This document shows positions 1 through 64,000 of a stretch of 64,000 nt of DNA, piece by piece. A model generated the notes under the pieces. The model was not told the origin of the DNA. It worked only from the letters and a program-made list of their open reading frames with translations, and did not search any database. Within the stretch, counting starts at the first letter, position 1. Each line of letters starts with the position of its first letter. Origin of the DNA: Nocardioides nitrophenolicus (GTDB lineage Bacteria; Actinomycetota; Actinomycetes; Propionibacteriales; Nocardioidaceae); assembly GCF_016907515.1 (NCBI RefSeq), contig NZ_JAFBBY010000001.1, forward strand, positions 372,001 to 436,000, in the 5' to 3' direction. The position numbers were made by a program, and so were the translations under genes.

Positions 1-1347
1 CCGCCGATCGCGGGGCTGCTGCTGGCCGCGCTCCTGCTCGCCCTGGCCCGGCGGCCGCTGCGCGCCTTCGACACCTACTTCCACCTGCGCTTCGGCGCGG
101 AGTTCCTCGACGGCTGGTCGATCGCCCACCCGGGCCAGCTGAGCTCCGCGTCGAGTGCCGCATGGGTGCCCACCCAGTGGCTGCCACAGGTCGTCCTCGC
201 CCGGCTCGACGAGGCCTATGGCCGCCCCGCCCTGGTGCTGGCCTTCGCGGTGCTCGTGGTCGGCTTCGTGTGCGCGACCTACCTGCTGCTCCGCCGCCAC
301 GCCGGTCCGGGCCTCGCGGTCGCCCTGAGCGCGGTCGTGGTGCTCGGGTGCCTGCCCAGTCTGTCGCTGCGCCCCCAGGTGCTGAGCTATCTCTTCCTGG
401 TCGCCGTGCTGGCCGGCTGGGATCGCGCCCGCACCTCCGGCCGACCACCCTGGCTGCTGATCCCGCTCGGCTGGCTGTGGGCCACCTGCCACGGCATGTG
501 GATCATCGGGGTGGCCGCCTGCCTGCTGCTCGCGGTGCTGGTGGTCGCGGAGCGCCGCCCGCAGCGTGCCCGGGCCCTGGCCCTGCTGGCGGTGCCGGCC
601 GGGATGCTCCTCGCCGCGCTCGTGACGCCGGTCGGTCCACGGCTGCTGACCGCCGTGCTGCAGGTCAACGCGAGGGCCGACTACTTCGCCGAGTGGTCGG
701 CGCCCGAGCTGGTGTCGCTCGGCGCGGCGCCGGTGACGGCGCTGGCCGCCCTGGCCGTGCTGCTGCTGGCCCGGCGCGCCGACGTGCGCCCCTACGACCT
801 CGGCCTGCTGGCGATGGGCGGCGCCTTCGCCGTCTACTCCGGCCGCACCCTCCCCCTCGCCGTGGTCACCCTCGCGACGCTCGTGGCGGCCGAGCTCGCC
901 CGCCGTCGCGACCGCCCCGCGGTGTCCCGCCCCGAGCTGGCCGTCGTGCTCGCCCTGGCGGCGGCCGTGGTGGCCATCGCCCCCGCCCAGACCGTCGTCG
1001 ACGACCCCGCCGACCGAGTCCGGCCGTTCGCCGCACGCCTCGACGCCCTGCCCGCCGGGTCACGAGTGCTCACCGACTGGCCGACCGGCGGCATCCTGCT
1101 GTGGCTCACGCCCCGCCTCGACGTTCCGCTCCACGGCTACGGCGACGTCTACACCGACGCTGAGCTGCGGCGCTATGCCGACCTCGACCACCTCGCGCCG
1201 GGATGGGACCACACCCTCGCCCGGCTCGCGCCGCGGGTCGCGCTGCTGCCCGACGACGCGCCGCTGGCCTACGCCCTGCAGCACGTCGGCTGGTCGGTCG
1301 AGCAGCGCACCGACGAGCTGGTCCTGCTCGCCCCTCCGGCCGGCTGA
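1..1347 (+). CDS. GT-C-like multi-pass membrane protein, 5' end missing
   Basis: The frame is open from the first base, so the N-terminus lies outside the window; 448 residues are visible. Most of it is a string of hydrophobic helices, followed by a C-terminal stretch of roughly 120 residues that looks soluble and contains SRVLTDWPTGGIL. Near the visible start an acidic loop (RAFDTYFHLRFG) follows the first helix, and a WVPTQWLPQ segment comes after it. GT-C glycosyltransferases, which take sugars from lipid carriers on the outer face of the membrane, carry such an Asp in their first outer loop. That family link is an inference from layout only. The stop lies 7 nt from the stop of trpD on the other strand. 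It could equally be an uncharacterised transporter-like protein. Confidence 0.6.
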   Translation, partial: PPIAGLLLAALLLALARRPLRAFDTYFHLRFGAEFLDGWSIAHPGQLSSASSAAWVPTQWLPQVVLARLDEAYGRPALVLAFAVLVVGFVCATYLLLRRHAGPGLAVALSAVVVLGCLPSLSLRPQVLSYLFLVAVLAGWDRARTSGRPPWLLIPLGWLWATCHGMWIIGVAACLLLAVLVVAERRPQRARALALLAVPAGMLLAALVTPVGPRLLTAVLQVNARADYFAEWSAPELVSLGAAPVTALAALAVLLLARRADVRPYDLGLLAMGGAFAVYSGRTLPLAVVTLATLVAAELARRRDRPAVSRPELAVVLALAAAVVAIAPAQTVVDDPADRVRPFAARLDALPAGSRVLTDWPTGGILLWLTPRLDVPLHGYGDVYTDAELRRYADLDHLAPGWDHTLARLAPRVALLPDDAPLAYALQHVGWSVEQRTDELVLLAPPAG

Positions 1348-1354
1348 CGCCGAC

Positions 1355-2380
1355 CTAGGCTCCGGCCGCCGCCACCCACCGCTCGAGCGTGGCCCGTGCG
1401 GCGCCGGAGTCGATCGCCTCGGCGGCGCGGGCGATGCCGGCCGCGAGCGCGTCGTCGTACGGCGCGTCGGGGGCGTCGTAGACCGCGAGCGCGGCGCCCG
1501 CGTTGAGCAGGACGGCGTCGCGCACCGGGCCGGTCCTGCCGTCGAGCAGCTCGCGGACCACGCCGGCATTGTGCTGGGCGTCGCCGCCGCGCAGGTCCTC
1601 GGCCGTCGCCGGTGCGATGCCGAAGGCGGTCGGGTCGACGACGAGCTCGCCGACCTCTCCGGCGTGCACCCGCCACAGCCGGGAGGTGGTGGTCGTGGTG
1701 AGCTCGTCGAGCCCGTCGTCACCACGGAACACCCAGGCGTCGACGCCGCGGCGGGCGAACACGCCGGCCATCACCGGCGCCAGCCGCGGGTCGGCGCACC
1801 CGATCGCCTGGGCGGCGGGGCGGGTGGGGTTGGCGAGCGGGCCGAGCGCGTTGAAGGCGGTGCCGATGCCGAGCTCCTTGCGGGGCACGGCGGCGTGCCG
1901 CATCGCCGGGTGGAAGGCGGCGGCGAAGCAGAAGGTGATCCCGGCCTCGTCGACCACCTCGGCCACCCGCGCGACCGGGAGGTCGAGCCGGACGCCGAGC
2001 GCCTCGAGGACGTCGGCGGTGCCGGCCTGGGAGGACGCGGAGCGGTTGCCGTGCTTGACCACGCGGGCGCCCGCGCCGGCGGCGACGATCGCCGACATGG
2101 TCGAGATGTTGACCGAGAACGAGCGGTCACCGCCCGTGCCGACGACGTCGAGCAGCCGGCCGGGGACCGAGATCGGGGTCATCACGGCGTACATCGCCTC
2201 GACCAGCCCGGTCAGCTCGTCGATCGACTCCCCCTTGGCGCGCAGCGCCACCACGAAGCCCGCGATCTGGGCGGGGGTGGCCTCGCCGGCGAGGATCTGT
2301 CCCATCGCCCAGGCCGCCTGGGCAGGGGTCAGGTCCTCCCCGGCGACGAGCGCACCGAGGACGTCGGGCCAGGTCGCCAC
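1355..2380 (-). CDS. trpD: Anthranilate phosphoribosyltransferase
   Basis: Transfers phosphoribosyl from PRPP to anthranilate, the second step of tryptophan synthesis, in the cytoplasm. The 341-residue product has the family's glycine loop GTGGD (about residues 81-85) that binds PRPP, and KHGNR (about 109-113), which shapes the anthranilate and PRPP sites. Length matches the family. I take the GTG at 2380 as start: it lies one base past the stop of the upstream receiver-like gene, so the two are probably translated together. A longer open frame upstream is a shadow of that gene. No other trp gene is in the window, so trpD stands apart from the rest of the pathway, as is common in this group. 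Confidence 0.95.
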
Positions 2381-2381
2381 G

Positions 2382-2783
2382 TCAGGCGGGGACGCGGGCG
2401 CGGAGCAGCGAGACGACCGCCTCCGCGAGCTGGATCGGGTCGAGCGGGTGCGGGACGGCGGCGTCGGCGCGGGACCAGGTCGCCAGCCAGGCGTCCTGCG
2501 GCCGCCCGGTGAGCACCACCAGCGGCGGGCAGTCGAGGATCTCGTCCTTGAGCTGCTTGGCGATGCCCATCCCGCCCGCGGGGACCGCCTCGCCGTCGAG
2601 GATGGCGAGGGCCAGGCCGCCGGCGTCCATGTTCTGGATGACCACCGGCTCGGTGGCGACCTCGACGTACTCGAGCTCCGGCAGGTCCGGGTGGGGACGG
2701 CGCCCCAGCGCCAGGATGACCTGCTCACGGGTGTGCACGTCGTCGCTGTAGACGAGCACCTTCAGAGTCTTGGGGGACGTCAC
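2382..2783 (-). CDS. Receiver-like protein with a degenerate active site
   Basis: A 133-residue protein with the alternating beta/alpha pattern of a CheY-type receiver and no output domain. The acidic pair Asp14-Asp15 (YSDD), the probable phosphoacceptor Asp63 (ILDGE) and Thr92 (VVLTG) are all present. The lysine that normally closes the active site before a Pro is missing; the segment reads AAVPHPLDP (about 108-116). The protein may therefore bind partners without normal phosphotransfer. No histidine kinase is nearby. Starts at GTG 2783, between ctaG and trpD on the same strand, with only 10 nt to ctaG. The fold call is solid; the role is unknown. Confidence 0.7.
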
Positions 2784-2793
2784 CCGCGCGATG

Positions 2794-3753
2794 CTACTCG
2801 GAGGGTGCCGGGTCCGCGGGTGTGACCTCCGTCGCGGCGCGTTGGCCCTGGCGCTCGAGCCGGTCCAGCCGGCGGTCCTCCCGCTCGGCCTCCTTCATCG
2901 ACGAGCGCACCCACTGGGCGAAGAGCACGACGAAGAACACCAGCCCGACCAGGTCCCCCGCGCCCCACAGGATCCCGCCGGCGAGCTTCTGGTCGTCGTA
3001 GGGATCCGGGAGCCACGCCCCGAGCGGACCGTCGTGGAGAGAGGGGTACCAGTCGCCGCCCAGCAGCGTGGACTGGCCCATGATCGTGACGCCGAGGAAG
3101 GCGTGGAAGGGCAGCGTCATCACGGTCAGCAGCACCCGGAAGGGGTGGCCGACCCGGCCGGGCAGCGGGTCCACGCCGACGATCGGCCAGAAGAACAGCG
3201 CGCCGACCACGACGAGGTGGACGTGCATCATCTCGTGGACGTACGTCGAGCGCAGCGACGCCTCGTACCAGCCGGAGAAGTAGAGCGCCCACGGCGAGAT
3301 GACGTAGAGCCCGAAGGTGAGCGGCGGGAAGCCCAGCACCTTGGCCAGTCGGGAGTGCAGCAGCGCGAGCAGCCAGCCGCGCGGGCGGCGGGGCAGGGTG
3401 CGCAGCGCGAGCGTGACCGGCGCGCCCAAGGCCAGCGAGAGCGGCACGATCATCGACAGGATCATGTGCTGGACCATGTGCGCGCTGAGCAGCACCGTGT
3501 CGTAGGCCGCCAGCCCGGACGAGGTCGCAAGGTAGAAGGCGAGCATCCCGACGCCCCAAGCAAGGGTGCGCCCGACCGGCCAGTCGTCGCCCCGGCGGCG
3601 CAGCGTGAGCACGCCGACGACGTAGAGGCCGGTGGCCCAGACGGTGATGATCAGCGGCAGCGGCGCGATGCCCCACTGGGTGAGCAGCGCCCCCGCGTCG
3701 AACGGCGGCAGGCTCTCGACCCCCGCGCCCCCCGCTGACACCACCAGTCCCAC
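2794..3753 (-). CDS. ctaG: Cytochrome c oxidase assembly protein, CtaG/caa3 type
   Basis: Multi-pass membrane protein of 319 residues thought to help insert copper or assemble the aa3 oxidase. About seven hydrophobic helices are visible, with family histidine motifs within or next to them: SAHMVQHMI, HEMMHVHLVVVG and LPFHAFLG. Such histidines and methionines fit a copper-handling role. The C-terminus is a charged cytoplasmic tail (EAEREDRRLDRLERQ). Start is GTG 3753. The gene diverges from ctaE, which begins 113 nt away, so one intergenic region probably drives both assembly factor and oxidase subunit. This is the Pfam caa3_CtaG type, not the unrelated Cox11-like CtaG of proteobacteria. Confidence 0.88.
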   Translation of the reverse strand: MGLVVSAGGAGVESLPPFDAGALLTQWGIAPLPLIITVWATGLYVVGVLTLRRRGDDWPVGRTLAWGVGMLAFYLATSSGLAAYDTVLLSAHMVQHMILSMIVPLSLALGAPVTLALRTLPRRPRGWLLALLHSRLAKVLGFPPLTFGLYVISPWALYFSGWYEASLRSTYVHEMMHVHLVVVGALFFWPIVGVDPLPGRVGHPFRVLLTVMTLPFHAFLGVTIMGQSTLLGGDWYPSLHDGPLGAWLPDPYDDQKLAGGILWGAGDLVGLVFFVVLFAQWVRSSMKEAEREDRRLDRLERQGQRAATEVTPADPAPSE

Positions 3754-3866
3754 CCGTCACCCCTCCACCGATCGGCCCCGTTTCAGGACCCGTTCGAGCG
3801 TAGGTCGTGGGTGGTGAGCACCCAGAACGGGGGGTCGGGATGCCGACGGGAAGCGTTACCGCCATA

Positions 3867-4520
3867 ATGGCGACCGTGGCGATCTCAGCTTCGGCAACTC
3901 TCCCGGCCTCGCGCCTGCACGGCCAGCACGACCGACCCTCCATGGTCGCGGTCGGCACCATCATCTGGCTGTCCAGCGAGCTCATGTTCTTCGCGGCGCT
4001 GTTCGCGTCGTACTTCACGATCCGCTCGGTCTCGCCCGAGATGTGGGCCGACAACACCGCGCTGCTGAACGTGCCGTTCGCCTCGATCAACACCACGATC
4101 CTCGTGCTGTCGTCGTTCACCTGCCAGCTGGGCGTGTTCGCCGCCGAGCGCGGCCAGGTCTCGCGCGCGGGCTCGCTGCTCCAGGTCGGCAAGTGGGGCC
4201 TGCGCGAGTGGTTCATCGTGACCTACGTCATGGGCGCCATCTTCGTCGGCGGCCAGGCCCTCGAGTACGCCGAGCTGATCCACGAGGGCGTCACCATCCC
4301 CCATGACGCCTACGGCACGATGTTCTACCTGACCACCGGCTTCCACGGCATCCACGTGACCGGCGGTCTCATCGCCTTCCTCTTCGTCCTCGGCCGCACG
4401 TACGTCGCCAGGCGCTTCACGCACGAGCAGGCGGTCAGCGCGATCGTCGTCTCGTACTACTGGCACTTCGTCGACGTCGTGTGGATCGGTCTGTTCGCGA
4501 CGATCTACCTGATCAAGTGA
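3867..4520 (+). CDS. ctaE: Cytochrome c oxidase subunit III
   Basis: Membrane subunit III of the aa3-type oxidase, 217 residues from ATG 3867. Five hydrophobic helices are present, with typical features: [14 protein letters not shown] in the first helix, [10 protein letters not shown], and the C-terminal [12 protein letters not shown] signature. The frame is open 60 nt further upstream to a GTG, but homologues of this type start near MATVAISAS, so I prefer the internal ATG. Subunit III stabilises the catalytic core and proton uptake. It leads the ctaE-qcrC-qcrA-qcrB operon, with 58 nt before qcrC. The other oxidase subunits lie 15 kb downstream on the opposite strand. Confidence 0.95.
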
Positions 4521-4578
4521 CGCGACTGCCTCCGATGACGAAGAGCTGTTGGATCCTCCGGACTGACAAGGACTGAAT

Positions 4579-5454
4579 GTGCGCCTTCTGAACCGTTCCG
4601 CCGGTCGACTCTCGCGGCACCGCCGCGGTCCGATCGCCGGACTCCTGGTGCTGGTCTGCGGCCTCCTGCTGACAGGTGGTCTCTACGCAGCGCTCGCGCC
4701 GGCCCAGGCCGACAACGACCAGGACGAGGCGGCGCTGGTCAAGGAGGGCCGTGAGCTCTTCCTGGTCGGCTGCGCGTTCTGCCACGGCCAGAACGGCGAG
4801 GGCGTCCTGACCCAGGGCGGCTCGCAGTACGGCCCTGCCCTGACCGACGTCGGCGCCGCCGCGGTCGACTTCCAGGTCAGCACCGGCCGCATGCCCATGG
4901 CCCAGCCCGGCGCCCAGGCCCCGCGCAAGGAGGCCGTCTACACCGAGGAGGAGACGGCTGCCCTGGCGGCGTACGTCGCCTCGCTCGGCACCGGTCCGGC
5001 CATCCCCGACAAGGAGCTCTACTCCACCGAGGGAATGAGCGAGAAGGAGATCGAGGAGCTCGTCGTCCGCGGCGGCCAGATCTTCCTCGCCAACTGCACG
5101 GCCTGCCACAACTTCGAGGGCTCCGGCGGCGCCATGCCGCGCGGCGGCTACGCGCCCAAGATCCGCGGCGTCGACTCCAAGCACATCTACGAGGCGATGC
5201 TGACCGGCCCCCAGTCGATGGACACCTTCTCCGACGGCAACATCCCGCCCGAGGACAAGAAGGCCGTCATCGCCTACCTCAACGAGCTGGACGAGGCCCC
5301 GAGCTACAGCGGCTTCACGCTCGGCAGCCTGGGCCCGGTGAGCGAGGGCATCATCGCCTGGGTCTTCGGCATCGGCCTCCTGGTCGGCTTCGCCGTCTGG
5401 ATCGCGGCCCACACCACCCGCTCGAGCAAGAAGAAGGACGAGGCGGCAGCGTGA
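4579..5454 (+). CDS. qcrC: Diheme cytochrome c subunit of the bcc complex
   Basis: QcrC carries electrons from the Rieske centre to the CuA site of the oxidase inside the bcc-aa3 supercomplex. The 291-residue protein has an N-terminal membrane helix (about 19-42), two CxxCH heme sites (CAFCH at 65-69 and CTACH at 173-177), and a C-terminal anchor helix before the tail SSKKKDEAAA. Two hemes in one subunit is the actinobacterial signature and removes the need for soluble cytochrome c. Start is GTG 4579, with an AAGGA box just upstream. The stop overlaps the qcrA start by 4 nt. Confidence 0.96.
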   Translation: MRLLNRSAGRLSRHRRGPIAGLLVLVCGLLLTGGLYAALAPAQADNDQDEAALVKEGRELFLVGCAFCHGQNGEGVLTQGGSQYGPALTDVGAAAVDFQVSTGRMPMAQPGAQAPRKEAVYTEEETAALAAYVASLGTGPAIPDKELYSTEGMSEKEIEELVVRGGQIFLANCTACHNFEGSGGAMPRGGYAPKIRGVDSKHIYEAMLTGPQSMDTFSDGNIPPEDKKAVIAYLNELDEAPSYSGFTLGSLGPVSEGIIAWVFGIGLLVGFAVWIAAHTTRSSKKKDEAAA

Positions 5455-6551
5455 CCGACGCACACGACAACCACCCCGACGCGAGCGGGGGCGAGCTCGC
5501 GGTCCCCATCGCGGACCCGGGCCTGCCCGAGCACCAGTGGCGGCCGACCGACGTCGACCCCGCCAAGGAGAAGCGCGCCGAGCGTCAGGTGGCCACCCTG
5601 TTCGGCCTCTCCGCGCTCGCGACGATCGCCTTCCTGGTCTCCTACTTCACCCTCGACATCGGTGACGACTGGCACATCATCGGCGGCTTCGGCGCGTCCA
5701 CGATGGCGCTGGGCCTCTTCCTCGGCCTCGCACTGCTGTTCATCGGCGTCGGCATCATCCACTGGGCCCGCAAGCTCATGGCCGACCACGAGATCGCCGA
5801 GCTGCGGCACCCGGCGAAGTCCTCCGACGACGACCGCGAGGTCGCCGTCCAGGCGCTCAACGACGGCATCGCCGAGTCGGGCATCGGCCGCCGGCCCCTG
5901 ATCCGCAACTCGCTGCTCGGCGCGGTGGGCCTGCTGGGCCTGCCGGCGGTGGTGCTGCTGCGCGACCTCGGTCCGCTGCCGGGCGACAAGCTCTACCACA
6001 CGATCTGGGGCAAGGGGACCAAGGACAAGCCGATGCGCATCGTGCGCGACGGCATCTGGACCCCCATCCTCGCCTCGGACCTCGAGATCGGCGACCTGGT
6101 CAACTGCCAGCCCGACGCCCTGCACAACCCGGAGCGCTACGACATCGACCCGACCGAGGTCGAGGGCGTGAACCTCCAGATCCACAAGTCCAAGGCGTCG
6201 CTGATCCTGCTCCGGATGAACCCGGGCGACATCAAGCCGGGCAAGGACGCCAAGGGCGAGAGCCGGGCCAACTGGACGGTCAACGGCATCGTCGCCTACT
6301 CGAAGATCTGCACCCACGTCGGCTGCCCGATCTCGCTGAACGAGCGGACGACCCACCACCTGCTGTGCCCCTGCCACCAGTCCACCTTCGACCTCGCCGA
6401 CTCCGGCAAGGTGGTGTTCGGCCCCGCCGGCCGGCCGCTGCCGCAGCTGCCGATCACGGTCGACGACGAGGGCTACCTGGTCGCACAGAGTGACTTCGAC
6501 GAGCCCGTCGGCCCGAGCTTCTGGGAGCGTGACTACTATGACCGTTGGTGA
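5451..6551 (+). CDS. qcrA: Rieske iron-sulfur subunit of the bcc complex
   Basis: Holds the 2Fe-2S cluster that takes electrons from menaquinol and passes them to QcrC. The 366-residue protein has a charged N-terminal region, three hydrophobic helices (around 50-70, 80-105 and 145-165) and a C-terminal Rieske domain. The cluster ligands are CTHVGC (287-292) and CPCHQS (306-311). The long three-helix N-terminus is typical of actinobacterial QcrA. GTG start 5451 overlaps the qcrC stop; the qcrB start lies inside the last codons, so all three subunits are translationally coupled. Confidence 0.97.
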   Translation: MTDAHDNHPDASGGELAVPIADPGLPEHQWRPTDVDPAKEKRAERQVATLFGLSALATIAFLVSYFTLDIGDDWHIIGGFGASTMALGLFLGLALLFIGVGIIHWARKLMADHEIAELRHPAKSSDDDREVAVQALNDGIAESGIGRRPLIRNSLLGAVGLLGLPAVVLLRDLGPLPGDKLYHTIWGKGTKDKPMRIVRDGIWTPILASDLEIGDLVNCQPDALHNPERYDIDPTEVEGVNLQIHKSKASLILLRMNPGDIKPGKDAKGESRANWTVNGIVAYSKICTHVGCPISLNERTTHHLLCPCHQSTFDLADSGKVVFGPAGRPLPQLPITVDDEGYLVAQSDFDEPVGPSFWERDYYDRW

Positions 6552-8256
6552 CATGAGCAAGGTCGCCACGACCAACGGCACGACGCCCGCCACCACCAAG
6601 GGTGGGAAGGCCGCCGGAGCCATCGCCAACTGGGCCGACGAGCGCCTCGGCCTCGGCTCGGCGATGAAGAAGAACATCCGCAAGGTCTTTCCGGACCACT
6701 GGTCGTTCATGCTCGGCGAGATCGCCCTGTGGAGCTTCGTCGTCGTCCTGCTGACCGGTGTCTTCCTGACCCTGTGGTTCGACCCGAGCATGACCGAGGT
6801 GCAGTACGACGGCGCCTACGACCCGCTGCGCGGCGTCCACATGTCGTCGGCGTACGCCTCCTCGCTCGACATCTCCTTCGACGTCCGTGGCGGTCTGCTC
6901 ATGCGGCAGATGCACCACTGGGGCGCGATGATCTTCATCGCCTCGATGATGATCCACATGCTCCGCGTCTACCTGACCGGTGCGTTCCGCAAGCCGCGCG
7001 AGCTGAACTGGATCATCGGCTGCCTGCTGCTGCTGCTCGGCACGATCGAGGGCTTCACCGGCTACTCCCTCCCCGACGACCTGCTCTCCGGCACGGGCGT
7101 CCGGGCGGCCGACGGCTTCATGAAGGCCTCGCCGGTCATCGGCTCCTACATGTCGTTCTTCCTGTTCGGCGGCGAGTTCCCGGGTGACGCGATCATCCCG
7201 CGCTTCTACGCCATGCACATCCTGCTCATCCCGGGCCTGCTGCTCGCCCTGGTGGCCGCCCACATGCTGCTGCTCGTCTACCACAAGCACACCCAGTGGC
7301 CTGGTCCCGGCCGGACCGAGCAGAACGTCGTCGGTTACCCCATGCTCCCGGTCTACGCGGCCAAGGCGGGCGGCTTCTTCTTCATCGTCTTCGGCACCAT
7401 CGCCACGATGGGCGGACTGTTCTCGATCAACGCGGTCTGGAAGTACGGCCCCTACGACCCGTCCAAGGTGACCGCGGGCTCGCAGCCCGACTGGTACATG
7501 GGCTGGCCCGACGGGCTGCTGCGCATCATCCCGGCCTGGGAGACCCACATCTGGGGCATCACCCTGTCCTGGAACGTGATGATCCCGATCCTGGTGATGC
7601 CGCCGCTGATGCTCATGATCCTGATGGCGCTGCCGTTCATCGAGTCCTGGATCACCGGCGACAAGCGGGAGCACCACCTGCTCCAGCGTCCGCGCAATGC
7701 TCCGACCCGGACCGCGATCATGGTCGCGCTGATGACCTTCTACGGCCTCTCCTGGGCCGCGGGCGGCAACGACATCATCGCGATCAAGCTGCACCTCAGC
7801 ATCAACCAGATCACGTACTTCATGCGTGGCGCCGTGTTCATCGGCCCGGTCATCGCCTTCATCATCACTCGCCGCTGGTGCATCTCGCTCCAGCGTCACG
7901 ACGAGGGCAAGCTGCTCCACGGCTACGAGACCGGTGTGCTGGTCCGCTCCCCCGAGGGTGGGTACGCCGAGAAGCACCTCCCCCTCCCCGAGGGCAAGGC
8001 CTACACGCTCACCGCCCGCGACGACGACCCGACGCCCGAGACGGTCGAGGAGATCGAGGCCTCCGGCGTCACCGGTCGCAGCGCGCGGCTGCGCAGGCTG
8101 CGGGCCAAGCTGGCCACGGTGTTCTTCGCGGACAACGTGCAGAAGCCCACGGCCGAGGAGCTGCACGAGGCTCAGCACCACGCGGAGCACGAGCTCCACG
8201 AGCTCGAGTCGCAGATCGCGGCCGGCCCCAACCGGCACGGTCCGACCGAGCACTGA
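6538..8256 (+). CDS. qcrB: Cytochrome b subunit of the bcc complex
   Basis: Menaquinol-oxidising cytochrome b, 572 residues from ATG 6538; an in-frame ATG at 6553, just after the qcrA stop, is the alternative start. Heme b ligands are visible as histidines around 126/127 and 141 in the second helix and near 227 and 242 in the fourth. The Qo-site PDWY motif occurs as QPDWYMGW. The C-terminal 130 or so residues form a charged extension (ETVEEIEASG, LHELESQIA), as in other actinobacteria. The gene ends the operon and is followed by a strong hairpin at 8273-8308. Confidence 0.96.
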   Translation: MTVGDMSKVATTNGTTPATTKGGKAAGAIANWADERLGLGSAMKKNIRKVFPDHWSFMLGEIALWSFVVVLLTGVFLTLWFDPSMTEVQYDGAYDPLRGVHMSSAYASSLDISFDVRGGLLMRQMHHWGAMIFIASMMIHMLRVYLTGAFRKPRELNWIIGCLLLLLGTIEGFTGYSLPDDLLSGTGVRAADGFMKASPVIGSYMSFFLFGGEFPGDAIIPRFYAMHILLIPGLLLALVAAHMLLLVYHKHTQWPGPGRTEQNVVGYPMLPVYAAKAGGFFFIVFGTIATMGGLFSINAVWKYGPYDPSKVTAGSQPDWYMGWPDGLLRIIPAWETHIWGITLSWNVMIPILVMPPLMLMILMALPFIESWITGDKREHHLLQRPRNAPTRTAIMVALMTFYGLSWAAGGNDIIAIKLHLSINQITYFMRGAVFIGPVIAFIITRRWCISLQRHDEGKLLHGYETGVLVRSPEGGYAEKHLPLPEGKAYTLTARDDDPTPETVEEIEASGVTGRSARLRRLRAKLATVFFADNVQKPTAEELHEAQHHAEHELHELESQIAAGPNRHGPTEH

Positions 8257-8272
8257 CCGCCTGATCGACACC

Positions 8273-8308
8273 CGAGGGGCCCAGCGGATCCATCCGCTGG
8301 GCCCCTCG
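8273..8308. terminator. Perfect 16-bp hairpin after qcrB
   Basis: The arms cgaggggcccagcgga and its exact complement are separated by the 4-nt loop tcca. It lies 16 nt past the qcrB stop and before the end of a minus-strand gene, so it can serve both strands. Only a few T follow, which is normal for terminators in GC-rich actinobacteria. Confidence 0.8.
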
Positions 8309-8402
8309 TCGTACCCGGCAGCTGGGTCGCCCGGCGGGTGGATCGACGACCCGAATGCCGGGTGCGACGCGGGAACCCGGCCCGGTGGCCGTCGGTCCCG
8401 CC

Positions 8403-9713
8403 TCAGTCCCGCTTCAGGTCCGGGTCGGTCCACATCCGCCACACGACGATCCCGATGACCGCCGCGCCGCCGCTGACGAGCCCGACGAAGAGCGGCCGCT
8501 CGCCCAGCCACCACAGGTACTCGTTGCGGGTCCAGCGGTCGTCGGCGTCGGGGAAGAGCGCGGGGCTGCTCACGGCACCGGCGGCGAACACGGCGAGCTG
8601 GAGGACGGCGACCGGGGCGAACAGCCTCCGGGCCACCCGGCCCATCCGGTGCGCGCTGAGCGCCAGGGCGGGCGTCAGGCAGGCCAGCATCTCCAGCCCG
8701 ATCCGGTAGCCGAAGAACGAGCCGCCCCCGGTGTAGCGGTTCAGCATCAGCTGGGCGAGCGTGTAGCCCGCTCCCCCGACCACCAGGGCCCGGGACCAGT
8801 CGGGGAGGTCCCGCCAGCCCCGGACCAGGGCGAAGCCGAGCACCAGGAGCAGCGGCGTCCACCACAGCATCCCCCGTCCGGGCGAGATCCACAGCCCGAG
8901 CTGGTTCACCACGTCGACGGGGCTCTGTTCGACGTTGGCGGTGAAGTCGCCGATCCGGTACGCCGCCGTCGGGCTCCACGTCCCGTACATCCAGTGCGAC
9001 CACAGGCAGGTCAGCGCCAGCAGCGCCCCGCTGGTCATCGCGACCTTGGCCGCGATCGCGGGACTCCTGCGCCACCAGGCGAGGAGCAGCCCGACCACCG
9101 CGCAGATCACCGCTGCGTGTAAACGACCCCACAGCGTGATGCCGCCGAAGACGCCGACCAGCCACCAACGCTCCCGGTCGGCGGCCCAGGCCATTCCCAT
9201 GATCCCGAAGACGGTCACCGTGTGCGGCCACATGCCGTCGGCCGCCACGCTCCACACCGGCGTGGTCAGGCCGAACAGCAGGGCCGCCAGCAGCGCCTCG
9301 CGTTGCGCCAGCCGGCGTCGGAGCACGACGTACAGCAGGGTGACGGCGGCGGCGGTGAGCACCGCGGCGGTCACGCTCGCCGGCACCGTGTCCATGTCGT
9401 GGAAGCCGAGCAGCCCGGCCAGCCGGTACGCCGGCACCGCGGCGGCGATCACCCCGGACGAGCGACCGATGACGTCGCGCCCGTCGGCCGCCTCGACGAT
9501 CCAGATCTCCCGAGTGGGCCAGTTGTTCAGCTTCGGGAAGTCCGTCAGGTCCACGAACGGCGAGCCGGTCTCGGCGATGTGCCACGACGCCAGGTTCGCG
9601 GCGAAGACGTCGAAGCTCAGCGCCCGCCCCATGGTGGCGACATAGACGACCACCAGCGCCGCGAACAGCGCCGGCGCCGCCCAGCGCGCCGTGGAGGGAT
9701 GTGGCCCGGTCAC
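8403..9713 (-). CDS. Polytopic membrane protein, copy 2 of a tandem pair (GT-C-like)
   Basis: A 436-residue protein of ten or more hydrophobic helices, clearly paralogous to the gene immediately upstream. The pair share ANLASW in the first outer loop, LTTPVWSVAADG, WPHT, LWGRLHAAVICAVVGLLLAW and FFGYRIGLE. The first loop carries acidic residues (SFDVFAANLASW, FVDLTDFP), as in GT-C enzymes that use polyprenyl-phosphate sugars. I do not recognise a named family, and the glycosyltransferase idea is an inference. Start is GTG 9713, overlapping the stop of the upstream copy (GTGA). The C-terminus WRMWTDPDLKRD resembles VRMWNDPELRRKD of the other copy. Likely part of the envelope block at 8.4-17.9 kb. 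Confidence 0.65.
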   Translation of the reverse strand: MTGPHPSTARWAAPALFAALVVVYVATMGRALSFDVFAANLASWHIAETGSPFVDLTDFPKLNNWPTREIWIVEAADGRDVIGRSSGVIAAAVPAYRLAGLLGFHDMDTVPASVTAAVLTAAAVTLLYVVLRRRLAQREALLAALLFGLTTPVWSVAADGMWPHTVTVFGIMGMAWAADRERWWLVGVFGGITLWGRLHAAVICAVVGLLLAWWRRSPAIAAKVAMTSGALLALTCLWSHWMYGTWSPTAAYRIGDFTANVEQSPVDVVNQLGLWISPGRGMLWWTPLLLVLGFALVRGWRDLPDWSRALVVGGAGYTLAQLMLNRYTGGGSFFGYRIGLEMLACLTPALALSAHRMGRVARRLFAPVAVLQLAVFAAGAVSSPALFPDADDRWTRNEYLWWLGERPLFVGLVSGGAAVIGIVVWRMWTDPDLKRD

Positions 9714-11029
9714 GACGCCCCGTCCTTCCTCCGCAGCTCGGGATCGTTCCACATCCGGACCACCACGGCGGCCAGCGCGGCGCAGGCGAGCAGCAGCGCG
9801 ATCGAGTACGCCGGCTGGTCGGCCACCCGCGCGACCAGCTCGTTGCTGTCCCAGGTGCTGCTGATCCGGGGCGCCGTGTCGGGCCCGGCGAGGGCGCCGA
9901 AGCCGAACACCGCCGCCTGCGCGACGATGACGGGGACCAGCAGCCGCCGCCCGACCGTGCCGATCCGGGGCGTGCTCAGCGCCAGCGCGGGCGCCAGGCA
10001 GGCGAGCAGCTCGAGCCCGATCCGGTAGCCGAAGAAGGCCTCCCCGCCCTTGAAGGCGTTCAGCGCGAGCTGGACGGCGGTGTAGCCGACGCCACCGACC
10101 GCCAGCGCCCGCGACCAGTCCGGCAGGGCACGCCAGGACCGCACCAGCGCGGGCAGCAGCAGGACCAGGATCGGCGTCCAGACCAGCATGCCCCGGCCGG
10201 GCGACACGAGGAAGCCGGCCAGGTTGAGCCCGTCGAGGCCCTGGTCCTGGGCGATCGAGACGAACACGCCGACATCGTAGGCAGCGGTCGGGTCCCACCT
10301 GCCGTACATCCATTGCGTCCAGACCATCATCAGCCCCAGCATCGCCCCGCAGGCCGCACCGGTCTTCAGCAGCAGGTCGGGCCGGCGCCGCCACCAGGCC
10401 AGCAGCAGGCCCACGACCGCGCAGATCACGGCGGCATGCAGGCGTCCCCACAGGGCGACGCCGCCGAAGAGCCCGAGCAGCCACCAGCGTTCCCGCTCCG
10501 CCGCCCACGCCATCCCCAGGATGCCGAGCACCGTCAGCGTGTGCGGCCACACGCCGTCGGCGGCGACCGACCAGACCGGAGTGGTCAGGCCCAGCACGAG
10601 GGAGGCGGCCAGCGCGGGACGCTCGCCGAGGCGTTCTCGGAGTGCCAGGAAGAGCAGGGTGATCGCGATCGCCGTCAGCAGCGCGGCGGTCAGTCCGCCG
10701 GGCACGATGGACATTCCGCTCGCCCCGAACAGATGCGCCAGCGCGTACGCCGGGACGGCCGCCGCGACCGTGCCCGGGGCCCGGCCGACGACATCGCGCC
10801 CGTCGGCGCGCTGCACCACCCAGGTGGCTCGCAGGTCGTTGTCGGCGAGCGCGGGGAAGCGGTCCAGGTCGGTCAGGGGCGTCCCGGTGGTCCCGATGCT
10901 CCAGGAGGCGAGGTTCGCCGACCACACGTCGAGGCTGACCGCACCGCGGGAGGCCGTGACGCCGTACCCGACGGCGAGGACGGCGAGCAGCACCGCGGGG
11001 ACCCAGGCACGTCGTGACACGCCCAGCAT
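9710..11029 (-). CDS. Polytopic membrane protein, copy 1 of a tandem pair (GT-C-like)
   Basis: A 439-residue multi-pass membrane protein and the first gene of the coupled pair. Its outer loop after the first helix reads SLDVWSANLASW and then LTDLDRFPAL. The central block TTPVWSVAADGVWPHT, RERWWL and LWGRLHAAVICAVV is almost identical to that of its neighbour, while the C-terminal outer segment (GPDTAPRISSTWDSNE) differs. That pattern suggests conserved chemistry with divergent specificity. ATG 11029 faces the GT2 gene at 11171 across a 141-nt divergent region containing an inverted repeat. It could be a glycosyltransferase acting on lipid-linked sugar, or an uncharacterised transporter. Confidence 0.65.
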   Translation of the reverse strand: MLGVSRRAWVPAVLLAVLAVGYGVTASRGAVSLDVWSANLASWSIGTTGTPLTDLDRFPALADNDLRATWVVQRADGRDVVGRAPGTVAAAVPAYALAHLFGASGMSIVPGGLTAALLTAIAITLLFLALRERLGERPALAASLVLGLTTPVWSVAADGVWPHTLTVLGILGMAWAAERERWWLLGLFGGVALWGRLHAAVICAVVGLLLAWWRRRPDLLLKTGAACGAMLGLMMVWTQWMYGRWDPTAAYDVGVFVSIAQDQGLDGLNLAGFLVSPGRGMLVWTPILVLLLPALVRSWRALPDWSRALAVGGVGYTAVQLALNAFKGGEAFFGYRIGLELLACLAPALALSTPRIGTVGRRLLVPVIVAQAAVFGFGALAGPDTAPRISSTWDSNELVARVADQPAYSIALLLACAALAAVVVRMWNDPELRRKDGAS

Positions 11030-11061
11030 TCTCGGCGGCCGGCGGCTCGCGGGCCCGGCTA

Positions 11062-11099
11062 ACCATGCAGGAATGTCCGATCGGCCATTTCTGCATGGT
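11062..11099. promoter_or_regulatory. Inverted repeat between divergent genes
   Basis: Arms accatgcaggaa and tttctgcatggt pair over 12 positions with one G-T, and the 14-nt spacer itself holds ccgatcgg. It sits between the tandem membrane-protein pair and the GT2 gene, so it could be an operator acting on both promoters or a hairpin in either leader. Confidence 0.45.
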
Positions 11100-11170
11100 C
11101 CTGAGAGGTTTCCGGTGATCGACCGCGGTCGCCGGATCTACCCTGAGCGGGTCCGTCGGGACCATTCCCT

Positions 11171-12160
11171 GTGAGGTCGATCGTGAAGCTGGTCGTGCAG
11201 ATCCCCTGCCTCAACGAGGAGGAGACCCTCCCCCTCGTGCTGGCGAGCATCCCACGCGAGATCCCCGGGATCAGCGACATCGTCGTCGTGGTGATCGACG
11301 ACGGCTCCACCGACGCCACGGTCGAGGTGGCCCGCGCGTACGGCGTCGAGCACGTCGTACGGCATCGAGGCAACCAGGGCCTGGCCCGCTCGTTCACCGA
11401 CGGCGTGAACTACGCGCTCAGCATCGGGGCCGACATCGTCGTCAACACCGACGGCGACAACCAGTACCCGCAGCACCGGATCCCGGACCTGGTGGCGCCG
11501 ATCCTCGAGGGCCGGGCCGACATCGTGATCGCGGACCGGCAGACCGGGTCGATCGGTCACTTCTCCCCCACCAAGAAGCTCCTGCAGCGGGTCGGGAGCG
11601 CTGTGGTCAACCGGGCCGCCGGCACCGACCTGCCGGACGCGGCGAGCGGCTTCCGCGCCTACTCCCGCACCAGCCTGATCCGGCTCAACACCGTCACCCG
11701 GTTCTCCTACTGCATGGAGACGATCATCCAGGCGGGCTACAAGCGCCTCGCCATCGCGAGCGTGCCGATCGTCACCAACCCGAAGACCCGCGAGTCGCGG
11801 CTGTTCACCTCGACCCGGCAACACGTGCTGAAGTCGGCGGCGGCGATCATCCGCGCCTCGATCATGTACCGGCCCTACATGGTCTTCGGCTGGCTGGCCG
11901 CGCTCTTCGCGGTCGCGGGGCTGGTGCCCTACGCCCGCTATGCGGTGTTGATCGCGCTCGACGAGGACGGCGGCCACGTCCAGTCGCTCCTCGTCGGCGC
12001 CGCCCTGCTGCTGATGGCCTTCCTGAGCGTGATGCTCGGCATCCTGTCCGACCTGATCCGCACCAACCGCTCGCTGATCGAGACCGGGCTCGAGCACACC
12101 AAGGAGATCCGACTGGCCGCCCTGGCCGCAGACCCCGCTCCGGCCGGACGGGGCCGATGA
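11171..12160 (+). CDS. GT2 glycosyltransferase of the dolichol-phosphate mannose synthase type
   Basis: A 329-residue family 2 glycosyltransferase that probably loads a sugar onto polyprenyl phosphate at the inner face of the membrane. The GT-A fold shows PCLNEEETLP (about 12-21), VIDDGSTDAT and the metal-binding DGD of VNTDGDNQYP; an acceptor region with SGFRAYSR follows. Two membrane helices lie near the C-terminus, around 236-260 and 275-295, as in polyprenyl-phosphate sugar synthases with anchors. Start GTG 11171; a second GTG four codons on is possible. The stop overlaps the next start (ATGA). It would supply the lipid-linked donor for GT-C-type enzymes such as the adjacent pair. Confidence 0.88.
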   Translation: MRSIVKLVVQIPCLNEEETLPLVLASIPREIPGISDIVVVVIDDGSTDATVEVARAYGVEHVVRHRGNQGLARSFTDGVNYALSIGADIVVNTDGDNQYPQHRIPDLVAPILEGRADIVIADRQTGSIGHFSPTKKLLQRVGSAVVNRAAGTDLPDAASGFRAYSRTSLIRLNTVTRFSYCMETIIQAGYKRLAIASVPIVTNPKTRESRLFTSTRQHVLKSAAAIIRASIMYRPYMVFGWLAALFAVAGLVPYARYAVLIALDEDGGHVQSLLVGAALLLMAFLSVMLGILSDLIRTNRSLIETGLEHTKEIRLAALAADPAPAGRGR

Positions 12161-12864
12161 CGGCGAGGTCGGCGTACCTGCGGATCACCGGCGTCGCCGG
12201 CGGGCTGCTCGGCCGCATCGGGCTGCTCGGCCTGCTCGATCGGTGGGCGCCCCGGTCCCGTCTCGCCACCTGGCTCCGCTCGCTGTTCGCGATCTACGAC
12301 CTGGAGGGACTCAGCGGCCTCGACGTGCCGTGGTGGACCTTCGCCTCCGCGGACCTCGTCGACGCCCACCTGGCCGCGCGGCCGGGCGCCCGGGTCTTCG
12401 AGTGGGGATCGGGCGCGTCCACGCTGTGGCTGGCCCGGCGCGCGGCCGGCGTCCACTCCGTGGAGCACGACGGCGCCTGGGCGGACCGGCTCCGCGCCGT
12501 GCTGCCCGCGCACGTCGAGCTCACCCTGGTCCCGCCCGTCGCGAGCACGCGACCGGAGGTGGGCTCGCGGAAGAAGGGCCACCAGGGGCTCGACTTCACC
12601 GACTACGTGAGCGCGATCGACGCGACCGAGGGTGTCTACGACGTCATCGTGGTCGACGGGCGGGCCCGGGAGGCCTGCCTCGACCACGCCCTGCACCGGC
12701 TCGCGCCGGACGGTCTGCTCGTGTTCGACAACGTCGACCGGCGCCGCTACCGCGACGCCATCGACCGGCTCGGCGCCCAGGTGACGGTCACCACCACCCG
12801 CGGTCTCACCCCGGCACTCCCCTACCCGACCCGGACCGCGTTGCTCCGCCGGGCGACCTCGTGA
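12157..12864 (+). CDS. Methyltransferase-like protein
   Basis: A 235-residue protein with a Rossmann-type core: VFEWGSGASTLWLARR matches motif I of class I SAM methyltransferases, VHSVEHD looks like motif II with its acidic end, and YDVIVVDGRARE fits motif IV. The N-terminal 50 residues are partly hydrophobic (GVAGGLLGRIGLLGLL), perhaps a membrane contact. The substrate is unknown; in this position a sugar or polysaccharide is plausible. It overlaps the GT2 gene by 4 nt upstream and the flippase-like gene by 4 nt downstream, so the three are one translational unit. Confidence 0.7.
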   Translation: MTARSAYLRITGVAGGLLGRIGLLGLLDRWAPRSRLATWLRSLFAIYDLEGLSGLDVPWWTFASADLVDAHLAARPGARVFEWGSGASTLWLARRAAGVHSVEHDGAWADRLRAVLPAHVELTLVPPVASTRPEVGSRKKGHQGLDFTDYVSAIDATEGVYDVIVVDGRAREACLDHALHRLAPDGLLVFDNVDRRRYRDAIDRLGAQVTVTTTRGLTPALPYPTRTALLRRATS

Positions 12865-13736
12865 CCCGGGCCCGGGCACTCGACCTGGTCCGCGCCGGCT
12901 TCGTTCTCGTCGCACTGGGCTGCGCGGCATGGGGCTTCCACGGCCGCTGGGGCGAGATCGCCGACGCCGCCGGCCGGGTGGGCCCCGGCCGGCTGGTCGC
13001 CGGCTGGCTGCTCGCCACAGCCGGGCTGTGCCTCACCGCCGTGCTCTGGCGGCACTGCCTGCGGTGGGCCGGCAGCGAGCTGGCGGTCCCGGCCGCCGCC
13101 CGGGTCTTCTTCGTCGGCCAGCTCGGCAAGTACATCCCGGGCTCGATCTGGAACTTCGCCGCCCAGGCACAGCTCGGCCGGCCGCTCGGCGTACCGGCCC
13201 GGGCGAGCCTCACCGCCTCCGGGGTCTTCCTCCTGGTCCACACCCTCACCGGCGCGGCCGCCGGCGCCGCCCTGGTCGCCGCCGGCCCGCTGGACGCGCC
13301 CGGCCCCCGGTGGGTCTGGGCCCTCTCGGCCGCGGCCGCCCTCGCCGCTCTCGCCGTCCTGGCCGCGGGCTCCCGCGGCCGGCTCGCCGTGCGGGGCCGC
13401 GACCTCGCCGGCGCGGTCGGGCTCATGGGCCTGGTCTGGACGGCGTACGGCGCCGCGCTGCTCGCGCTGCTCCCCACGCTCGGCCCCACCGACCTGCCCC
13501 TGGCGGTCGGGGTGTTCGCCCTCGGCCACGTCGCGGGCGTCATCGTCGTGTTCGCACCCGCCGGGCTCGGCGCCCGCGAGGCGACGATGATCGCCCTGCT
13601 CGCCCCGGCTGTCGGGTTCGGTGCCGCCACCGCGGCCGCGCTGCTGGTCCGGATCGTGCACACGGTGGCCGACCTCGTCCTCGCCGCAGCCTCCTGGTCG
13701 GCCTCGAACCGGGGTCAGAACGGACAAATTTCGTAG
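12861..13736 (+). CDS. Flippase-like membrane protein, LPG synthase TM-domain family
   Basis: A 291-residue protein of seven or eight hydrophobic helices resembling the membrane domain of lysylphosphatidylglycerol synthases (UPF0104). Family-type motifs are GQLGKYIPGSIWNFAAQ (about 90-106) and PAGLGAREATMIALL (about 233-247). It lacks the cytoplasmic aminoacyl-transfer domain, so it is not a full MprF. In glycan clusters such stand-alone proteins are proposed to move lipid-linked intermediates, which is an inference here. GTG 12861 overlaps the preceding stop. It is the last gene of the GT2 unit; 92 nt separate it from the large secreted protein. Confidence 0.75.
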   Translation: MTRARALDLVRAGFVLVALGCAAWGFHGRWGEIADAAGRVGPGRLVAGWLLATAGLCLTAVLWRHCLRWAGSELAVPAAARVFFVGQLGKYIPGSIWNFAAQAQLGRPLGVPARASLTASGVFLLVHTLTGAAAGAALVAAGPLDAPGPRWVWALSAAAALAALAVLAAGSRGRLAVRGRDLAGAVGLMGLVWTAYGAALLALLPTLGPTDLPLAVGVFALGHVAGVIVVFAPAGLGAREATMIALLAPAVGFGAATAAALLVRIVHTVADLVLAAASWSASNRGQNGQIS

Positions 13737-13828
13737 TCCTCCCGGACTATTCGACCTGGGAAAGGCGTCCCTGCTCCCGCGATCCGACCTACTGTGGGCG
13801 CGCTCACAGCACCACCCAAGGGGGAACC

Positions 13829-16800
13829 GTGCCACTGCCCGCTCCGCTCACTCGCCTCGCCGTCGCGGGCGCGCTCGCGCTGACCGGGGTGCTGGTGGCG
13901 ACCCCGACCGCCACGGCGGCGCTGGACGCTCCCACCCAGGTGACGGCCGACATCAGCGCGGGCAGTGCGCAGATCAGCTGGAACCGGGTCGCCGGGGCGA
14001 CCGGCTACCAGGTGCAGGTCGACGACAACGAGGACTTCTCCTCGACGCTGGTCAGCGTCACGACCGTGAACGACAGCTATGTCACGCCGAGCCAGATGCC
14101 CGTCGGGACGCTGTATGTCCGGGTCCAGGCCACCGGTGGTCCGTGGAGTGCCACCGTGAGCCAGCAGCGCGGCATCCTGGCCGCACCGAGCGCACCCCTG
14201 CCTGCCAGCGGCACGACGCTGACCGCCGGCTCCGCCCCGTCCCTCACCTGGAACGCCGTGGCGGGCGCGTCGAGCTACCAGGTCCGGATCGCCACCACGG
14301 ACTCCTCGGAGTGCGAAACGGCCCAGGTGAAGACCGGCGGCTGGACGAGCGAGTCCACCCGGTTCGTCCTGCGGGACCGGGTGCTCGCCCCGGGCCAGCC
14401 CTACTACTGGTGCGTGCGCGCGACGCTGCCCAACAGCGTGTTCTCCGAGTGGACGTCGCCGCGGCTGTTCGACCTGGCCAACCTCGGCGCGCCCGCGCTG
14501 GTGAGCCCGGGGAACGGCGCCACCAGCCTGAACGGCGACGTCACCTTGGACTGGGACCCGAAGCCAGGCGCCGCGACGTACCAGGTCCAGGTCGGCTGGG
14601 ACGAGCAGTTCAGCACGGGAGTCCGGGTCGACACCACGATCACCGCCACCCGGTGGAGCCCCAACCCCAACGTGCTCGACAACCGCACCTGGTACTGGCG
14701 GGTGCGCGCCAAGGACGCCAACGGCAATCCGCACCACTGGTCGAACGTCCGCCACTTCGTCCGGAGCTGGACCGACCAGCCGGTCCTGCAGTGGCCGCTG
14801 GACGACGCCGCCGAGCCCACGGCCGACATGTACTACGAGTGGCGCGCCGTACGCCGCGCCGACTACTACACCCTGCAGACGGCCTGGGACGCGGACTTCA
14901 CGATCGGTCGCAAGGAGTGCCGCTCCTCCCACACCACCTACGTCGGCGAGTGCGGCGGCAACCCGAACGGCTGGACCTACTGGCGGGTCCTGGCCAACGA
15001 GGACGACACCCTCGGGATCAACGCCAGCGGCAACACCTACACCCACACCACCCAGACCGAGGTCGGCTCGGCCCAGGTCCGGCGCTACCAGTCCGTGATC
15101 GCCCGCCCCACCAAGGTGAGCCCCGCGGCCAACGCCACCCTCGCCGCCGGCCAGGTCCCCACGCTGACCTGGAACCCGGTCACCTTCGCCGCGACCTACC
15201 AGGTCAAGATCACCAACCTCGGCAACGGCGACGAGATCACGAAGACGACGGCGACCACCGCCTTCACCCCGCGCGCGCTGCTCGACCCCGGCACCTATGC
15301 CTGGGACGTGGTCCCGCGGACGATCGACGGCGTCGCGATCGGCTATCTCGAGCTGTCCGCCCAGCGCCGGTTCACGGTCAGCGCCTATGCGGCCGACGGA
15401 CCCGTGGCCGGGGCACCGGCGCTGCTGACCGACGGTGTCGACGGGTACCGCGCGCCGACGCTGGCCTGGCAGCCCGTCACCGGCGCGACGAAGTACGTCG
15501 TGCGGGTCCGCCCCCAGGGCGACAGCGCCTGGCAGCAGATCTCCGACACCTTCGCCTACCCGGCCGGCCAGGACAACACGACCTCCTTCGCCGCGCCCGG
15601 CACCTACGAGTGGAAGGTCCTGCCGTCCGCCGGAAGCACGCCCCTGGCCGAGAGCTCCGTCGGCACCTTCACCGTCAAGCCGCTCTACGACCCGGACGCG
15701 CCGACGGCGATGAGCTACGGCGACTGGCTCGCCGGCACCGAGATCACCGCGGCGCTCAGTGGCAACACGATGTACGGCAACGCGGGCGACACCGCCGACC
15801 GCTGCGAGCTGACGACCGCGACGACCGGCTGCACCGACCTGCGCCAGACGCCGATCCTTCGCTGGCGGCCCCGCGACACGGCGGCCGAGAACCCGAACAT
15901 CGCGTTCTACAAGCTGTCCCTGTACGCCGACCAGGCGCGCACCACCACGGTCCCCGGCTACAAGGACATCGTGGTGCGCCGCCACGCCTGGATGCCGGTC
16001 GTTCCGCTCGCGGACGCCCAAGCCGGCCAGGCAGGCAGCACGTCGGCGTACTGGGTGCAGCTGATCCCCTGCGGCTACACCGCCTGCGCCACCGCCGCCA
16101 GCGTCGACCCCACGATCAACGCCCCGCTGGCGCACGCCTTCAACAAGTCGTACGACAAGGCGGTCACGGTCTCACCCACCAACGGCGCCACCGTGCCGAT
16201 CACCGACACCGCCGCGGCCAACGACCTCGTCTTCGAGTGGAAGGACATGCTCGAGGCCCAGGCCCAGGCGCTCCCCGGCGGCACCTCGCTCGGCAACAGC
16301 CACGCCGACACCGAGGCAGTGAAGTACCAGCTCAGCTACAGCCGGCTCGAGAACTTCTCGAACGCGGTGACAGTGAGCGTCGACCACACCTACTACACCC
16401 CGCCGGCCCCCCTGAGCGACGGCGACGTGTACTGGAAGGTGCGGGCGATCGACGACGACGGCAAACCGCTCAACTGGAGCGACACCGCTCAGTTCACGAT
16501 CACCTCCCCCACGACCACCGGCCTGACCCCGTCGGCCGCCGCCTCCACCGTGAGCGGCAGGCAGGCGCTGACCTGGGACTACGCGCCCTATGCGCCGACC
16601 TACGTGCTCGAGGTCTACGCCGGCGGCATCCCCCAGGGCACCAGCACCACGGACCGCAAGGTCAGGGAGACCGTCTACGGCACCTCGTGGACGCCGACGA
16701 GCAGCCTGCTCACCGCCGGGCTCTACACCTGGCGGGTGCGCGGCATCGACGCCAACGACAACCAGATGCGGTGGAGCGAGTGGGCCCAGTTCACCGTCTC

Positions 16801-17938
16801 GCCGGACTCGCCCGCCCAGAACCTCCCGGCAGCCGGAGCGAACATCGCGCCCCAGGACCTGCTGATGAGCTGGGGCCCGGTCGAGGGCGCCAGCCAGTAC
16901 AAGGTCGAGTGGCGAGTCGCCAACAGCACCACCGTCTCCTCGCAGACCACCACCGGTCTCGCCTGGGCGCCGACCGGTGCGCTCGGGACGGCCGGCACCT
17001 GGGAGTGGCGGGTGACCGGCTACCGCGGCAGCACGCCCTGGGGCTCGGCCACCGCCTGGCGCACCTTCCAGGTGGCGCTCAAGCCGACCGCGACCACCGC
17101 CGTCAGCATCCCCACCAGCAGCACGGTCGGCGCACCGTTGACCCTCACGCCGCCCGTCTGGGACTTCGGGGACGTCGCCGACACGACCTACCAGTGGTTC
17201 CGGGGCAGTACGGCGATCCCCGGCGCCACCGGGAAGACCTACGTCGTGACGGCCGACGACTTCGGCAAGGCCCTCAAGGTGGTCGCCACACTCCAGGTCG
17301 CCGGCTACCAGGACGGGGTGTCCACCAGCGGCACGGTCACCCCGGGTGCGGTCGCGGCGCCCAGCGTCGTCACCGCCCCGGTCGTCGGCGGGGACCCGCG
17401 GGTCGGCGGCAGCCTCAGCGTCACCACGGGAGCCGTGTGGAGCAATGGCGCCACGACCACCTACCAGTGGCTGCGCGACGGCAAGACGATCAGCGGCAAG
17501 ACCGGCGAGACCTACGCCGTCCAGTCGGCCGATGCCGGTCACACCGTCTCGGTCCGGGCGACCGGGCGACTCGCCGGCCACGCGGACGGCGTGACCGAGT
17601 CCAACCGCGTCTCGGTGGCCCCCGCCGCGAACACCAAGGTATCGACCAGCACCACCCTCACCCGCTCCGCCGCGAAGCTGCGCCGGGGCAAGAAGGTGAC
17701 CCTCACGGCCGTGGTGACGGCCGCCGGCCGTACCGGGCTCGGGACGGTCACGATCGAGATCGTCATCCCGCGCAAGTCCGGCGTGAAGACGAAGACCATC
17801 ACCCTGAACGGCGCCAACACCGGCGTCACCAAGATCAAGCTCAAGGTGAAGGGCAAGTACAAGTTCCGCGCGGTCTACAAGGGGATGACCAACACGACCG
17901 GCTCCAGCTCGGCCTGGGTGACGGTCAAGGCGCGCTGA
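13829..17938 (+). CDS. Large secreted fibronectin-III-like repeat protein
   Basis: A 1369-residue exported protein. GTG 13829 follows the ribosome site aaggggga. The N-terminus is a Sec signal peptide with likely cleavage after TPTATA (about residue 30). I count about ten beta-sandwich modules of the fibronectin-III kind, each with a core such as SWNRVAGATGYQVQV, LTWNAVAGASSYQVRI or LDWDPKPGAATYQVQV, and usually ending in YWRVRA or similar. Two modules with YQWFRGSTAIPGA and YQWLRDGKTISGK follow, then a final Ig-like domain (STTLTRSAAKLRRGKKVTL) with a lysine-rich end. There is no LPXTG motif, C-terminal helix or recognisable enzyme domain, so it is probably released or held by the wall or glycan. 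It directly follows the GT2-methyltransferase-flippase unit. The function is unknown; adhesion or surface-layer scaffold is plausible. Confidence 0.8.
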   Translation: MPLPAPLTRLAVAGALALTGVLVATPTATAALDAPTQVTADISAGSAQISWNRVAGATGYQVQVDDNEDFSSTLVSVTTVNDSYVTPSQMPVGTLYVRVQATGGPWSATVSQQRGILAAPSAPLPASGTTLTAGSAPSLTWNAVAGASSYQVRIATTDSSECETAQVKTGGWTSESTRFVLRDRVLAPGQPYYWCVRATLPNSVFSEWTSPRLFDLANLGAPALVSPGNGATSLNGDVTLDWDPKPGAATYQVQVGWDEQFSTGVRVDTTITATRWSPNPNVLDNRTWYWRVRAKDANGNPHHWSNVRHFVRSWTDQPVLQWPLDDAAEPTADMYYEWRAVRRADYYTLQTAWDADFTIGRKECRSSHTTYVGECGGNPNGWTYWRVLANEDDTLGINASGNTYTHTTQTEVGSAQVRRYQSVIARPTKVSPAANATLAAGQVPTLTWNPVTFAATYQVKITNLGNGDEITKTTATTAFTPRALLDPGTYAWDVVPRTIDGVAIGYLELSAQRRFTVSAYAADGPVAGAPALLTDGVDGYRAPTLAWQPVTGATKYVVRVRPQGDSAWQQISDTFAYPAGQDNTTSFAAPGTYEWKVLPSAGSTPLAESSVGTFTVKPLYDPDAPTAMSYGDWLAGTEITAALSGNTMYGNAGDTADRCELTTATTGCTDLRQTPILRWRPRDTAAENPNIAFYKLSLYADQARTTTVPGYKDIVVRRHAWMPVVPLADAQAGQAGSTSAYWVQLIPCGYTACATAASVDPTINAPLAHAFNKSYDKAVTVSPTNGATVPITDTAAANDLVFEWKDMLEAQAQALPGGTSLGNSHADTEAVKYQLSYSRLENFSNAVTVSVDHTYYTPPAPLSDGDVYWKVRAIDDDGKPLNWSDTAQFTITSPTTTGLTPSAAASTVSGRQALTWDYAPYAPTYVLEVYAGGIPQGTSTTDRKVRETVYGTSWTPTSSLLTAGLYTWRVRGIDANDNQMRWSEWAQFTVSPDSPAQNLPAAGANIAPQDLLMSWGPVEGASQYKVEWRVANSTTVSSQTTTGLAWAPTGALGTAGTWEWRVTGYRGSTPWGSATAWRTFQVALKPTATTAVSIPTSSTVGAPLTLTPPVWDFGDVADTTYQWFRGSTAIPGATGKTYVVTADDFGKALKVVATLQVAGYQDGVSTSGTVTPGAVAAPSVVTAPVVGGDPRVGGSLSVTTGAVWSNGATTTYQWLRDGKTISGKTGETYAVQSADAGHTVSVRATGRLAGHADGVTESNRVSVAPAANTKVSTSTTLTRSAAKLRRGKKVTLTAVVTAAGRTGLGTVTIEIVIPRKSGVKTKTITLNGANTGVTKIKLKVKGKYKFRAVYKGMTNTTGSSSAWVTVKAR

Positions 17939-17956
17939 GCCGACGGGCTCCGCGAC

Positions 17957-19171
17957 TCAGCTCAGCGCGGAGCCCGCGACGTAGTCGTTCCACGCGACGT
18001 TCCAGTCGCCCCAGCCGTTGCCGGGCTCCATCGGGCGGTCGGTGCCGACGTACTCGACGACGTCGCCGCGGCGGGTCATGGAGTAGAGCCAGGCGGCGTT
18101 GTCGGTGCTCATGCCGGTGCAGCCGTGGGAGACGTTGGCGCGGCCCTGGGAGCCGACGGACCAGGGCGCCGCGTGGATGAACTCGCCGGAGCTGGTCAGC
18201 CGCATCGCCCACTTGACGTCGTCGATGTCGTAGGCCTCGGCGGAGCCGCGGGCGATGCCGACGGTCTCGGAGTTCATCCGCTTCTGGGCGTACTTCTCCA
18301 TGATGACCTTGACGCCCGAGCGCGTGGTGAAGCCGGCCTTGCCGGTCGTGATCGGCAGCGTGCGCAGCAGCTTGCCGTTCTCGAAGACCTTCATCTGGTG
18401 GGTGCGGGCGTTGACCTTGTAGACGTGGGCGGCGCCGATCTCGAAGTCGACCTTGCGGTCCTCCTGGCCGTAGATGCCGCCGCCGGCGCTGACGCCGTTG
18501 ACGGCGACGTCGACGCTGACCTTGGTGCCGGCCTGCCAGTAGGCCTCGGGGCGCCAGTGCGCCTCGGTGCTGCTGACCCAGTGCCACGAGCCGGGCTGCG
18601 CGGGCGTGGAGGTGACGCTCATGTGCTTCTCGAAGCTGGCCTGGTCGGTGACCGGGACGTCGAAGGTGACGATCACGGGCATGCCGACGCCGACCGTCTC
18701 GCCCTGCAGCGGCGCCACCGAGGCGTAGGTCTGCTGGCTCAGGCTCAGCGCCTGGGTGGTGAAGGTCGACACGCTCCGGACCTCCTTGCCGTCACCGTTG
18801 CGGGCCACCGCCCGCACCCGGTAGCGGGTGTCGGGCTCGAGGCCGCCGGAGGACACCCAGCGGGTGCCGTCGGCGCGCAGCTCGCCCTGGACGCGGCCGG
18901 CCTTGGACTTGACCACGACGGTGGTGAGGGTGCCCTTCTCGGCCTTGACCCGGACCACCTTGTCGACGGGTACGCCGGACGCCTGGTCCTCGACGTTGGT
19001 CGTCACGATCGCCTCGGAGGCCGCCGCGGCGGTGGTCTCGTCGGCCGCCGGGTCGTCGCCGCCCGGCACGAACCCGGAGCCGTCGCAGGCGGCGGCGACG
19101 AGCGCGACGGCCGCCAGGACGGCGGCGGCGCGCAGCGCGCGCGATCGGGAGCGTGTCAACGGGGAAGGCAC
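17957..19171 (-). CDS. L,D-transpeptidase lipoprotein with Ig-like domains
   Basis: Forms 3-3 cross-links in peptidoglycan on the outer face of the membrane. The 404-residue protein begins with a signal and lipobox ending ALVAAAC, placing the lipidated Cys at 29. Two Ig-like domains follow, with a TTNVEDQASGVPVDKVVRV segment in the first. The YkuD catalytic domain carries SHGC, with His349 and Cys351 as active-site residues. This architecture matches mycobacterial LdtMt2-type enzymes. The gene lies between the fibronectin-repeat protein and ctaF, converging with the former at 18 nt. In related genomes I would expect an Ldt here, so it probably belongs to the ancestral locus and not to the accessory block. 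Confidence 0.92.
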   Translation of the reverse strand: MPSPLTRSRSRALRAAAVLAAVALVAAACDGSGFVPGGDDPAADETTAAAASEAIVTTNVEDQASGVPVDKVVRVKAEKGTLTTVVVKSKAGRVQGELRADGTRWVSSGGLEPDTRYRVRAVARNGDGKEVRSVSTFTTQALSLSQQTYASVAPLQGETVGVGMPVIVTFDVPVTDQASFEKHMSVTSTPAQPGSWHWVSSTEAHWRPEAYWQAGTKVSVDVAVNGVSAGGGIYGQEDRKVDFEIGAAHVYKVNARTHQMKVFENGKLLRTLPITTGKAGFTTRSGVKVIMEKYAQKRMNSETVGIARGSAEAYDIDDVKWAMRLTSSGEFIHAAPWSVGSQGRANVSHGCTGMSTDNAAWLYSMTRRGDVVEYVGTDRPMEPGNGWGDWNVAWNDYVAGSALS

Positions 19172-19217
19172 GCACCGAGGGTACCTGCCAGGACCGACGA
19201 ATCCGGGCTGGAGAGCA

Positions 19218-19257
19218 CGTCGGCGGTGTCACACCGTGAGGTGGGACACCGCCGACG
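19218..19257 (-). terminator. Hairpin after ctaF
   Basis: A perfect 13-bp stem (cgtcggcggtgtc with its complement at 19245-19257) is topped by a CACC/GGTG inner stem and a GTGA loop. A second small hairpin, gctgagc-gcg-gctcagc, lies between it and the ctaF stop (19262-19278). Together they are well placed to end the ctaC-ctaD-ctaF transcript. Confidence 0.7.
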
Positions 19258-19286
19258 AGGGGCTGAGCGCGGCTCAGCGGGGTCGA

Positions 19287-19703
19287 TCAGTGGGCGTAGA
19301 CGCCGCGGTAGTACTCGAAGATCCAGCCGCTCAGCGCGATCGCGCCGAGCACGAAGGCGATGATGAGCAGCCACCAGGCGAGGACGGCCAGCGCGAACAC
19401 GATCAGGCTGAGCGTCAGCGCGCACCACAGCGGCCACCACGAGTAGGGCGGGAAGAAGCCCAGCTCGCCCGCGCCGTCGGCGATCTCGCCGTCCTTGAGG
19501 TCCTCCGGACGGGCGTCCATCCGGTTGGCGTGGAACCCGAGGTAGAGCGTGACCATGGCACACAGCAGCGTGGTCATCACCAGGGCGGAGGTGCCGGTCC
19601 AGTCGGCGCCGTGGTCACTTCCGTCGGTGATGAACCAGTAGGCAGGGCTGACCAGGACCAGGAAGACCGTGGTCACGCCGAAGATCCATGCTTCGACCTT
19701 CAT
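19287..19703 (-). CDS. ctaF: Cytochrome c oxidase subunit IV, actinobacterial type
   Basis: A small accessory membrane subunit of the aa3 oxidase, 138 residues, found in actinobacteria. Four hydrophobic helices are visible, in two pairs around a soluble loop that contains FHANRMDARPEDLKDGEIAD, followed by FFPPYSWWPLWCA; these are hallmarks of the family. The ATG at 19703 overlaps the ctaD stop by one base (TGATG), so translation is coupled. Two hairpins follow the stop. It is the last gene of ctaC-ctaD-ctaF. Confidence 0.93.
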   Translation of the reverse strand: MKVEAWIFGVTTVFLVLVSPAYWFITDGSDHGADWTGTSALVMTTLLCAMVTLYLGFHANRMDARPEDLKDGEIADGAGELGFFPPYSWWPLWCALTLSLIVFALAVLAWWLLIIAFVLGAIALSGWIFEYYRGVYAH

Positions 19704-21391
19704 CAGGCGTCGACCTCCTTGGCGCCGGCGCCCGCGGCGACCGGCTCGTCGTACATCTCGATGGCGGCGATCTCCGGGTGGTGGAGGTCGAACGCCGGCG
19801 ACTCCGAGCGGATCCGCGGGATCGAGTGGAAGTTGTGACGCGGCGGCGGGCAGCTCGTGGCCCACTCCAGCGACCGGCCCCAGCCCCACGGGTCGTCGGT
19901 GTTGACGAGCGGGCCCTTGCGGGAGACGTAGACGTTGTAGAAGAACGGCAGCATCGAGGAGGCCAGGATGAAGGCGCCGATCGTCGAGACCTGGTTGAGG
20001 GCGGTGAAGCCGTCGCGCGGCAGGTAGTCGGCGTAGCGCCGCGACATGCCCTCGATGCCGAGCCAGTGCTGGACCAGGAAGGTGGTGTGGAAGCCGATGA
20101 ACAGCAGCCAGAAGTGGATCTTGCCGAGCCGCTCGTCGAGCATCCGACCGGTGAGCTTGGGCCACCAGAAGTAGAAGCCGGCGAACATCGCGAAGACGAC
20201 CGTGCCGAACACCGTGTAGTGGAAGTGGGCCACCACGAAGTAGGAGTCGGAGACGTGGAAGTCGAGCGGCGGGCTGGCCAGGATGATGCCGGTCAGGCCA
20301 CCGAACAGGAAGGTCGTGAGGAAGCCGATCGACCAGAGCATGGGGGTGTCCATGCGCACTGATCCGCCCCACATCGTGCCGATCCAGTTGAAGAACTTCA
20401 CACCCGTGGGCACGGCGATCAGGAAGGTCATGCCGGAGAAGAACGGCAGGTTGACCGCTCCGGTGACGAACATGTGGTGGGCCCACACCGCCACCGAGAG
20501 GATCGCGATGCCGAGCGTCGCGCCGACCAGGCCGACGTAGCCGAAGATCGGCTTGCGGCTGAAGACCGGGAGGATCTCGGAGATGATGCCGAAGAACGGC
20601 AGCGCGATGATGTAGACCTCGGGATGGCCGAAGAACCAGAAGAGGTGCTGCCACAGGATCGCTCCACCATGGGAGGAGTCGAAGACGTGGGCGCCGAGCT
20701 GGCGGTCGGCCTCGAGGGAGAGCAGCGCGCCGGCGAGGATCGGGAAGGCGACCAGCACCAGGATCGCGGTGATCAGCACGGTCCACACGAAGATCGGCAT
20801 CCGGAACATGGTCATGCCGGGGGCCCGCATGCAGATGATCGTGGTGATGAAGTTGACCGCGCCCAGGATGGTGCCGAGACCGGCCATCCACAGGCCCATG
20901 ATCCACAGGTCGCCACCGACGCCGGGGCTGTTGACCGAGTCGGACAGCGGCGTGTAGGCGAACCAGCCGAAGGAGGCGGCGCCACCCGGGGTGAGGAAGC
21001 CGGCGCCGACGATCAGGCCGCCGAACAGGTAGAGCCAGTAGCTGAACATGTTCAGCCGCGGGAACGCGACGTCGGGCGCGCCGATCTGGAGCGGCATGAT
21101 CGCGTTGCCGAAGCCGAAGAACAGCGGCGTCGCGAACAGCAGCAGCATGATCGTGCCGTGCATGGTGAAGAGCTGGTTGTAGAGCTCCTCGTTGACGATC
21201 TGGCTGCCGGGGTAGGCGAGCTCGGACCGGATGAGCAGCGCCATGATGCCGCCGGCCATGAACCAGGCGAGCGCGGTACCGAAGTACAGGTTGCCGATCA
21301 GCTTGTGATCGGTGGTCGTCATGATGCGGACGAGCTGCTGGCCGAGCGGCTTGCGCTGGCTGAGGTCCGCGGAACGCGCGAGCGTGGTCAC
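19703..21391 (-). CDS. ctaD: Cytochrome c oxidase subunit I
   Basis: The catalytic subunit, 562 residues and about twelve helices, holding heme a and the heme a3-CuB site where oxygen is reduced. Visible ligands: FTMHGTIM for low-spin heme a, FFGHPEVYI with the CuB histidine and the tyrosine that is cross-linked in this family, VWAHHMF for the CuB pair, and VVAHFHYT with the two heme histidines. The length matches the family. GTG 21391 overlaps the ctaC stop by 4 nt. With CtaC, CtaE, CtaF and QcrCAB it makes up the terminal oxidase supercomplex. Confidence 0.98.
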
Positions 21392-22251
21392 TCGTGCTCC
21401 CCCTCGTCATCGTTGATGGGCTGCGAGGCGTACTTGCCGCCCACGACCGGCTCGTCGGAGACGTGGTCGGGGTTCTCGGCGAGCTGGGCCAGGTAGGCCT
21501 CGTAGTCGGCCTCGGAGACGACCTTCACGTTGAAGAGCATCCGCGAGTGGTAGACGCCGCAGAGCTCGTAGCACTTGCCGTCGTAGTCGCCGATCTCGGT
21601 CGGCGTGACCTGGTAGGAGTTCTCGTTGCCCGGCACGACGTCCATGCGCATCGCGAAGGCCGGGATGCCGAAGTTGTGGATCACGTCGGGGCTGCGCAGC
21701 TGGAACTCGATCGTCTTGTCGACCGGGATGACCAGGTCGGGGATGTCCTCGCCGGTGCCCGAGACGTAGACGTTGCGGCCCTCGTAGGGCTGGTTGAACG
21801 TCCACTGCCACTTCTGGCCCACGACCGTCACGACCACGTCGGGGTTGGGGTCGTGCTCGAGCGCGATGTTCTGCACCCGCACGGTCTGCGAGAAGAACGC
21901 GATGACCATGATGACCGGGAAGATCGTGTAGAAGATCTCGATCGGCAGGTTGTAGCGCGTCTGCACCGGGACCTCGTCGTCGCTGCGACGCCGGAACCAG
22001 ATCGGGACGCCGATGATGAGCGCCCACGTGATGACGCCGGTCACCAGCGCGGCGATCCAGGCGCCCTGCCACAGGTGCAGGATGTGCTCACCCTGCACCG
22101 TCGTGATCTCCGGCATGCCGAACCGCTCCCACTGGGTGTCGGTCGAGCAGCCGGACAGCGCGAGCGCGAGTACGACGAATCCGGCGAGCGGGGTCGCGCG
22201 ACGGAATCGTCGCTGCGCGCCACGCGTGCGCTCGGGGTGCCACCAGCCCAC
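21388..22251 (-). CDS. ctaC: Cytochrome c oxidase subunit II, lipoprotein
   Basis: Receives electrons from QcrC at its binuclear CuA centre on the outer face of the membrane. The 287-residue protein has a signal with lipobox ALSGC (Cys35), two membrane helices (about 63-85 and 108-128), and a cupredoxin domain. CuA ligands are the His of DVIHNFGIP and the cluster [12 protein letters not shown]. The aromatic stretch QKWQWTFN is the usual electron entry patch. It leads ctaC-ctaD-ctaF and diverges from the cysteine desulfurase gene across a 150-nt gap that probably holds both promoters. Confidence 0.97.
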
Positions 22252-22401
22252 GAACGAGCCTTCCTCTCGAGGGTCAGAACCACTGCGAACACTAGCGGAG
22301 AGCGACCCCGGTCGGGTGGCGGGGTGGGTCTTCCGGGACCTGTGAGGCGTGGCACCACCGCGGGACGAGCCTACGAGGCGCGCTCAACTAGGGTCGGAGC
22401 C

Positions 22402-23520
22402 GTGAGCAGCACCTCCGAGGTCTACCTCGACTCGGCCTCCTCCGCCCCGCTCCACCCCGCGGCGCGCGCCACCCTGCTGGCCGCCCTCGACCGCGGGTAC
22501 GGCGACCCGCGCCGGCTCCACGCGACGGGGCGCGACGCGCGGCTGCTGCTCGACAACGCCCGCGCGGTCGTGGCGCAGTGCCTCGGCGCGCGGCCCGACG
22601 AGGTGGGCTTCACCGCCTCGGGGACCGACGCGGTGCACCGGGGCCTGCTCGGGCTGACCGCGGCGACGGGCCGCGACGGCATCGTCCACGGCGCCGTCGA
22701 GCACTCCTCGGTGCTCCACGCCGCCGCCTGGCGGCCCTCCCCCGCTCACGCGGCGGTCGGGGTCGACGCGACCGGCCGGGTGGACCCGGCCGCGCTCGGC
22801 GCCGCGGCGGCGCGGCCCGGCGTGGGCGCGGTGGCGCTCCAGGCCGCCAACCAGGAGGTGGGGACGCTGCAGCCGGTCGACGAGCTCGACCTCCCCGCCG
22901 GCGTACCACTGCTCGTGGACGCGGCCGCCGCCGTCGGACACGTGCCGCTCCCCCGGCCCTGGGACGCCCTGACCGCCTCCGCCCACAAGTGGGGCGGCCC
23001 GGCCGGGGTCGGGATCCTGGCCGTCCGCCGTGGCACCCGCTGGGTCAACCCGTTCCCCGGCGACGACGGCCTCGACCAGCTCGGCGGCTTCCCCGACGTG
23101 CCCGCCGCGCTGGCGGCCGCCGCGGCACTGCAGGCCGTGCTGGCCGAGCGCGAGGAGGTGGCGGCGCGCCAGCACGCCCTGGTCGACCGGATCCGGGCGG
23201 CGGCGGCCGCGCTGCCCGACACCGAGGTCGTCGGCGACCCGGTGGCCCGGCTCCCCCACCTGGTGACCTTCTCCTGCCTCTACGTCGGCGGCGACGAGAT
23301 CGTGACCGCGCTGGCCCGCCGCGGCTTCGGGGTCGCCAGCGGGTCGGCCTGCACCGCCTCGACCCTCGAGCCCAGCCACGTGCTCGCCGCCATGGGCGCG
23401 CTCACCCACGGCAACGTGCGGGTCTCCCTGGGCCGCGAGACCACCGCCGAGCAGGTCGAGGCATTCTGCGCGGCCCTCGCCGAGGAGGTCACCCGGATCC
23501 GGTCGGAGGCCGGGCTGTGA
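22402..23520 (+). CDS. Cysteine desulfurase, NifS/IscS-like
   Basis: A pyridoxal-phosphate enzyme that removes sulfur from cysteine as a persulfide for Fe-S clusters or thiolation. The 372-residue product shows the cofactor lysine in SAHKWGGPAG (Lys196), the conserved VEHSS histidine, and the mobile catalytic loop VASGSACTAS with Cys317 before EPSHVL. It starts at GTG 22402; the frame is open far upstream but that part is antisense to ctaC. The stop overlaps the TusA-like gene by 4 nt. No IscU or SufU gene is present, so sulfur probably goes to the coupled carrier. Confidence 0.92.
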   Translation: MSSTSEVYLDSASSAPLHPAARATLLAALDRGYGDPRRLHATGRDARLLLDNARAVVAQCLGARPDEVGFTASGTDAVHRGLLGLTAATGRDGIVHGAVEHSSVLHAAAWRPSPAHAAVGVDATGRVDPAALGAAAARPGVGAVALQAANQEVGTLQPVDELDLPAGVPLLVDAAAAVGHVPLPRPWDALTASAHKWGGPAGVGILAVRRGTRWVNPFPGDDGLDQLGGFPDVPAALAAAAALQAVLAEREEVAARQHALVDRIRAAAAALPDTEVVGDPVARLPHLVTFSCLYVGGDEIVTALARRGFGVASGSACTASTLEPSHVLAAMGALTHGNVRVSLGRETTAEQVEAFCAALAEEVTRIRSEAGL

Positions 23521-23744
23521 CCGTCGAGCTCGACTGCCGCGACCTGCCCTGTCCGCGCCCGATCATCGAGCTCGCCAAGGCGCTGCCCTCGGTACCGGTC
23601 GGCGAGCTGCTCGCGGTCGTCGCCCGCGACCCGGCCGCACGCCACGACGTGCCTGCGTGGTGCCGGATGCGTGGTCAGGAGTACGTCGGCGAGCAGGTCG
23701 CCGACGACGGCGCACCCCGGTACGTCGTGCGCCGGGTCAGCTGA
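23517..23744 (+). CDS. TusA-like sulfur carrier
   Basis: A 75-residue protein with the CPxP motif of TusA/YeeD/SirA proteins (DLPCPRPIIEL, Cys12), which accepts persulfide sulfur. A second cysteine occurs in AWCRMRG. GTG 23517 overlaps the cysteine desulfurase stop, giving a two-gene sulfur donor and carrier unit. The final target is not shown by the sequence; tRNA thiolation, molybdenum cofactor sulfuration and Fe-S assembly are all possible. Confidence 0.85.
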   Translation: MTVELDCRDLPCPRPIIELAKALPSVPVGELLAVVARDPAARHDVPAWCRMRGQEYVGEQVADDGAPRYVVRRVS

Positions 23745-23763
23745 CCGGAGCGATCGGCCCGGC

Positions 23764-24756
23764 TCAGACGCCGAGGTGCTTGGCGACCTCGTCGGCGGCC
23801 TCGTCGCCGTACGACTCCCGGATCCGGGACACGAACTGCGGGTGGGTGAAGTCGTACTCCTGGGTGCCGACCGTCTCGACCACGTAGGCCGCCAGCACGC
23901 AGCCGACCTGGGCGGCGCGCTCGAGCGAGCTGCCCCAGGACAGGGCGGCGAGGAAGCCGCCGCGGAAGGCGTCGCCGACGCCCGTCGGCTCGACCGCGGC
24001 CACGTCCTTGGCCGCGGGGACCTCGAACGAGGTCCCGTCCCTGCTGGTGACCCGGACACCGTCCTTGCCGAGCGTGGTGACCTGCAGGCCGACCCGGGCG
24101 AGCACCTCCTCGGCGCTCCAGCCGGTCTTCTTCTCGATGACGTGCGACTCGTACTCGTTGGAGAACAGGATCGCGGCGCCGTCGATCAGGTCGCGGATCA
24201 GGTCGCCCTCGGCGAAGGCGAGCTGCTGGGAGCAGTCGGCGATGAAGGCGTAGTCGCGCTGGCGGCACTCCTCGGTGTGGCGCTTCATCGCGTCGGGGTC
24301 GTCGGCGCCGATGAGGACGTACGTCGGCGCGCCGACCCGCTCCACGATCGGGAGCAGCTCGATCTGGCTGGCCTCGCTCATCGCGCCCGGGTAGAAGGAC
24401 GCGAACTGGGCCATCGTGGTGTCGGTCGTGCACACGAAGCGGGCGGTGTGCTTGCTCTCGGAGATGTGCACCGAGTCGCAGTCGACGCCGTTGCGCTCGA
24501 GCCAGGAGCGGTAGTCGGCGAAGTCCTCGCCGGCCGCGCCCACGAGCACCGGGCGCAGGCCGAGCCGGGCCAGGCCGAAGCACATGTTGGGAGCGACGCC
24601 GCCGCGCCGGATCTCGAGGTCGTTGACCAGGAAGGACACCGACAGCTTGTCGAGCTGCTCGACCACGAGCGAGTCGGCGAACTTGCCACCGAAGGTCATC
24701 AGGTGGTCGGTGGCGATCGAGCCGGCGATGAGCAGGGAGCCCGTGGGTGCAGTCAC
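23764..24756 (-). CDS. PfkB-family sugar or nucleoside kinase
   Basis: A 330-residue ribokinase-fold kinase. The first PfkB signature is seen in RRGGVAPNMCFGLARLG (about 50-66) and the second in EPTGVGDAFRGGFLA, with the catalytic base Asp262. The composition and length resemble adenosine kinase-like actinobacterial members that lie next to the oxidase genes, but the substrate cannot be read from sequence alone. It is convergent with the TusA-like gene (19 nt) and divergent from a small unknown gene. Confidence 0.85.
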   Translation of the reverse strand: MTAPTGSLLIAGSIATDHLMTFGGKFADSLVVEQLDKLSVSFLVNDLEIRRGGVAPNMCFGLARLGLRPVLVGAAGEDFADYRSWLERNGVDCDSVHISESKHTARFVCTTDTTMAQFASFYPGAMSEASQIELLPIVERVGAPTYVLIGADDPDAMKRHTEECRQRDYAFIADCSQQLAFAEGDLIRDLIDGAAILFSNEYESHVIEKKTGWSAEEVLARVGLQVTTLGKDGVRVTSRDGTSFEVPAAKDVAAVEPTGVGDAFRGGFLAALSWGSSLERAAQVGCVLAAYVVETVGTQEYDFTHPQFVSRIRESYGDEAADEVAKHLGV

Positions 24757-24821
24757 GATACGGAAGGTTAACCCAGCCGTTGCCCCACCGACGGCGTTCC
24801 CTCTGGGTCTACCCGAAAGTA

Positions 24822-24832
24822 ACGCTTAGCGT
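24822..24832. promoter_or_regulatory. Small palindrome in a divergent region
   Basis: The 11-nt palindrome acgct-t-agcgt lies 7 nt before the start of a small gene and 65 nt from the PfkB start. It could be a repressor site for one or both, but a single short palindrome is weak evidence. Confidence 0.3.
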
Positions 24833-24839
24833 CGATGGC

Positions 24840-25052
24840 ATGCCGCCGTACGAAGAGATCGCCAGCCCCGCCGAGCTGCACGCCGACTGCCAGGCGGTGA
24901 GCCGCCGCCTCCAGGCCGCCGCCGTCCAGGCCACCCGCCCCGCCCCGAGCATCCACTTCGACGAGCAGCCCCGCGAGCTGCCGAAGCGCGACATCCAGAT
25001 CTCCGAGGCCGCCCAGCGCCTCGCCAACGCGCTGCACCTCCACCTGGACTGA
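24840..25052 (+). CDS. Small hypothetical protein
   Basis: I do not recognise this 70-residue protein. It begins MPPYEEIASPAELHAD at ATG 24840 and looks soluble and mostly helical, with many Ala and Gln, ending RLANALHLHLD. A longer upstream reading with another ATG would run into the divergent promoter region, so I chose the internal start. Codon use fits its neighbours, and a strong hairpin follows 21 nt after the stop, which supports a real transcript. Its neighbours are the PfkB kinase (divergent) and the IscA-type gene (convergent). Confidence 0.6.
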   Translation: MPPYEEIASPAELHADCQAVSRRLQAAAVQATRPAPSIHFDEQPRELPKRDIQISEAAQRLANALHLHLD

Positions 25053-25073
25053 CGTCCCGCGTACGCCGCGGGA

Positions 25074-25113
25074 ACGACGAAGGCCCCAGCCGATCGGCTG
25101 GGGCCTTCGTCGT
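25074..25113. terminator. Perfect 18-bp hairpin between convergent genes
   Basis: Arms acgacgaaggccccagcc and its exact complement enclose the loop gatc. It lies between the small gene ending at 25052 and the IscA-type gene ending at 25128, so it can end both transcripts. Confidence 0.85.
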
Positions 25114-25127
25114 GGCGGACGCGTGAC

Positions 25128-25544
25128 TCAGTGGAACGAGTCGCCGCAGGCGCAGGAACCCGTGGCGTTCGGGTTGTCGATCGTGAAGCCCTGCTTCTCG
25201 ATGGTGTCGACGAAGTCGATCACCGCGCCGTTGAGGTAGGGGACGCTCATCCGGTCGACGACGACGCCCACGCCGTCGAAGTCGGTGACGACGTCGCCGT
25301 CGAGGGTGCGCTCGTCGAAGAAGAGCTGGTAGCGCAGGCCCGAGCAGCCACCGGGCTGCACGGAGATGCGCAGGGAGAGGTCGTCACGCCCCTCCTGCTC
25401 GAGCAGGCTCTTCACCTTCGTGGCCGCCACCGGGCTCAGGTTGATCTGGTCCTCACGGCGCTCGAAGTCCACCGGGGCCGCGACGGTCGTGGTCGCGCCG
25501 GGGGCGTCGTGGCTGTGGCCGCCTCCGCAGCAGCTGTCGCTCAT
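25128..25544 (-). CDS. A-type iron-sulfur cluster carrier (IscA/ErpA family)
   Basis: Delivers Fe-S clusters to target enzymes. From ATG 25544 the protein has 138 residues; a GTG two codons upstream is possible, but a GGAG box 6 nt before the ATG favours the ATG. The three family cysteines are present: GGCSGLRYQ (Cys67) and GSCACGDSF (Cys131 and Cys133). The first 25 residues are an extra Cys/His-rich head (DSCCGGGHSHD) that looks metal-binding and is common in actinobacterial homologues. The Rieske subunit QcrA and NadA in this window are possible clients, which is inference. Confidence 0.9.
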   Translation of the reverse strand: MSDSCCGGGHSHDAPGATTTVAAPVDFERREDQINLSPVAATKVKSLLEQEGRDDLSLRISVQPGGCSGLRYQLFFDERTLDGDVVTDFDGVGVVVDRMSVPYLNGAVIDFVDTIEKQGFTIDNPNATGSCACGDSFH

Positions 25545-25603
25545 GCTCACTCCAGGGTGTGTCAGGTCGGGGGTCGACTAGCCCAATGGTCGCACAGCCC
25601 TGG

Positions 25604-26707
25604 TTATTCCCCCCACACGAGGACCGGCTTGACCACCGTGCCGGCCTTCGAGTCGGCCACGGCGTCGGCGATCCTCTCGAACGGGTAGGTCGTGACCAGG
25701 TGGTCCACGTCGAACCGGCCGGCCTCGCGCAGCGCGATCAGCTCGGGGATGGTGACCAGCGGGTCGGCCTCCCCCTCGATCGAGGAGCGCACGACCTTGC
25801 CGGACTGGAGCAGGTCGATCGCGTCGATGGTGTACTCCGGCGCACCCAGGCCGAGCGCCACCAGCAGGCCCCGCGGGCGCAGCGAGCGCTGGGCCTGAAG
25901 CACCACCGCCGGGATGGCCGTGGTGTCGATGGCGTACGTCGCCCCACCACCGGTCAGCTCCCGGACCCGGTCCTCGACGGGACCGGCGCCCTCCTCGGTC
26001 GGGTCGAGCGCGGTGGCGCCGTAGCCGGCGGCCACCTCGCGCCGGGCCGCGACCGGGTCGACGGCGACGACCGTGTCCACGCCGGTGCCCCGGGCGACGG
26101 CGACCGCGGCGAGGCCGACCGCCCCGGCGCCGTACACGACGATGCTGTCGCCCGGCTTCGGGTCGAGCACGTTGAGGACGGTGCCGGCGCCGGTCTGGAA
26201 GCCGCAGGCGAAGGGCGCCAGCCGGGTCAGGTCGAGGGACCGGTCGACGACGACGCAGTTGTCGGCGTACGCGAGGGCGTGGCGGGCGAAGCTGGACTGG
26301 CCGAAGAAGTTCCCGAACACCGTCTGCTCGCCGCGCTTCATCGTGGTCGAGCCGTCGGCGCGCATGCCCATGTAGTTGAGCAGCAGGGACTGCTCGCAGT
26401 AGCCGACGTCGCCGGCCCGACAGGGCCCGCACTGCCGGCAGGAGCGGAAGCTCAGCACCACGTGGTCGCCGACCTCGATGCCGCTGACCGCGGCGCCCAC
26501 CTTCTCGACGACGCCCGTCCCCTCGTGGCCCACGACGGTCGGCAGCATCTCCGGGGGCAGCATGGTCGGCACGGTCAGGTCGGTGTGGCACAGCCCGGTG
26601 GCGACGATGCGGACCAGCACCTCGTCGTCCCGCGGCTCCTCCAGCTCGACCTCCGCGGCCACGAAGTCGCCTCCGGGCTCCTCGACGAGGTAGGCGGTCG
26701 TCCTCAC
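25604..26707 (-). CDS. Zinc-dependent alcohol dehydrogenase
   Basis: A medium-chain NAD(P)-dependent alcohol dehydrogenase, 367 residues. The catalytic zinc site is given by GLCHTDL (Cys40) and GHEGTG (His61, Glu62), with FACGFQTGAG likely giving the third ligand. The structural zinc has its four cysteines in SCRQCGPCRAGDVGYC (90, 93, 96, 104). The nucleotide-binding motif is VVYGAGAVGLAAVAVA. It resembles aryl-alcohol and geraniol dehydrogenases, so an aromatic or terpenoid alcohol is a fair guess, not shown by sequence. The start overlaps the DUF4334 stop by 4 nt. Confidence 0.9.
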   Translation of the reverse strand: MRTTAYLVEEPGGDFVAAEVELEEPRDDEVLVRIVATGLCHTDLTVPTMLPPEMLPTVVGHEGTGVVEKVGAAVSGIEVGDHVVLSFRSCRQCGPCRAGDVGYCEQSLLLNYMGMRADGSTTMKRGEQTVFGNFFGQSSFARHALAYADNCVVVDRSLDLTRLAPFACGFQTGAGTVLNVLDPKPGDSIVVYGAGAVGLAAVAVARGTGVDTVVAVDPVAARREVAAGYGATALDPTEEGAGPVEDRVRELTGGGATYAIDTTAIPAVVLQAQRSLRPRGLLVALGLGAPEYTIDAIDLLQSGKVVRSSIEGEADPLVTIPELIALREAGRFDVDHLVTTYPFERIADAVADSKAGTVVKPVLVWGE

Positions 26708-27174
26708 GCGTCACGCTCCAGCCAGAAGTAGTAGAGGTCGTCGATGCCGAACGTCCCGGCGAGCTTGCCGTTCATGATGCCCATGACGGTGTCGGCGTCG
26801 ACCTTCTTGAAGTGGTCGAGGACGGGCATCTTGTCGTAGACCATGGTCGCGGTGACCTCGCCGCGGAAGCCGACCGGCCACAGCGACGCCTCCCCGCCGC
26901 CCCCGGCCGCGAGGTTGGAGTAGAGCTCCCCGTTCTCGTCGCGACAGACCAGCGGCACCGCCTCGAGCGGGCCGTCGAACCGCTTGCCGTGCCAGCGCAC
27001 CTTCTCCAGCACCGCGCTGGCGACGTGGCCGGTGGCGAAGTCGCCGCCGCGCCAGGCGCCGAGCATCTCGGCCACCTCCACGGTCGCGAGATCGGCCCAC
27101 AGGGCGTCGAGGTCGGCGGGGTCCGCGTGCTCCGCGGCCCGCAGGTCGTCGAAGCGGGATCTGATGTCCGTCAC
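26704..27174 (-). CDS. DUF4334 (GXWXG) domain protein
   Basis: A 156-residue protein with an N-terminal GXWXG-type segment (EMLGAWRGGDFATGH, about 36-50) and a C-terminal DUF4334 part (MVYDKMPVLDHFKKVDADTV, then MNGKLAG and LYYFWLERD). The family has no settled biochemical role and is often found beside oxidoreductases. It is coupled to the alcohol dehydrogenase by an ATGA overlap, which suggests a shared pathway. No signal peptide is visible. Confidence 0.85.
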   Translation of the reverse strand: MTDIRSRFDDLRAAEHADPADLDALWADLATVEVAEMLGAWRGGDFATGHVASAVLEKVRWHGKRFDGPLEAVPLVCRDENGELYSNLAAGGGGEASLWPVGFRGEVTATMVYDKMPVLDHFKKVDADTVMGIMNGKLAGTFGIDDLYYFWLERDA

Positions 27175-27254
27175 GCGAGCAATCTAGAACAGGTTTCAGG
27201 TGGCCGCGAGGGGGTGGGGCTGGGCTCGTCTTGCTCGCGGGTCGGAAGACTCTC

Positions 27255-27315
27255 GGGTCGGCGCGCTGCGCGAGGGACTCACGGTGTTGGTTTGGCTCGC
27301 TCCGCTCGCATGTCG
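27255..27315. repeat. Tandem intergenic repeat, copy A
   Basis: The first 41 bases match copy B (27438-27502) at 38 positions; both begin gggtcggcgcgct and include gagggactcacggtg. The similarity continues through a Gly/Cys-rich ctcgct...gcatgtcg tail with small gaps. In copy A the next bases are a hairpin; in copy B the unit runs straight on into gaaaccccc. Confidence 0.7.
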
Positions 27316-27407
27316 CGCCGCCTTTTGGCGCCGTTTCTTCCTCCCCCGCGCGCTCCCTCGTTCCTCGGTCGCACGCTCCTCCGTGCAGAAACGGCGGGCG
27401 GCGCGAC
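27312..27407. repeat. Hairpin insertion inside repeat copy A
   Basis: Outer arms gtcgcgccgcc (27312-27322) and ggcggcgcgac (27397-27407) pair perfectly. Inner arms gccgtttct (27330-27338) and agaaacggc (27387-27395) also pair perfectly, with a 7-nt bulge on the left side and one base on the right. The sequence after it, ggaaaaccccc, matches what follows copy B directly, so the hairpin looks inserted. Confidence 0.6.
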
Positions 27408-27437
27408 GGAAAACCCCCGCGTGGCTGGCGTGATGCC

Positions 27438-27502
27438 GGGTCGGCGCGCTACGCGAGGGACTCACGGTGCTTGTTTGGCGCTCGCTGCGCTCGCGCATGT
27501 CG
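27438..27502. repeat. Tandem intergenic repeat, copy B
   Basis: The uninterrupted copy of the unit described at 27255-27315, with three substitutions in the first 41 bases. It ends 38 bases before the glycerate kinase stop codon. Confidence 0.7.
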
Positions 27503-27540
27503 GAAACCCCCTTCGGGGCTGGTGCGCTGCGGGGGTCTGC

Positions 27541-28626
27541 TCAGCTCGACCAGGTGCGCGCGACCCGGGCGGCGAGGTCGGCCAACGCGCCCGCGGGGTC
27601 GGCGAAGGCGCGCTCCTCGCCGACCGCGTCGACGAGCGAGTACGCCGCGTCCATGCCGAGCGCGCGCATCTCCCGCGAGCCGACCAGGACCTGGCCGGCC
27701 AGCGCCACGCAGGGACGCAGGGCGTCCGCGGCCACCGCGGCCACGCCGGCCGGGACCTTGCCGGCACGGCTGCTGAAGTCGAAGGCGCCCTCGCCGGTGA
27801 TCACCAGGTCGGCCTGGCGCGCCTGGCGGGCCAGGCCGACCGCCTCGGCGACCAGCTCGATGCCGGAGACCCGGGTGCCGCCGAGCAGCATCAGGGCGAA
27901 GCCGAGGCCGCCGGCGGCGCCCGCGCCGGGCTCGAGGGCGACCCGGCGGTCGGTCGCGGCCGCGAACCGCTCCAGGAAGCCGTCGAGCAGCACCTGGGTC
28001 TCCTCGTCGAGCCCCTTCTGCGGGCCGAAGGTCTTGCTCGCGCCGAACAGCCCGGTCAGCGGGTTGTCGACGTCGGTCGCCGCGATGATCTCCACGCCGT
28101 CGACCAGGCCGCGCGGGATGCTCAGGTCGACCCGGCTGACGCCGTCGAGGAAGATCCCGCCGACGTCGAGCGCCACGTCGGCGTCCGCGCCGAGCGCGGC
28201 CAGCAGGCCGGCGCCGCCGTCGTTGGTGCCCGAGCCGCCGAGGCCGACCACGATCCGGCGTGCCCCGGCGTTGACCGCCTCCAGGAGCAGCCGGCCGACG
28301 CCGACCGTCGTACCGAACTCACCGAGCCTGCCCCCGGTCAGGTGCACCCCGCAGACCTGGGCGCTCTCGATGTAGACCGTCTCGCCGACCGCGAGGATCG
28401 TGGCCGGCACCTCGTGGCCCTGCGGCGCCTCCCCCACCACGGCCAGCAGCTCGCCGCCGAGGGTCGCGTGCAGGACGTCGACGAAGCCCGGCCCCCCGTC
28501 CGACATCGGCGCGAGCGCCAGCTCGTCGTCGGGAGCCTGCCGGCGCCAGCCGGCCGCGATCGCCTCCGCGGCCTCGACGGCCGTGAGGGTGCCCGCGAAC
28601 TTGTCGGGGGCGACCAGAATCCGCAT
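27541..28626 (-). CDS. Glycerate kinase, GlxK type
   Basis: Phosphorylates glycerate with ATP, feeding glyoxylate or serine breakdown into glycolysis. The 361-residue protein shows family hallmarks: ILVAPDKFAGTLTA at the N-terminus, PMSDGGPGFVD, VGLGGSGTNDGGAGLLAALG, and LVITGEGAFD followed by GKVPAGVA. The usual length is about 370. ATG 28626 diverges from the acetyltransferase at 28662. No other glyoxylate genes are nearby. Confidence 0.93.
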   Translation of the reverse strand: MRILVAPDKFAGTLTAVEAAEAIAAGWRRQAPDDELALAPMSDGGPGFVDVLHATLGGELLAVVGEAPQGHEVPATILAVGETVYIESAQVCGVHLTGGRLGEFGTTVGVGRLLLEAVNAGARRIVVGLGGSGTNDGGAGLLAALGADADVALDVGGIFLDGVSRVDLSIPRGLVDGVEIIAATDVDNPLTGLFGASKTFGPQKGLDEETQVLLDGFLERFAAATDRRVALEPGAGAAGGLGFALMLLGGTRVSGIELVAEAVGLARQARQADLVITGEGAFDFSSRAGKVPAGVAAVAADALRPCVALAGQVLVGSREMRALGMDAAYSLVDAVGEERAFADPAGALADLAARVARTWSS

Positions 28627-28661
28627 GCGTCACATCATGGGGGACGGCTACCGTCGCCGAC

Positions 28662-29534
28662 GTGCGCGACGTGCTGATCCGCCCGATGACCGACGCCGAC
28701 GTCCCCGAGGCCGAGCGGATCAGCGATGACGCCTTCTTCGCCCTCGACACCGCGCAGCGGGTCCCCGCGGCGGCCCCACCCCAGCGCCGCTCCCCCGTGC
28801 AGAGCGGGGCATGGGAGGCCCGGACCCGCGGCTTCCTCGCCTCCGACCCCGACGGCTCGTGGGTCGCCGAGCAGGACGGCGAGCTGGTCGGCTTCGCCAC
28901 CAGCTTCCGCCGCGAGCAGGTGTGGTGCCTGGCGACCTTCGCGGTGCGCCCGGGCCTGCAGGGCGCCGGGATCGGCGCCCGGGTCCTCGACGCCGCGGTC
29001 GCGTACGGCGCCGACCGGCCCCGCGGGATGCTCGCCGCCTCGGTCGACCCGCGGGCGCTGCGCCGCTACCACCAGGCCGGGTTCCGGCTGCACCCCCAGC
29101 TCACGCTCCACGGCGCCGTCGACCGCACGGCCCTGCCGGCGGTGCACGGCGTACGCGAGGGCGGGGCCGACGACCTGGCCTGGATGGACGACCTCGACCG
29201 GGCCCTGCGGGGCGGGCCGCACGGGCCCGACCACGAGCGGCTGCTGGGCGCCGGCCGGCTGGTCGTGGCGAGCGACCGGTCGGGCTACGCCTACACGAAC
29301 GGCCGGATGCTCGCGCTGCTCGCCGCCCGTGACGAGGACACCGCCCGCACCCTGCTCTGGGAGTGCCTGGCGAGCGCCGAGGAGCGCTACGAGGCCGCCC
29401 ACGTCACGTCGGCGAACTACTGGGCGGTCGAGGTCGCGCTCAGCGCCCGACTGGACCTGGTCGCCCGCGGGTACCTCGGCCTGCGCGGCATGGCGCCCCC
29501 GGCGCCGTACGTCCACCACGGGGCGCTGCTGTAG
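28662..29534 (+). CDS. GNAT-family N-acetyltransferase
   Basis: A 290-residue protein whose N-terminal half is a complete GNAT domain: it opens VLIRPMTDADVPEAERI, and the acetyl-CoA loop is LATFAVRPGLQGAGIGARVL (about 90-109). The C-terminal half (from about residue 170) resembles a second, degenerate GNAT-like fold without a clear acetyl-CoA loop, as in tandem-GNAT proteins. The substrate is unknown. It starts at GTG 28662 and is followed 28 nt later by nadA on the same strand. Confidence 0.82.
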   Translation: MRDVLIRPMTDADVPEAERISDDAFFALDTAQRVPAAAPPQRRSPVQSGAWEARTRGFLASDPDGSWVAEQDGELVGFATSFRREQVWCLATFAVRPGLQGAGIGARVLDAAVAYGADRPRGMLAASVDPRALRRYHQAGFRLHPQLTLHGAVDRTALPAVHGVREGGADDLAWMDDLDRALRGGPHGPDHERLLGAGRLVVASDRSGYAYTNGRMLALLAARDEDTARTLLWECLASAEERYEAAHVTSANYWAVEVALSARLDLVARGYLGLRGMAPPAPYVHHGALL

Positions 29535-29562
29535 CGCTGTGCACCCAAACTAGACTGCGCTC

Positions 29563-30738
29563 ATGACCACCGTGGACCTCCCGCTGCTGCCCCTGGGCCG
29601 CGGCACGGACGCGCTCTCCGAGCGCGGCGTCGACTGCCCCGGCGACCTGCCGGCGCCCTCCGACCCCGATCTGGTGGCGCGGGCCCGCGCGGCCAAGGAC
29701 AAGCTGGGTGACCGGCTCTTCGTGCTCGGGCACCACTACCAGCGCGACGAGGTCATCCAGTTCGCCGACGTGACCGGCGACTCCTTCAAGCTCGCCCGCG
29801 ACGCGGCGGCGCGCCCGGACGCGGAGTTCATCGTGTTCTGCGGCGTGCACTTCATGGCCGAGTCCGCCGACATCCTCACCGGCCCCGACCAGAAGGTCAT
29901 CCTGCCCGACCTCGCCGCGGGCTGCTCGATGGCCGACATGGCGCGGATCGCCCAGGTCGAGCGCGCCTGGGAGGCGCTGGCGGCGGCCGGCATCCAGGAC
30001 CAGGTCGTCCCGGTCACCTACATGAACTCCAGCGCCGCCATCAAGGCGTTCTGCGGCCGCAACGGCGGCGTCGTGTGCACCTCGTCCAACGCCGAGGTCG
30101 CCCTCGACTGGGCCTTCGAGCAGAAGGGCCCCGACACCAAGGTCCTGTTCCTGCCCGACCAGCACCTCGGCCGCAACACCGCCGTGCTCCAGCTCGGCTA
30201 CTCCCTCGACGAGTGCGTCGTGTGGAACCCGCTGCTGCCCAACGGCGGCCTCACCGCCGAGGAGCTCGCGGGCGCCCGGATGATCCTGTGGAAGGGCCAC
30301 TGCTCGGTCCACGGCCGGTTCTCCGCCGACGTCGTCGACGAGCTGCGCGCCAAGGTGCCCGACCTCAACGTCCTGGTCCACCCCGAGTGCCAGCACGACG
30401 TGGTGCTCATGGCCGACCTGGTGGGCTCCACCGAGTTCATCATCAAGACCATCGAGGCGGCGCCGGCCGGCTCGAGCTGGGCGATCGGCACCGAGCTCAA
30501 CCTGGTGCAGCGCCTCGCCGACGCGCATCCCGACAAGAACATCATGTTCCTCGACCGCAACGTCTGCTACTGCTCGACGATGAACCGGATCGACCTGCCC
30601 CACTTCGTCTGGGCGCTGGAGAACCTGGTCGAGGGCGTCGTCGTCAACCAGATCGAGGTCGACCCGCAGACCGAGGCCGACGCGCTCACCGCGCTGCAGC
30701 GGATGCTCGACCTGCCCGGGAAGTCCCACCGTGACTGA
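29563..30738 (+). CDS. nadA: Quinolinate synthase A
   Basis: Condenses iminoaspartate with dihydroxyacetone phosphate to quinolinate for NAD synthesis, using a 4Fe-4S cluster. The 391-residue product shows LGHHYQRDEVIQFAD (substrate histidines), FCGVHFMAES (Cys93), HPECQHDVV (Cys276), and CYCSTMNRI (335-343). A family tract, KGHCSVHGRF, is also present. No nadB or nadC is seen here, so the other de novo NAD genes lie elsewhere. The stop overlaps the PhnA-like gene by 8 nt. Confidence 0.95.
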   Translation: MTTVDLPLLPLGRGTDALSERGVDCPGDLPAPSDPDLVARARAAKDKLGDRLFVLGHHYQRDEVIQFADVTGDSFKLARDAAARPDAEFIVFCGVHFMAESADILTGPDQKVILPDLAAGCSMADMARIAQVERAWEALAAAGIQDQVVPVTYMNSSAAIKAFCGRNGGVVCTSSNAEVALDWAFEQKGPDTKVLFLPDQHLGRNTAVLQLGYSLDECVVWNPLLPNGGLTAEELAGARMILWKGHCSVHGRFSADVVDELRAKVPDLNVLVHPECQHDVVLMADLVGSTEFIIKTIEAAPAGSSWAIGTELNLVQRLADAHPDKNIMFLDRNVCYCSTMNRIDLPHFVWALENLVEGVVVNQIEVDPQTEADALTALQRMLDLPGKSHRD

Positions 30739-31099
30739 CGCCCAGCCCGCCTGTCCGGAGTGCTCGGGTGCGTACGCGTACGCCATGGGTGACCTGCTCG
30801 TCTGCCCGGAGTGCGCCCACGAGTGGTCGCCGGCCGAGGCGGCCGCGGCGGCCGACGAGGCGGCGGCCGCGGGCGTCGTGCGCGACGCCAACGGGAACCC
30901 GCTCGCCGAGGGCGACGACGTGATCGTGGTCAAGGACCTCCCCGTCAAGGGAGCGCCCAAGCCGATCAAGTCCGGCACCAAGGTCCGCAACATCCGCCTC
31001 GTCGCCCCCGACCTCCGGGTCGGCGACCACGACCTCGACTGCAAGGTCGACGGGTTCGGTCCGATGCAGCTCAAGTCCAGCCTGGTCCGGAAGGCCTGA
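30731..31099 (+). CDS. PhnA/YjdM-like zinc-ribbon protein
   Basis: A 122-residue two-domain protein: an N-terminal zinc ribbon with CPECSGAY and CPECAHEW (four cysteines, about residues 8-28), an Ala-rich linker, and a C-terminal SH3-like domain with DVIVVKDLPVKG and KVDGFGPMQLKSSLV. E. coli YjdM (formerly PhnA) has this layout; despite the old name it is not a proven phosphonate hydrolase. GTG 30731 overlaps the end of nadA; the next gene begins 2 nt after its stop. Confidence 0.9.
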   Translation: MTDAQPACPECSGAYAYAMGDLLVCPECAHEWSPAEAAAAADEAAAAGVVRDANGNPLAEGDDVIVVKDLPVKGAPKPIKSGTKVRNIRLVAPDLRVGDHDLDCKVDGFGPMQLKSSLVRKA

Positions 31100-31101
31100 T
31101 C

Positions 31102-31698
31102 GTGTTCAAGCGCACCAAGTCCCCCGCCGCCGCCGAGCCGGCCGCCCCTGCCGCCGAGGGCAAGCCCGGCGGCAAGGGCCGCCCGACGCCGACCCGCAAG
31201 GAGGCGGAGGCCGCCGCGAAGGCCCGGGCCAAGGCCCCGACCGACCGGCGCGAGGCCTCGCGCCGCCAGCGGGAGTTCCGCGCCGAGGAGAGCCGCAAGA
31301 TCCGCCAGGGCATGAAGGCCGGCGACGAGCGCTACTTCCTGCCCCGCGACAAGGGCCGGGTGCGGCGGTTCATCCGCGACTACGTCGACCGCCGGTTCTC
31401 CATCGTCGAGATGGTCATCCCGCTGATGATCGTCGGCCTGATGCTCGGCTACACCGGCAGCTCCGCGCTCGTGCAGGCCAGCAGCATGGTGCTGCTCGCC
31501 ACCGTGCTGTTCGTGGTCACCGACATGCTCGTGCTCCGCTTCCGGCTGCGCCGCGAGCTCAAGCAGCGCTTCCCCGACGAGCCGCTCAAGGGCACGACCT
31601 ACTACGCCCTGACCCGGTCGATGCAGATGAAGTTCATGCGGCTGCCCAAGGCGCGGGTCAAGATCGGCCAGCCGCTTCCTGACGACTACGACCGCTAG
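31102..31698 (+). CDS. DUF3043 membrane protein
   Basis: A 198-residue actinobacterial protein of unknown role. The first half is very charged and probably cytoplasmic (TRKEAEAAAKARAKAPTD, and MKAGDERYFLPRDKGRVRRF, a family hallmark). Two hydrophobic helices follow (about 100-120 and 128-148), then a basic tail. GTG 31102 follows the PhnA-like stop by 2 nt, with a GGAAGG box upstream, so it belongs to the same operon as nadA. Presence of DUF3043 is itself an actinobacterial marker. Confidence 0.9.
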   Translation: MFKRTKSPAAAEPAAPAAEGKPGGKGRPTPTRKEAEAAAKARAKAPTDRREASRRQREFRAEESRKIRQGMKAGDERYFLPRDKGRVRRFIRDYVDRRFSIVEMVIPLMIVGLMLGYTGSSALVQASSMVLLATVLFVVTDMLVLRFRLRRELKQRFPDEPLKGTTYYALTRSMQMKFMRLPKARVKIGQPLPDDYDR

Positions 31699-31717
31699 CC
31701 CGGGTAGGTTGCGGCGG

Positions 31718-32374
31718 GTGAAGCTCATCGCCGCGCTGCACGGGCCCGGTCCCGCCCTGCTCGAGCCCGCCTTCCGCGCCGAGGTCGCCACAGCCGGCGC
31801 CACCCGGCTGCAGGTCAATCTCGACGACGACGCGGTCGCCCCGGCGTTGCGCTTCGGCCCCGGTACGCCGATCACCGCCGTGGTCACCGCGTGGACCGAG
31901 GCCGACCCCGCGGGCCTGCTGGCCGTCGTACGACGGCACGACGCGGACGCCCACGCCTGGTCGGTCGACGAGCGGGAGCCCCTGGTCCCGCCCGCGGTGG
32001 CCGACGGCGTCCGCGCCGACGCGCTCGCGAACCTGGCCTTCCTGCGCCGGCCGCCGTCGCTGCCGCATGCCGCGTGGCTCGCCGACTGGCTGGACCGGCA
32101 CACCCAGGTGGCGATCGACACCCAGGGCACCTTCGGCTACGTCCAGAACCCGGTCGTCGAGCATCTGACCGATGGTGGGCAGGACGTGGCGGGGATCGTC
32201 GAGGAGCTGTTCCCGATGGCCGCGATGGCCGACCAGCACGCCTTCTACGGCAGCGGCGGCGACGAGGCCGAGCTCCAGCGCCGGTTCACGACGCTGATGG
32301 ACAGCTGCGCCCGCTTCGGCGCGGCCGAGGGGCTCGACCTGGTGCCGACCAGCCGCTACGTGTTCGCGCTGTAG
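31718..32374 (+). CDS. Hypothetical protein, possibly EthD-like
   Basis: A 218-residue soluble protein that I do not recognise with confidence. It opens MKLIAALHGPGPALLEPAFR and has a central AWLADWLDRHTQVAIDTQGT segment, then LFPMAAMADQHAFYGSGGD and MDSCARFGA. Two ferredoxin-like halves can be imagined, as in dimeric alpha-beta barrel proteins of the EthD type. I chose GTG 31718; a TTG 9 nt upstream is less likely. It follows DUF3043 by 19 nt and converges with the aldo/keto reductase. Confidence 0.6.
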   Translation: MKLIAALHGPGPALLEPAFRAEVATAGATRLQVNLDDDAVAPALRFGPGTPITAVVTAWTEADPAGLLAVVRRHDADAHAWSVDEREPLVPPAVADGVRADALANLAFLRRPPSLPHAAWLADWLDRHTQVAIDTQGTFGYVQNPVVEHLTDGGQDVAGIVEELFPMAAMADQHAFYGSGGDEAELQRRFTTLMDSCARFGAAEGLDLVPTSRYVFAL

Positions 32375-32387
32375 CCCTCAGCCACGC

Positions 32388-33398
32388 TCAGCCCAGGATC
32401 TCGGAGCGCCGCGGCGAGCGGGTGAGCGAGGGATCGGTGGTGACGACGCCGTCCAGCGCCCGGTCGATCGCGGCGAGCGTGTCGGCGTCGAGGCGGACGC
32501 CGGCGGCCTTGACGTTCTCGGTCACCTGGTCGGGTCGGCTGGCGCCGATGATCGCGGCCGAGACGTTGTCGTTCTGGAGCACCCAGGCGACCGCCAACTG
32601 GGCCAACGAGAGCCCGGACTCCTCGGCGATCGGGCGCAGCAGCTGGACCCGCTCGAGCACGTCGTCGCGCAGCCAGCGGCTGATGTCGTTGGCCCCGCCC
32701 TTCTCGTCGGTGGCCCGCGAGCCGGCTGGCGGCGCCTGGCCGGGCAGGTACTTGCCGGTGAGCACGCCCTGCGCGATCGGCGACCAGACGATCTGGCCGA
32801 TGCCGAGCTCCTCGCAGGCCGGAACCACCTCGGACTCGATGACCCGCCAGAGCATGGAGTACTGCGGCTGGTTGGACACCAGCGGCACCCGCAGCTCACG
32901 AGCCAGCTCGGCGGCGGCGCGGATCTCCTCGGCGCGCCACTCCGAGACGCCGATGTAGAGGGCCTTTCCCGACCGGACGACGTCCGCGAACGCCAGCATG
33001 GTCTCCTCGAGCGGCGTCTCGTGGTCGTAGCGGTGGGCCTGGTAGAGGTCGACGTAGTCGGTGCCGAGGCGGCGCAGCGAGCCGTCGATCGACTCCAGGA
33101 TGTGCTTGCGCGAGAGGCCGTGGTCGTTGTGCCTGCCGGGCCCGGTCGGCCAGAAGACCTTGGTGAAGATCTCCAGGCCCTCGCGCCGCTCGCCGGCCAG
33201 CGCCCGCCCGAGGACGGTCTCGGCGGCGGTGTTGGCATAGACGTCGGCGGTGTCGAAGGTGGTGATCCCCTCGTCCAGCGCCCGGCGGACGCAGGCCAGC
33301 GCGCCGTCCTCCTCGACCTGGGAGCCGTGGGTGATCCAGTTGCCGTAGGCGATGGCCGAGATGCGGAGGCCACTCGCCCCGAGGTTGCGAATCTCCAT
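32388..33398 (-). CDS. Aldo/keto reductase
   Basis: An NADPH-dependent reductase of aldehydes or ketones with a TIM-barrel fold, 336 residues from ATG 33398. The catalytic tetrad is complete: Asp49 and Tyr54 (FDTADVYAN), Lys80 (IFTKVF) and His122 (YQAHRYD). The cofactor region appears as IIGASRPDQVTENV. The sequence resembles the voltage-gated K-channel beta-subunit/YghZ-like branch of the family. The open frame extends well upstream but that part is a shadow of the divergent gene. It is divergent from a GNAT gene across 52 nt. Confidence 0.9.
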   Translation of the reverse strand: MEIRNLGASGLRISAIAYGNWITHGSQVEEDGALACVRRALDEGITTFDTADVYANTAAETVLGRALAGERREGLEIFTKVFWPTGPGRHNDHGLSRKHILESIDGSLRRLGTDYVDLYQAHRYDHETPLEETMLAFADVVRSGKALYIGVSEWRAEEIRAAAELARELRVPLVSNQPQYSMLWRVIESEVVPACEELGIGQIVWSPIAQGVLTGKYLPGQAPPAGSRATDEKGGANDISRWLRDDVLERVQLLRPIAEESGLSLAQLAVAWVLQNDNVSAAIIGASRPDQVTENVKAAGVRLDADTLAAIDRALDGVVTTDPSLTRSPRRSEILG

Positions 33399-33450
33399 GC
33401 CCCCGACCCTAGTGCGCCGGGCCACACCGAGGCCCTGACAGGATGGCCGC

Positions 33451-33969
33451 ATGGTCGTTTCCGACGTCTCCGTCCGGGTCGCCTGGCCCGCCGACGCCAC
33501 CGGGATCGCGGCGGTCCAGCTGCGCGCCTGGCAGCAGCGGTACGCCAACGGTCCGGCCGTCGACGCCCCGACCCTCGCCGAGGCCTGGCGCCAGTCCCTC
33601 TCCCGGCCCCCGGAGGCCCGGCACCGCGCACTGGTCGCGCTGGCCGGCGACCAGGTGGTCGGCTTCGCCCTGACCGGTCCGAGCCCGGACCCCGACGCCG
33701 ACCCCGCCACCGACGGCGAGCTGGCCGAGTTCACCGTCGACCCCGACGCCACCCGGGCCGGCCACGGCTCGCGGCTGCTGCAGGCCGGCGCCGACACCCT
33801 GGGCGCCGACGGCTTCACCCGCGCCGTGTGCTGGGTGGACACCACCGACGACGTGCTCCGGGCGTTCCTGACCAGCGCCGGCTGGGCGGCCGACGGCGCG
33901 AGCCGCGAGCTCGCCGACGAGTCCGGTACGACGGTCAAGCAGGTCCGGCTGCACACCGCCCTGGCCTAG
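33451..33969 (+). CDS. GNAT-family N-acetyltransferase
   Basis: A 172-residue single-domain acetyltransferase. It opens VSVRVAWPADATGIAAVQLR, has the beta-bulge strand ELAEFTVDPDATRAGHGSRL with its acetyl-CoA loop, and ends with AFLTSAGWAADG, where many members have GF. The Gly pattern of the loop (RAGHGSRLLQ) is slightly degenerate. The substrate is unknown. ATG 33451 is the start; azlC follows after 12 nt, suggesting co-transcription. Confidence 0.82.
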   Translation: MVVSDVSVRVAWPADATGIAAVQLRAWQQRYANGPAVDAPTLAEAWRQSLSRPPEARHRALVALAGDQVVGFALTGPSPDPDADPATDGELAEFTVDPDATRAGHGSRLLQAGADTLGADGFTRAVCWVDTTDDVLRAFLTSAGWAADGASRELADESGTTVKQVRLHTALA

Positions 33970-33981
33970 GGTGTCTCGCCC

Positions 33982-34644
33982 GTGAGCGAGCCGACCCGGC
34001 GCACCGTGCTCCGCGACAGCCTCGGCGTCGCGATCGCGACCGGCACCTACGGCCTCAGCTTCGGCGCGGTCGGCGTGGCGTCGGGCCTGAGCCTGGCCCA
34101 GACCTGCGCGCTGTCGCTGGTGATGTTCACGGGGGCGTCGCAGTTCGCGCTGGCCGGCGTCCTGGGCTCCGGTGGCACGCCGCTCGCCGGTGCGCTCACC
34201 GCGCTGCTGCTCGGTACCCGCAACTCGCTCTACGGGCTGCGCTTGGCTCCGCTGCTGGGCTACCGCGGCTGGCGCCGGTACGCCGCCGCCCAGGTCCTCA
34301 TCGACGAGTCGACGGCGATGGCGGTGACCCGGCCGAGCCGAGAGCTGGCGCGCGCCGGCTTCCTCACCACCGGGGTGACCATCTTCGTGCTGTGGAATCT
34401 CACCACGCTCGTCGGCGCGCTCGCCGGCGAGCACCTCGGCGATCCCCGTGACCTGGGCCTGGACGCGGCCGTCGGGGCCGCCTTCCTGGCCCTGCTGTGG
34501 CCGCGGCTGACGACGCCGGTGCTCAAGGCGACCGCGGCCCTGGCCGCGCTGGTGGCCGCCGGCGCGGTGACGGTGACCCCGGCCGGCGTACCCGTGCTGG
34601 TCGCCGCGGGCGTGGCGGTGCTGGTGGGAGCGCTGACCCGATGA
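33982..34644 (+). CDS. azlC: AzlC-family amino-acid exporter, large subunit
   Basis: Large membrane subunit of a branched-chain amino-acid exporter, 220 residues. Family features are FGAVGVASGLSLAQT, LVMFTGASQFALAGVLG and LLGTRNSLYGLRLAPLL, with DESTAMAV in the fourth or fifth helix. Five or six helices are expected. GTG 33982 is the start. The stop overlaps the azlD start (ATGA), the standard arrangement for this two-component exporter. The actual substrate may be another hydrophobic amino acid. Confidence 0.92.
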   Translation: MSEPTRRTVLRDSLGVAIATGTYGLSFGAVGVASGLSLAQTCALSLVMFTGASQFALAGVLGSGGTPLAGALTALLLGTRNSLYGLRLAPLLGYRGWRRYAAAQVLIDESTAMAVTRPSRELARAGFLTTGVTIFVLWNLTTLVGALAGEHLGDPRDLGLDAAVGAAFLALLWPRLTTPVLKATAALAALVAAGAVTVTPAGVPVLVAAGVAVLVGALTR

Positions 34645-34946
34645 TGTGGTGGGCCGTGCTCGGCGCCGGCGTGGGCTGCTACCTGCTCAAGCTGGCCGGC
34701 CTCTCGGTGCCGCCGCGGGTGCTCGGCAACCCGCTCGTGGCGCGGATCGCCGACCTGATCCCGGTGGCGCTGCTGGCCGCACTGGTGACCGTGCAGGTGC
34801 TCGCGGCGCCCGAGGGCCGGGCGCTGGTGCTCGACGCGCGGGTGCTCGCGCTGGGCGTGGCGGTGCTGCTCCTGCTCGCCCGCGCGCCCTTCCTGGTCGT
34901 GGTCTTCGGCGCGGCGGCGGTGGCCGCCCTCGTGCGGCTGCTCTGA
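34641..34946 (+). CDS. azlD: AzlD-family amino-acid exporter, small subunit
   Basis: A 101-residue membrane protein with three or four helices and the AzlD pattern: GCYLLKLAGLSVPPRVL, then IADLIPVALLAALVTVQVL. It partners AzlC, whose stop it overlaps. It converges with dapB, leaving only 5 nt between the two stops. Confidence 0.9.
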   Translation: MMWWAVLGAGVGCYLLKLAGLSVPPRVLGNPLVARIADLIPVALLAALVTVQVLAAPEGRALVLDARVLALGVAVLLLLARAPFLVVVFGAAAVAALVRLL

Positions 34947-34951
34947 CCCCG

Positions 34952-36391
<1,440 letters not shown>

Positions 36392-36460
36392 TCACCTCTC
36401 GGTCCTCTCTCACCGCCTCGGCGCGCGTGCTCGTCCTGACCGGCGAGACCCTGGAGAGAC

Positions 36461-38251
36461 GTGACCCGAAGTCCCAGCACCACCCCGACCAGCATCCTGA
36501 CGACCCCGGCGGCGGACGTCGTACCCCACCCGGCGCTGGACCAGGCCGTCGAGGTGGACGCGCCCACCCGCCGTGGCCTGGACCCCCTCGTCTTCGGCGT
36601 GGCCGCCGCGGTCAGCATCGCCTTCGTGGTGTGGGGCCTGGTGAGCACCACCTCGCTCGGCACCGCCTCCGGCAAGGCGCTGGACTGGGTGATGACCAAC
36701 ACCGGCTGGCTGTTCGTGCTGACGTCCAGCGGCTTCGTGGTGTTCGTGATCTGGCTCGCGATGAGCAAGTACGGCACGATCCCGCTCGGCCGCGACGACG
36801 AGGAGCCGGAGTTCCGCACCACGTCGTGGATCGCGATGATGTTCAGCGCCGGCATGGGCATCGGGCTGATGTTCTACGGCGTCAGCGAGCCGCTCTCCCA
36901 CTTCGTGAGCCCGCCGCCCGGCACCTCCGGCGACCCCGACGCCGCCGCGCAGACCGCCATGGCGACCACGATGTTCCACTGGACCCTGCACCCGTGGGCG
37001 ATCTACGCCGTCGTCGGCCTCGCGATCGCCTACGGCGTCTACCGCAAGGGCCGGGTGCAGCTGATCTCCGCCGCGTTCGCGCCGCTGCTCGGCGAGCGCG
37101 CCTCCGGCGGCGCCGGCAAGGTGATCGACATGTTCGCGATCTTCGCGACCCTGTTCGGCTCCGCGACCTCCCTCGGCCTGGGCGCGCTGCAGATCAGCAG
37201 CGGCCTCGAGATCGTCGGCGACATCGGCCCGCTCGGCAACGGCGTCCTGGTCGGCATCATCAGCGTGCTCACCGTCGCCTTCGTGCTCTCGGCCGTCTCC
37301 GGCGTCGCCAAGGGCATCCAGTGGCTGTCCAACATCAACATGGTGCTGGCCGTCGTTCTGGCGCTGTTCCTGTTCGTCGTCGGCCCGACCGTGTTCATCT
37401 TGAACCTGGTGCCCACCTCGCTCGGCAGCTACGTCCAGGACCTCGCCATGATGGCCGCGCGCACCGGCGCCGAGGGCCCCGACACCGAGGCCTGGCTGAG
37501 CGGTTGGACGGTCTTCTACTGGGCCTGGTGGCTGTCGTGGACACCCTTCGTCGGCATGTTCATCGCCCGCATCTCGCGCGGCCGCACGATCCGCCAGTTC
37601 GTCACCGGCGTGCTGCTGGTGCCGAGCGTCGTCAGCGTGATCTGGTTCTGCATCCTCGGCGGCACCGCCATCGACCTGCAGCGCGACGGCACCGACATCG
37701 CCAACGCCGACGGCCTCGAGGCCCAGCTCTTCGGCACTCTCGACGCCCTCCCCCTCGCCACGGTTGCCAGCGTGCTGGTGATGGTGCTGGTCGCGATCTT
37801 CTTCGTGTCCGGCGCCGACGCCGCGTCGATCGTGATGGGCAGCCTCTCCGAGCGCGGCACCACCGAGCCCCGGCGTACGGTCGTCGTCTTCTGGGGCGTC
37901 GCCACCGGCGCCGTGGCCGCGGTGATGCTGCTCGCCGGCGGCGAGGACGCGCTCACCGGCCTGCAGACGATCACCATCGTCGCCGCGCTCCCGTTCGTGC
38001 TGATCATGATCGGCCTGGCCGCGGCGCTGGTCCGCGAGCTGCGCACCGACCCGATGGTCGTCCGCCGCCGCTACGGCGAGGAGGCGGTCGAGCAGGCCGT
38101 GATCACCGGCGTCACCGAGCACGGCGACGACTTCGTGCTGTCGATCGAGCCGGTCGACCCGGAGCCCGAGCCCGACCCGGCGGCTGAGCCCGCGCCGGAC
38201 GCCGAGGTCGGTCGGGCGGGGGCTCCTACCCCCGGGGTGACGGCGGGGTGA
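36461..38251 (+). CDS. BCCT-family betaine/choline/carnitine transporter
   Basis: A 596-residue secondary transporter for betaine-type compatible solutes, usually Na+ or H+ coupled. The family signature is MFSAGMGIGLMFYGVSEPLS (about 126-145), with the aromatic TM8 box FYWAWWLSWTPFVGMFIAR (about 348-366). Twelve helices fit the hydropathy. The cytoplasmic C-terminal tail is acidic and Pro-rich (EPEPDPAAEPAPDAE); in some members the tail senses osmotic strength. GTG 36461 follows a ggaga box. The 159-nt leader has no riboswitch I can recognise. Confidence 0.93.
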   Translation: MTRSPSTTPTSILTTPAADVVPHPALDQAVEVDAPTRRGLDPLVFGVAAAVSIAFVVWGLVSTTSLGTASGKALDWVMTNTGWLFVLTSSGFVVFVIWLAMSKYGTIPLGRDDEEPEFRTTSWIAMMFSAGMGIGLMFYGVSEPLSHFVSPPPGTSGDPDAAAQTAMATTMFHWTLHPWAIYAVVGLAIAYGVYRKGRVQLISAAFAPLLGERASGGAGKVIDMFAIFATLFGSATSLGLGALQISSGLEIVGDIGPLGNGVLVGIISVLTVAFVLSAVSGVAKGIQWLSNINMVLAVVLALFLFVVGPTVFILNLVPTSLGSYVQDLAMMAARTGAEGPDTEAWLSGWTVFYWAWWLSWTPFVGMFIARISRGRTIRQFVTGVLLVPSVVSVIWFCILGGTAIDLQRDGTDIANADGLEAQLFGTLDALPLATVASVLVMVLVAIFFVSGADAASIVMGSLSERGTTEPRRTVVVFWGVATGAVAAVMLLAGGEDALTGLQTITIVAALPFVLIMIGLAAALVRELRTDPMVVRRRYGEEAVEQAVITGVTEHGDDFVLSIEPVDPEPEPDPAAEPAPDAEVGRAGAPTPGVTAG

Positions 38252-38266
38252 CTGCGGGCGGGGCTG

Positions 38267-38356
38267 GGATTCATCACGGGATGTAGGCGAGCCCGCACAT
38301 CTGTAGTGGAACTCCGCACGGGATGCGGGCATTCACCTACATCCCGTGGTGAATCC
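38267..38356. repeat. Long palindrome with 21-bp arms
   Basis: Arms at 38267-38287 and 38336-38356 pair over 21 positions with one T-G. The 48-nt middle continues the stem with gcccgc/gcgggc, and outside the arms ggctgg and ccagcc pair again. It lies between the convergent BCCT and M16 genes and may end both transcripts, but the length and layered structure are more than a terminator needs. Confidence 0.65.
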
Positions 38357-38380
38357 TGCTCCCCCAGCCCCAGGCCCCCG

Positions 38381-39754
38381 CTACGCCGGCCCGACCAGCG
38401 CGAGCAGCTCGGGCCGGCCGAAGACCTCGGCGGCGACCTCGCGCACCTGCTCGAGCGTGACCGCCTCGATCCGGGCGATCACCTCGTCGATGCCGAGCAC
38501 CTCGCCGTTGACCAGCTCGTTCTTGCCCAGGCGCATCATCCGGGAGCCGGAGTCCTCGAGACCGAGGATCATCCCGCCGACCAGCTGACCCTTGCCGCGG
38601 ACCAGCTCGTCGTCGGTGATCCCCTCCTCCGCGATCAGCCGCAGCTGCTCGCGGACCACGGCCAGCACCTCGTCGGTACGGTCGGGCAGGCAGCCGACGG
38701 CGACCCCGACGATGCCGGAGTCGGCGTAGTGGCTGGCGAAGGAGTAGACGGAGTAGGCCAGCCCGCGGACCTCGCGGACCTCCTGGAACAGCCGGCTGGA
38801 CGTGCCGCCCCCGAGGGCGGTGTTGAGCACGCCGAGCGCGTAGCGGCGCTCGTCGTCGCGGGTCAGGCCCTCACGGCCGAGCACCAGGTTGACCTGCTCG
38901 AACGGCCGGTCGACCCGGCCGTCGCCGGCGACGACCTTCGGGCGGCGCCGGGCGGTGGTCGTGCGCGGAGCCGTGGGGGCGGCCGGCGCGTCGAGCCAGC
39001 CGTGGCGGCCGAAGGCCTTCTTGACCGTGCGTACGACGGCCGCGTGGTCGAGCGCGCCGGCGACCGAGACGACGGTGTTGGCCGGCGAGTAGTGGCGCCG
39101 GTAGAAGCGCTTGATCTGCGCCGGCGTCATCGCCTCGATCGAGCCGGTGGTGCCGGCGATCGGGCGGCCGAGGGGCGAGTCGGCGCCCCAGGCGAGCTCG
39201 GCGAGCAGGTTCTGGACGACGTCGTCGGGGTCGTCGTCGTGCATCGCGATCTCGTCGAGGATCACGTCGCGCTCGGCGTCGACGTCGTGGGTGGCGATCA
39301 CCGAGCCGGTGATCATGTCGCCGAGGACGTCGACGGCCAGTGGCAGGTCGTCGGAGAGCACCCGCGCGTGGAAGCAGGTGTACTCCTTCGCGGTGAACGC
39401 GTTGAACTCACCACCCACCGCGTCGAGCTCGATGGAGATGTCGAGCGCGGAGCGCTCGGTGGTGCCCTTGAAGAGCAGGTGCTCGAGGAAGTGCGAGGCA
39501 CCGTGGGTCGTGGCCGTCTCGTCGCGCGAGCCGACGCCGACCCAGACGCCGACGGACGCGGAGCGGGCGCCGGTCATCTGCTCGGTGACGATCCGCAGCC
39601 CCGACGGGAGCTGGGTACGCCGGACCAGCGAGGTCACCTGCCCGGACTGGTCGCGCACCGTCTCGAGGGTCCGCGTGGACGCTCCGGCGCGGGAGACGGC
39701 CGACGGCCGGCCAGCAGAGCGCTGGCCGGCCGTCGTGGAGCTGCGGGTGCTCAC
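38381..39754 (-). CDS. M16-family zinc peptidase, processing-peptidase-like
   Basis: A 457-residue member of the pitrilysin family with the inverted zinc motif HFLEH (His88, Glu91, His92) and the downstream glutamate region in [16 protein letters not shown]. The second half carries the family arginine/tyrosine box [13 protein letters not shown]. It closely follows the pattern of bacterial homologues of mitochondrial processing peptidase, often encoded next to pnp. The physiological substrate is not known. GTG 39754 overlaps the pnp stop by 4 nt, so the two are coupled. Confidence 0.92.
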
Positions 39755-41979
39755 TCGGAGTCAGACTCCTCGCCCTCGGCCGCCTCGGGGGCGTCCGACT
39801 CCTCGACCACCGGGATGAGCGACAGCTTGCCGCGGTCGTCGATCTCGGCGATCTCGACCTGCAGCTTCTGGCCCACGGCGACGACGTCCTCGACGTTCTC
39901 GACGCGCTTGCCGCCGGCGAGGCCACGCAGCTTGCTGATGTGGAGCAGGCCGTCCTTGCCGGGCATGAGCGCGATGAACGCACCGAAGTTGGTCGTCTTG
40001 ACGACGGTGCCGAGGTAGCGCTCGCCGACCTCGGGCATGGTCGGGTTCGCGATCGCGTTGATCGCGGCCCGGGCCGCCTCGGCCGCCTCGCCGTTGGTCG
40101 CACCGATGTAGACCGTGCCGTCGTCCTCGATGGAGATCGAGGCGCCGGTGTCGTCCTGCAGCTGGTTGATGACCTTGCCCTTGGGCCCGATGACCTCGCC
40201 GATCTTGTCGACGGGCACCTTGACGGTGATGATCCGCGGGGCGTGGACCGACATCTCCTCGGGAGCGTCGATCGCCTCGCCCATCACCTCGAGGATGGTC
40301 AGCCGGGCGTCGCGGGCCTGGGTCAGCGCCGCGGCGAGGACCTCGGCCGGGATGCCGTCGAGCTTGGTGTCGAGCTGGAGCGCGGTGACGAACTCCTTGG
40401 TGCCGGCGACCTTGAAGTCCATGTCGCCGAAGGCGTCCTCGGCGCCGAGGATGTCGGTCAGCGCGACGTACTCGGTCTTGCCGTCGATCTCGCCCGAGAT
40501 GAGGCCCATGGCGATGCCGGCGACGGGCGCCTTCAGCGGCACACCGGCCTGCAGCAGCGACAGGGTCGAGGCGCAGACCGAGCCCATCGAGGTGGAGCCG
40601 TTGGAGCCCATGGCCTCGGAGAGCTGGCGGATGGCGTAGGGGAACTCCTCGCGGCTCGGCAGCACCGGCAGCAGCGCGCGACGCGCGAGCGCGCCGTGGC
40701 CGACCTCGCGCCGCTTCGGCGAGCCGACGCGGCCGGTCTCGCCGGTGGAGAACGGCGGGAAGATGTACTTGTGCATGTAGCGCCGGTGGCTCTCGGGCGA
40801 CAGCGTGTCGATCTGCTGCTCCATCTTGAGCATGTCGAGGGTGGTGACGCCCAGGATCTGGGTCTCGCCACGCTCGAACAGCGCGGAGCCGTGGACGCGC
40901 GGGATCACGTCGACCTCGGCGTGCAGCGGACGGATGTCGGCGAGGCCACGGCCGTCGATGCGGACCTTGTCGCGCAGCACGCGCTCGCGCACGACCTGCT
41001 TGTTGACCGAGCGGAAGGCCGCGCCGATCTCCTTCTCGCGGCCCTCGAACTGGCCGGCGAGCTTCTCGAGCAGGGCGGCCTTGAGCTCGTCGGTGCGGGC
41101 CTCGCGCTCCTGCTTGTCGCCGATGGTCATCGCGGCGACCAGGTCGGCCTTCGCGGCGGCCTCGACGGCGGCGTAGACGTCGTCCTCGTAGTCGAGGAAG
41201 ATCGGGAACTCCTGGACCGGCTTGGCGGCCACGTTGGCGAGCTCGACCTGAGCCTCGACCAGCTGCTTGATGAAGGGCTTGGCGGCCTCGAGACCACCGG
41301 CCACGACCTCCTCGGTCGGCGCCTGGGCGCCGCCGCGGACCAGCTCGATGGTCTCCTCGGTGGCCTCGGCCTCGACCATCATGATCGCGACGTCGCCGGT
41401 CTCGGTGACCCGGCCGGCGACGACCATGTCGAACACGGCCTTCTCCAGCTGGCTGTGGGTCGGGAAGGCGACCCACTGACCCTCGATGAGGGCGACGCGG
41501 GTGGCGCCGACCGGGCCGCTGAACGGCAGGCCGGAGAGCTGGGTCGACAGCGACGCGGCGTTGATCGCGAGCACGTCGTAGGGGGTGTCGGGGTTGAGCG
41601 CCATCACGGTGATGACGACCTGGACCTCGTTGCGCAGGCCCTTCTTGAAGGTCGGGCGCAGCGGACGGTCGATGAGGCGGCAGGCCAGGATCGCGTCCTC
41701 GCCCGGGCGGCCCTCTGAGCGGAAGAACGAGCCGGGGATGCGGCCCGCGGCGTACATCCGCTCCTCGACGTCGATGGTCAGCGGGAAGAAGTCGAAGTGG
41801 TCCTTCGGGTGCTTGCCGGCGGTGGTGGCCGACAGCAGCATGGTGTCGCCGTCGAGGTAGGCGCTCACCGAACCGGCGGCCTGGCGGGCGAGGACGCCCG
41901 TCTCGAACTTGATGGTGCGGGTGCCGAACTTGCCGTTGTCGAGAACGGTCTCGACCTCGGAGATCACGGGCTCAGTCAA
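39751..41979 (-). CDS. pnp: Polyribonucleotide nucleotidyltransferase (PNPase)
   Basis: A 3'-5' phosphorolytic exonuclease that degrades mRNA, about 742 residues. Two RNase PH domains are seen, the first with [20 protein letters not shown], the second with [16 protein letters not shown] and [16 protein letters not shown]. They are followed by a KH domain ([20 protein letters not shown]) and an S1 domain ([20 protein letters not shown]). The reading frame runs on to 42042, but TTG 41979 (start of [18 protein letters not shown]) fits homologues best; GTG 41967 is an alternative. The C-terminus is acidic (EESDSE). It lies downstream of rpsO, the classic order. Confidence 0.95.
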
Positions 41980-42074
41980 TGTTTTCTCTTGTTTCGTACG
42001 GTGCGGGACGCGTTGCCCCGCGGGAATGGACGTGAATGTCACCAGCCACCATATCGACCGGTGCGGGAAATGCG

Positions 42075-42106
42075 GAACGGGCGACCCCGGAGGGGGTCAC
42101 CCGTTC
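42075..42106 (-). terminator. Hairpin between rpsO and pnp
   Basis: In the minus-strand transcript a 14-bp stem (gaacgggtgacccc with ggggtcgcccgttc, one G-U pair) is followed by a short run atttccc. It probably limits read-through from rpsO into pnp. In E. coli this region is an autoregulated PNPase and RNase III site; whether that holds here is unknown. Confidence 0.65.
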
Positions 42107-42225
42107 TTGGGTATTTCCGTCGCTCGGCGCGTGCGGCTCCAAGGCGCGGGCCCGAAGGCGGCCTTCAAGCGGAGCGGGCCGTCGAGGGCCCGCAACGCCG
42201 GAGACGCTCCGCCGAGCGGCGGAAA

Positions 42226-42501
42226 TCAGCGGCGGAGGCCGAGGCGCTCGACAATGGAGCGGTAGCGCTCGATCTCGGTCTTCTTCAGGTAGTTGAGGAG
42301 CCGACGGCGCTGACCGACGAGCAGGAGCAGGCCACGACGGCTGTGGTGGTCGTGCTTGTGCTGCTTGAGGTGCTCGGTCAGGTGGCTGATGCGGTGCGAG
42401 AGCAGCGCGATCTGCACCTCGGGCGAACCGGTGTCACCCTCGGTCGTGGCGTACTCGGCGATGATCTTCTTCTTGGTCTCAGCGTCGGTACCGACTGCCA
42501 T
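42226..42501 (-). CDS. rpsO: 30S ribosomal protein S15
   Basis: A primary 16S rRNA-binding protein of the small-subunit platform, 91 residues against a usual 89. The family core [20 protein letters not shown] and [20 protein letters not shown] are intact, and the N-terminal [17 protein letters not shown] matches closely. ATG 42501 has a clear GGAG site 8 nt upstream. It is followed by a hairpin and then pnp. Confidence 0.98.
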
Positions 42502-42681
42502 GTGAACTCCTTGTTCGCTCGTTGCGCGGCGCCCCAGCCTGAAATCCTGGAGCTCTCTTGGTCCGCGGCCGTTCTGACGGCAACCGCACAAGGCTAACAG
42601 CGCGGCCCGGACCCGGCCGAATCGCTGACGGCTGACACATCCGGCGCGGCCGGCCCGTCGAGCAGGATGACGGACGAGCAC

Positions 42682-42687
42682 AGGAGG
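42682..42687 (+). promoter_or_regulatory. Shine-Dalgarno site deciding the sigma-factor start
   Basis: A perfect AGGAGG lies 6 nt before ATG 42694 and inside the reading frame that would follow from the upstream ATG 42667. This is good evidence for the downstream start. Confidence 0.85.
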
Positions 42688-42693
42688 ACGTGG

Positions 42694-43227
42694 ATGAGGG
42701 CCGGGGAGCAGGCGGAGTTCGAGGAGTTCGTGCGCGCTCGCTCGAGCGAGCTGCTGCGGGCGGCCTGGCTGCTGACCGGCAGCCGGCCGGCGGCCGAGGA
42801 CCTGCTCCAGGAGACGCTGGTGCGGGTGCTCACCCGCTGGTCGCGGGTACGCCGGGCCGACAACCCGGTCGCGTACGCCCGCACCGTCCTGGTGCGCCGC
42901 TACGTCGACTCGACCCGCCGGCGCAGCGCCGGGGAGCGACCGGGGCTGCCCGACGACGACCTGCGCCCGGCGGTGAGCGAGGAGCCCGACGTCGCGCTGC
43001 GCCAGACCCTGGTCGCCGCGCTGCGCGAGCTGGCGCCGGTGGACCGGGCCGTCGTCGTGCAGCGCTACCTGCTCGACCAGGACGTCGCCGGCGTGGCCGC
43101 GGACCTGGGCCTGACCGGCCAGGCGGTCCGCAGCCGCAGCAGCCGCGCGCTGGCCCGGCTGCGCCACCTGCTCGACCCCGACCTCGCGGGGGCCACTCCC
43201 GCCCGACCCGACAAGGAGCTGTCATGA
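42694..43227 (+). CDS. SigE-family ECF RNA polymerase sigma factor
   Basis: A 177-residue extracytoplasmic-function sigma factor. Region 2 is [28 protein letters not shown] (given in part: [13 protein letters not shown]), and region 4 includes [20 protein letters not shown] with helix-turn-helix [20 protein letters not shown]. The actinobacterial SigE subfamily has this form. The start at ATG 42694 is set by a perfect AGGAGG. The stop overlaps the next gene (ATGA), which encodes a membrane-anchored protein that may control it. Confidence 0.9.
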
Positions 43228-43922
43228 CCACCACCACGGAGGACCGGTTCGCGACCCTGGCCCGGAGCGCGATGGCCGACGTCCACGCCGACGAGGCGCT
43301 GCTGGGCTCGGTCCTGCGCACCGCCCGGCGGCGCAGCCACCGCCGCCGGGCGGCGTACGCCGGCGGCGGGCTCGCGCTCGCCGCGGCTCTCGGGGCGACG
43401 ATGGCCGTGGCCGGCGGCGCGGACCCGGCCGCCGACGATCCCGGACCGGCCGCGGACACCACCGCCCCGGTCACCCTGCGGCTGCCGACCCCCGAGGAGC
43501 TCGACCAGCGGCTGGCCGTCGTGCTCGAGGGCGGCAGCACGACCCGCCACGGCACGCAGACCCCGGGGCGGGTCGAGGTCGAGCGCGGCTACGACCGCGG
43601 CATCGTCGCCGCCCTGGCCTACGACTCGACCGAGGTCTACGGCGCGGCCGTCGACGCCGCCGAGATGTGCGAGCCGGTGCTGGCAGGGGGCAACGACGGC
43701 CCCACCCGATGCACGGTCACCGACGACGGCTGGGCGATCTCGATGGCCGGGAAGCCGGACGCGCTCGTCCCCGACCCGCGCACCCGGTTCGCGCGGGTGA
43801 CCTACTTCCGCCGCGACGGCCTCGTCATCGACCTGACCGCCACCGGCTCCGGGGCGCCGCCGCTGTCCCGCGACCGGCTGGTCGACCTGGCCACGACGGG
43901 CGACTGGTTCCCCGCCTCCTAG
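43224..43922 (+). CDS. Membrane-anchored partner of the sigma factor
   Basis: A 232-residue protein of unknown family. The cytoplasmic N-terminus (about 1-45) is short and ends in an Arg-rich stretch (RTARRRSHRRR), followed by one helix (AAYAGGGLALAAALGATMAV) and an outer domain of about 160 residues with two cysteines (AAEMCEPVLAG, TRCTVTDDG) that could form a disulfide. Position and topology match an anti-sigma factor, but there is no zinc-binding HxxxCxxC motif. It is translationally coupled to the sigma gene. The role is an inference from context. Confidence 0.65.
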   Translation: MTTTTEDRFATLARSAMADVHADEALLGSVLRTARRRSHRRRAAYAGGGLALAAALGATMAVAGGADPAADDPGPAADTTAPVTLRLPTPEELDQRLAVVLEGGSTTRHGTQTPGRVEVERGYDRGIVAALAYDSTEVYGAAVDAAEMCEPVLAGGNDGPTRCTVTDDGWAISMAGKPDALVPDPRTRFARVTYFRRDGLVIDLTATGSGAPPLSRDRLVDLATTGDWFPAS

Positions 43923-43946
43923 CCCGGAGCGTGCGACGATGCCGGC

Positions 43947-46079
43947 GTGGAGACGCGACGGGTCGACCAGCGGGTGGGCGTGTGCAACCTGTGCGAGGCC
44001 ACCTGCGGCCTGCTGCTGACCATCGAGGACGGCGCGGTGACCGGCGTGCGCGGCAATCCCGACGACCCGCTCTCCCGCGGCCACATCTGCCCCAAGGGGG
44101 TGGCGATCGGCGACGTGCACGCCGATCCGGACCGGCTGCGCCGTCCCGTCCGACGCATCGGCCGGGGAGACGAGGCCCGCTGGGAGGAGATCGGCTGGGA
44201 CGAGGCACTCGACCTGGTCGCCGACGGCCTGGCCGACGCGGTCAACGAGCACGGCGAGGACGCGCTGGCGATCTACCTCGGCAACCCCAATGTGCACAGC
44301 CTCGGGGCGATGACCCACGGCGTCGCCCTGGCCCAGTCCTTCCGCACCCGCAACAAGTTCAGCGCCACGTCGGTCGACCAGCTCCCCCACCAGGTGCTCG
44401 GGTACCTGCTCTACGGCCACCAGCTGCTGCTGCCCGTGCCCGACATCGACCGCACCTCCTACTTCCTGGTGCTCGGCGCCAACCCGATGGCCTCCAACGG
44501 CTCGCTGATGACCGTCCCGGACTTCCCCGGGCGGCTGCGCGCGCTGCGGGCCCGCGGCGGCCGGATGGTGGTGCTCGACCCGCGGCGCACCGAGACCGCG
44601 AAGGTGGCCGACGAGCACCACTTCGTCCGGCCCGGCACCGACGCCTGGGTGCTGCTGGCCCTGCTGCACGTGCTGTTCGCCGAGGGCCTGACCCAGCCGC
44701 CGGCGTACGTCGACGGCCTGGCCGCCGTGGAGGAGCTGGTCGCCGACGTCAGCCCCGAGCTGGCGGAGCGGGTCAGCGGGCTGCCGGCCGACGTGATCCG
44801 CCGGCTCGCACGGGACTTCGCGGCCGCGGACGGCGCGGCGGCGTACGGCCGGATCGGGGTGTCGACCCAGGAGTTCGGCACGGTCTGCCAGTGGGCGGTC
44901 CAGCTGCTCAACCTGGTCACCGGGAACCTGGACCGCGAGGGCGGGGTGCTGTTCACCAACCCGGCGATCGACGCGGTCGGACGCGGGCTGATCGGTCGCG
45001 GCCACCACGACAGGTACCGCTCGCGGGTGCGGCAGGCGGCCGAGTTCGGCGGCGAGCTGCCGGTCGCGGTGCTGCGCGAGGAGATCGAGACGCCCGGCGA
45101 GGGCCAGGTGCGAGCGCTGCTGACGGTCGCCGGCAACCCGGTCCTCTCGACGCCCGACGGCGCCGCCCTGGACCGCGCGATCCAAGGCCTGGACTTCTAT
45201 GCCGCGATCGACATCTACCTCAACGAGACCACCCGGCACGCCGACGTGGTGCTGCCCCCGACGACGCTGCTGGAGCGGGACCACTACGACCTGGTGTTCC
45301 ACCTGCTCGCGGTGCGCAACACCTCCCGGTTCACCCCCGCGGTGTTCCCCAAGGGCCGCGACCAGCGCCACGACTGGGAGATCTTCCGCGACCTCTACCT
45401 GCGCGTCACCCGCCGGCGCCACCGCAAGCCGCCCCTGAGGCGGCGGATCGCGACCGAGGCCCGGATGCGGATGAGCCCGACCTTCCTGATCGGGATGCTG
45501 CTGCGCTCGGGACGCTCGCAGACCACGCTGACCGAGCTGCGCAGGCACCCCGAGGGCGTCGACCTCGGTCCGCTGCGCGCGGAGCAGCTGCCCGACCGGC
45601 TGCGGACCCGCGACGGGCGGATCGACGCGCTGCCCCCGCTGGTGGCCGCGGACGTCGCCCGGCTGCGCGAGCGCCCGCTCCCGAGCGACGGCGAGCTGCT
45701 GCTCATCGGCCGGCGGCACCAGCGCGACTGCAACTCGTGGCTGCACAACACCGACCGGCTGACCCGCGGCAAGGCCCGCCACCAGCTGCTCATGCACCCG
45801 GCCGACCTCGACGCCCGCGGCCTCACCGACGGCGCCGTGGTGCGCGTGCGCTCCCGGGTCGGCGAGGTGCGGGTCGAGGTGAGCGCGACCGAGGACGTGA
45901 TGCCCGGCGTGGTCTCGCTCCCCCACGGCTACGGCCACGGCCGGCCCGGTGCCCGGCTCGGTGTCGCGGCCGGAGTCGCCGGGGTCTCGATCAACGACCT
46001 CACCGACCCCGAGCGCCTCGACGTCTCCGGGAACGCCGCGCTGTCCGGCGTACCCGTCACCGTCACGTCGTGGACCTGA
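43947..46079 (+). CDS. Molybdopterin oxidoreductase with 4Fe-4S cluster
   Basis: A 710-residue enzyme of the DMSO-reductase superfamily, cytoplasmic by its lack of a signal. The N-terminus binds a 4Fe-4S cluster through Cys13, Cys16, Cys20 and Cys48 (CNLCEATC and GHICPKG). A bis-molybdopterin cofactor fold follows (LVLGANPMASNG, LDPRRTETAKVADEH), and the C-terminal domain shows INDLTDPERLDVSGNAAL, as in related formate- or acetylene-hydratase-like proteins. The residue that binds molybdenum cannot be named safely. GTG 43947 is the start. There are no cofactor-maturation or electron-carrier genes nearby, so its substrate and partner are unknown. Confidence 0.88.
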   Translation: METRRVDQRVGVCNLCEATCGLLLTIEDGAVTGVRGNPDDPLSRGHICPKGVAIGDVHADPDRLRRPVRRIGRGDEARWEEIGWDEALDLVADGLADAVNEHGEDALAIYLGNPNVHSLGAMTHGVALAQSFRTRNKFSATSVDQLPHQVLGYLLYGHQLLLPVPDIDRTSYFLVLGANPMASNGSLMTVPDFPGRLRALRARGGRMVVLDPRRTETAKVADEHHFVRPGTDAWVLLALLHVLFAEGLTQPPAYVDGLAAVEELVADVSPELAERVSGLPADVIRRLARDFAAADGAAAYGRIGVSTQEFGTVCQWAVQLLNLVTGNLDREGGVLFTNPAIDAVGRGLIGRGHHDRYRSRVRQAAEFGGELPVAVLREEIETPGEGQVRALLTVAGNPVLSTPDGAALDRAIQGLDFYAAIDIYLNETTRHADVVLPPTTLLERDHYDLVFHLLAVRNTSRFTPAVFPKGRDQRHDWEIFRDLYLRVTRRRHRKPPLRRRIATEARMRMSPTFLIGMLLRSGRSQTTLTELRRHPEGVDLGPLRAEQLPDRLRTRDGRIDALPPLVAADVARLRERPLPSDGELLLIGRRHQRDCNSWLHNTDRLTRGKARHQLLMHPADLDARGLTDGAVVRVRSRVGEVRVEVSATEDVMPGVVSLPHGYGHGRPGARLGVAAGVAGVSINDLTDPERLDVSGNAALSGVPVTVTSWT

Positions 46080-46492
46080 GCGTCCCGCCCGGCCCGGGTC
46101 TCCCGGACGGGCTGGTCATCCCCGACACCGAGCTGGTCGAGCGCTTCTCCCGCTCCCCCGGCCCCGGCGGGCAGTCGGTCAACACCACCGACAGCCGGGT
46201 CGAGCTGGTCTGGGACCCCGCCTCCTCGAGCGTGCTCACCGGCGCCCAGCGCACCCGGCTGCTCGCCCGCGTCTCGGGGCCGGTGGTCGCCGTCGCCCAC
46301 GAGCACCGCTCCCAGCACCGCAACCGGGTCGCCGTCCGCGAGCGCCTCGCCGCCCGGGTCCGGGAGCTGCTGGCTCCTCCGCCCCCGGCCCGGCGGGCCA
46401 CCAAGCCCACCCGCGGCTCCACGGAGCGCCGGCTCGACGCGAAGCGCCGGCGCGGCGAGACCAAGCAGCTGCGCGGCCGGGTCGAGGACTGA
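46070..46492 (+). CDS. ArfB/YaeJ-like peptidyl-tRNA hydrolase
   Basis: Rescues stalled ribosomes by hydrolysing peptidyl-tRNA. The 140-residue protein has the GGQ motif (33-35, in SPGPGGQSVNTTDSRVEL) that release factors use, and a basic C-terminal tail (RRLDAKRRRGETKQLRGR) which in ArfB reaches into the empty mRNA channel. GTG 46070 overlaps the molybdoenzyme stop by 10 nt. It converges with the second molybdoenzyme at 11 nt. Confidence 0.92.
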   Translation: MDLSVPPGPGLPDGLVIPDTELVERFSRSPGPGGQSVNTTDSRVELVWDPASSSVLTGAQRTRLLARVSGPVVAVAHEHRSQHRNRVAVRERLAARVRELLAPPPPARRATKPTRGSTERRLDAKRRRGETKQLRGRVED

Positions 46493-46503
46493 GCCGGCTC
46501 GAG

Positions 46504-47685
46504 CTAGCCGACCGTCACCGGGTGCCGCACCACGGCGTCGAAGAAGTAGCCGTTGGGGTTGAACGCCGCGACGTCGGGCTGGGTGCGTCCGTGCAGGTCG
46601 GTCGCGCGGGCGAGCAGCTCGTGCCGACCGGCGGTGGGCGCGTGCCAGGTGTGGGTCCAGCGGGTCCAGCCGTGACCCTCGGTGCGCGGACCGGGGGCGG
46701 GGCGCAGCCGGGCGGCCGACCAGGTCGCGCCGCCGTCGGTGCTCACCTCGACCCGCGCGATCGGGGCCGCACCCGACCAGGACCGCCCGGTCAGCACCGC
46801 CGTACGTCGGGCGGGCAGCAGCGCGTCGCGGGGCAGCTCCCAGGCCGAACGGACCGGGTTGGTGCTCAGCGGGCCGCCGATGTTGTACCAGCGGGTGTTC
46901 CAGGGCGAGTTCAGCTGCGAGGTGGAGACCTCGAGCTCGCCCAGCCACTTGATGCTCGCGATCCCCACCCAGCCGGGCAGCACCAGCCGCAGCGGGTAGC
47001 CGTGGTCGGGCAGCAGCGGCTCGCCGTTCGCGCCCCACGCCAGCAGCGCGTCGTCGAGCGCCTTCGCGATCGGGAAGGGTCGCCGGACCCGGCCCAGGTT
47101 CTCGCCCTTGTCGACGTACTCGTCGTCGAGGCCGACGCCCTGCACCGACACCGCGTCGGCCCGCAGCCCGGCCCAACGCAGCACGTCGCGCAACCGCACG
47201 CCCTGCCAGGTGAGGGTGCCGACCGCGCCGAGGGTCCAGGCGGTGCCCGATGCCTTGGTCCCCTGCTGGGTGTCGAAGAAGCTGCGGCCGTTGCCGGTGC
47301 ACTCGTGCACCGAGGTCACCTCGACGGTCCGGAACCGGCGCTTCAGCTCGGCCAGGCTCAGCGTGACGCCCGCCGCGTCGGCGAGGCCGTCGCCGTGCAC
47401 CCGCAGCCGGTAGCTCGCCGCGTCGAGCTGCGGCGTGCGCGTGTGGTTGCGCACGAACAGCCGGGACTGCGCGGTGAGGTACCGGTGGGGGTCGACCGAG
47501 TCCCATCGCATCTCGGCGTTGGTACCGTAGTCGACGAACGCCTCGGCGGACAGCGGCTTCAGGATCGCCGGCGCCCCGGCGCCCGCGCGGGGAGCCAGCG
47601 GGCCGACCTGGGCGAGGGTGGCGCCGGCCAGCCCGGCGGCGGGCAGGCCGAGCACCGCACGACGGCGCATCGCGTTCGGGGTCAT
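46504..47685 (-). CDS. Sulfite-oxidase-family molybdoenzyme, exported
   Basis: A 393-residue enzyme with the sulfite oxidase molybdopterin domain and a C-terminal dimerisation domain (Mo-co_dimer). The single Cys that ligates molybdenum is Cys129 in VHECTGNGR. The N-terminus MRRRAVLGLPAAGLAGA looks like a Tat signal (twin Arg, then a hydrophobic run), so it probably folds with its cofactor before export. No heme domain is present, so it is more like YedY/MsrP or SorA than vertebrate sulfite oxidase. The substrate is unproven. ATG 47685 is used. Confidence 0.88.
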   Translation of the reverse strand: MTPNAMRRRAVLGLPAAGLAGATLAQVGPLAPRAGAGAPAILKPLSAEAFVDYGTNAEMRWDSVDPHRYLTAQSRLFVRNHTRTPQLDAASYRLRVHGDGLADAAGVTLSLAELKRRFRTVEVTSVHECTGNGRSFFDTQQGTKASGTAWTLGAVGTLTWQGVRLRDVLRWAGLRADAVSVQGVGLDDEYVDKGENLGRVRRPFPIAKALDDALLAWGANGEPLLPDHGYPLRLVLPGWVGIASIKWLGELEVSTSQLNSPWNTRWYNIGGPLSTNPVRSAWELPRDALLPARRTAVLTGRSWSGAAPIARVEVSTDGGATWSAARLRPAPGPRTEGHGWTRWTHTWHAPTAGRHELLARATDLHGRTQPDVAAFNPNGYFFDAVVRHPVTVG

Positions 47686-47717
47686 GGCCCGACGTTAACA
47701 CGAGTTAGTTGCTGTAT

Positions 47718-48677
47718 TTAATGCCCTTTTTGGGTGGGTGCCGCTCCCCCGAGCGTCGCGCAGAGCAGGTCGACATAGCGGCGCCGGTCGGCGCGCACCG
47801 CCACCGCCACCCGGCCGCGGGCCTCGTCGACCTCGGCGGCGAAGCGGGTCGCGCCATAGGTCGTGGGATCCGTGCGCTCGACGCGGACCGATGCCCGCAG
47901 CGTGGTGAGCAGGTCCGGCTCGACCAGCGCGGCGACGGCCAGCGGGTCGTGCAGCGGCGCGGCCCCGGCGGCGGCCAGCGCGGGATCACGGCGGTACCAC
48001 TCGATCCGCGCCTCGACGAAGGCCGCCGCGGCGACGGCGGCCGGCGTCCCGTGCGCGCGCAGCCGGGCCGCGTCGGCGGCGGTGAGCGGGGCGGAGAAGG
48101 TGGCGTCCATGGTCACCAGCAGCAGATCGCGGAAGGGGGCGGCCAGGACGTCGGCGGCAGCCTCGGGATCGCACCACACATTGCGCTCGGCGTACGGCGT
48201 CACCCCGGCCGCCCGGTGCGCCCCGCCCAGCACCACCAGCCGGCCGACCGAGCCGGTGAGCGACCGGTCGGCCGCCAGGGCCGCGGCCAGGTTGGTGAGC
48301 GGCCCGGTCGCGACCAGCGCCACGGGCTCGGTGGCGGCGCGCAGCGTGGCGACCAGCCACTCCACCGCCTCCTCGCTCGCCGCCGACACCGGCGCCGGCA
48401 GGTCCAGGCTCGGCGGCAGGTCGTCGCGCCCGCTGGGGAGCGGCTCCCGGCGCGGCCGGACCGGCTCGTTGCGGCCCGGGTGCACGCCGACGTCGCCCCG
48501 GCCGACGAGATCGAGCACGCGCAGCGCGTTGTCGGTCGTGTCGCGCAGGTCGTGGTTGCCCCACACGGTGGTGACCCCGAGCAGCTCCAGCCGCGGATGG
48601 AGCGCGGCGAGCAGGATCGCGACGGCGTCGTCGGTGCCGGGATCGCCGTCCAGTACGACGGGCAGCCGCGCGCTCAC
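47718..48677 (-). CDS. Inosine-uridine-type nucleoside hydrolase
   Basis: Cleaves N-glycosidic bonds of nucleosides to give ribose and base. The 319-residue protein has the calcium-binding DxDxxxDD motif (Asp10, Asp12, Asp16, Asp17 in LDGDPGTDDA), and WGNHDLRDTTDNAL and VLGGAHRAAG match the family. GTG 48677 overlaps the stop of the upstream membrane-protein gene. The stop lies in an AT-rich 30 nt that is unlike its surroundings. It is probably the last gene of the ribF end of the translation cluster. Confidence 0.9.
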   Translation of the reverse strand: MSARLPVVLDGDPGTDDAVAILLAALHPRLELLGVTTVWGNHDLRDTTDNALRVLDLVGRGDVGVHPGRNEPVRPRREPLPSGRDDLPPSLDLPAPVSAASEEAVEWLVATLRAATEPVALVATGPLTNLAAALAADRSLTGSVGRLVVLGGAHRAAGVTPYAERNVWCDPEAAADVLAAPFRDLLLVTMDATFSAPLTAADAARLRAHGTPAAVAAAAFVEARIEWYRRDPALAAAGAAPLHDPLAVAALVEPDLLTTLRASVRVERTDPTTYGATRFAAEVDEARGRVAVAVRADRRRYVDLLCATLGGAAPTQKGH

Positions 48678-49681
48678 ACCAGGTCCTCGTCGCGCAGCGA
48701 GCGGTAGGCCACCCGGGCGCTGACCGCCCGCTCCAGCTCGCGGATCACCACCGAGAAGAACTGCCGGCGGTAGAGCTCGTCGGTCACGGCGTACACCGTG
48801 AAGTAGAGGCCGCTGAACGCCGCCAGGAAGGTCGAGACCCGGAGCAGCTCGAGGCTGAGCCGGTCGCCGAGGAGCTGCCCGACCGGCCCGTCCAGGGCGT
48901 GCACCGGGTGGGCCAGCCACAGCTCCAGCACCTCGGGGTCCATCGCGACCAGGCCGAAGACGATGAAGAAGGCGAAGACCGCCAGCGCGAGCAGCAGCAC
49001 CTGCACCGCCTGGGCGACCAGCAGGACCAGCACCAGGTTGGCCTTCTGCAGCCCGCTCACCTCGGCGTCCACCGCACCCACCCGGTCGACCCGGGCGGCG
49101 ATCCGCCGCGCGGCGGGCTCCAGCGGGGTGCCGGTGCAGGCCTCGATCAGCTGTGCGGACTCGACCTCGTCGTCGACGCTGTCGAGCTCCTCCGGCAGCC
49201 GGGTCAGCAGGAAGCCGACGGCGATGGCCGCGAACAGCAGCACGGTCACCCAGAGCACCCCGCCGTCGAGGCTGGCCGCGACCTGCCACACCTCGGTGTT
49301 GATGAACAGGAAGGTGATGAACAGCAGCAGCAGCGGCAGCGCCCGCGTGACGAGAGGCAGCATCAGCCCCATCGAGCGGAAGGTACGCCGGATCGCCCAG
49401 CCCACGATCAGCCAGGCGCGGAGCACGGCCACGGCGTACACCGCGACGACCACCCCGAAGGCCGTCAGCGCCGCCCCGAGCGCGGACGCCACGCCCAGCC
49501 AGGCGCCCGTGACCAGCCCCGCGACGGCGGCGAGGACGACGGCCACGGCGAGGGCCGGGACCAGCCGGGCCCGGCGCAGCCCGCGCGCGACGGCGGCCCG
49601 GTAGTCGTCGACGAAGTACGGCAGACCGTGGTCGACGAACCACCGCTCGGCGGCCACCAGGTCGTCGCGCACGTCGGCCAT
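48674..49681 (-). CDS. Integral membrane protein of unknown function
   Basis: A 335-residue protein that I do not recognise. A short soluble N-terminus (RDDLVAAERWFVDHGLPYFVDD) is followed by about five or six helices, a long polar loop (DEVESAQLIEACTGTPLEPA), further helices and a charged C-terminus (VAYRSLRDEDLV). The WF-DHGLPYFVDDYR opening is a memorable feature but not tied to a function. ATG 49681 lies 8 nt after ribF, and its stop overlaps the nucleoside hydrolase start. Confidence 0.65.
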   Translation of the reverse strand: MADVRDDLVAAERWFVDHGLPYFVDDYRAAVARGLRRARLVPALAVAVVLAAVAGLVTGAWLGVASALGAALTAFGVVVAVYAVAVLRAWLIVGWAIRRTFRSMGLMLPLVTRALPLLLLFITFLFINTEVWQVAASLDGGVLWVTVLLFAAIAVGFLLTRLPEELDSVDDEVESAQLIEACTGTPLEPAARRIAARVDRVGAVDAEVSGLQKANLVLVLLVAQAVQVLLLALAVFAFFIVFGLVAMDPEVLELWLAHPVHALDGPVGQLLGDRLSLELLRVSTFLAAFSGLYFTVYAVTDELYRRQFFSVVIRELERAVSARVAYRSLRDEDLV

Positions 49682-49689
49682 GTCCGGGC

Positions 49690-50649
49690 TCAGTCGGCGA
49701 GGATCGTCCGGGCCCGGTCGACGTCGGCGGCCATGGCGGTCAGCAGGTCGTCGATGGAGTCGAAGCGGACCATGCCGCGCAGCCGCTCGACGAAGGAGAC
49801 CTCGACCTCGTCGCCGTACAGGTCGAGGTCGGTGCGGTCGAGCACGTAGGACTCCACCCGGCGCTCACGCTCTCCGGCGAAGGTGGGATTGGTGCCGACG
49901 CTGATCGCGGCGGGATGGGTCGTGCCGGCGTCGGGTCCGTCGAGCACGGTGAGCCGCCCGGCGTACACCCCGTCGGCCGGCGCCGCCGCACCCGCGCGCA
50001 CCGGCACGTTCGCCGTCGGGAACCCGAGCTCGCGGCCACGCTTGTCGCCCTCGACCACCACGCCGGTGACGGTGAACGCCCGGCCCAGCGCCTCGGCGGC
50101 GCCGGTCACGTCGCCGGCCGCCAGACAGGTCCGCACGTACGTCGAGGACCACACCTGGGGCCCGCCGTCGAGGCTGACCTCCTCGAGCACGAAGTCGTGG
50201 TCGAGTCCGGCACTGCGCAGCAGGTTGCAGTCACCGGCCGCCCGGTTGCCGAAGCGGAAGTTGGCGCCCACCACCACGGCCTTGACGTGCAGCGTCCCGA
50301 CCAGGATCCGGTCGATGAACTCCTCCGGCGTCCAGGACGCGATCTCGCGGGAGAACGGGATGACGAGCACGTCGTCCACGCCCGCCTCGCCCAGCAGCCG
50401 GAGCCGCTGGTCGATCGTGGTCAGCGTCGGCGGGGCGTGCTCGGGCCGCAGCACCGCGATCGGGTGCGGGTCGAAGGTGACCGCCACCACGCCGTCGACC
50501 GCCGTGGCGGCACCCACCTCGGCCGCCACCTCGCGCGCCCGTCGTACGACGTGCTGGTGGCCGAGGTGCATGCCGTCGAAGTTCCCGATCGTCGCCACCG
50601 TGCGACCGAGGTCGGCCGGCACGTCGGAGAGGTCACGCCACACTCGCAC
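49690..50649 (-). CDS. ribF: Bifunctional riboflavin kinase/FAD synthetase
   Basis: Makes FMN and then FAD. The 319-residue protein has an N-terminal nucleotidyltransferase domain (VATIGNFDGMHLGHQHVVRR; the GMHLGH motif is catalytic) and a C-terminal kinase domain (KRGRELGFPTANV, the PTAN motif, and GVYAGR). Its length is usual. GTG 50649 lies 25 nt after truB. Genes for FMN and FAD supply sit in the translation cluster in many actinobacteria. No FMN riboswitch is seen. Confidence 0.95.
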   Translation of the reverse strand: MRVWRDLSDVPADLGRTVATIGNFDGMHLGHQHVVRRAREVAAEVGAATAVDGVVAVTFDPHPIAVLRPEHAPPTLTTIDQRLRLLGEAGVDDVLVIPFSREIASWTPEEFIDRILVGTLHVKAVVVGANFRFGNRAAGDCNLLRSAGLDHDFVLEEVSLDGGPQVWSSTYVRTCLAAGDVTGAAEALGRAFTVTGVVVEGDKRGRELGFPTANVPVRAGAAAPADGVYAGRLTVLDGPDAGTTHPAAISVGTNPTFAGERERRVESYVLDRTDLDLYGDEVEVSFVERLRGMVRFDSIDDLLTAMAADVDRARTILAD

Positions 50650-50674
50650 GGCGGCAACTCTCCCACATGGCGGG

Positions 50675-51538
50675 TCAGCCGACGAAGACGGCCGCCGGGC
50701 GCGCCGTGCCGCCCTCGGGGCGGTACAGCGCCAGGAACTCGCCGTCGGGCGCGAAGACCCCCGTCAGCGTGTCGATGCCGAGCGGCAGCGGGCGGCCGTA
50801 GCGGACCGCCTGGGCCTGTCCGGCGTCGAGGTCGAGCGCCGGGAAGCTCGCGCGCGCCGCGTCGGCGAGCGGCGTGACCGTGACCTGCTCGAGGTCGGTC
50901 ACCGCGCCGTCGAGGGTGAACGGACCCACGGCGGTGCGACGCAGCGCGATGAGGTGCCCGCCCACGCCGAGCGCCCCGCCGACGTCGCGGGCGATGGCGC
51001 GGATGTAGGTGCCGCTGGAGCAGCGCACGGTGATGTCGACGTCGAGGAAGTCCCCCACGACCCGCTGGTCGTGGACGGTGAGCTCGTGGACGGTCACCGG
51101 CCGGGCCTTGAGCTCGACCTCCTCGCCGTCGCGCACCCGCTGGTAGGCGCGCTTGCCGTCGACCTTGATCGCGCTCACCGCGGTCGGCACCTGGAGGATC
51201 TCGCCGACCTGGGTCGCGAACGCGGCCGCGACCGCCTCGGGCGCCAGGTGACCGGCCGGCGTCGCGGCGAGCGGCTCACCCTCGGCGTCGTCGGTGGTGG
51301 TCGAGGCGCCGAGACGCACCGTGGCGGCGTAGGCCTTCTCGGTGAGCATCAGGTGGCCGAGCAGCCGGGTGGCACGCTCGACGCCGAGCACCAGCACCCC
51401 GGTCGCCATCGGGTCCAGCGTTCCGGCGTGGCCGACCTTGCGGGTCCCGACCGCCCGGCGTACCCGCGAGACGACGGCGTGCGAGGTGATGCCGGCGGGC
51501 TTGTCGACGACGACGAGGCCCGACGGGACGCTCGCCAT
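50675..51538 (-). CDS. truB: tRNA pseudouridine-55 synthase
   Basis: Converts U55 to pseudouridine in the T-loop of tRNAs. The 287-residue protein has the catalytic Asp42 in GHAGTLDPMATGVLVLG, the AYAATVRLG region, SAIKVDGKRAYQRVRDG and RCSSGTYIRAIARDVG. ATG 51538 overlaps the rbfA stop by one base (TGATG). The C-terminal part is longer than in E. coli, as in other actinobacteria. Confidence 0.96.
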   Translation of the reverse strand: MASVPSGLVVVDKPAGITSHAVVSRVRRAVGTRKVGHAGTLDPMATGVLVLGVERATRLLGHLMLTEKAYAATVRLGASTTTDDAEGEPLAATPAGHLAPEAVAAAFATQVGEILQVPTAVSAIKVDGKRAYQRVRDGEEVELKARPVTVHELTVHDQRVVGDFLDVDITVRCSSGTYIRAIARDVGGALGVGGHLIALRRTAVGPFTLDGAVTDLEQVTVTPLADAARASFPALDLDAGQAQAVRYGRPLPLGIDTLTGVFAPDGEFLALYRPEGGTARPAAVFVG

Positions 51539-51987
51539 CAGTCCTGGTCCTCGGCCTCTTCGTCGACGACCTCGCGCGGCTTCTTGTAGGGGTCGGCCTC
51601 GCCGGCCGGCTGCGCGCCCTCGCGGGCGGCCGCGACCGCGGCGTCGGCCTCCCGGGCCTTGGCGAGCACCTCGTCGAGGTGGCGGGCGCTCTCGGGGATG
51701 CCGTCGAACTCGAAGGCGAGCGAGGGGACGTGGCGCATGCCGAGCTGCTTGCCGACCTCGGAGCGCAGCACGCCCTTGGCGGACTCGAGCGCCGCCGCGG
51801 TCGCCTGCTGGTCGGCGTCCTCGCCGAGCACGGTGTAGTAGATCGTGGCGTTCTGGGCGTCGCCCGTCAGGCGCACCTCGGTCACGGTGACGAAGCCGAG
51901 ACGCGGGTCCTTGATCCGGCGCTCGAGCATCTCGGCGACGATCACCTGGATCCGGTCGGCGATCTTGCGTACGCGCGGGCTGGCCAT
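51538..51987 (-). CDS. rbfA: Ribosome-binding factor A
   Basis: A 149-residue maturation factor for 16S rRNA and the 30S subunit. The KH-like fold shows [20 protein letters not shown] and [14 protein letters not shown], then a C-terminal acidic tail ([14 protein letters not shown]). ATG 51987 is used. A complex repeated hairpin lies in the 104 nt upstream of the gene, between infB and rbfA. Confidence 0.95.
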
Positions 51988-52003
51988 GTCTGTTCCTTCT
52001 CTC

Positions 52004-52084
52004 GCCGACCCGTCACGAATGTGCGGGCGAATGATGTCGACCCGTCACGAAGGTGCCTGGGGAAGCGCACCTTCGTGACGGGTC
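52004..52084. repeat. Three-copy competing hairpin between infB and rbfA
   Basis: Two forward copies of gacccgtcacgaa-g/t-gtgc (52007-52024 and 52039-52056) precede one inverted copy (52067-52084). The second and third copies form a perfect 18-bp stem with a 10-nt loop. The first copy can instead pair with the third over about 23 positions with one mismatch. Alternative pairing of this kind is typical of attenuators, but dispersed palindromic repeats look the same. Confidence 0.6.
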
Positions 52085-52091
52085 GGCGTGA

Positions 52092-54971
52092 TCAGCTCCG
52101 CGGGATCTCCCGCATCTCGAAGGCCTCGACGATGTCGCCCTCCTTGATGTCCTGGAAGTTGCGGAGCACGAGACCGCACTCGAAGCCCTCCCGGACCTCG
52201 GCCGCATCGTCCTTCTCCCGCTTGAGCGAGGCCAGGTCGAGGTTGTCGGCCACCACGGCGCCGTCGCGCAGGACGCGGACCTTGGCGTTGCGGCGGATGA
52301 CACCACTGGTGACCATGCAGCCGGCGATGTTGCCGATCTTGGACGAGCGGAAGATCGCACGGATCTCCGCCTGGCCGAGAGCGTGCTCCTCGTACTCCGG
52401 CTTGAGCATGCCCTTGAGGGCCGCCTCGATCTCCTCGATCGCCTGGTAGATGACCGAGTAGTAGCGGATTTCGACGCCTTCCTTCTCGGCCATCTGACCC
52501 GCCTTGCCCTGCGGGCGGACGTTGAAGCCGATGATGATCGCGTCGGAGGCGGCGGCGAGGTCGACGTTGGTCTCGGTGATCGCACCGACACCGCGGTCGA
52601 TGACCCGCAGGCTGACCTCCTCGCCCACGTCGATCTGGGCGAGAGCGTCCTCGAGGGCCTCGACCGAACCGGACACGTCGCCCTTGAGGATGAGGTTGAG
52701 CTCCTGGCTCTCGCCCTTCTCCATGGAGGCCATGAAGTCCTCGAGGGTACGACGCACGCGGCGCTTGGCCTGCATGGCCGCCCGCTCGCGGGCCTCGCGC
52801 TTCTCGGCGATCTGGCGCGCCATCCGGTCGTCCTCGACCACGATGAAGTTCTGGCCGGCGCCCGGGACGGACGAGAGGCCGAGAACCATCGCGGGCCGGG
52901 CCGGGTCGGCCTCGGTCAGCTCGTTGCCGTGCTCGTCGAGCATGGCGCGGACGCGACCGTGGGCCGGGCCGGCGACGATCGAGTCGCCGACGCGCAGCGT
53001 GCCGCGCTGGACCAGGATCGTGGCCACCGGGCCGCGGCCGCGGTCGAGGTGCGCCTCGACCACGAGGCCCTGCGCGTCCTGGACCGGGTTGGCCCGCAGG
53101 TCCAGGGACGCGTCGGCGGTGAGCACGATCGCCTCGAGCAGCTTGTCGAGGTTGAGCCCGGCCTTGGCCGAGACGTCGACGAACATCGCGTCGCCGCCGT
53201 ACTCCTCGGGGATCAGGCCGTACTCGGAGAGCTGGCCCCGGACCTTGGTCGGGTCCGCGGACTCCTTGTCGATCTTGTTGACCGCCACCACGATCGGCAC
53301 ATTGGCCGCCTTGGCGTGGTTGAGCGCCTCGACCGTCTGCGGCATGACGCCGTCGTCGGCCGCGACCACCAGGACGGCGATGTCGGTCGCCTGCGCACCA
53401 CGGGCACGCATGGCGGTGAACGCCTCGTGACCCGGGGTGTCGATGAAGGTGATCCGGCGGTCGTCGCCGTCGACCTCGGTGTGGACCTGGTAGGCACCGA
53501 TGTGCTGGGTGATGCCACCGGCCTCGCCCTCGACGACGTTGGCGTTGCGCAGCGCGTCGAGGAGCTTGGTCTTTCCGTGGTCGACGTGACCCATGACCGT
53601 GACGACCGGCGGGCGGACGACCAGGTCGTCCTCGCTGCCCTCGTCGGCACCGAACTCGATGTCGAAGGACTCCAGCAGCTCGCGGTCCTCGTCCTCCGGG
53701 GAGACGACCTCGACGACGTAGTTGAGCTCGTCGCCGAGCAGCTCCAGCGTCTCGTCGCCCACCGACTGGGTGGCCGTGACCATCTCGCCGAGGTGGAAGA
53801 GCATCTGCACCAGCGAGGCGGCGTCGACGCCGATCTTGTCGGCGAAGTCGGTCAGCGAGGAGCCCCGGGCGAGACGGACCGTCTCGCCGTTGCCCTTGCG
53901 GACCCGCATGCCGCCGATCGTCGGGGCCTCCATGGCCTCGAACTCCTGGCGACGCGCCCGCTTGGACTTGCGGCCACGCCGCGCGGGACCACCCGGGCGA
54001 CCGAAGGCACCCTGGGTCTGGCCACGCTGACCGGGACGACCGCCGCCACCGGGACGACCGCCGCCACCGGGGCCGAAGCCACCGGGACCGCGACCGCCGG
54101 GAGCACCGGCGCCGGCGCCGGCGCCGGGACGCCCCGGAGCACCGGCGCGGCCGGGACCACCCGGGCCACGCCCACCGGGACCGGGGCGACCGGGACCACC
54201 CGGGCCACGACCGCCGGGCCCACCCTGCCCGAAGGCACCGGCGGACTTCGGCATCATCGCCGGGTTGGGACGCGGCATGCCGGGACGGGCACCGCCACCG
54301 GCGCCGGCCGGCGGACGCGGGCCGGCCGGACCGGCCTCGCCCTCACGCGGCGGCGGGGCGGGACGACGGCCCATGCCCTGGCTGGGCGCGAACGGGTTGT
54401 TGCCGGGCCGCGGCGTGCCACCGGGCTTGCCGACCGGACGCGGAGCCGGGGCCGGCGCCTTGGGCGTCGGGGGCTTCGGCGCACCGGGCTTGGCGGCCGG
54501 AGCGGCCGGAGCTGCGGGAGCGGCCGGGGCCGCGGGGGCCTCGGGCGCTGCCGGAGCCGCGGCGGCGGGCTTGTCCTCGACCGCCGGCGCCTCGGGGGCG
54601 GCGGGAGCCTTCGGACCGGGTCGCGGTCCCGGGCGGGGACCGCCCGGCTTGGCGGCCGGAGCAGCCGGCGCCTCGGCCGCGGGGGCCTCGGCAGCGGGAG
54701 CGGGCGCGGCGGCGGCCGGCGCCTCGGGCGCGGCGGCAGCCTTCGTGGCCGGCGCCTTCGGGGCCGGCTTGGCCTCACCGGCGTCGCCGGCGGGCTTCAT
54801 CTTGGCGAGGAGCTCGGCTCCATAGGTCGCCTCGAACTTCTTCACGGCGGGGAGCTCGATGCTCGACGACGCCGTCTTGGCGAACTCGCCGATGTCACTG
54901 AGCATCTTGAGCGCGTCGGCGCTCTTGATGCCGTACTGCTTCGCGAGTTCGGAAACTCGGGTCTTGGCCAC
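52092..54971 (-). CDS. infB: Translation initiation factor IF-2
   Basis: A GTPase that loads fMet-tRNA onto the 30S subunit. The 959-residue protein has an N-terminal IF2_N domain ([20 protein letters not shown]), then about 270 residues of Ala/Pro- and Gly/Pro/Arg-rich low-complexity sequence, then the GTPase domain: G1 GHVDHGKT (461-468), G3 DTPGHEAF and G4 NKID, followed by the EF-Tu-like and C-terminal domains. The long N-terminus is usual in actinobacteria. GTG or ATG usage near 54971 fits the family. Confidence 0.96.
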
Positions 54972-55065
54972 GGTTCTCCTTCTGGCCCAAGACCCGGGTG
55001 GATCTCTAGACCGTTGGTGGGTGGTGCAGAACGAACTGGCTCATCGCGAGGTACTCATCGAGTGC

Positions 55066-55434
55066 TCATGAGCTGTTGCTCCAGTCTCTGTCGGTCGGAT
55101 CGGTCCGAGCTGCGGTCGCCTGGGCGACGTACTCCCCCACCGGCACGCTGGACAGCCCACCCGCGCCCGGAGCGATCCGGAGCGCACGGGAGAAGGCCTT
55201 CCGCCGTACGGCGAGGTCGTAGCAACCGGTCGTGGGGTGCAGGTGCGCTCCACGGCCCGGCGCGGTGCCTCCGGGATCCGGGACGACGGCCGGCTGGCCG
55301 TCGGGTCCCGAGCCGGCGGTCACCCGCAACAACTCGCTCTTGGTGGCGCGCGCCCGGCATCCGACGCAGGTCCGGACGGGCCCCGGGATCGGGACGGCGT
55401 CAGGTCGAGCAGGGGAATTCGGTCGGTGTGCCAC
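55066..55434 (-). CDS. YlxR (DUF448) RNA-binding protein
   Basis: A 122-residue protein of the YlxR family, found between nusA and infB in most Gram-positive bacteria. The signature is PVRTCVGCRARATKSELLRV (in residues about 19-38) and GRGAHLHPTTGCYDLAVRRKAF. It may bind RNA or RNase P RNA; the role is not settled. Start GTG 55434 gives an N-terminal Pro-rich extension (MAHRPNSPARPD) that may in fact begin slightly downstream. Confidence 0.9.
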   Translation of the reverse strand: MAHRPNSPARPDAVPIPGPVRTCVGCRARATKSELLRVTAGSGPDGQPAVVPDPGGTAPGRGAHLHPTTGCYDLAVRRKAFSRALRIAPGAGGLSSVPVGEYVAQATAARTDPTDRDWSNSS

Positions 55435-55511
55435 CGATAGCCAACTCTACCGGTTGGGGTGTCGAGTTCACGAACCGGGAGCCGCGCGACGGCCAGATCC
55501 GCTCGGACTCG

Positions 55512-56492
55512 TCAGCCGGCCGCGCCGGCCTCCTCGTCCGAGTGGATGTCGATCCGCCAGCCGGTGAGCCGCGCGGCGAGGCGGGCGTTCTGCCCCTCCT
55601 TGCCGATCGCGAGCGACAGCTGGAAGTCGGGGACCACGACCCGCGCCGAGCGGGCGGCGGCGTCGACGACCGTCACCGACTGGACCTGGGCCGGCGAGAG
55701 CGCGTTGGCGACCAGCCGGGCCGGGTCGTCGGACCAGTCGACGATGTCGATCTTCTCGCCGCCGAGCTCGGCCATCACGTTGCGCACCCGCTGGCCCATC
55801 GGGCCGATGCAGGCGCCCTTGGCGTTGACGCCCGAGACGGTGGACTTCACCGCGATCTTGGTGCGATGGCCGGCCTCGCGGGCGATCGCCGCGATCTCGA
55901 CGGTGCCGTCGGCGATCTCGGGGACCTCGAGCGCGAACAGCTTCTTGACCAGGCTCGGGTGCGAGCGGGACAGGGTGACCTGCGGGCCGCGCATGCCCTT
56001 GCGCACCGAGACGACCAGGCACTTGATCCGGGTGCCGTGGCGGTAGTCCTCGCCCGGGACCCGCTCGCTGGCGGGCAGCTGGGCCTCGATCCGGCCCAGG
56101 TCGACCAGGACGTCGTCGGGGTTGCGGCCCTGCTGGATGACGCCGGAGATGATGTCGCCCTCCTTGCCGGAGAACTCGCCGAACTTGATCTCGTCCTCGG
56201 CGTCGCGCAGCCGCTGCAGCATGATCTGCTTGGCCGTGGTCGCCGCGATCCGGCCGAAGCCGTCGGGGGTGTCGTCGTACTCGCCGACCTTGTTGCCCTC
56301 GGCGTCGAGCTCCGCGGCCAGCACCGTGACATGCCCGGTCTTGCGGTTGAGCTCGACCCGCGCCTGGGAGACCGAGCCCTCGGTCTTGTGGTAAGCCGTG
56401 AGCAGCGCCTGCTCGATCGCCTCGACGAGGACGTCGAACTTGATCTCCTTCTCGCGCTCCAGCGTCCGCAGGATGCTGAGGTCGATGTCCAT
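55512..56492 (-). CDS. nusA: Transcription termination/antitermination factor NusA
   Basis: A 326-residue RNA-polymerase-binding factor. N-terminal domain [21 protein letters not shown]1 domain ([20 protein letters not shown]), and two KH domains ([24 protein letters not shown], and [20 protein letters not shown]) are present; the C-terminal acidic repeats of E. coli are absent, as is normal in actinobacteria. ATG 56492 overlaps the rimP stop by one base. The longer open frame upstream is a shadow of rimP. Confidence 0.96.
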
Positions 56493-57028
56493 CAGTCGGC
56501 GTCCTTGTCGTTCTCGTCGTTCGCGTCGTTCTTCGGGTCTTTGCGGTTGAACTCGATCTGCACCAGCGCCTTGCGGACGTCGTCGTAGGCGACCCGGCGC
56601 TGGGTCCCGGCCACCTCCAGGGTGACGCCCTCCTCGTCGGAGCCGCCGATCCGGCCGGTCACCGACTCGTCGTCGGCGAGCGACACCTTGACCAGTCGGC
56701 CCTGGTTGCGGCGCCAGTGGCGCGGCAGCGTGAGCGGCCGGTCCACCCCGCGGGAGGTGACCTCCAGGGTGTAGGGCAGCTCGCCGAGGATCTTCGCGCC
56801 CCCGTCGGGGCCGTCGTCCTCCAGGACCCGGTCGATCACCTTGGTGGCGGCCGCGACGTCGTCGAGGGTGAGCCCGCCGTCGGTGTCGACGGCGATGCGC
56901 AGCACCCGGCGCTTCCCGGCCGGGGTGAGCTCCACCGCCTCGAGGTCGAGGCCCAGCTCGGCGAGCGGAGCGACGAGGACGTGCTCGATCCGCTCGGTGG
57001 TCGCTCCCTGAGCGGAATGAGTACCCAT
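56492..57028 (-). CDS. rimP: Ribosome maturation factor RimP
   Basis: A 178-residue factor for late 30S assembly. The family segment [19 protein letters not shown] and [20 protein letters not shown] are clear, and the C-terminus is acidic ([15 protein letters not shown]). I chose ATG 57028, which has a gggaga site upstream, over an in-frame GTG at 57070. It heads the rimP-nusA-ylxR-infB-rbfA-truB-ribF cluster and diverges from the DUF4439 lipoprotein gene. Confidence 0.93.
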
Positions 57029-57106
57029 GGTGAGTCTCCCCGTGTCCTGTTGTGGCTGTGCGTGGCACACGATACCCGGCCCGGCGCGGCCCGATAGGGT
57101 CGCCGG

Positions 57107-58069
57107 GTGCCCGTGCCGCCCCGCCCCGTCTCCCGACGGCTGCTCGTCGTCGGCGGGATGGGCGCAGCCACGCTGGTGCTCGGTGCGTGCGACCCGATCG
57201 ACGACGTCCTCGGGTCCGGCGACGACCCGGGCGTGTCGGGCGCGGTGACCCCCACCGCTCCCCCGGCCGACGCCGACAGCGCCCTCGTCGAGGGCGTGCG
57301 CTCAGCGGTCGCGACGACCGGCGCCCTCGCCACGGCCACCGCCGCGGCCTTCCCCGGCCTGAGGGTCGCGACCCGGCTGGCCCGCACCCACGACGCGCAC
57401 GCCGCCGAGCTCGGCGGCGGCTCCGGCCCCGCGCCGGCGGCTCCGGCCGTCGCCGCCGACCGGGCCGCGGCCCGGGCCGCCCTCGTCACCGCCGAGACCG
57501 GCCTGCGCGACCGCCTCGTCGAGGCCGCCCACCAGGCCGGCAGCGGCGGCCTGGCCCAGGTGCTCGCCTCGATGGCCGCCGCGCTCAGCCAGGCCGTCGT
57601 CGGCCGCGGCGCACTGCCCATCGCCCCCCTGCCCGCGGTCGCCGGCGACCCGCCGCCCGCCGTCGAGGCGCTGCAGACCACGCTCGCGGCCGAGCACGCC
57701 GCCGTCTTCGTCTACGGCGTCCTCGGCGGGCAGACCTCCGCGTCCGGCTCCCCCGCCCTCTACGCCGCCGTCACCTCGGCGTACACCACCCACCGCACGC
57801 GTCGCGACGACCTGATGGCCCGCCTCGAGGCCGCCGGCGCCGACCCGGTCGCGGCGGAGCCGGGCTACGGCCTGCCCGCCGACCTGGGCTCCCCCGTCGC
57901 CGTCACCGACCGGGCCCGCGCCCTGGAGGAGTCGGCCACCGCGACCTACGCCTACCTGGTCGCGAGCACCACGGGCGATGCCCGCGCCTGGGCCGTCGAC
58001 GCCCTGGTCGACGCGGCGCTGCGGATCGTGGGCTTCGGCGGCAGGCCGGACCGGCTGCCGGGACTCTGA
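57107..58069 (+). CDS. DUF4439 ferritin-like lipoprotein
   Basis: A 320-residue exported protein with lipobox VLGAC (Cys28), then a Pro/Asp-rich linker and an N-terminal helical region rich in Ala. The C-terminal DUF4439 domain (from about 185, [23 protein letters not shown]) is a ferritin-like four-helix fold with conserved Glu and His, and ends with [16 protein letters not shown]. The function is unknown; a metal-binding role is possible. GTG 57107 is the start (GTG 57113 is an option). It diverges from rimP. Confidence 0.85.
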
Positions 58070-58110
58070 GCGTTCACCACGCCGCGGAGCGGGCGGGCCC
58101 GGCAAAAACG

Positions 58111-58182
58111 CCAGCGGCTCGCGACCTCGACATCCGGGGAACTCCCGAGACGTCCCCCGAAGCCGGGGTCGCGAACCGCTGG
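58111..58182 (+). terminator. Hairpin after the DUF4439 gene
   Basis: Arms ccagcggctcgcgacc (58111-58126) and ggtcgcgaaccgctgg (58167-58182) pair at 15 of 16 positions across a 40-nt middle. It lies 41 nt past the stop. The loop is long for a simple terminator, so a processed structure or repeat element is possible. Confidence 0.55.
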
Positions 58183-58237
58183 TGACCGGGGACAACGGTC
58201 ATCGGCGACTGGGAGAGGTGGGGCTCACCGATCGCCG

Positions 58238-58251
58238 TGCACAATCATGCA
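58238..58251. promoter_or_regulatory. Operator-like site 1
   Basis: The sequence TGCACAATCATGCA shares the pattern TGCACAA-N3-TGCA with a second site at 58300-58313. The starts are 62 nt apart, close to six helical turns. No gene clearly begins here. Confidence 0.45.
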
Positions 58252-58299
58252 ACAGAACGCGGCCGAGGGCCCGCGATAGCGATCCTCATAAATGTGCAC

Positions 58300-58313
58300 T
58301 GCACAAAACTGCA
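58300..58313. promoter_or_regulatory. Operator-like site 2
   Basis: The sequence TGCACAAAACTGCA matches site 1 in 11 of 14 positions and overlaps a perfect palindrome, TGTGCA-C-TGCACA (58293-58305). The region is richer in A and T than its neighbours and resembles a promoter, but only a 47-nt gap to the HAD stop codon follows. Confidence 0.45.
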
Positions 58314-58360
58314 GATGAGGGAACCTCACCTGAGGCGGTCCAGAAGGACATCGCCGCAGG

Positions 58361-59071
58361 TCAGCGCCAGGGCGCGAGCAGGTCCGGGAGGTCCGCCAGC
58401 CGGTGGGCGACGGCGTCCGGCTCGCCCTCGGTGTGACCGATCTGGTCGGCCGGAATGGTGCTGTGCGGGATGTGGACCGCGCGCATCCCGGCGTTCTGCG
58501 CGCCCCAGACGTCGTCGAAGAGCCGGTCGCCGACGTAGACGCAGGCGGTGGGGTCGGTGACGCCGACGGCGGCCATGGCGGCGCGGAACGCCTCGGGCGA
58601 GGGCTTCGTCCACGGGATCTCGCTGGTGTAGACGTCGCCGTCGAGCAGGTCGAGGACGCCGTCGCGCTCGAAGAAGCCGCGGTGCCAGGCCCGCGGCCAG
58701 ATCGTGTTGGACAGTACGCCGACCCTGACCCCCTCGGCGCGCAGCCACCGCCACAGCGGGCCGACCTCGGGGTCGGTGAGGGTGTGCGGCTCCCAGAACG
58801 CGTAGTAGGCGTCGAGCAGGTCCGGGTCGTGGTCGAGGCCGGCGGCGTCGAACAGGTCGCCGATCGTCGCGCTCTGCTGGTGGTCGCGGCTGCGCCCCCA
58901 GACCACGCTGCCCGCCTCGTGCAGCCGCGCGGCGTGCGCGTGGTGGTCGTCGGAGACGTCCGGCGTGGTCCGCACCGCCTGGGCGAGCGCGAGCGACTCG
59001 GCGTGGAAGTCGATGTCGTGCCAGGCGGTGAGCGTGCCGCCCCAGTCGAAGATGACCGCGTCGACCGCCAT
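58361..59071 (-). CDS. HAD-family hydrolase
   Basis: A 236-residue haloacid-dehalogenase-like phosphatase. Motif I is VIFDWGGTLTAW (the catalytic first Asp, followed by GG for the usual DGT), motif II is VLSNTIW, and motif III/IV is KPSPEAF with VYVGDRLFDDVWGA. A helical cap (residues about 20-85) follows motif I. Note that motif I has DWGGT, as in several REG-2-like members, so the general acid position is Trp instead of Asp. ATG 59071 lies 5 nt after the proS stop, suggesting an operon. Confidence 0.88.
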   Translation of the reverse strand: MAVDAVIFDWGGTLTAWHDIDFHAESLALAQAVRTTPDVSDDHHAHAARLHEAGSVVWGRSRDHQQSATIGDLFDAAGLDHDPDLLDAYYAFWEPHTLTDPEVGPLWRWLRAEGVRVGVLSNTIWPRAWHRGFFERDGVLDLLDGDVYTSEIPWTKPSPEAFRAAMAAVGVTDPTACVYVGDRLFDDVWGAQNAGMRAVHIPHSTIPADQIGHTEGEPDAVAHRLADLPDLLAPWR

Positions 59072-59076
59072 CGGGC

Positions 59077-60855
59077 TCAGTCCCGAACGACCGCGGCGAG
59101 CGCGGCGACCGCGTCGGTGAGAGCGACCTCCTGCCGCTCGCCCGTGCGCCGGTCCTTGATCTCGATCACCCGGTTGTCGGGGTCGGCCACGCCGCGGCCC
59201 ACCGTGACGATGGTGGGCACGCCGATCAGCTCGGCGTCCTTGAACTTCACGCCGGGGCTGATCTTGCCCGCGCGGTCGTCGTAGATGACGTCGAGGCCGG
59301 CGCCGGTGAGCCCGGCGACGAGCTCCTCGGCCGCGGCGAAGACGGCCTCGTCCTTGCCGGCGGCGACGACGTGGACGTCGGCGGGCGCGACATGGCGCGG
59401 CCAGCACAGGCCGATCTCGTCGAGGGTGTCCTCGGCGATCGCGGCCACGGCACGGGTGACGCCGATGCCGTAGGAGCCCATGGTGACGGTCACCAGCTTG
59501 CCGTTCTCGTCGAGCACCTTGAGGTCGAGCGCCTCGGCGTACTTGCGGCCGAGCTGGAACACGTGGCCCATCTCGATGCCGCGGGCCGACTCGAGGACGC
59601 CGTCGGCGCAGTTGGGGCAGGCGTCGCCGTCGCGGACCTCGGCGGCCTCGATGGTGCCGTCGGCGGTGAAGTCGCGGCCGGCGACCAGGTCGATGACGTG
59701 GGAGCCGGCGACGTCGGCGCCGGTGACCCAGCTGGTGCCGTCGGCGACCCGGGGGTCGACCAGATAGCGGATCCCGCTGGCCCGCTCCTCCCCCAGCACG
59801 CCCGGCCCGATGTAGCCCTTGACCAGCGCCGGGTGCTTGGCGAACTCGGTCTCGTCCATCGCCTCGACCTCGATCGGCTCGAGCTGGCCCTCGAGCCGCT
59901 TCTGGTCGACCTCGCGGTCGCCCGGCAGCCCGATGGCGAGGGGCTCGCGGGTGCCGTCGGGGTGCTTGAGGACGACGAGCACGTTCTTGAGCGTGTCGCT
60001 CGCGGCCCAGGGACGGTCCTCGCGGGGGAAGGCCGCGTTGAGGTGGTCGACCAGGGTGTCGATGGTCGGGGTGTCGGGGGTCGGCTCCGCGTGCGCGGCC
60101 GGCAGCCCGTCGTACGACGTGGGCGCGGGCGGGCGGACCTGGACGGCCTCGACGTTGGCGGCGTAGTCGCAGTTGGAGCAGCGCACGTAGGTGTCCTCGC
60201 CGACCTCGGCCTTGGCGAGGAACTCCTCGGACTTCGAGCCCCCCATCGCGCCGGCCGTGGCCTTGACGATGGCGTAGTCGAAGCCGAGCCGGTCGAAGAT
60301 CCGGACGTAGGCGTCGCGGTGCAGCTGGTACGACGCGTCGAGGCCGGCGTCGCTGACGTCGAAGGAGTAGGAGTCCTTCATGGTGAACTCGCGACCGCGG
60401 AGCAGGCCCGCACGCGGCCGCGCCTCGTCGCGGTACTTGGTCTGGATCTGGTAGAGGCTCAGCGGCAGGTCCTTGTAGGAGCTGTACATGTCCTTGACCA
60501 GGAGCGTGAACATCTCCTCGTGGGTGGGGCCGAGCAGGTAGTCGGCCTCCTTGCGGTCCTTGAGGCGGAAGATGCCCTCGCCGTACTCGGTCCAGCGGTT
60601 GGTGGCCTCGTAGGGCTCGCGGGGCAGCAGCGCCGGGAAGGACACCTCCTGCGCGCCGATCGCATTCATCTCGTCGCGGATGATGCCCTCGATCTTGCGC
60701 AGCACCGCCAGTCCGAGCGGCAGCCAGGTGTAGATGCCCGGCGCGGCACGGCGGATGTAGCCGGCCCGCAGGAGCAGCCGGTGGCTCGGGACCTCGGCGT
60801 CGGAGGGGTCCTCCCGCAGGGTCCGCACGAACAGGGTCGACATCCGCATCAGCAC
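59077..60855 (-). CDS. proS: Prolyl-tRNA synthetase, bacterial type
   Basis: A class II synthetase of 592 residues. It has [20 protein letters not shown] (motif 1), [20 protein letters not shown] (motif 2), an inserted editing domain (about 225-400) and the anticodon-binding domain at the C-terminus. The CSNCDY and CPNCADG pairs look like zinc knuckles. GTG 60855 gives the longest form; ATG 60849 or 60843 ([13 protein letters not shown]) are also possible. HAD hydrolase gene follows by 5 nt. Confidence 0.96.
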
Positions 60856-60905
60856 GGGCCGAAGCCTACGGCCGGGCCCACCGGCGCCGCGAACCAGTAA
60901 GAGGG

Positions 60906-61274
60906 TCAGGCGGAGCGAGCGGCCTTCAGCATCCCGCGGATCATCGGGACCTGCAGCGGGATCCGGGCCAGGGTGCCGGCCTTCAGCGCGGCGTTGTCAC
61001 CGCGCTGGGCGTCCAGTGCCATCTTCAGGTTGCCCGGCAGCACGCCGACGAGCAGCGCCGCGCTCGCGTACGCCGCCACCCGGCGGGTGCGCGGGTGCAG
61101 CATGCCCCCGGCGCAGGCCAGCTCGGCGACGCCGCTCCAGGTCACCCACGGCCGCGGGCCGCCGGGGAGCTGCTCGGGGACGAGCGGCTCGAACACCTCG
61201 GGCTTGACGAGGTGGACGACGCCACTGACCAGGAACGCGCCGGTGACCGCACGAGCGGTGAGGGGGACGGGCAT
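60906..61274 (-). CDS. DoxX-family membrane protein
   Basis: A 122-residue protein with about four helices and DoxX-like features: [17 protein letters not shown] at the first helix, [16 protein letters not shown], and [14 protein letters not shown]. Members have been linked to thiosulfate oxidation, oxidative stress and lipid-related functions, none proven here. ATG 61274 is used. It lies upstream of proS by 50 nt and downstream of a possible mobile palindrome. Confidence 0.85.
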
Positions 61275-61290
61275 GGGCCCACCCTCTCAG

Positions 61291-61464
61291 CCCGGCTCAG
61301 CCTGGATCCACCGATCTGCCGCGTGGCGAGCGTCACCAGATGGGTGCGGTGGCAAGGCGTCCGGCGCGATGGCAGCCTGGTTGGCTGTCGAGCGTCGGCA
61401 ACGCAGCCAACGTGCCCAGCTGGTGGCGCGCAGCAGCGGGAGATCGGTGGCTCCCGGCTCAGCC
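61291..61464. repeat. MITE-like palindrome flanked by 12-bp direct repeats
   Basis: The 12-mer cccggctcagcc occurs at 61291-61302 and 61453-61464. Between them are terminal inverted arms, ccaccgatctgccgc (61308-61322) and gcgggagatcggtgg (61436-61450), matching at 14 of 15 positions, and a central 8-bp stem, gttggctg (61380-61387) with cagccaac (61404-61411). No protein is encoded. The right repeat overlaps the end of the FAD-oxidoreductase gene. Confidence 0.5.
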
Positions 61465-63207
61465 CAGGTCGAGGGCGTTGCGCAGGCCCAGCTTGTAGAG
61501 CAGCTTGTCGGTCGCCTTGAGCGCCTTGAACTCCGGCGGGTCGTAGAGCGTGAAGGTCTTCGCCCGGGCGGCGCTCGAGCCGGCCTCGTCGAGGAGCGCG
61601 TTGACGGCGTGCCGGGCCGACTCGTTGGCGCCCTCCATGGTGGCCAGGTCGATGTCGGTGCGCACGAAGTCGCCGCTGAGCAGCAGGTTGGGGATCCGGG
61701 TGCGGGCGGTCGGCCGGCTGGACCAGGAGTCGACGGTGTTGACGAGCAGCGGGGTCTCGTTGGTGTTGCGGCCCGCGGCGGCGTCCCACTGCACGCCGGG
61801 GTCGAGGAACCAGGAGTGGATGATGTCGTCCGGCAGCAGGTCCCCGACCGTGTGGTGGTCGCGGATCTGGGCGAGCACCTCGTCGGCGATCTGCTGGCGG
61901 GTGCACTCCTTGGCCGGCTTGCCGTAGCGGATGCCGGGCGCGTCCCAGTTGGAGATGTCGACGGAGAGGATGTCGACGACCTCGCCGGTGCCGTAGTCGC
62001 GGCTGATCACGCGGTCCGCCCAGAACTGCCCCTGGGTGAGCGCGGTGAGCGCCCACGGCGAGTCGATGAAGGTGATGTGCCCCTTGGTGACGGGAACCGG
62101 CGCGCGCAGGAAGAACTGGATGCCGACCATCCAGTCGGTCTTCAGCGCCGAGAGCCGGCGCAGCGCGGGGTCGAGCGCAAGGACGTCGGGCGTCAGCGTC
62201 GGCAGCACCCGCTCGACCGGCATCGCGCTGACGAACCAGTCCGCCTCGACCCGGCTGGTCGTACCGGCGGCGTCGGCCAGCACGGCGGCGGTGACCCGGC
62301 CGCCCGCGGTCTCGTAGCGCACCAGTCCCTGACCGGCGACGAAGCGGACGCCGCGCCCCCGGAGGTAGGTCAGCCAGGGGTCGATCCACGCCTCGTTGGT
62401 CGGCAGGTCGAGCACCCGGTCGAGGGCGCCGTCGTTGCCGCGGCCCATCATGTTGTAGACGAAGGCCTCGCCCATGGTGCCGATGGTGCGGGTGCTGGCG
62501 ATGGTCTCCTTGGCCGCGACCAGGTTGCGGGTCAGGCCGGCGGCGAGGATCCGCTGGTACGGCGTGGACCGCTTCGCCGCGCCGACGAAGTCCCACCAGC
62601 TCACCTTCTCCCACTGCCCGAGGCGGCGCTCGTCGCAGCTGGTGAGGAAGACGAGCAGCCGCTCCACGAAGTAGGTGAGCTCGTGCGGCGGCACGGCGTG
62701 TCCGCCGAGGGTGTCGCGCAGGAACCGGCGCAGCCCGTCGACGGTCAGCAGCTGCTGCGGGTCGGGCCCGATGCCGAACACGAAGGCGTCGGCGTGGTCG
62801 CCGCCGCGCAGGAACTTGCCGCCGCTGGCCGCCACCAGGTTGTCGCCGACGGTGCCGTTGCCGAACGGGATGCGGCGCATGGTCTCCGGCACGTGGTGGT
62901 AGAAGCCCGGGAAGAACCGGAAGCCGTGCTCGCCGGGCAGGTCCGCCCGGCCGCCCGCGCCGGTGCCGGCGACCGGGATGCTGCGGGCCTTGCCGCCCCA
63001 GGCGGAGGGCTCGAAGACGGTCACCTCGAAGCCGCGCTCGACCAGCTCGTGGGCGGCGGTCAGGCCGGCCATGCCACCTCCGAGCACCGCGACCCGCCGG
63101 CCGGGCGTGGCGGCGAAGGCCGGCGCGAGACCGGCACCGGCGAGGGCCGCGCCGGCGCCGACGGCGCCCGCGGACGTGAGCAAGGTACGACGGTCCAGCT
63201 GCGCCAT
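61459..63207 (-). CDS. FAD-dependent amine-oxidase/phytoene-desaturase-like enzyme, exported
   Basis: A 582-residue flavoprotein with a Tat-like signal (DRRTLLTSAGAVGAGAALAG) and the FAD-binding motif VAVLGGGMAGLTAAHELVER (about 39-58), followed by FEPSAWGGKARS. The C-terminal part ends in an FAD-binding region with NLLLSGDFVRTDIDLATMEG, which looks like the amine-oxidase/squalene-desaturase group. Substrate unknown. ATG 63207 lies 24 nt from operator 1, and the gene is divergent from tetR, so repression by that protein is likely. Confidence 0.85.
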   Translation of the reverse strand: MAQLDRRTLLTSAGAVGAGAALAGAGLAPAFAATPGRRVAVLGGGMAGLTAAHELVERGFEVTVFEPSAWGGKARSIPVAGTGAGGRADLPGEHGFRFFPGFYHHVPETMRRIPFGNGTVGDNLVAASGGKFLRGGDHADAFVFGIGPDPQQLLTVDGLRRFLRDTLGGHAVPPHELTYFVERLLVFLTSCDERRLGQWEKVSWWDFVGAAKRSTPYQRILAAGLTRNLVAAKETIASTRTIGTMGEAFVYNMMGRGNDGALDRVLDLPTNEAWIDPWLTYLRGRGVRFVAGQGLVRYETAGGRVTAAVLADAAGTTSRVEADWFVSAMPVERVLPTLTPDVLALDPALRRLSALKTDWMVGIQFFLRAPVPVTKGHITFIDSPWALTALTQGQFWADRVISRDYGTGEVVDILSVDISNWDAPGIRYGKPAKECTRQQIADEVLAQIRDHHTVGDLLPDDIIHSWFLDPGVQWDAAAGRNTNETPLLVNTVDSWSSRPTARTRIPNLLLSGDFVRTDIDLATMEGANESARHAVNALLDEAGSSAARAKTFTLYDPPEFKALKATDKLLYKLGLRNALDLG

Positions 63208-63230
63208 CGGCGATCACCCCATGATCTCCA

Positions 63231-63248
63231 ACCGACACCAGTGTCGGT
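63231..63248. promoter_or_regulatory. TetR operator 1
   Basis: A near-perfect palindrome with 8-bp arms accgacac and gtgtcggt around 2 bases. The same 18-bp pattern recurs at 63309-63326 (shared form ACCGACAYYRRTGTCGGT). It lies 24 nt before the FAD-oxidoreductase start. Confidence 0.8.
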
Positions 63249-63308
63249 ATCCGTTGGCTGCGAGTATCGTGACCCAGGCCACACCAGGTCAAGGCCCGGC
63301 CCTGCTCC

Positions 63309-63326
63309 ACCGACACTGATGTCGGT
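63309..63326. promoter_or_regulatory. TetR operator 2
   Basis: Second copy of the palindrome, with arms extended to ccaccgaca and tgtcggtgg (63307-63328). It lies 20 nt before the tetR GTG. The centres of the two copies are 78 nt apart, in the divergent promoter region. Confidence 0.8.
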
Positions 63327-63346
63327 GGCGACGACGAGGAGAGCGC

Positions 63347-63973
63347 GTGAGCAGCACCGAGGCGGTCCGCCGGCGGCTCACGGCGTCCGCACGCCGGGAG
63401 CGGATCGAGGGCGCGGCGGTCGAGGTCTTCGCCGCGCGCGGGTACGACGCCGCGTCGGTCGGCGAGATCGCGGGCGCCGCCGGCGTCAGCCGCACCGTGC
63501 TCTACGACCACTTCCGCTCCAAGCGCGAGCTCTACCTCCACGTCCTCGACACCCAGAACGCCGCGATGCTGGCCGAGGTCGGCGCCGGGATCACCGGCGC
63601 GGGCGCCGGCCGGGACCGGATGCGGGCCACCGTGGCGGCGTACCTCTCCTTCGCGCGGCAGCGCCCGGCCGCCCGCAGGATCCTGGTCGACCCGATCCCG
63701 ACCGGCGACCCCGAGCTGGACCGAGCGCTGCGCACCTTCCGCACCGCCCGCGCCCAGGCCGTCGCCACCATGCTCGGCCCCGACCTCACGCGCGCCGGGC
63801 TCCCCCACGGCTCGACGGCGGCCGAGGTGGTGGTCGAGCTGCTCATCACCGGCGTCGACGGCGTGGCCCGCTGGTGGCAGGAGCACCCGGCCGCCACCCT
63901 CGACGAGGTGACCGAGGTCGCCGCCCGCCTGCTGTGGAGCGGTCTCCCCCACCTCGGCGAGGTCAGAACATGA
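63347..63973 (+). CDS. TetR-family transcriptional regulator
   Basis: A 208-residue repressor with an N-terminal helix-turn-helix (AAVEVFAARGYDAASVGEIA, then GVSRTVLYDHFRSKRELYLH, about 23-66) and a C-terminal ligand and dimer domain ending LLWSGLPHLGEVRT. GTG 63347 follows a gaggagag site. Two matching palindromes in the upstream region suggest that it represses itself and the divergent FAD-oxidoreductase gene. The ligand is not known. Confidence 0.93.
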   Translation: MSSTEAVRRRLTASARRERIEGAAVEVFAARGYDAASVGEIAGAAGVSRTVLYDHFRSKRELYLHVLDTQNAAMLAEVGAGITGAGAGRDRMRATVAAYLSFARQRPAARRILVDPIPTGDPELDRALRTFRTARAQAVATMLGPDLTRAGLPHGSTAAEVVVELLITGVDGVARWWQEHPAATLDEVTEVAARLLWSGLPHLGEVRT

Positions 63974-64000
63974 CGGTCGCGAAGCGCGCGGTCTCGGTGA
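63963..64000 (-). CDS. Possible 3' end of a convergent gene, cut by the window edge
   Basis: On the minus strand a frame reads TETARFATVMF and then a TGA at 63965-63963, overlapping the tetR stop. Eleven codons with typical third-position G/C are compatible with the end of a convergent gene but are too few to identify it. Confidence 0.3.
   Translation of the reverse strand, partial: TETARFATVMF

Follow-up and report, generated by a model that had tools for sequence, protein, structure and literature searches.

The block of genes lying between the bcc-aa3 respiratory gene groups of Nocardioides nitrophenolicus is best explained, in our moderately confident view, as a multi-component transmembrane glycosylation cassette acquired by horizontal transfer, next to which stands a probably unrelated gene of a large secreted protein. 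The likely task of the cassette is to assemble a methylated sugar on a lipid carrier in the membrane, bring it to the outside by flipping and join it to the envelope. The window analysed is a stretch of 64,000 nucleotides (contig NZ_JAFBBY010000001.1, positions 372,001 to 436,000). As the earlier note had described, six genes in two divergent units are present between qcrB and the L,D-transpeptidase gene with ctaCDF; they span 8403-17938. The features are as follows.

8273..8308, plus strand: perfect 16-bp hairpin after qcrB and ahead of the inserted genes, likely the qcrB terminator
8403..9713, minus strand: PMT-A, membrane paralogue of 436 aa, GT-C-type by homology to PMT-B, with PF13231 under the cut-off
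9710..11029, minus strand: PMT-B, predicted GT-C-fold membrane glycosyltransferase of 439 aa (AlphaFold model, fold matches, invariant residues)
11183..12160, plus strand: GT2, putative polyprenyl-phosphate sugar synthase of the DPMS/AglJ type (PF00535; PDB 5mlz)
12157..12864, plus strand: MT, class I SAM-dependent methyltransferase, O-methyltransferase-like (predicted fold; PDB 3cvo)
12861..13736, plus strand: FLP, protein of the PF03706/UPF0104 flippase family, over the PF03706 cut-off
13829..17938, plus strand: large secreted Ig/fibronectin-like repeat protein of 1369 aa (Pfam), probably outside the cassette
17957..19171, minus strand: Big_10-YkuD L,D-transpeptidase (LDT; Pfam), resident gene and right edge of the insertion site

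The left flank is ctaE-qcrCAB, with the end of qcrB at 8256, and the right flank is LDT followed by ctaF, ctaD and ctaC, all on the minus strand. Both edges were found in 49 of the 58 congeners (eight were unmapped, and G026 has no right edge). LDT forms the right edge in 47 of these 49, and no gene is called in the gap in 22 of them. This supports the earlier proposal of an accessory insertion in the respiratory locus. In the eight congeners nearest by qcrB (86-98%), neither MT nor FLP had a match at E 1e-10, nor GT2 at E 1e-50 (0/8 each); G035 has a distant GT2 (27%). Thirteen congeners have a PMT relative, and in seven of them it lies no more than 12 kb from qcrB. Cassettes are found repeatedly at two places around the bcc-aa3 locus, the first in our strain and G051, the second in G058, N. 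zeae, ChNu-153 and Root1257. As a part of the favoured explanation, and held no more firmly than the whole, five of the six genes would be a horizontally acquired, mobile set that landed in the gap where qcrB and LDT-ctaFDC converge. The locus also defines a hot spot for insertions near the respiratory genes of Nocardioides.

GT2, MT and FLP are linked. The neighbouring genes overlap by 4 nt (MT with GT2, FLP with MT), and in each of the 18 congeners that have MT, FLP lies no more than 6 kb away from it and a GT2 no more than 7 kb. The GT2 proteins of these congeners come in two forms, 27-78% identical to our GT2, and 11 congeners have homologues of 66-77% identity. MT and FLP are 3-6 kb apart, with intervening genes, in five congeners (G001, G011, G015, G039 and G052). 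The counts from named genomes cover 46 loci with a called MT; 10 further loci are without one. Within three genes of MT there is a GT2 in 35, FLP in 27, a GT-C-like protein in 33 and none of these in six; no GT2 is recognised in 11 of the 46 and no FLP in 19, two of which (L208 and L232) have weak PF03706 proteins nearby. Adjacent same-strand partners of MT overlap with it by 4 nt in 25 of 51 cases. The divergent layout, GT-C on one side and GT2-MT-FLP on the other, is repeated in G051, G008, G012, G053, L191 and L194. Distances between the proteins are correlated (Mantel r 0.82 for MT-FLP, 0.65 for MT-GT2 and 0.52 for GT2-FLP). Correlation with qcrB distances is weak for MT (0.27, p 0.03) and FLP (0.34, p 0.02) and is -0.02 for GT2. 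Because the MT and FLP distances do correlate weakly with qcrB, part of the cassette's spread may be vertical. In L192, an apparent set of three PMT copies was dropped: the pieces (144, 98 and 228 aa) look like fragments of frameshifted genes, as do the GT2 and FLP pieces there.

The polyprenyl-type GT2 of the earlier note was borne out. The protein matches PF00535 at E 6.4e-24, and dolichol-P-mannose synthase 5mlz (E 3.5e-15) is the only PDB entry that it hits at E up to 1e-10; the AglJ model gives 104 bits, under its cut-off of 325. The GT2 homologues listed have two hydrophobic segments. Judged by sequence, GT2 appears to be a GT-A-fold, membrane-linked polyprenyl-P sugar synthase. The methyltransferase assignment also held: the predicted structure of MT (pLDDT 95.9) resembles O-methyltransferases and further class I methyltransferases in fold, 3cvo is its PDB sequence match (E 1.1e-10), and PF13578 scores 25.7 bits, just below the cut-off of 26.3. 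In the VIA-align comparison, RNA methyltransferases rank level with O-methyltransferases. Since RNA methyltransferases and small-molecule ones match the fold about equally well, the case for sugar methylation comes from the gene's context. The conserved MT points to a methylated envelope sugar.

PMT-A and PMT-B are indeed tandem paralogues, with 57% identity. It turned out that neither reaches the profiles of GT39 protein O-mannosyltransferases: PF13231 gives 18.2 and 21.4 bits against a cut-off of 26.1, and PF02366 has no match at E up to 0.1. No credible PDB sequence relatives were found for either. The AlphaFold model of PMT-B (pLDDT 93.3) has its best fold matches in ArnT/ALG12/OST, and D34, R83, Y95, R336 and E340 are invariant across 58 sequences. 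By its model, PMT-B is a GT-C-fold membrane glycosyltransferase. PMT-A, the sequence of which was taken into alignments A5 and A7, would be of the same type by homology.

FLP belongs to PF03706 (LPG_synthase_TM, UPF0104), at 48.4 bits against a cut-off of 33.4, so the flippase-like protein of the earlier note stands as a family assignment; no credible PDB sequence relatives were found. A further PF03706 protein is encoded elsewhere in the genome. A search of the genome for the small flippase GtrA (PF04138) gave no match at E up to 0.001, whereas the control search was positive for 7 genomes out of 14; the cassette has a PF03706 protein in that place. GtrA is present in 132 of 147 genomes of the genus, ours being counted in the set. 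The lack of GtrA is not linked to the cassette, because the close relatives G014, G020 and G034, which have no MT, are also without it. The named loci have three membrane proteins of GtrA size close to MT; two of them look like pieces of PF03706 proteins and the third does not. In the literature surveyed, polyprenyl-phosphate sugar flippases are assumed to be GtrA, Wzx or MATE proteins, mostly without direct evidence, and the flippase role of UPF0104 is itself a prediction in the available text of PMC5898192. A recurrent cassette with UPF0104 in the flippase position, present in a genome that gave no GtrA match, is a natural setting in which to test whether UPF0104 flips lipid-linked sugars.

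In the mechanism that we propose, GT2 would load a sugar onto polyprenyl phosphate at the cytoplasmic side of the membrane, and MT would O-methylate the lipid-linked sugar or its precursor. FLP would then flip it in the place usually taken by GtrA, and the two GT-C enzymes would transfer the sugar outside the membrane, most likely to a cell-envelope polysaccharide. Use of a lipid-linked sugar outside the membrane, as suggested earlier, follows by inference from the DPMS-like GT2, the flippase-family protein and the GT-C-fold transferase.

The other part of that suggestion, the large secreted protein as acceptor or anchor in a system of all six genes, did not survive, and we now give it almost no credence. 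The protein is encoded on the same strand as FLP, 92 nt after it, and is rich in Thr (187) and Ser (100 of 1369 aa). However, among the matches listed, with up to six candidates scored per genome, its family occupies a position upstream of trpD in 17 of the mapped congeners, and in 13 of these it stands close to qcrB with no cassette present. The cassette is present in 4 of the 17 against 14 of the other 41 (Fisher p 0.54; 0.77 and 0.56 under two wider definitions), which shows no association. In the other cassette stretches compared, the large protein was not found, except for a partial copy in L204, about 5 kb from the GT2. The large protein is therefore probably a neighbour and not part of the cassette. 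The origin of our copy is unsure, because it sits on a long branch (1.61) in the tree, with G028, G006, G038 and G036. It had been called a giant fibronectin-repeat protein; this holds loosely, as Ig/fibronectin-like repeats are present (Ig_Rha78A_N and DUF4962 are above their Pfam cut-offs), but fn3 itself has no match at E up to 1.

The same chemistry could also serve a protein acceptor, with PMT-A/B O-glycosylating secreted proteins or lipoproteins. The acceptor is not deducible from the GT-C fold, PF13231 stays under its cut-off, and a separate PF02366 (PMT) protein is encoded at 1.35 Mb, so we consider this unlikely. The latter two points also set the cassette apart from actinobacterial Ppm1-Pmt protein O-mannosylation, with which it has a polyprenyl-phosphate sugar and a membrane transferase in common (PMC12757957). 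By analogy with GpgSDF of Pseudomonas aeruginosa, GT2 and FLP might instead make and flip a glycosylated phospholipid that the GT-C enzymes extend. Within a glycolipid operon, GpgF is indeed a UPF0104/COG0392 putative flippase adjoining a glycosyltransferase; that it flips lipids is unproven there (PMC12713373). However, in that operon, described without GT-C, the GT4 enzyme GpgS and the COG3233 deacetylase GpgD make GlcN-PG, and the Pfam and NCBIfam hits of our block fall in GT2, methyltransferase and PMT-like families, with no GT4 or deacetylase. Moreover, our GT2 is DPMS-like and recurs beside GT-C-type membrane proteins, a class described with lipid-linked donors (PMC11127046), and this makes the phospholipid reading improbable. 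More doubtful still is the idea that the bcc-aa3 surroundings are a preferred home of GT-C cassettes because the cassette, with a methylated sugar flipped by UPF0104, acts on extracytoplasmic proteins encoded there (CtaC, L,D-transpeptidase or QcrC). What suggests it is the position of PMT relatives near qcrB and the repeated occurrence of cassettes at the two places described above.

The favoured glycosylation cassette would belong to a named kind, multi-component (three-component) transmembrane glycosylation (PMC8035078, PMC11127046), and a UPF0104 flippase has been predicted (PMC5898192). The statement that no named system has this set holds more narrowly: a literature search, mostly at title and abstract level and with thin coverage of subscription papers, found no named GT2-MT-UPF0104-GT-C system. 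GtrA-GtrB-Gtr* and GtcA-CsbB-YfhO also combine a GT-A/GT2 lipid-sugar synthase, a membrane flippase candidate and a GT-C transferase (PMC8035078, PMC11127046). Unlike them, the cassette has PF03706/UPF0104 for GtrA, an extra methyltransferase and often more than one GT-C; the available text of PMC8035078 names only GtrA-type and Wzx-type flippases. An unrelated flippase family (MATE) is likewise proposed in the usual GtrA place of the pentofuranose system with GT136, but its donor comes from a polyprenyl phosphoribose synthase, not a GT2, and no methyltransferase is described in the accessible part of PMC11127046. Archaeal arCOG00899/UPF0104 neighbourhoods, in which UPF0104 stands beside an AglD-like GT2 and a relative of PMT/STT3, are also predicted to act in glycosylation; their context is archaeal, and the PMC5898192 text mentions no methyltransferase. 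The gsf cluster of Actinoplanes missouriensis, a proposed actinobacterial extracellular glycosylation set, shares a methyltransferase-domain protein but has a GtrA-type flippase and a membrane transferase said to be non-GT-C, and PMC13390465, as far as available, names no UPF0104.

Phage carriage of the cassette was considered and rejected: the 14 loci that came from viral contigs carry nothing closer to MT than distant relatives (27-45% identity). No 9-mer was common to the three edge stretches compared for direct repeats. A promoter and terminator scan of 8200-18000 gave no promoter-like sites and three terminator-like sites against 1.6 expected. Behind qcrB, a perfect stem of at least 12 bp occurs in 31 of 50 mapped congeners.

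The genome of N. nitrophenolicus (5.8 Mb, one contig) carries, as an earlier note had described and as gene mapping bears out, six genes in two divergent units between qcrB and the L,D-transpeptidase (LDT) and ctaFDC genes.

Gene order around the insertion (by gene mapping)
Left flank, plus strand: ctaE, qcrC, qcrA, qcrB
8273-8308, behind qcrB: perfect 16-bp hairpin
After qcrB, minus strand: PMT-A and PMT-B, GT-C-type membrane proteins
After the PMT pair, plus strand: GT2 (lipid-sugar synthase type), MT (methyltransferase-like), FLP (PF03706/UPF0104) and a 1369-aa secreted repeat protein
Right flank, minus strand: LDT, ctaF, ctaD, ctaC

The GT2/MT and MT/FLP genes overlap by 4 nt, and PMT-A, first of the inserted genes, stops at 8403. 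Stems of at least 12 bp lie behind qcrB in 31 of 50 mapped congeners. The third-position GC of the six genes (0.94–0.96) is near that of qcrB, LDT and ctaD (0.96–0.99) and thus gives no compositional hint of foreign origin. A CtaG-type oxidase assembly protein (2794-3753; PF09678, E 4.2e-84) adjoins ctaE.

We compared the qcrB surroundings in 50 of 58 congeners, and both edges of the gap were present in 49. In 47 of them LDT formed the right edge; in the other two, G023 and G028, ctaF did. The gap, which spans 8257-17956 here, is without a called gene in 22 of the 49 congeners (counting G029 and G046, where it exceeds 1 kb) and is variously filled in the other 27, with one to eight genes each. 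The gap between qcrB and LDT is thus a hot spot for insertions, and what it holds here is one content among many. The gap of congener G014 holds a six-gene set that reads, from gene matches, as polysaccharide synthesis. Another set of GT-C, GT2 and small membrane protein occupies the site in two more congeners: G034 (loci L069/L070) has one PMT relative and G035 (L077/L078) two, in both cases next to a GT2 of 233 aa and a small protein (116/124 aa) with DUF2304 (PF10066, E 4.9e-17, in a scan that covered G034 only). A protein of about 350 aa (cluster c62) is found in the gap of nine congeners, alone there in seven; it reads, judging by its matches, like a luciferase-type monooxygenase.

For the inserted genes we searched 96 genomes: this one, 58 congeners and 37 of the same order. 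Matches were found in 19 genomes for MT (E 1e-10), 26 for FLP (E 1e-10), 12 for GT2 (E 1e-50) and 14 for PMT (E 1e-5), our genome counted. All 18 MT-bearing congeners have FLP within 6 kb of MT and, no more than 7 kb away, a GT2 that takes either of two forms; in five (G001, G011, G015, G039, G052) MT and FLP are 3–6 kb apart with other genes intervening. The corresponding gap of congener G051 holds PMT, then GT2, MT and FLP. The same four genes occur in G008, G012 and G053, but hundreds of kb away from qcrB. The eight nearest congeners by qcrB (86–98% identity) gave no MT, FLP or GT2 match at these thresholds. The distance matrices correlated for MT and FLP (r 0.82, n 18), MT and GT2 (0.65, n 19) and GT2 and FLP (0.52, n 18). 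Correlation with qcrB distances was 0.27 for MT (n 14, p 0.03) and 0.34 for FLP (n 13, p 0.02), p-values that are loose because the rows are related, and −0.02 for GT2 (n 15, including G045, whose GT2 is not of the cassette). From these values we read MT, FLP and GT2 as a single unit that moves among lineages, although part of the signal is vertical.

Of the 13 PMT-bearing congeners, seven have a PMT relative no more than 12 kb from qcrB and two more have one at about 41 kb (G031, without a placement, is counted as not near); the chance expectation for the seven, uncorrected for shared ancestry, is well under one. Cassettes recur at two spots around the locus: this genome and G051 have theirs in the qcrB-LDT gap, and G058, N. 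zeae (L198), ChNu-153 (L199) and Root1257 (L204) have theirs on the trpD side. The cassette might act on extracytoplasmic proteins encoded around the bcc-aa3 genes (CtaC, LDT or QcrC). One study lists CtaC (SCO2156) and the L,D-transpeptidase SCO4934 among Streptomyces coelicolor glycoproteins (PMC6593405), which makes such a link to respiration testable. Insertion into a hot spot explains these data too, and we consider an action on these proteins very improbable.

Scanning named genomes with the MT alignment gave at least 56 loci. Hosts among the listed loci are Nocardioides, other Nocardioidaceae, Cellulomonas, Actinophytocola, Actinokineospora, Nakamurella, Acidimicrobiales and other actinobacterial MAGs, roseobacters, other proteobacteria and a Leptolyngbyaceae MAG; the weaker listed matches include Bacteroidetes and others. 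Among the 46 listed loci with a called MT, GT2 was within three genes of MT in 35, FLP in 27 and a long GT-C-type membrane protein (assigned by length and hydropathy, or by similarity to cassette members) in 33; six had none of these. Within three genes of MT, 35 of 256 genes in the listed loci were GT2 and 27 of 256 FLP; beyond, the numbers were 3 and 0 of 332 (Fisher p about 1e-10 each, descriptive because queries and cassettes share a common origin). GT-C-type proteins also occurred beyond three genes (22/332). Loci L208, L227 and L232 have no FLP match and carry weak PF03706 proteins nearby, below the cut-off (E 1.6e-3 to 1.1e-7). A second cassette form consists of GT2b, a membrane protein of about 670 aa, MT and FLP.

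The earlier note took all six genes for one system. This holds for five of them; on present evidence it fails for the sixth, the large secreted protein, whose presence near qcrB shows no association with the cassette. Among the mapped congeners, 17 carry a relative of this protein upstream of trpD, G023 has a short and split 18th copy, and relatives stand at other sites in at least G046, G026 and G036. The cassette was present in 4 of the 17 congeners with the protein near qcrB against 14 of 41 without (Fisher p 0.54), in 5/18 against 13/40 with G023 added (p 0.77), and in 5/21 against 13/37 for strong matches anywhere in the genome (p 0.56). One cassette locus, L204, has a partial copy about 5 kb from its GT2, because this cassette adjoins the trpD-side site. 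The large secreted protein is thus probably a mere neighbour. That site upstream of trpD, home to the family in the 17 congeners, is a second variable site; here (window 1-1347) it encodes a membrane protein that matches no Pfam family at E up to 0.01.

FLP scores over the PF03706 cut-off, and the genome has one further PF03706 protein, at 1.18 Mb. Makarova and colleagues reportedly made the 2015 flippase prediction for UPF0104. In the sections available of the following papers, UPF0104 proteins appear as flippases predicted in 2015 (PMC5898192), one such protein lies in a glycolipid operon with its flippase activity unverified (PMC12713373), the flippases named are GtrA-type and Wzx-type (PMC8035078), and the MATE family is added to the candidates, with direct evidence for flipping by these proteins said to be lacking (PMC11127046). 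A profile search for GtrA (PF04138) found no match in our genome and matches in 132 of the 147 Nocardioides genomes searched, ours included. GtrA is also missing from close relatives without MT (G014, G020, G034), so its absence is a clade trait and means only that the cassette here has none to borrow.

The PMT-B model (58-sequence alignment, pLDDT 93.3) structurally matched GT-C enzymes: ArnT, ALG12, ALG9, OST and AglB. D34, R83, Y95, R336 and E340 are invariant in all 58 sequences. D34 stands at the beginning of the helix after the first helix, and GT-C enzymes have their catalytic acid at about this place. By its model (pLDDT 95.9), MT is a predicted class I methyltransferase; Foldseek placed O-methyltransferases at the top, and VIA-align gave a mixture of these and RNA methyltransferases whose scores spanned about 2 Z units. 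The sole PDB match of GT2 at E up to 1e-10 was dolichol monophosphate mannose synthase.
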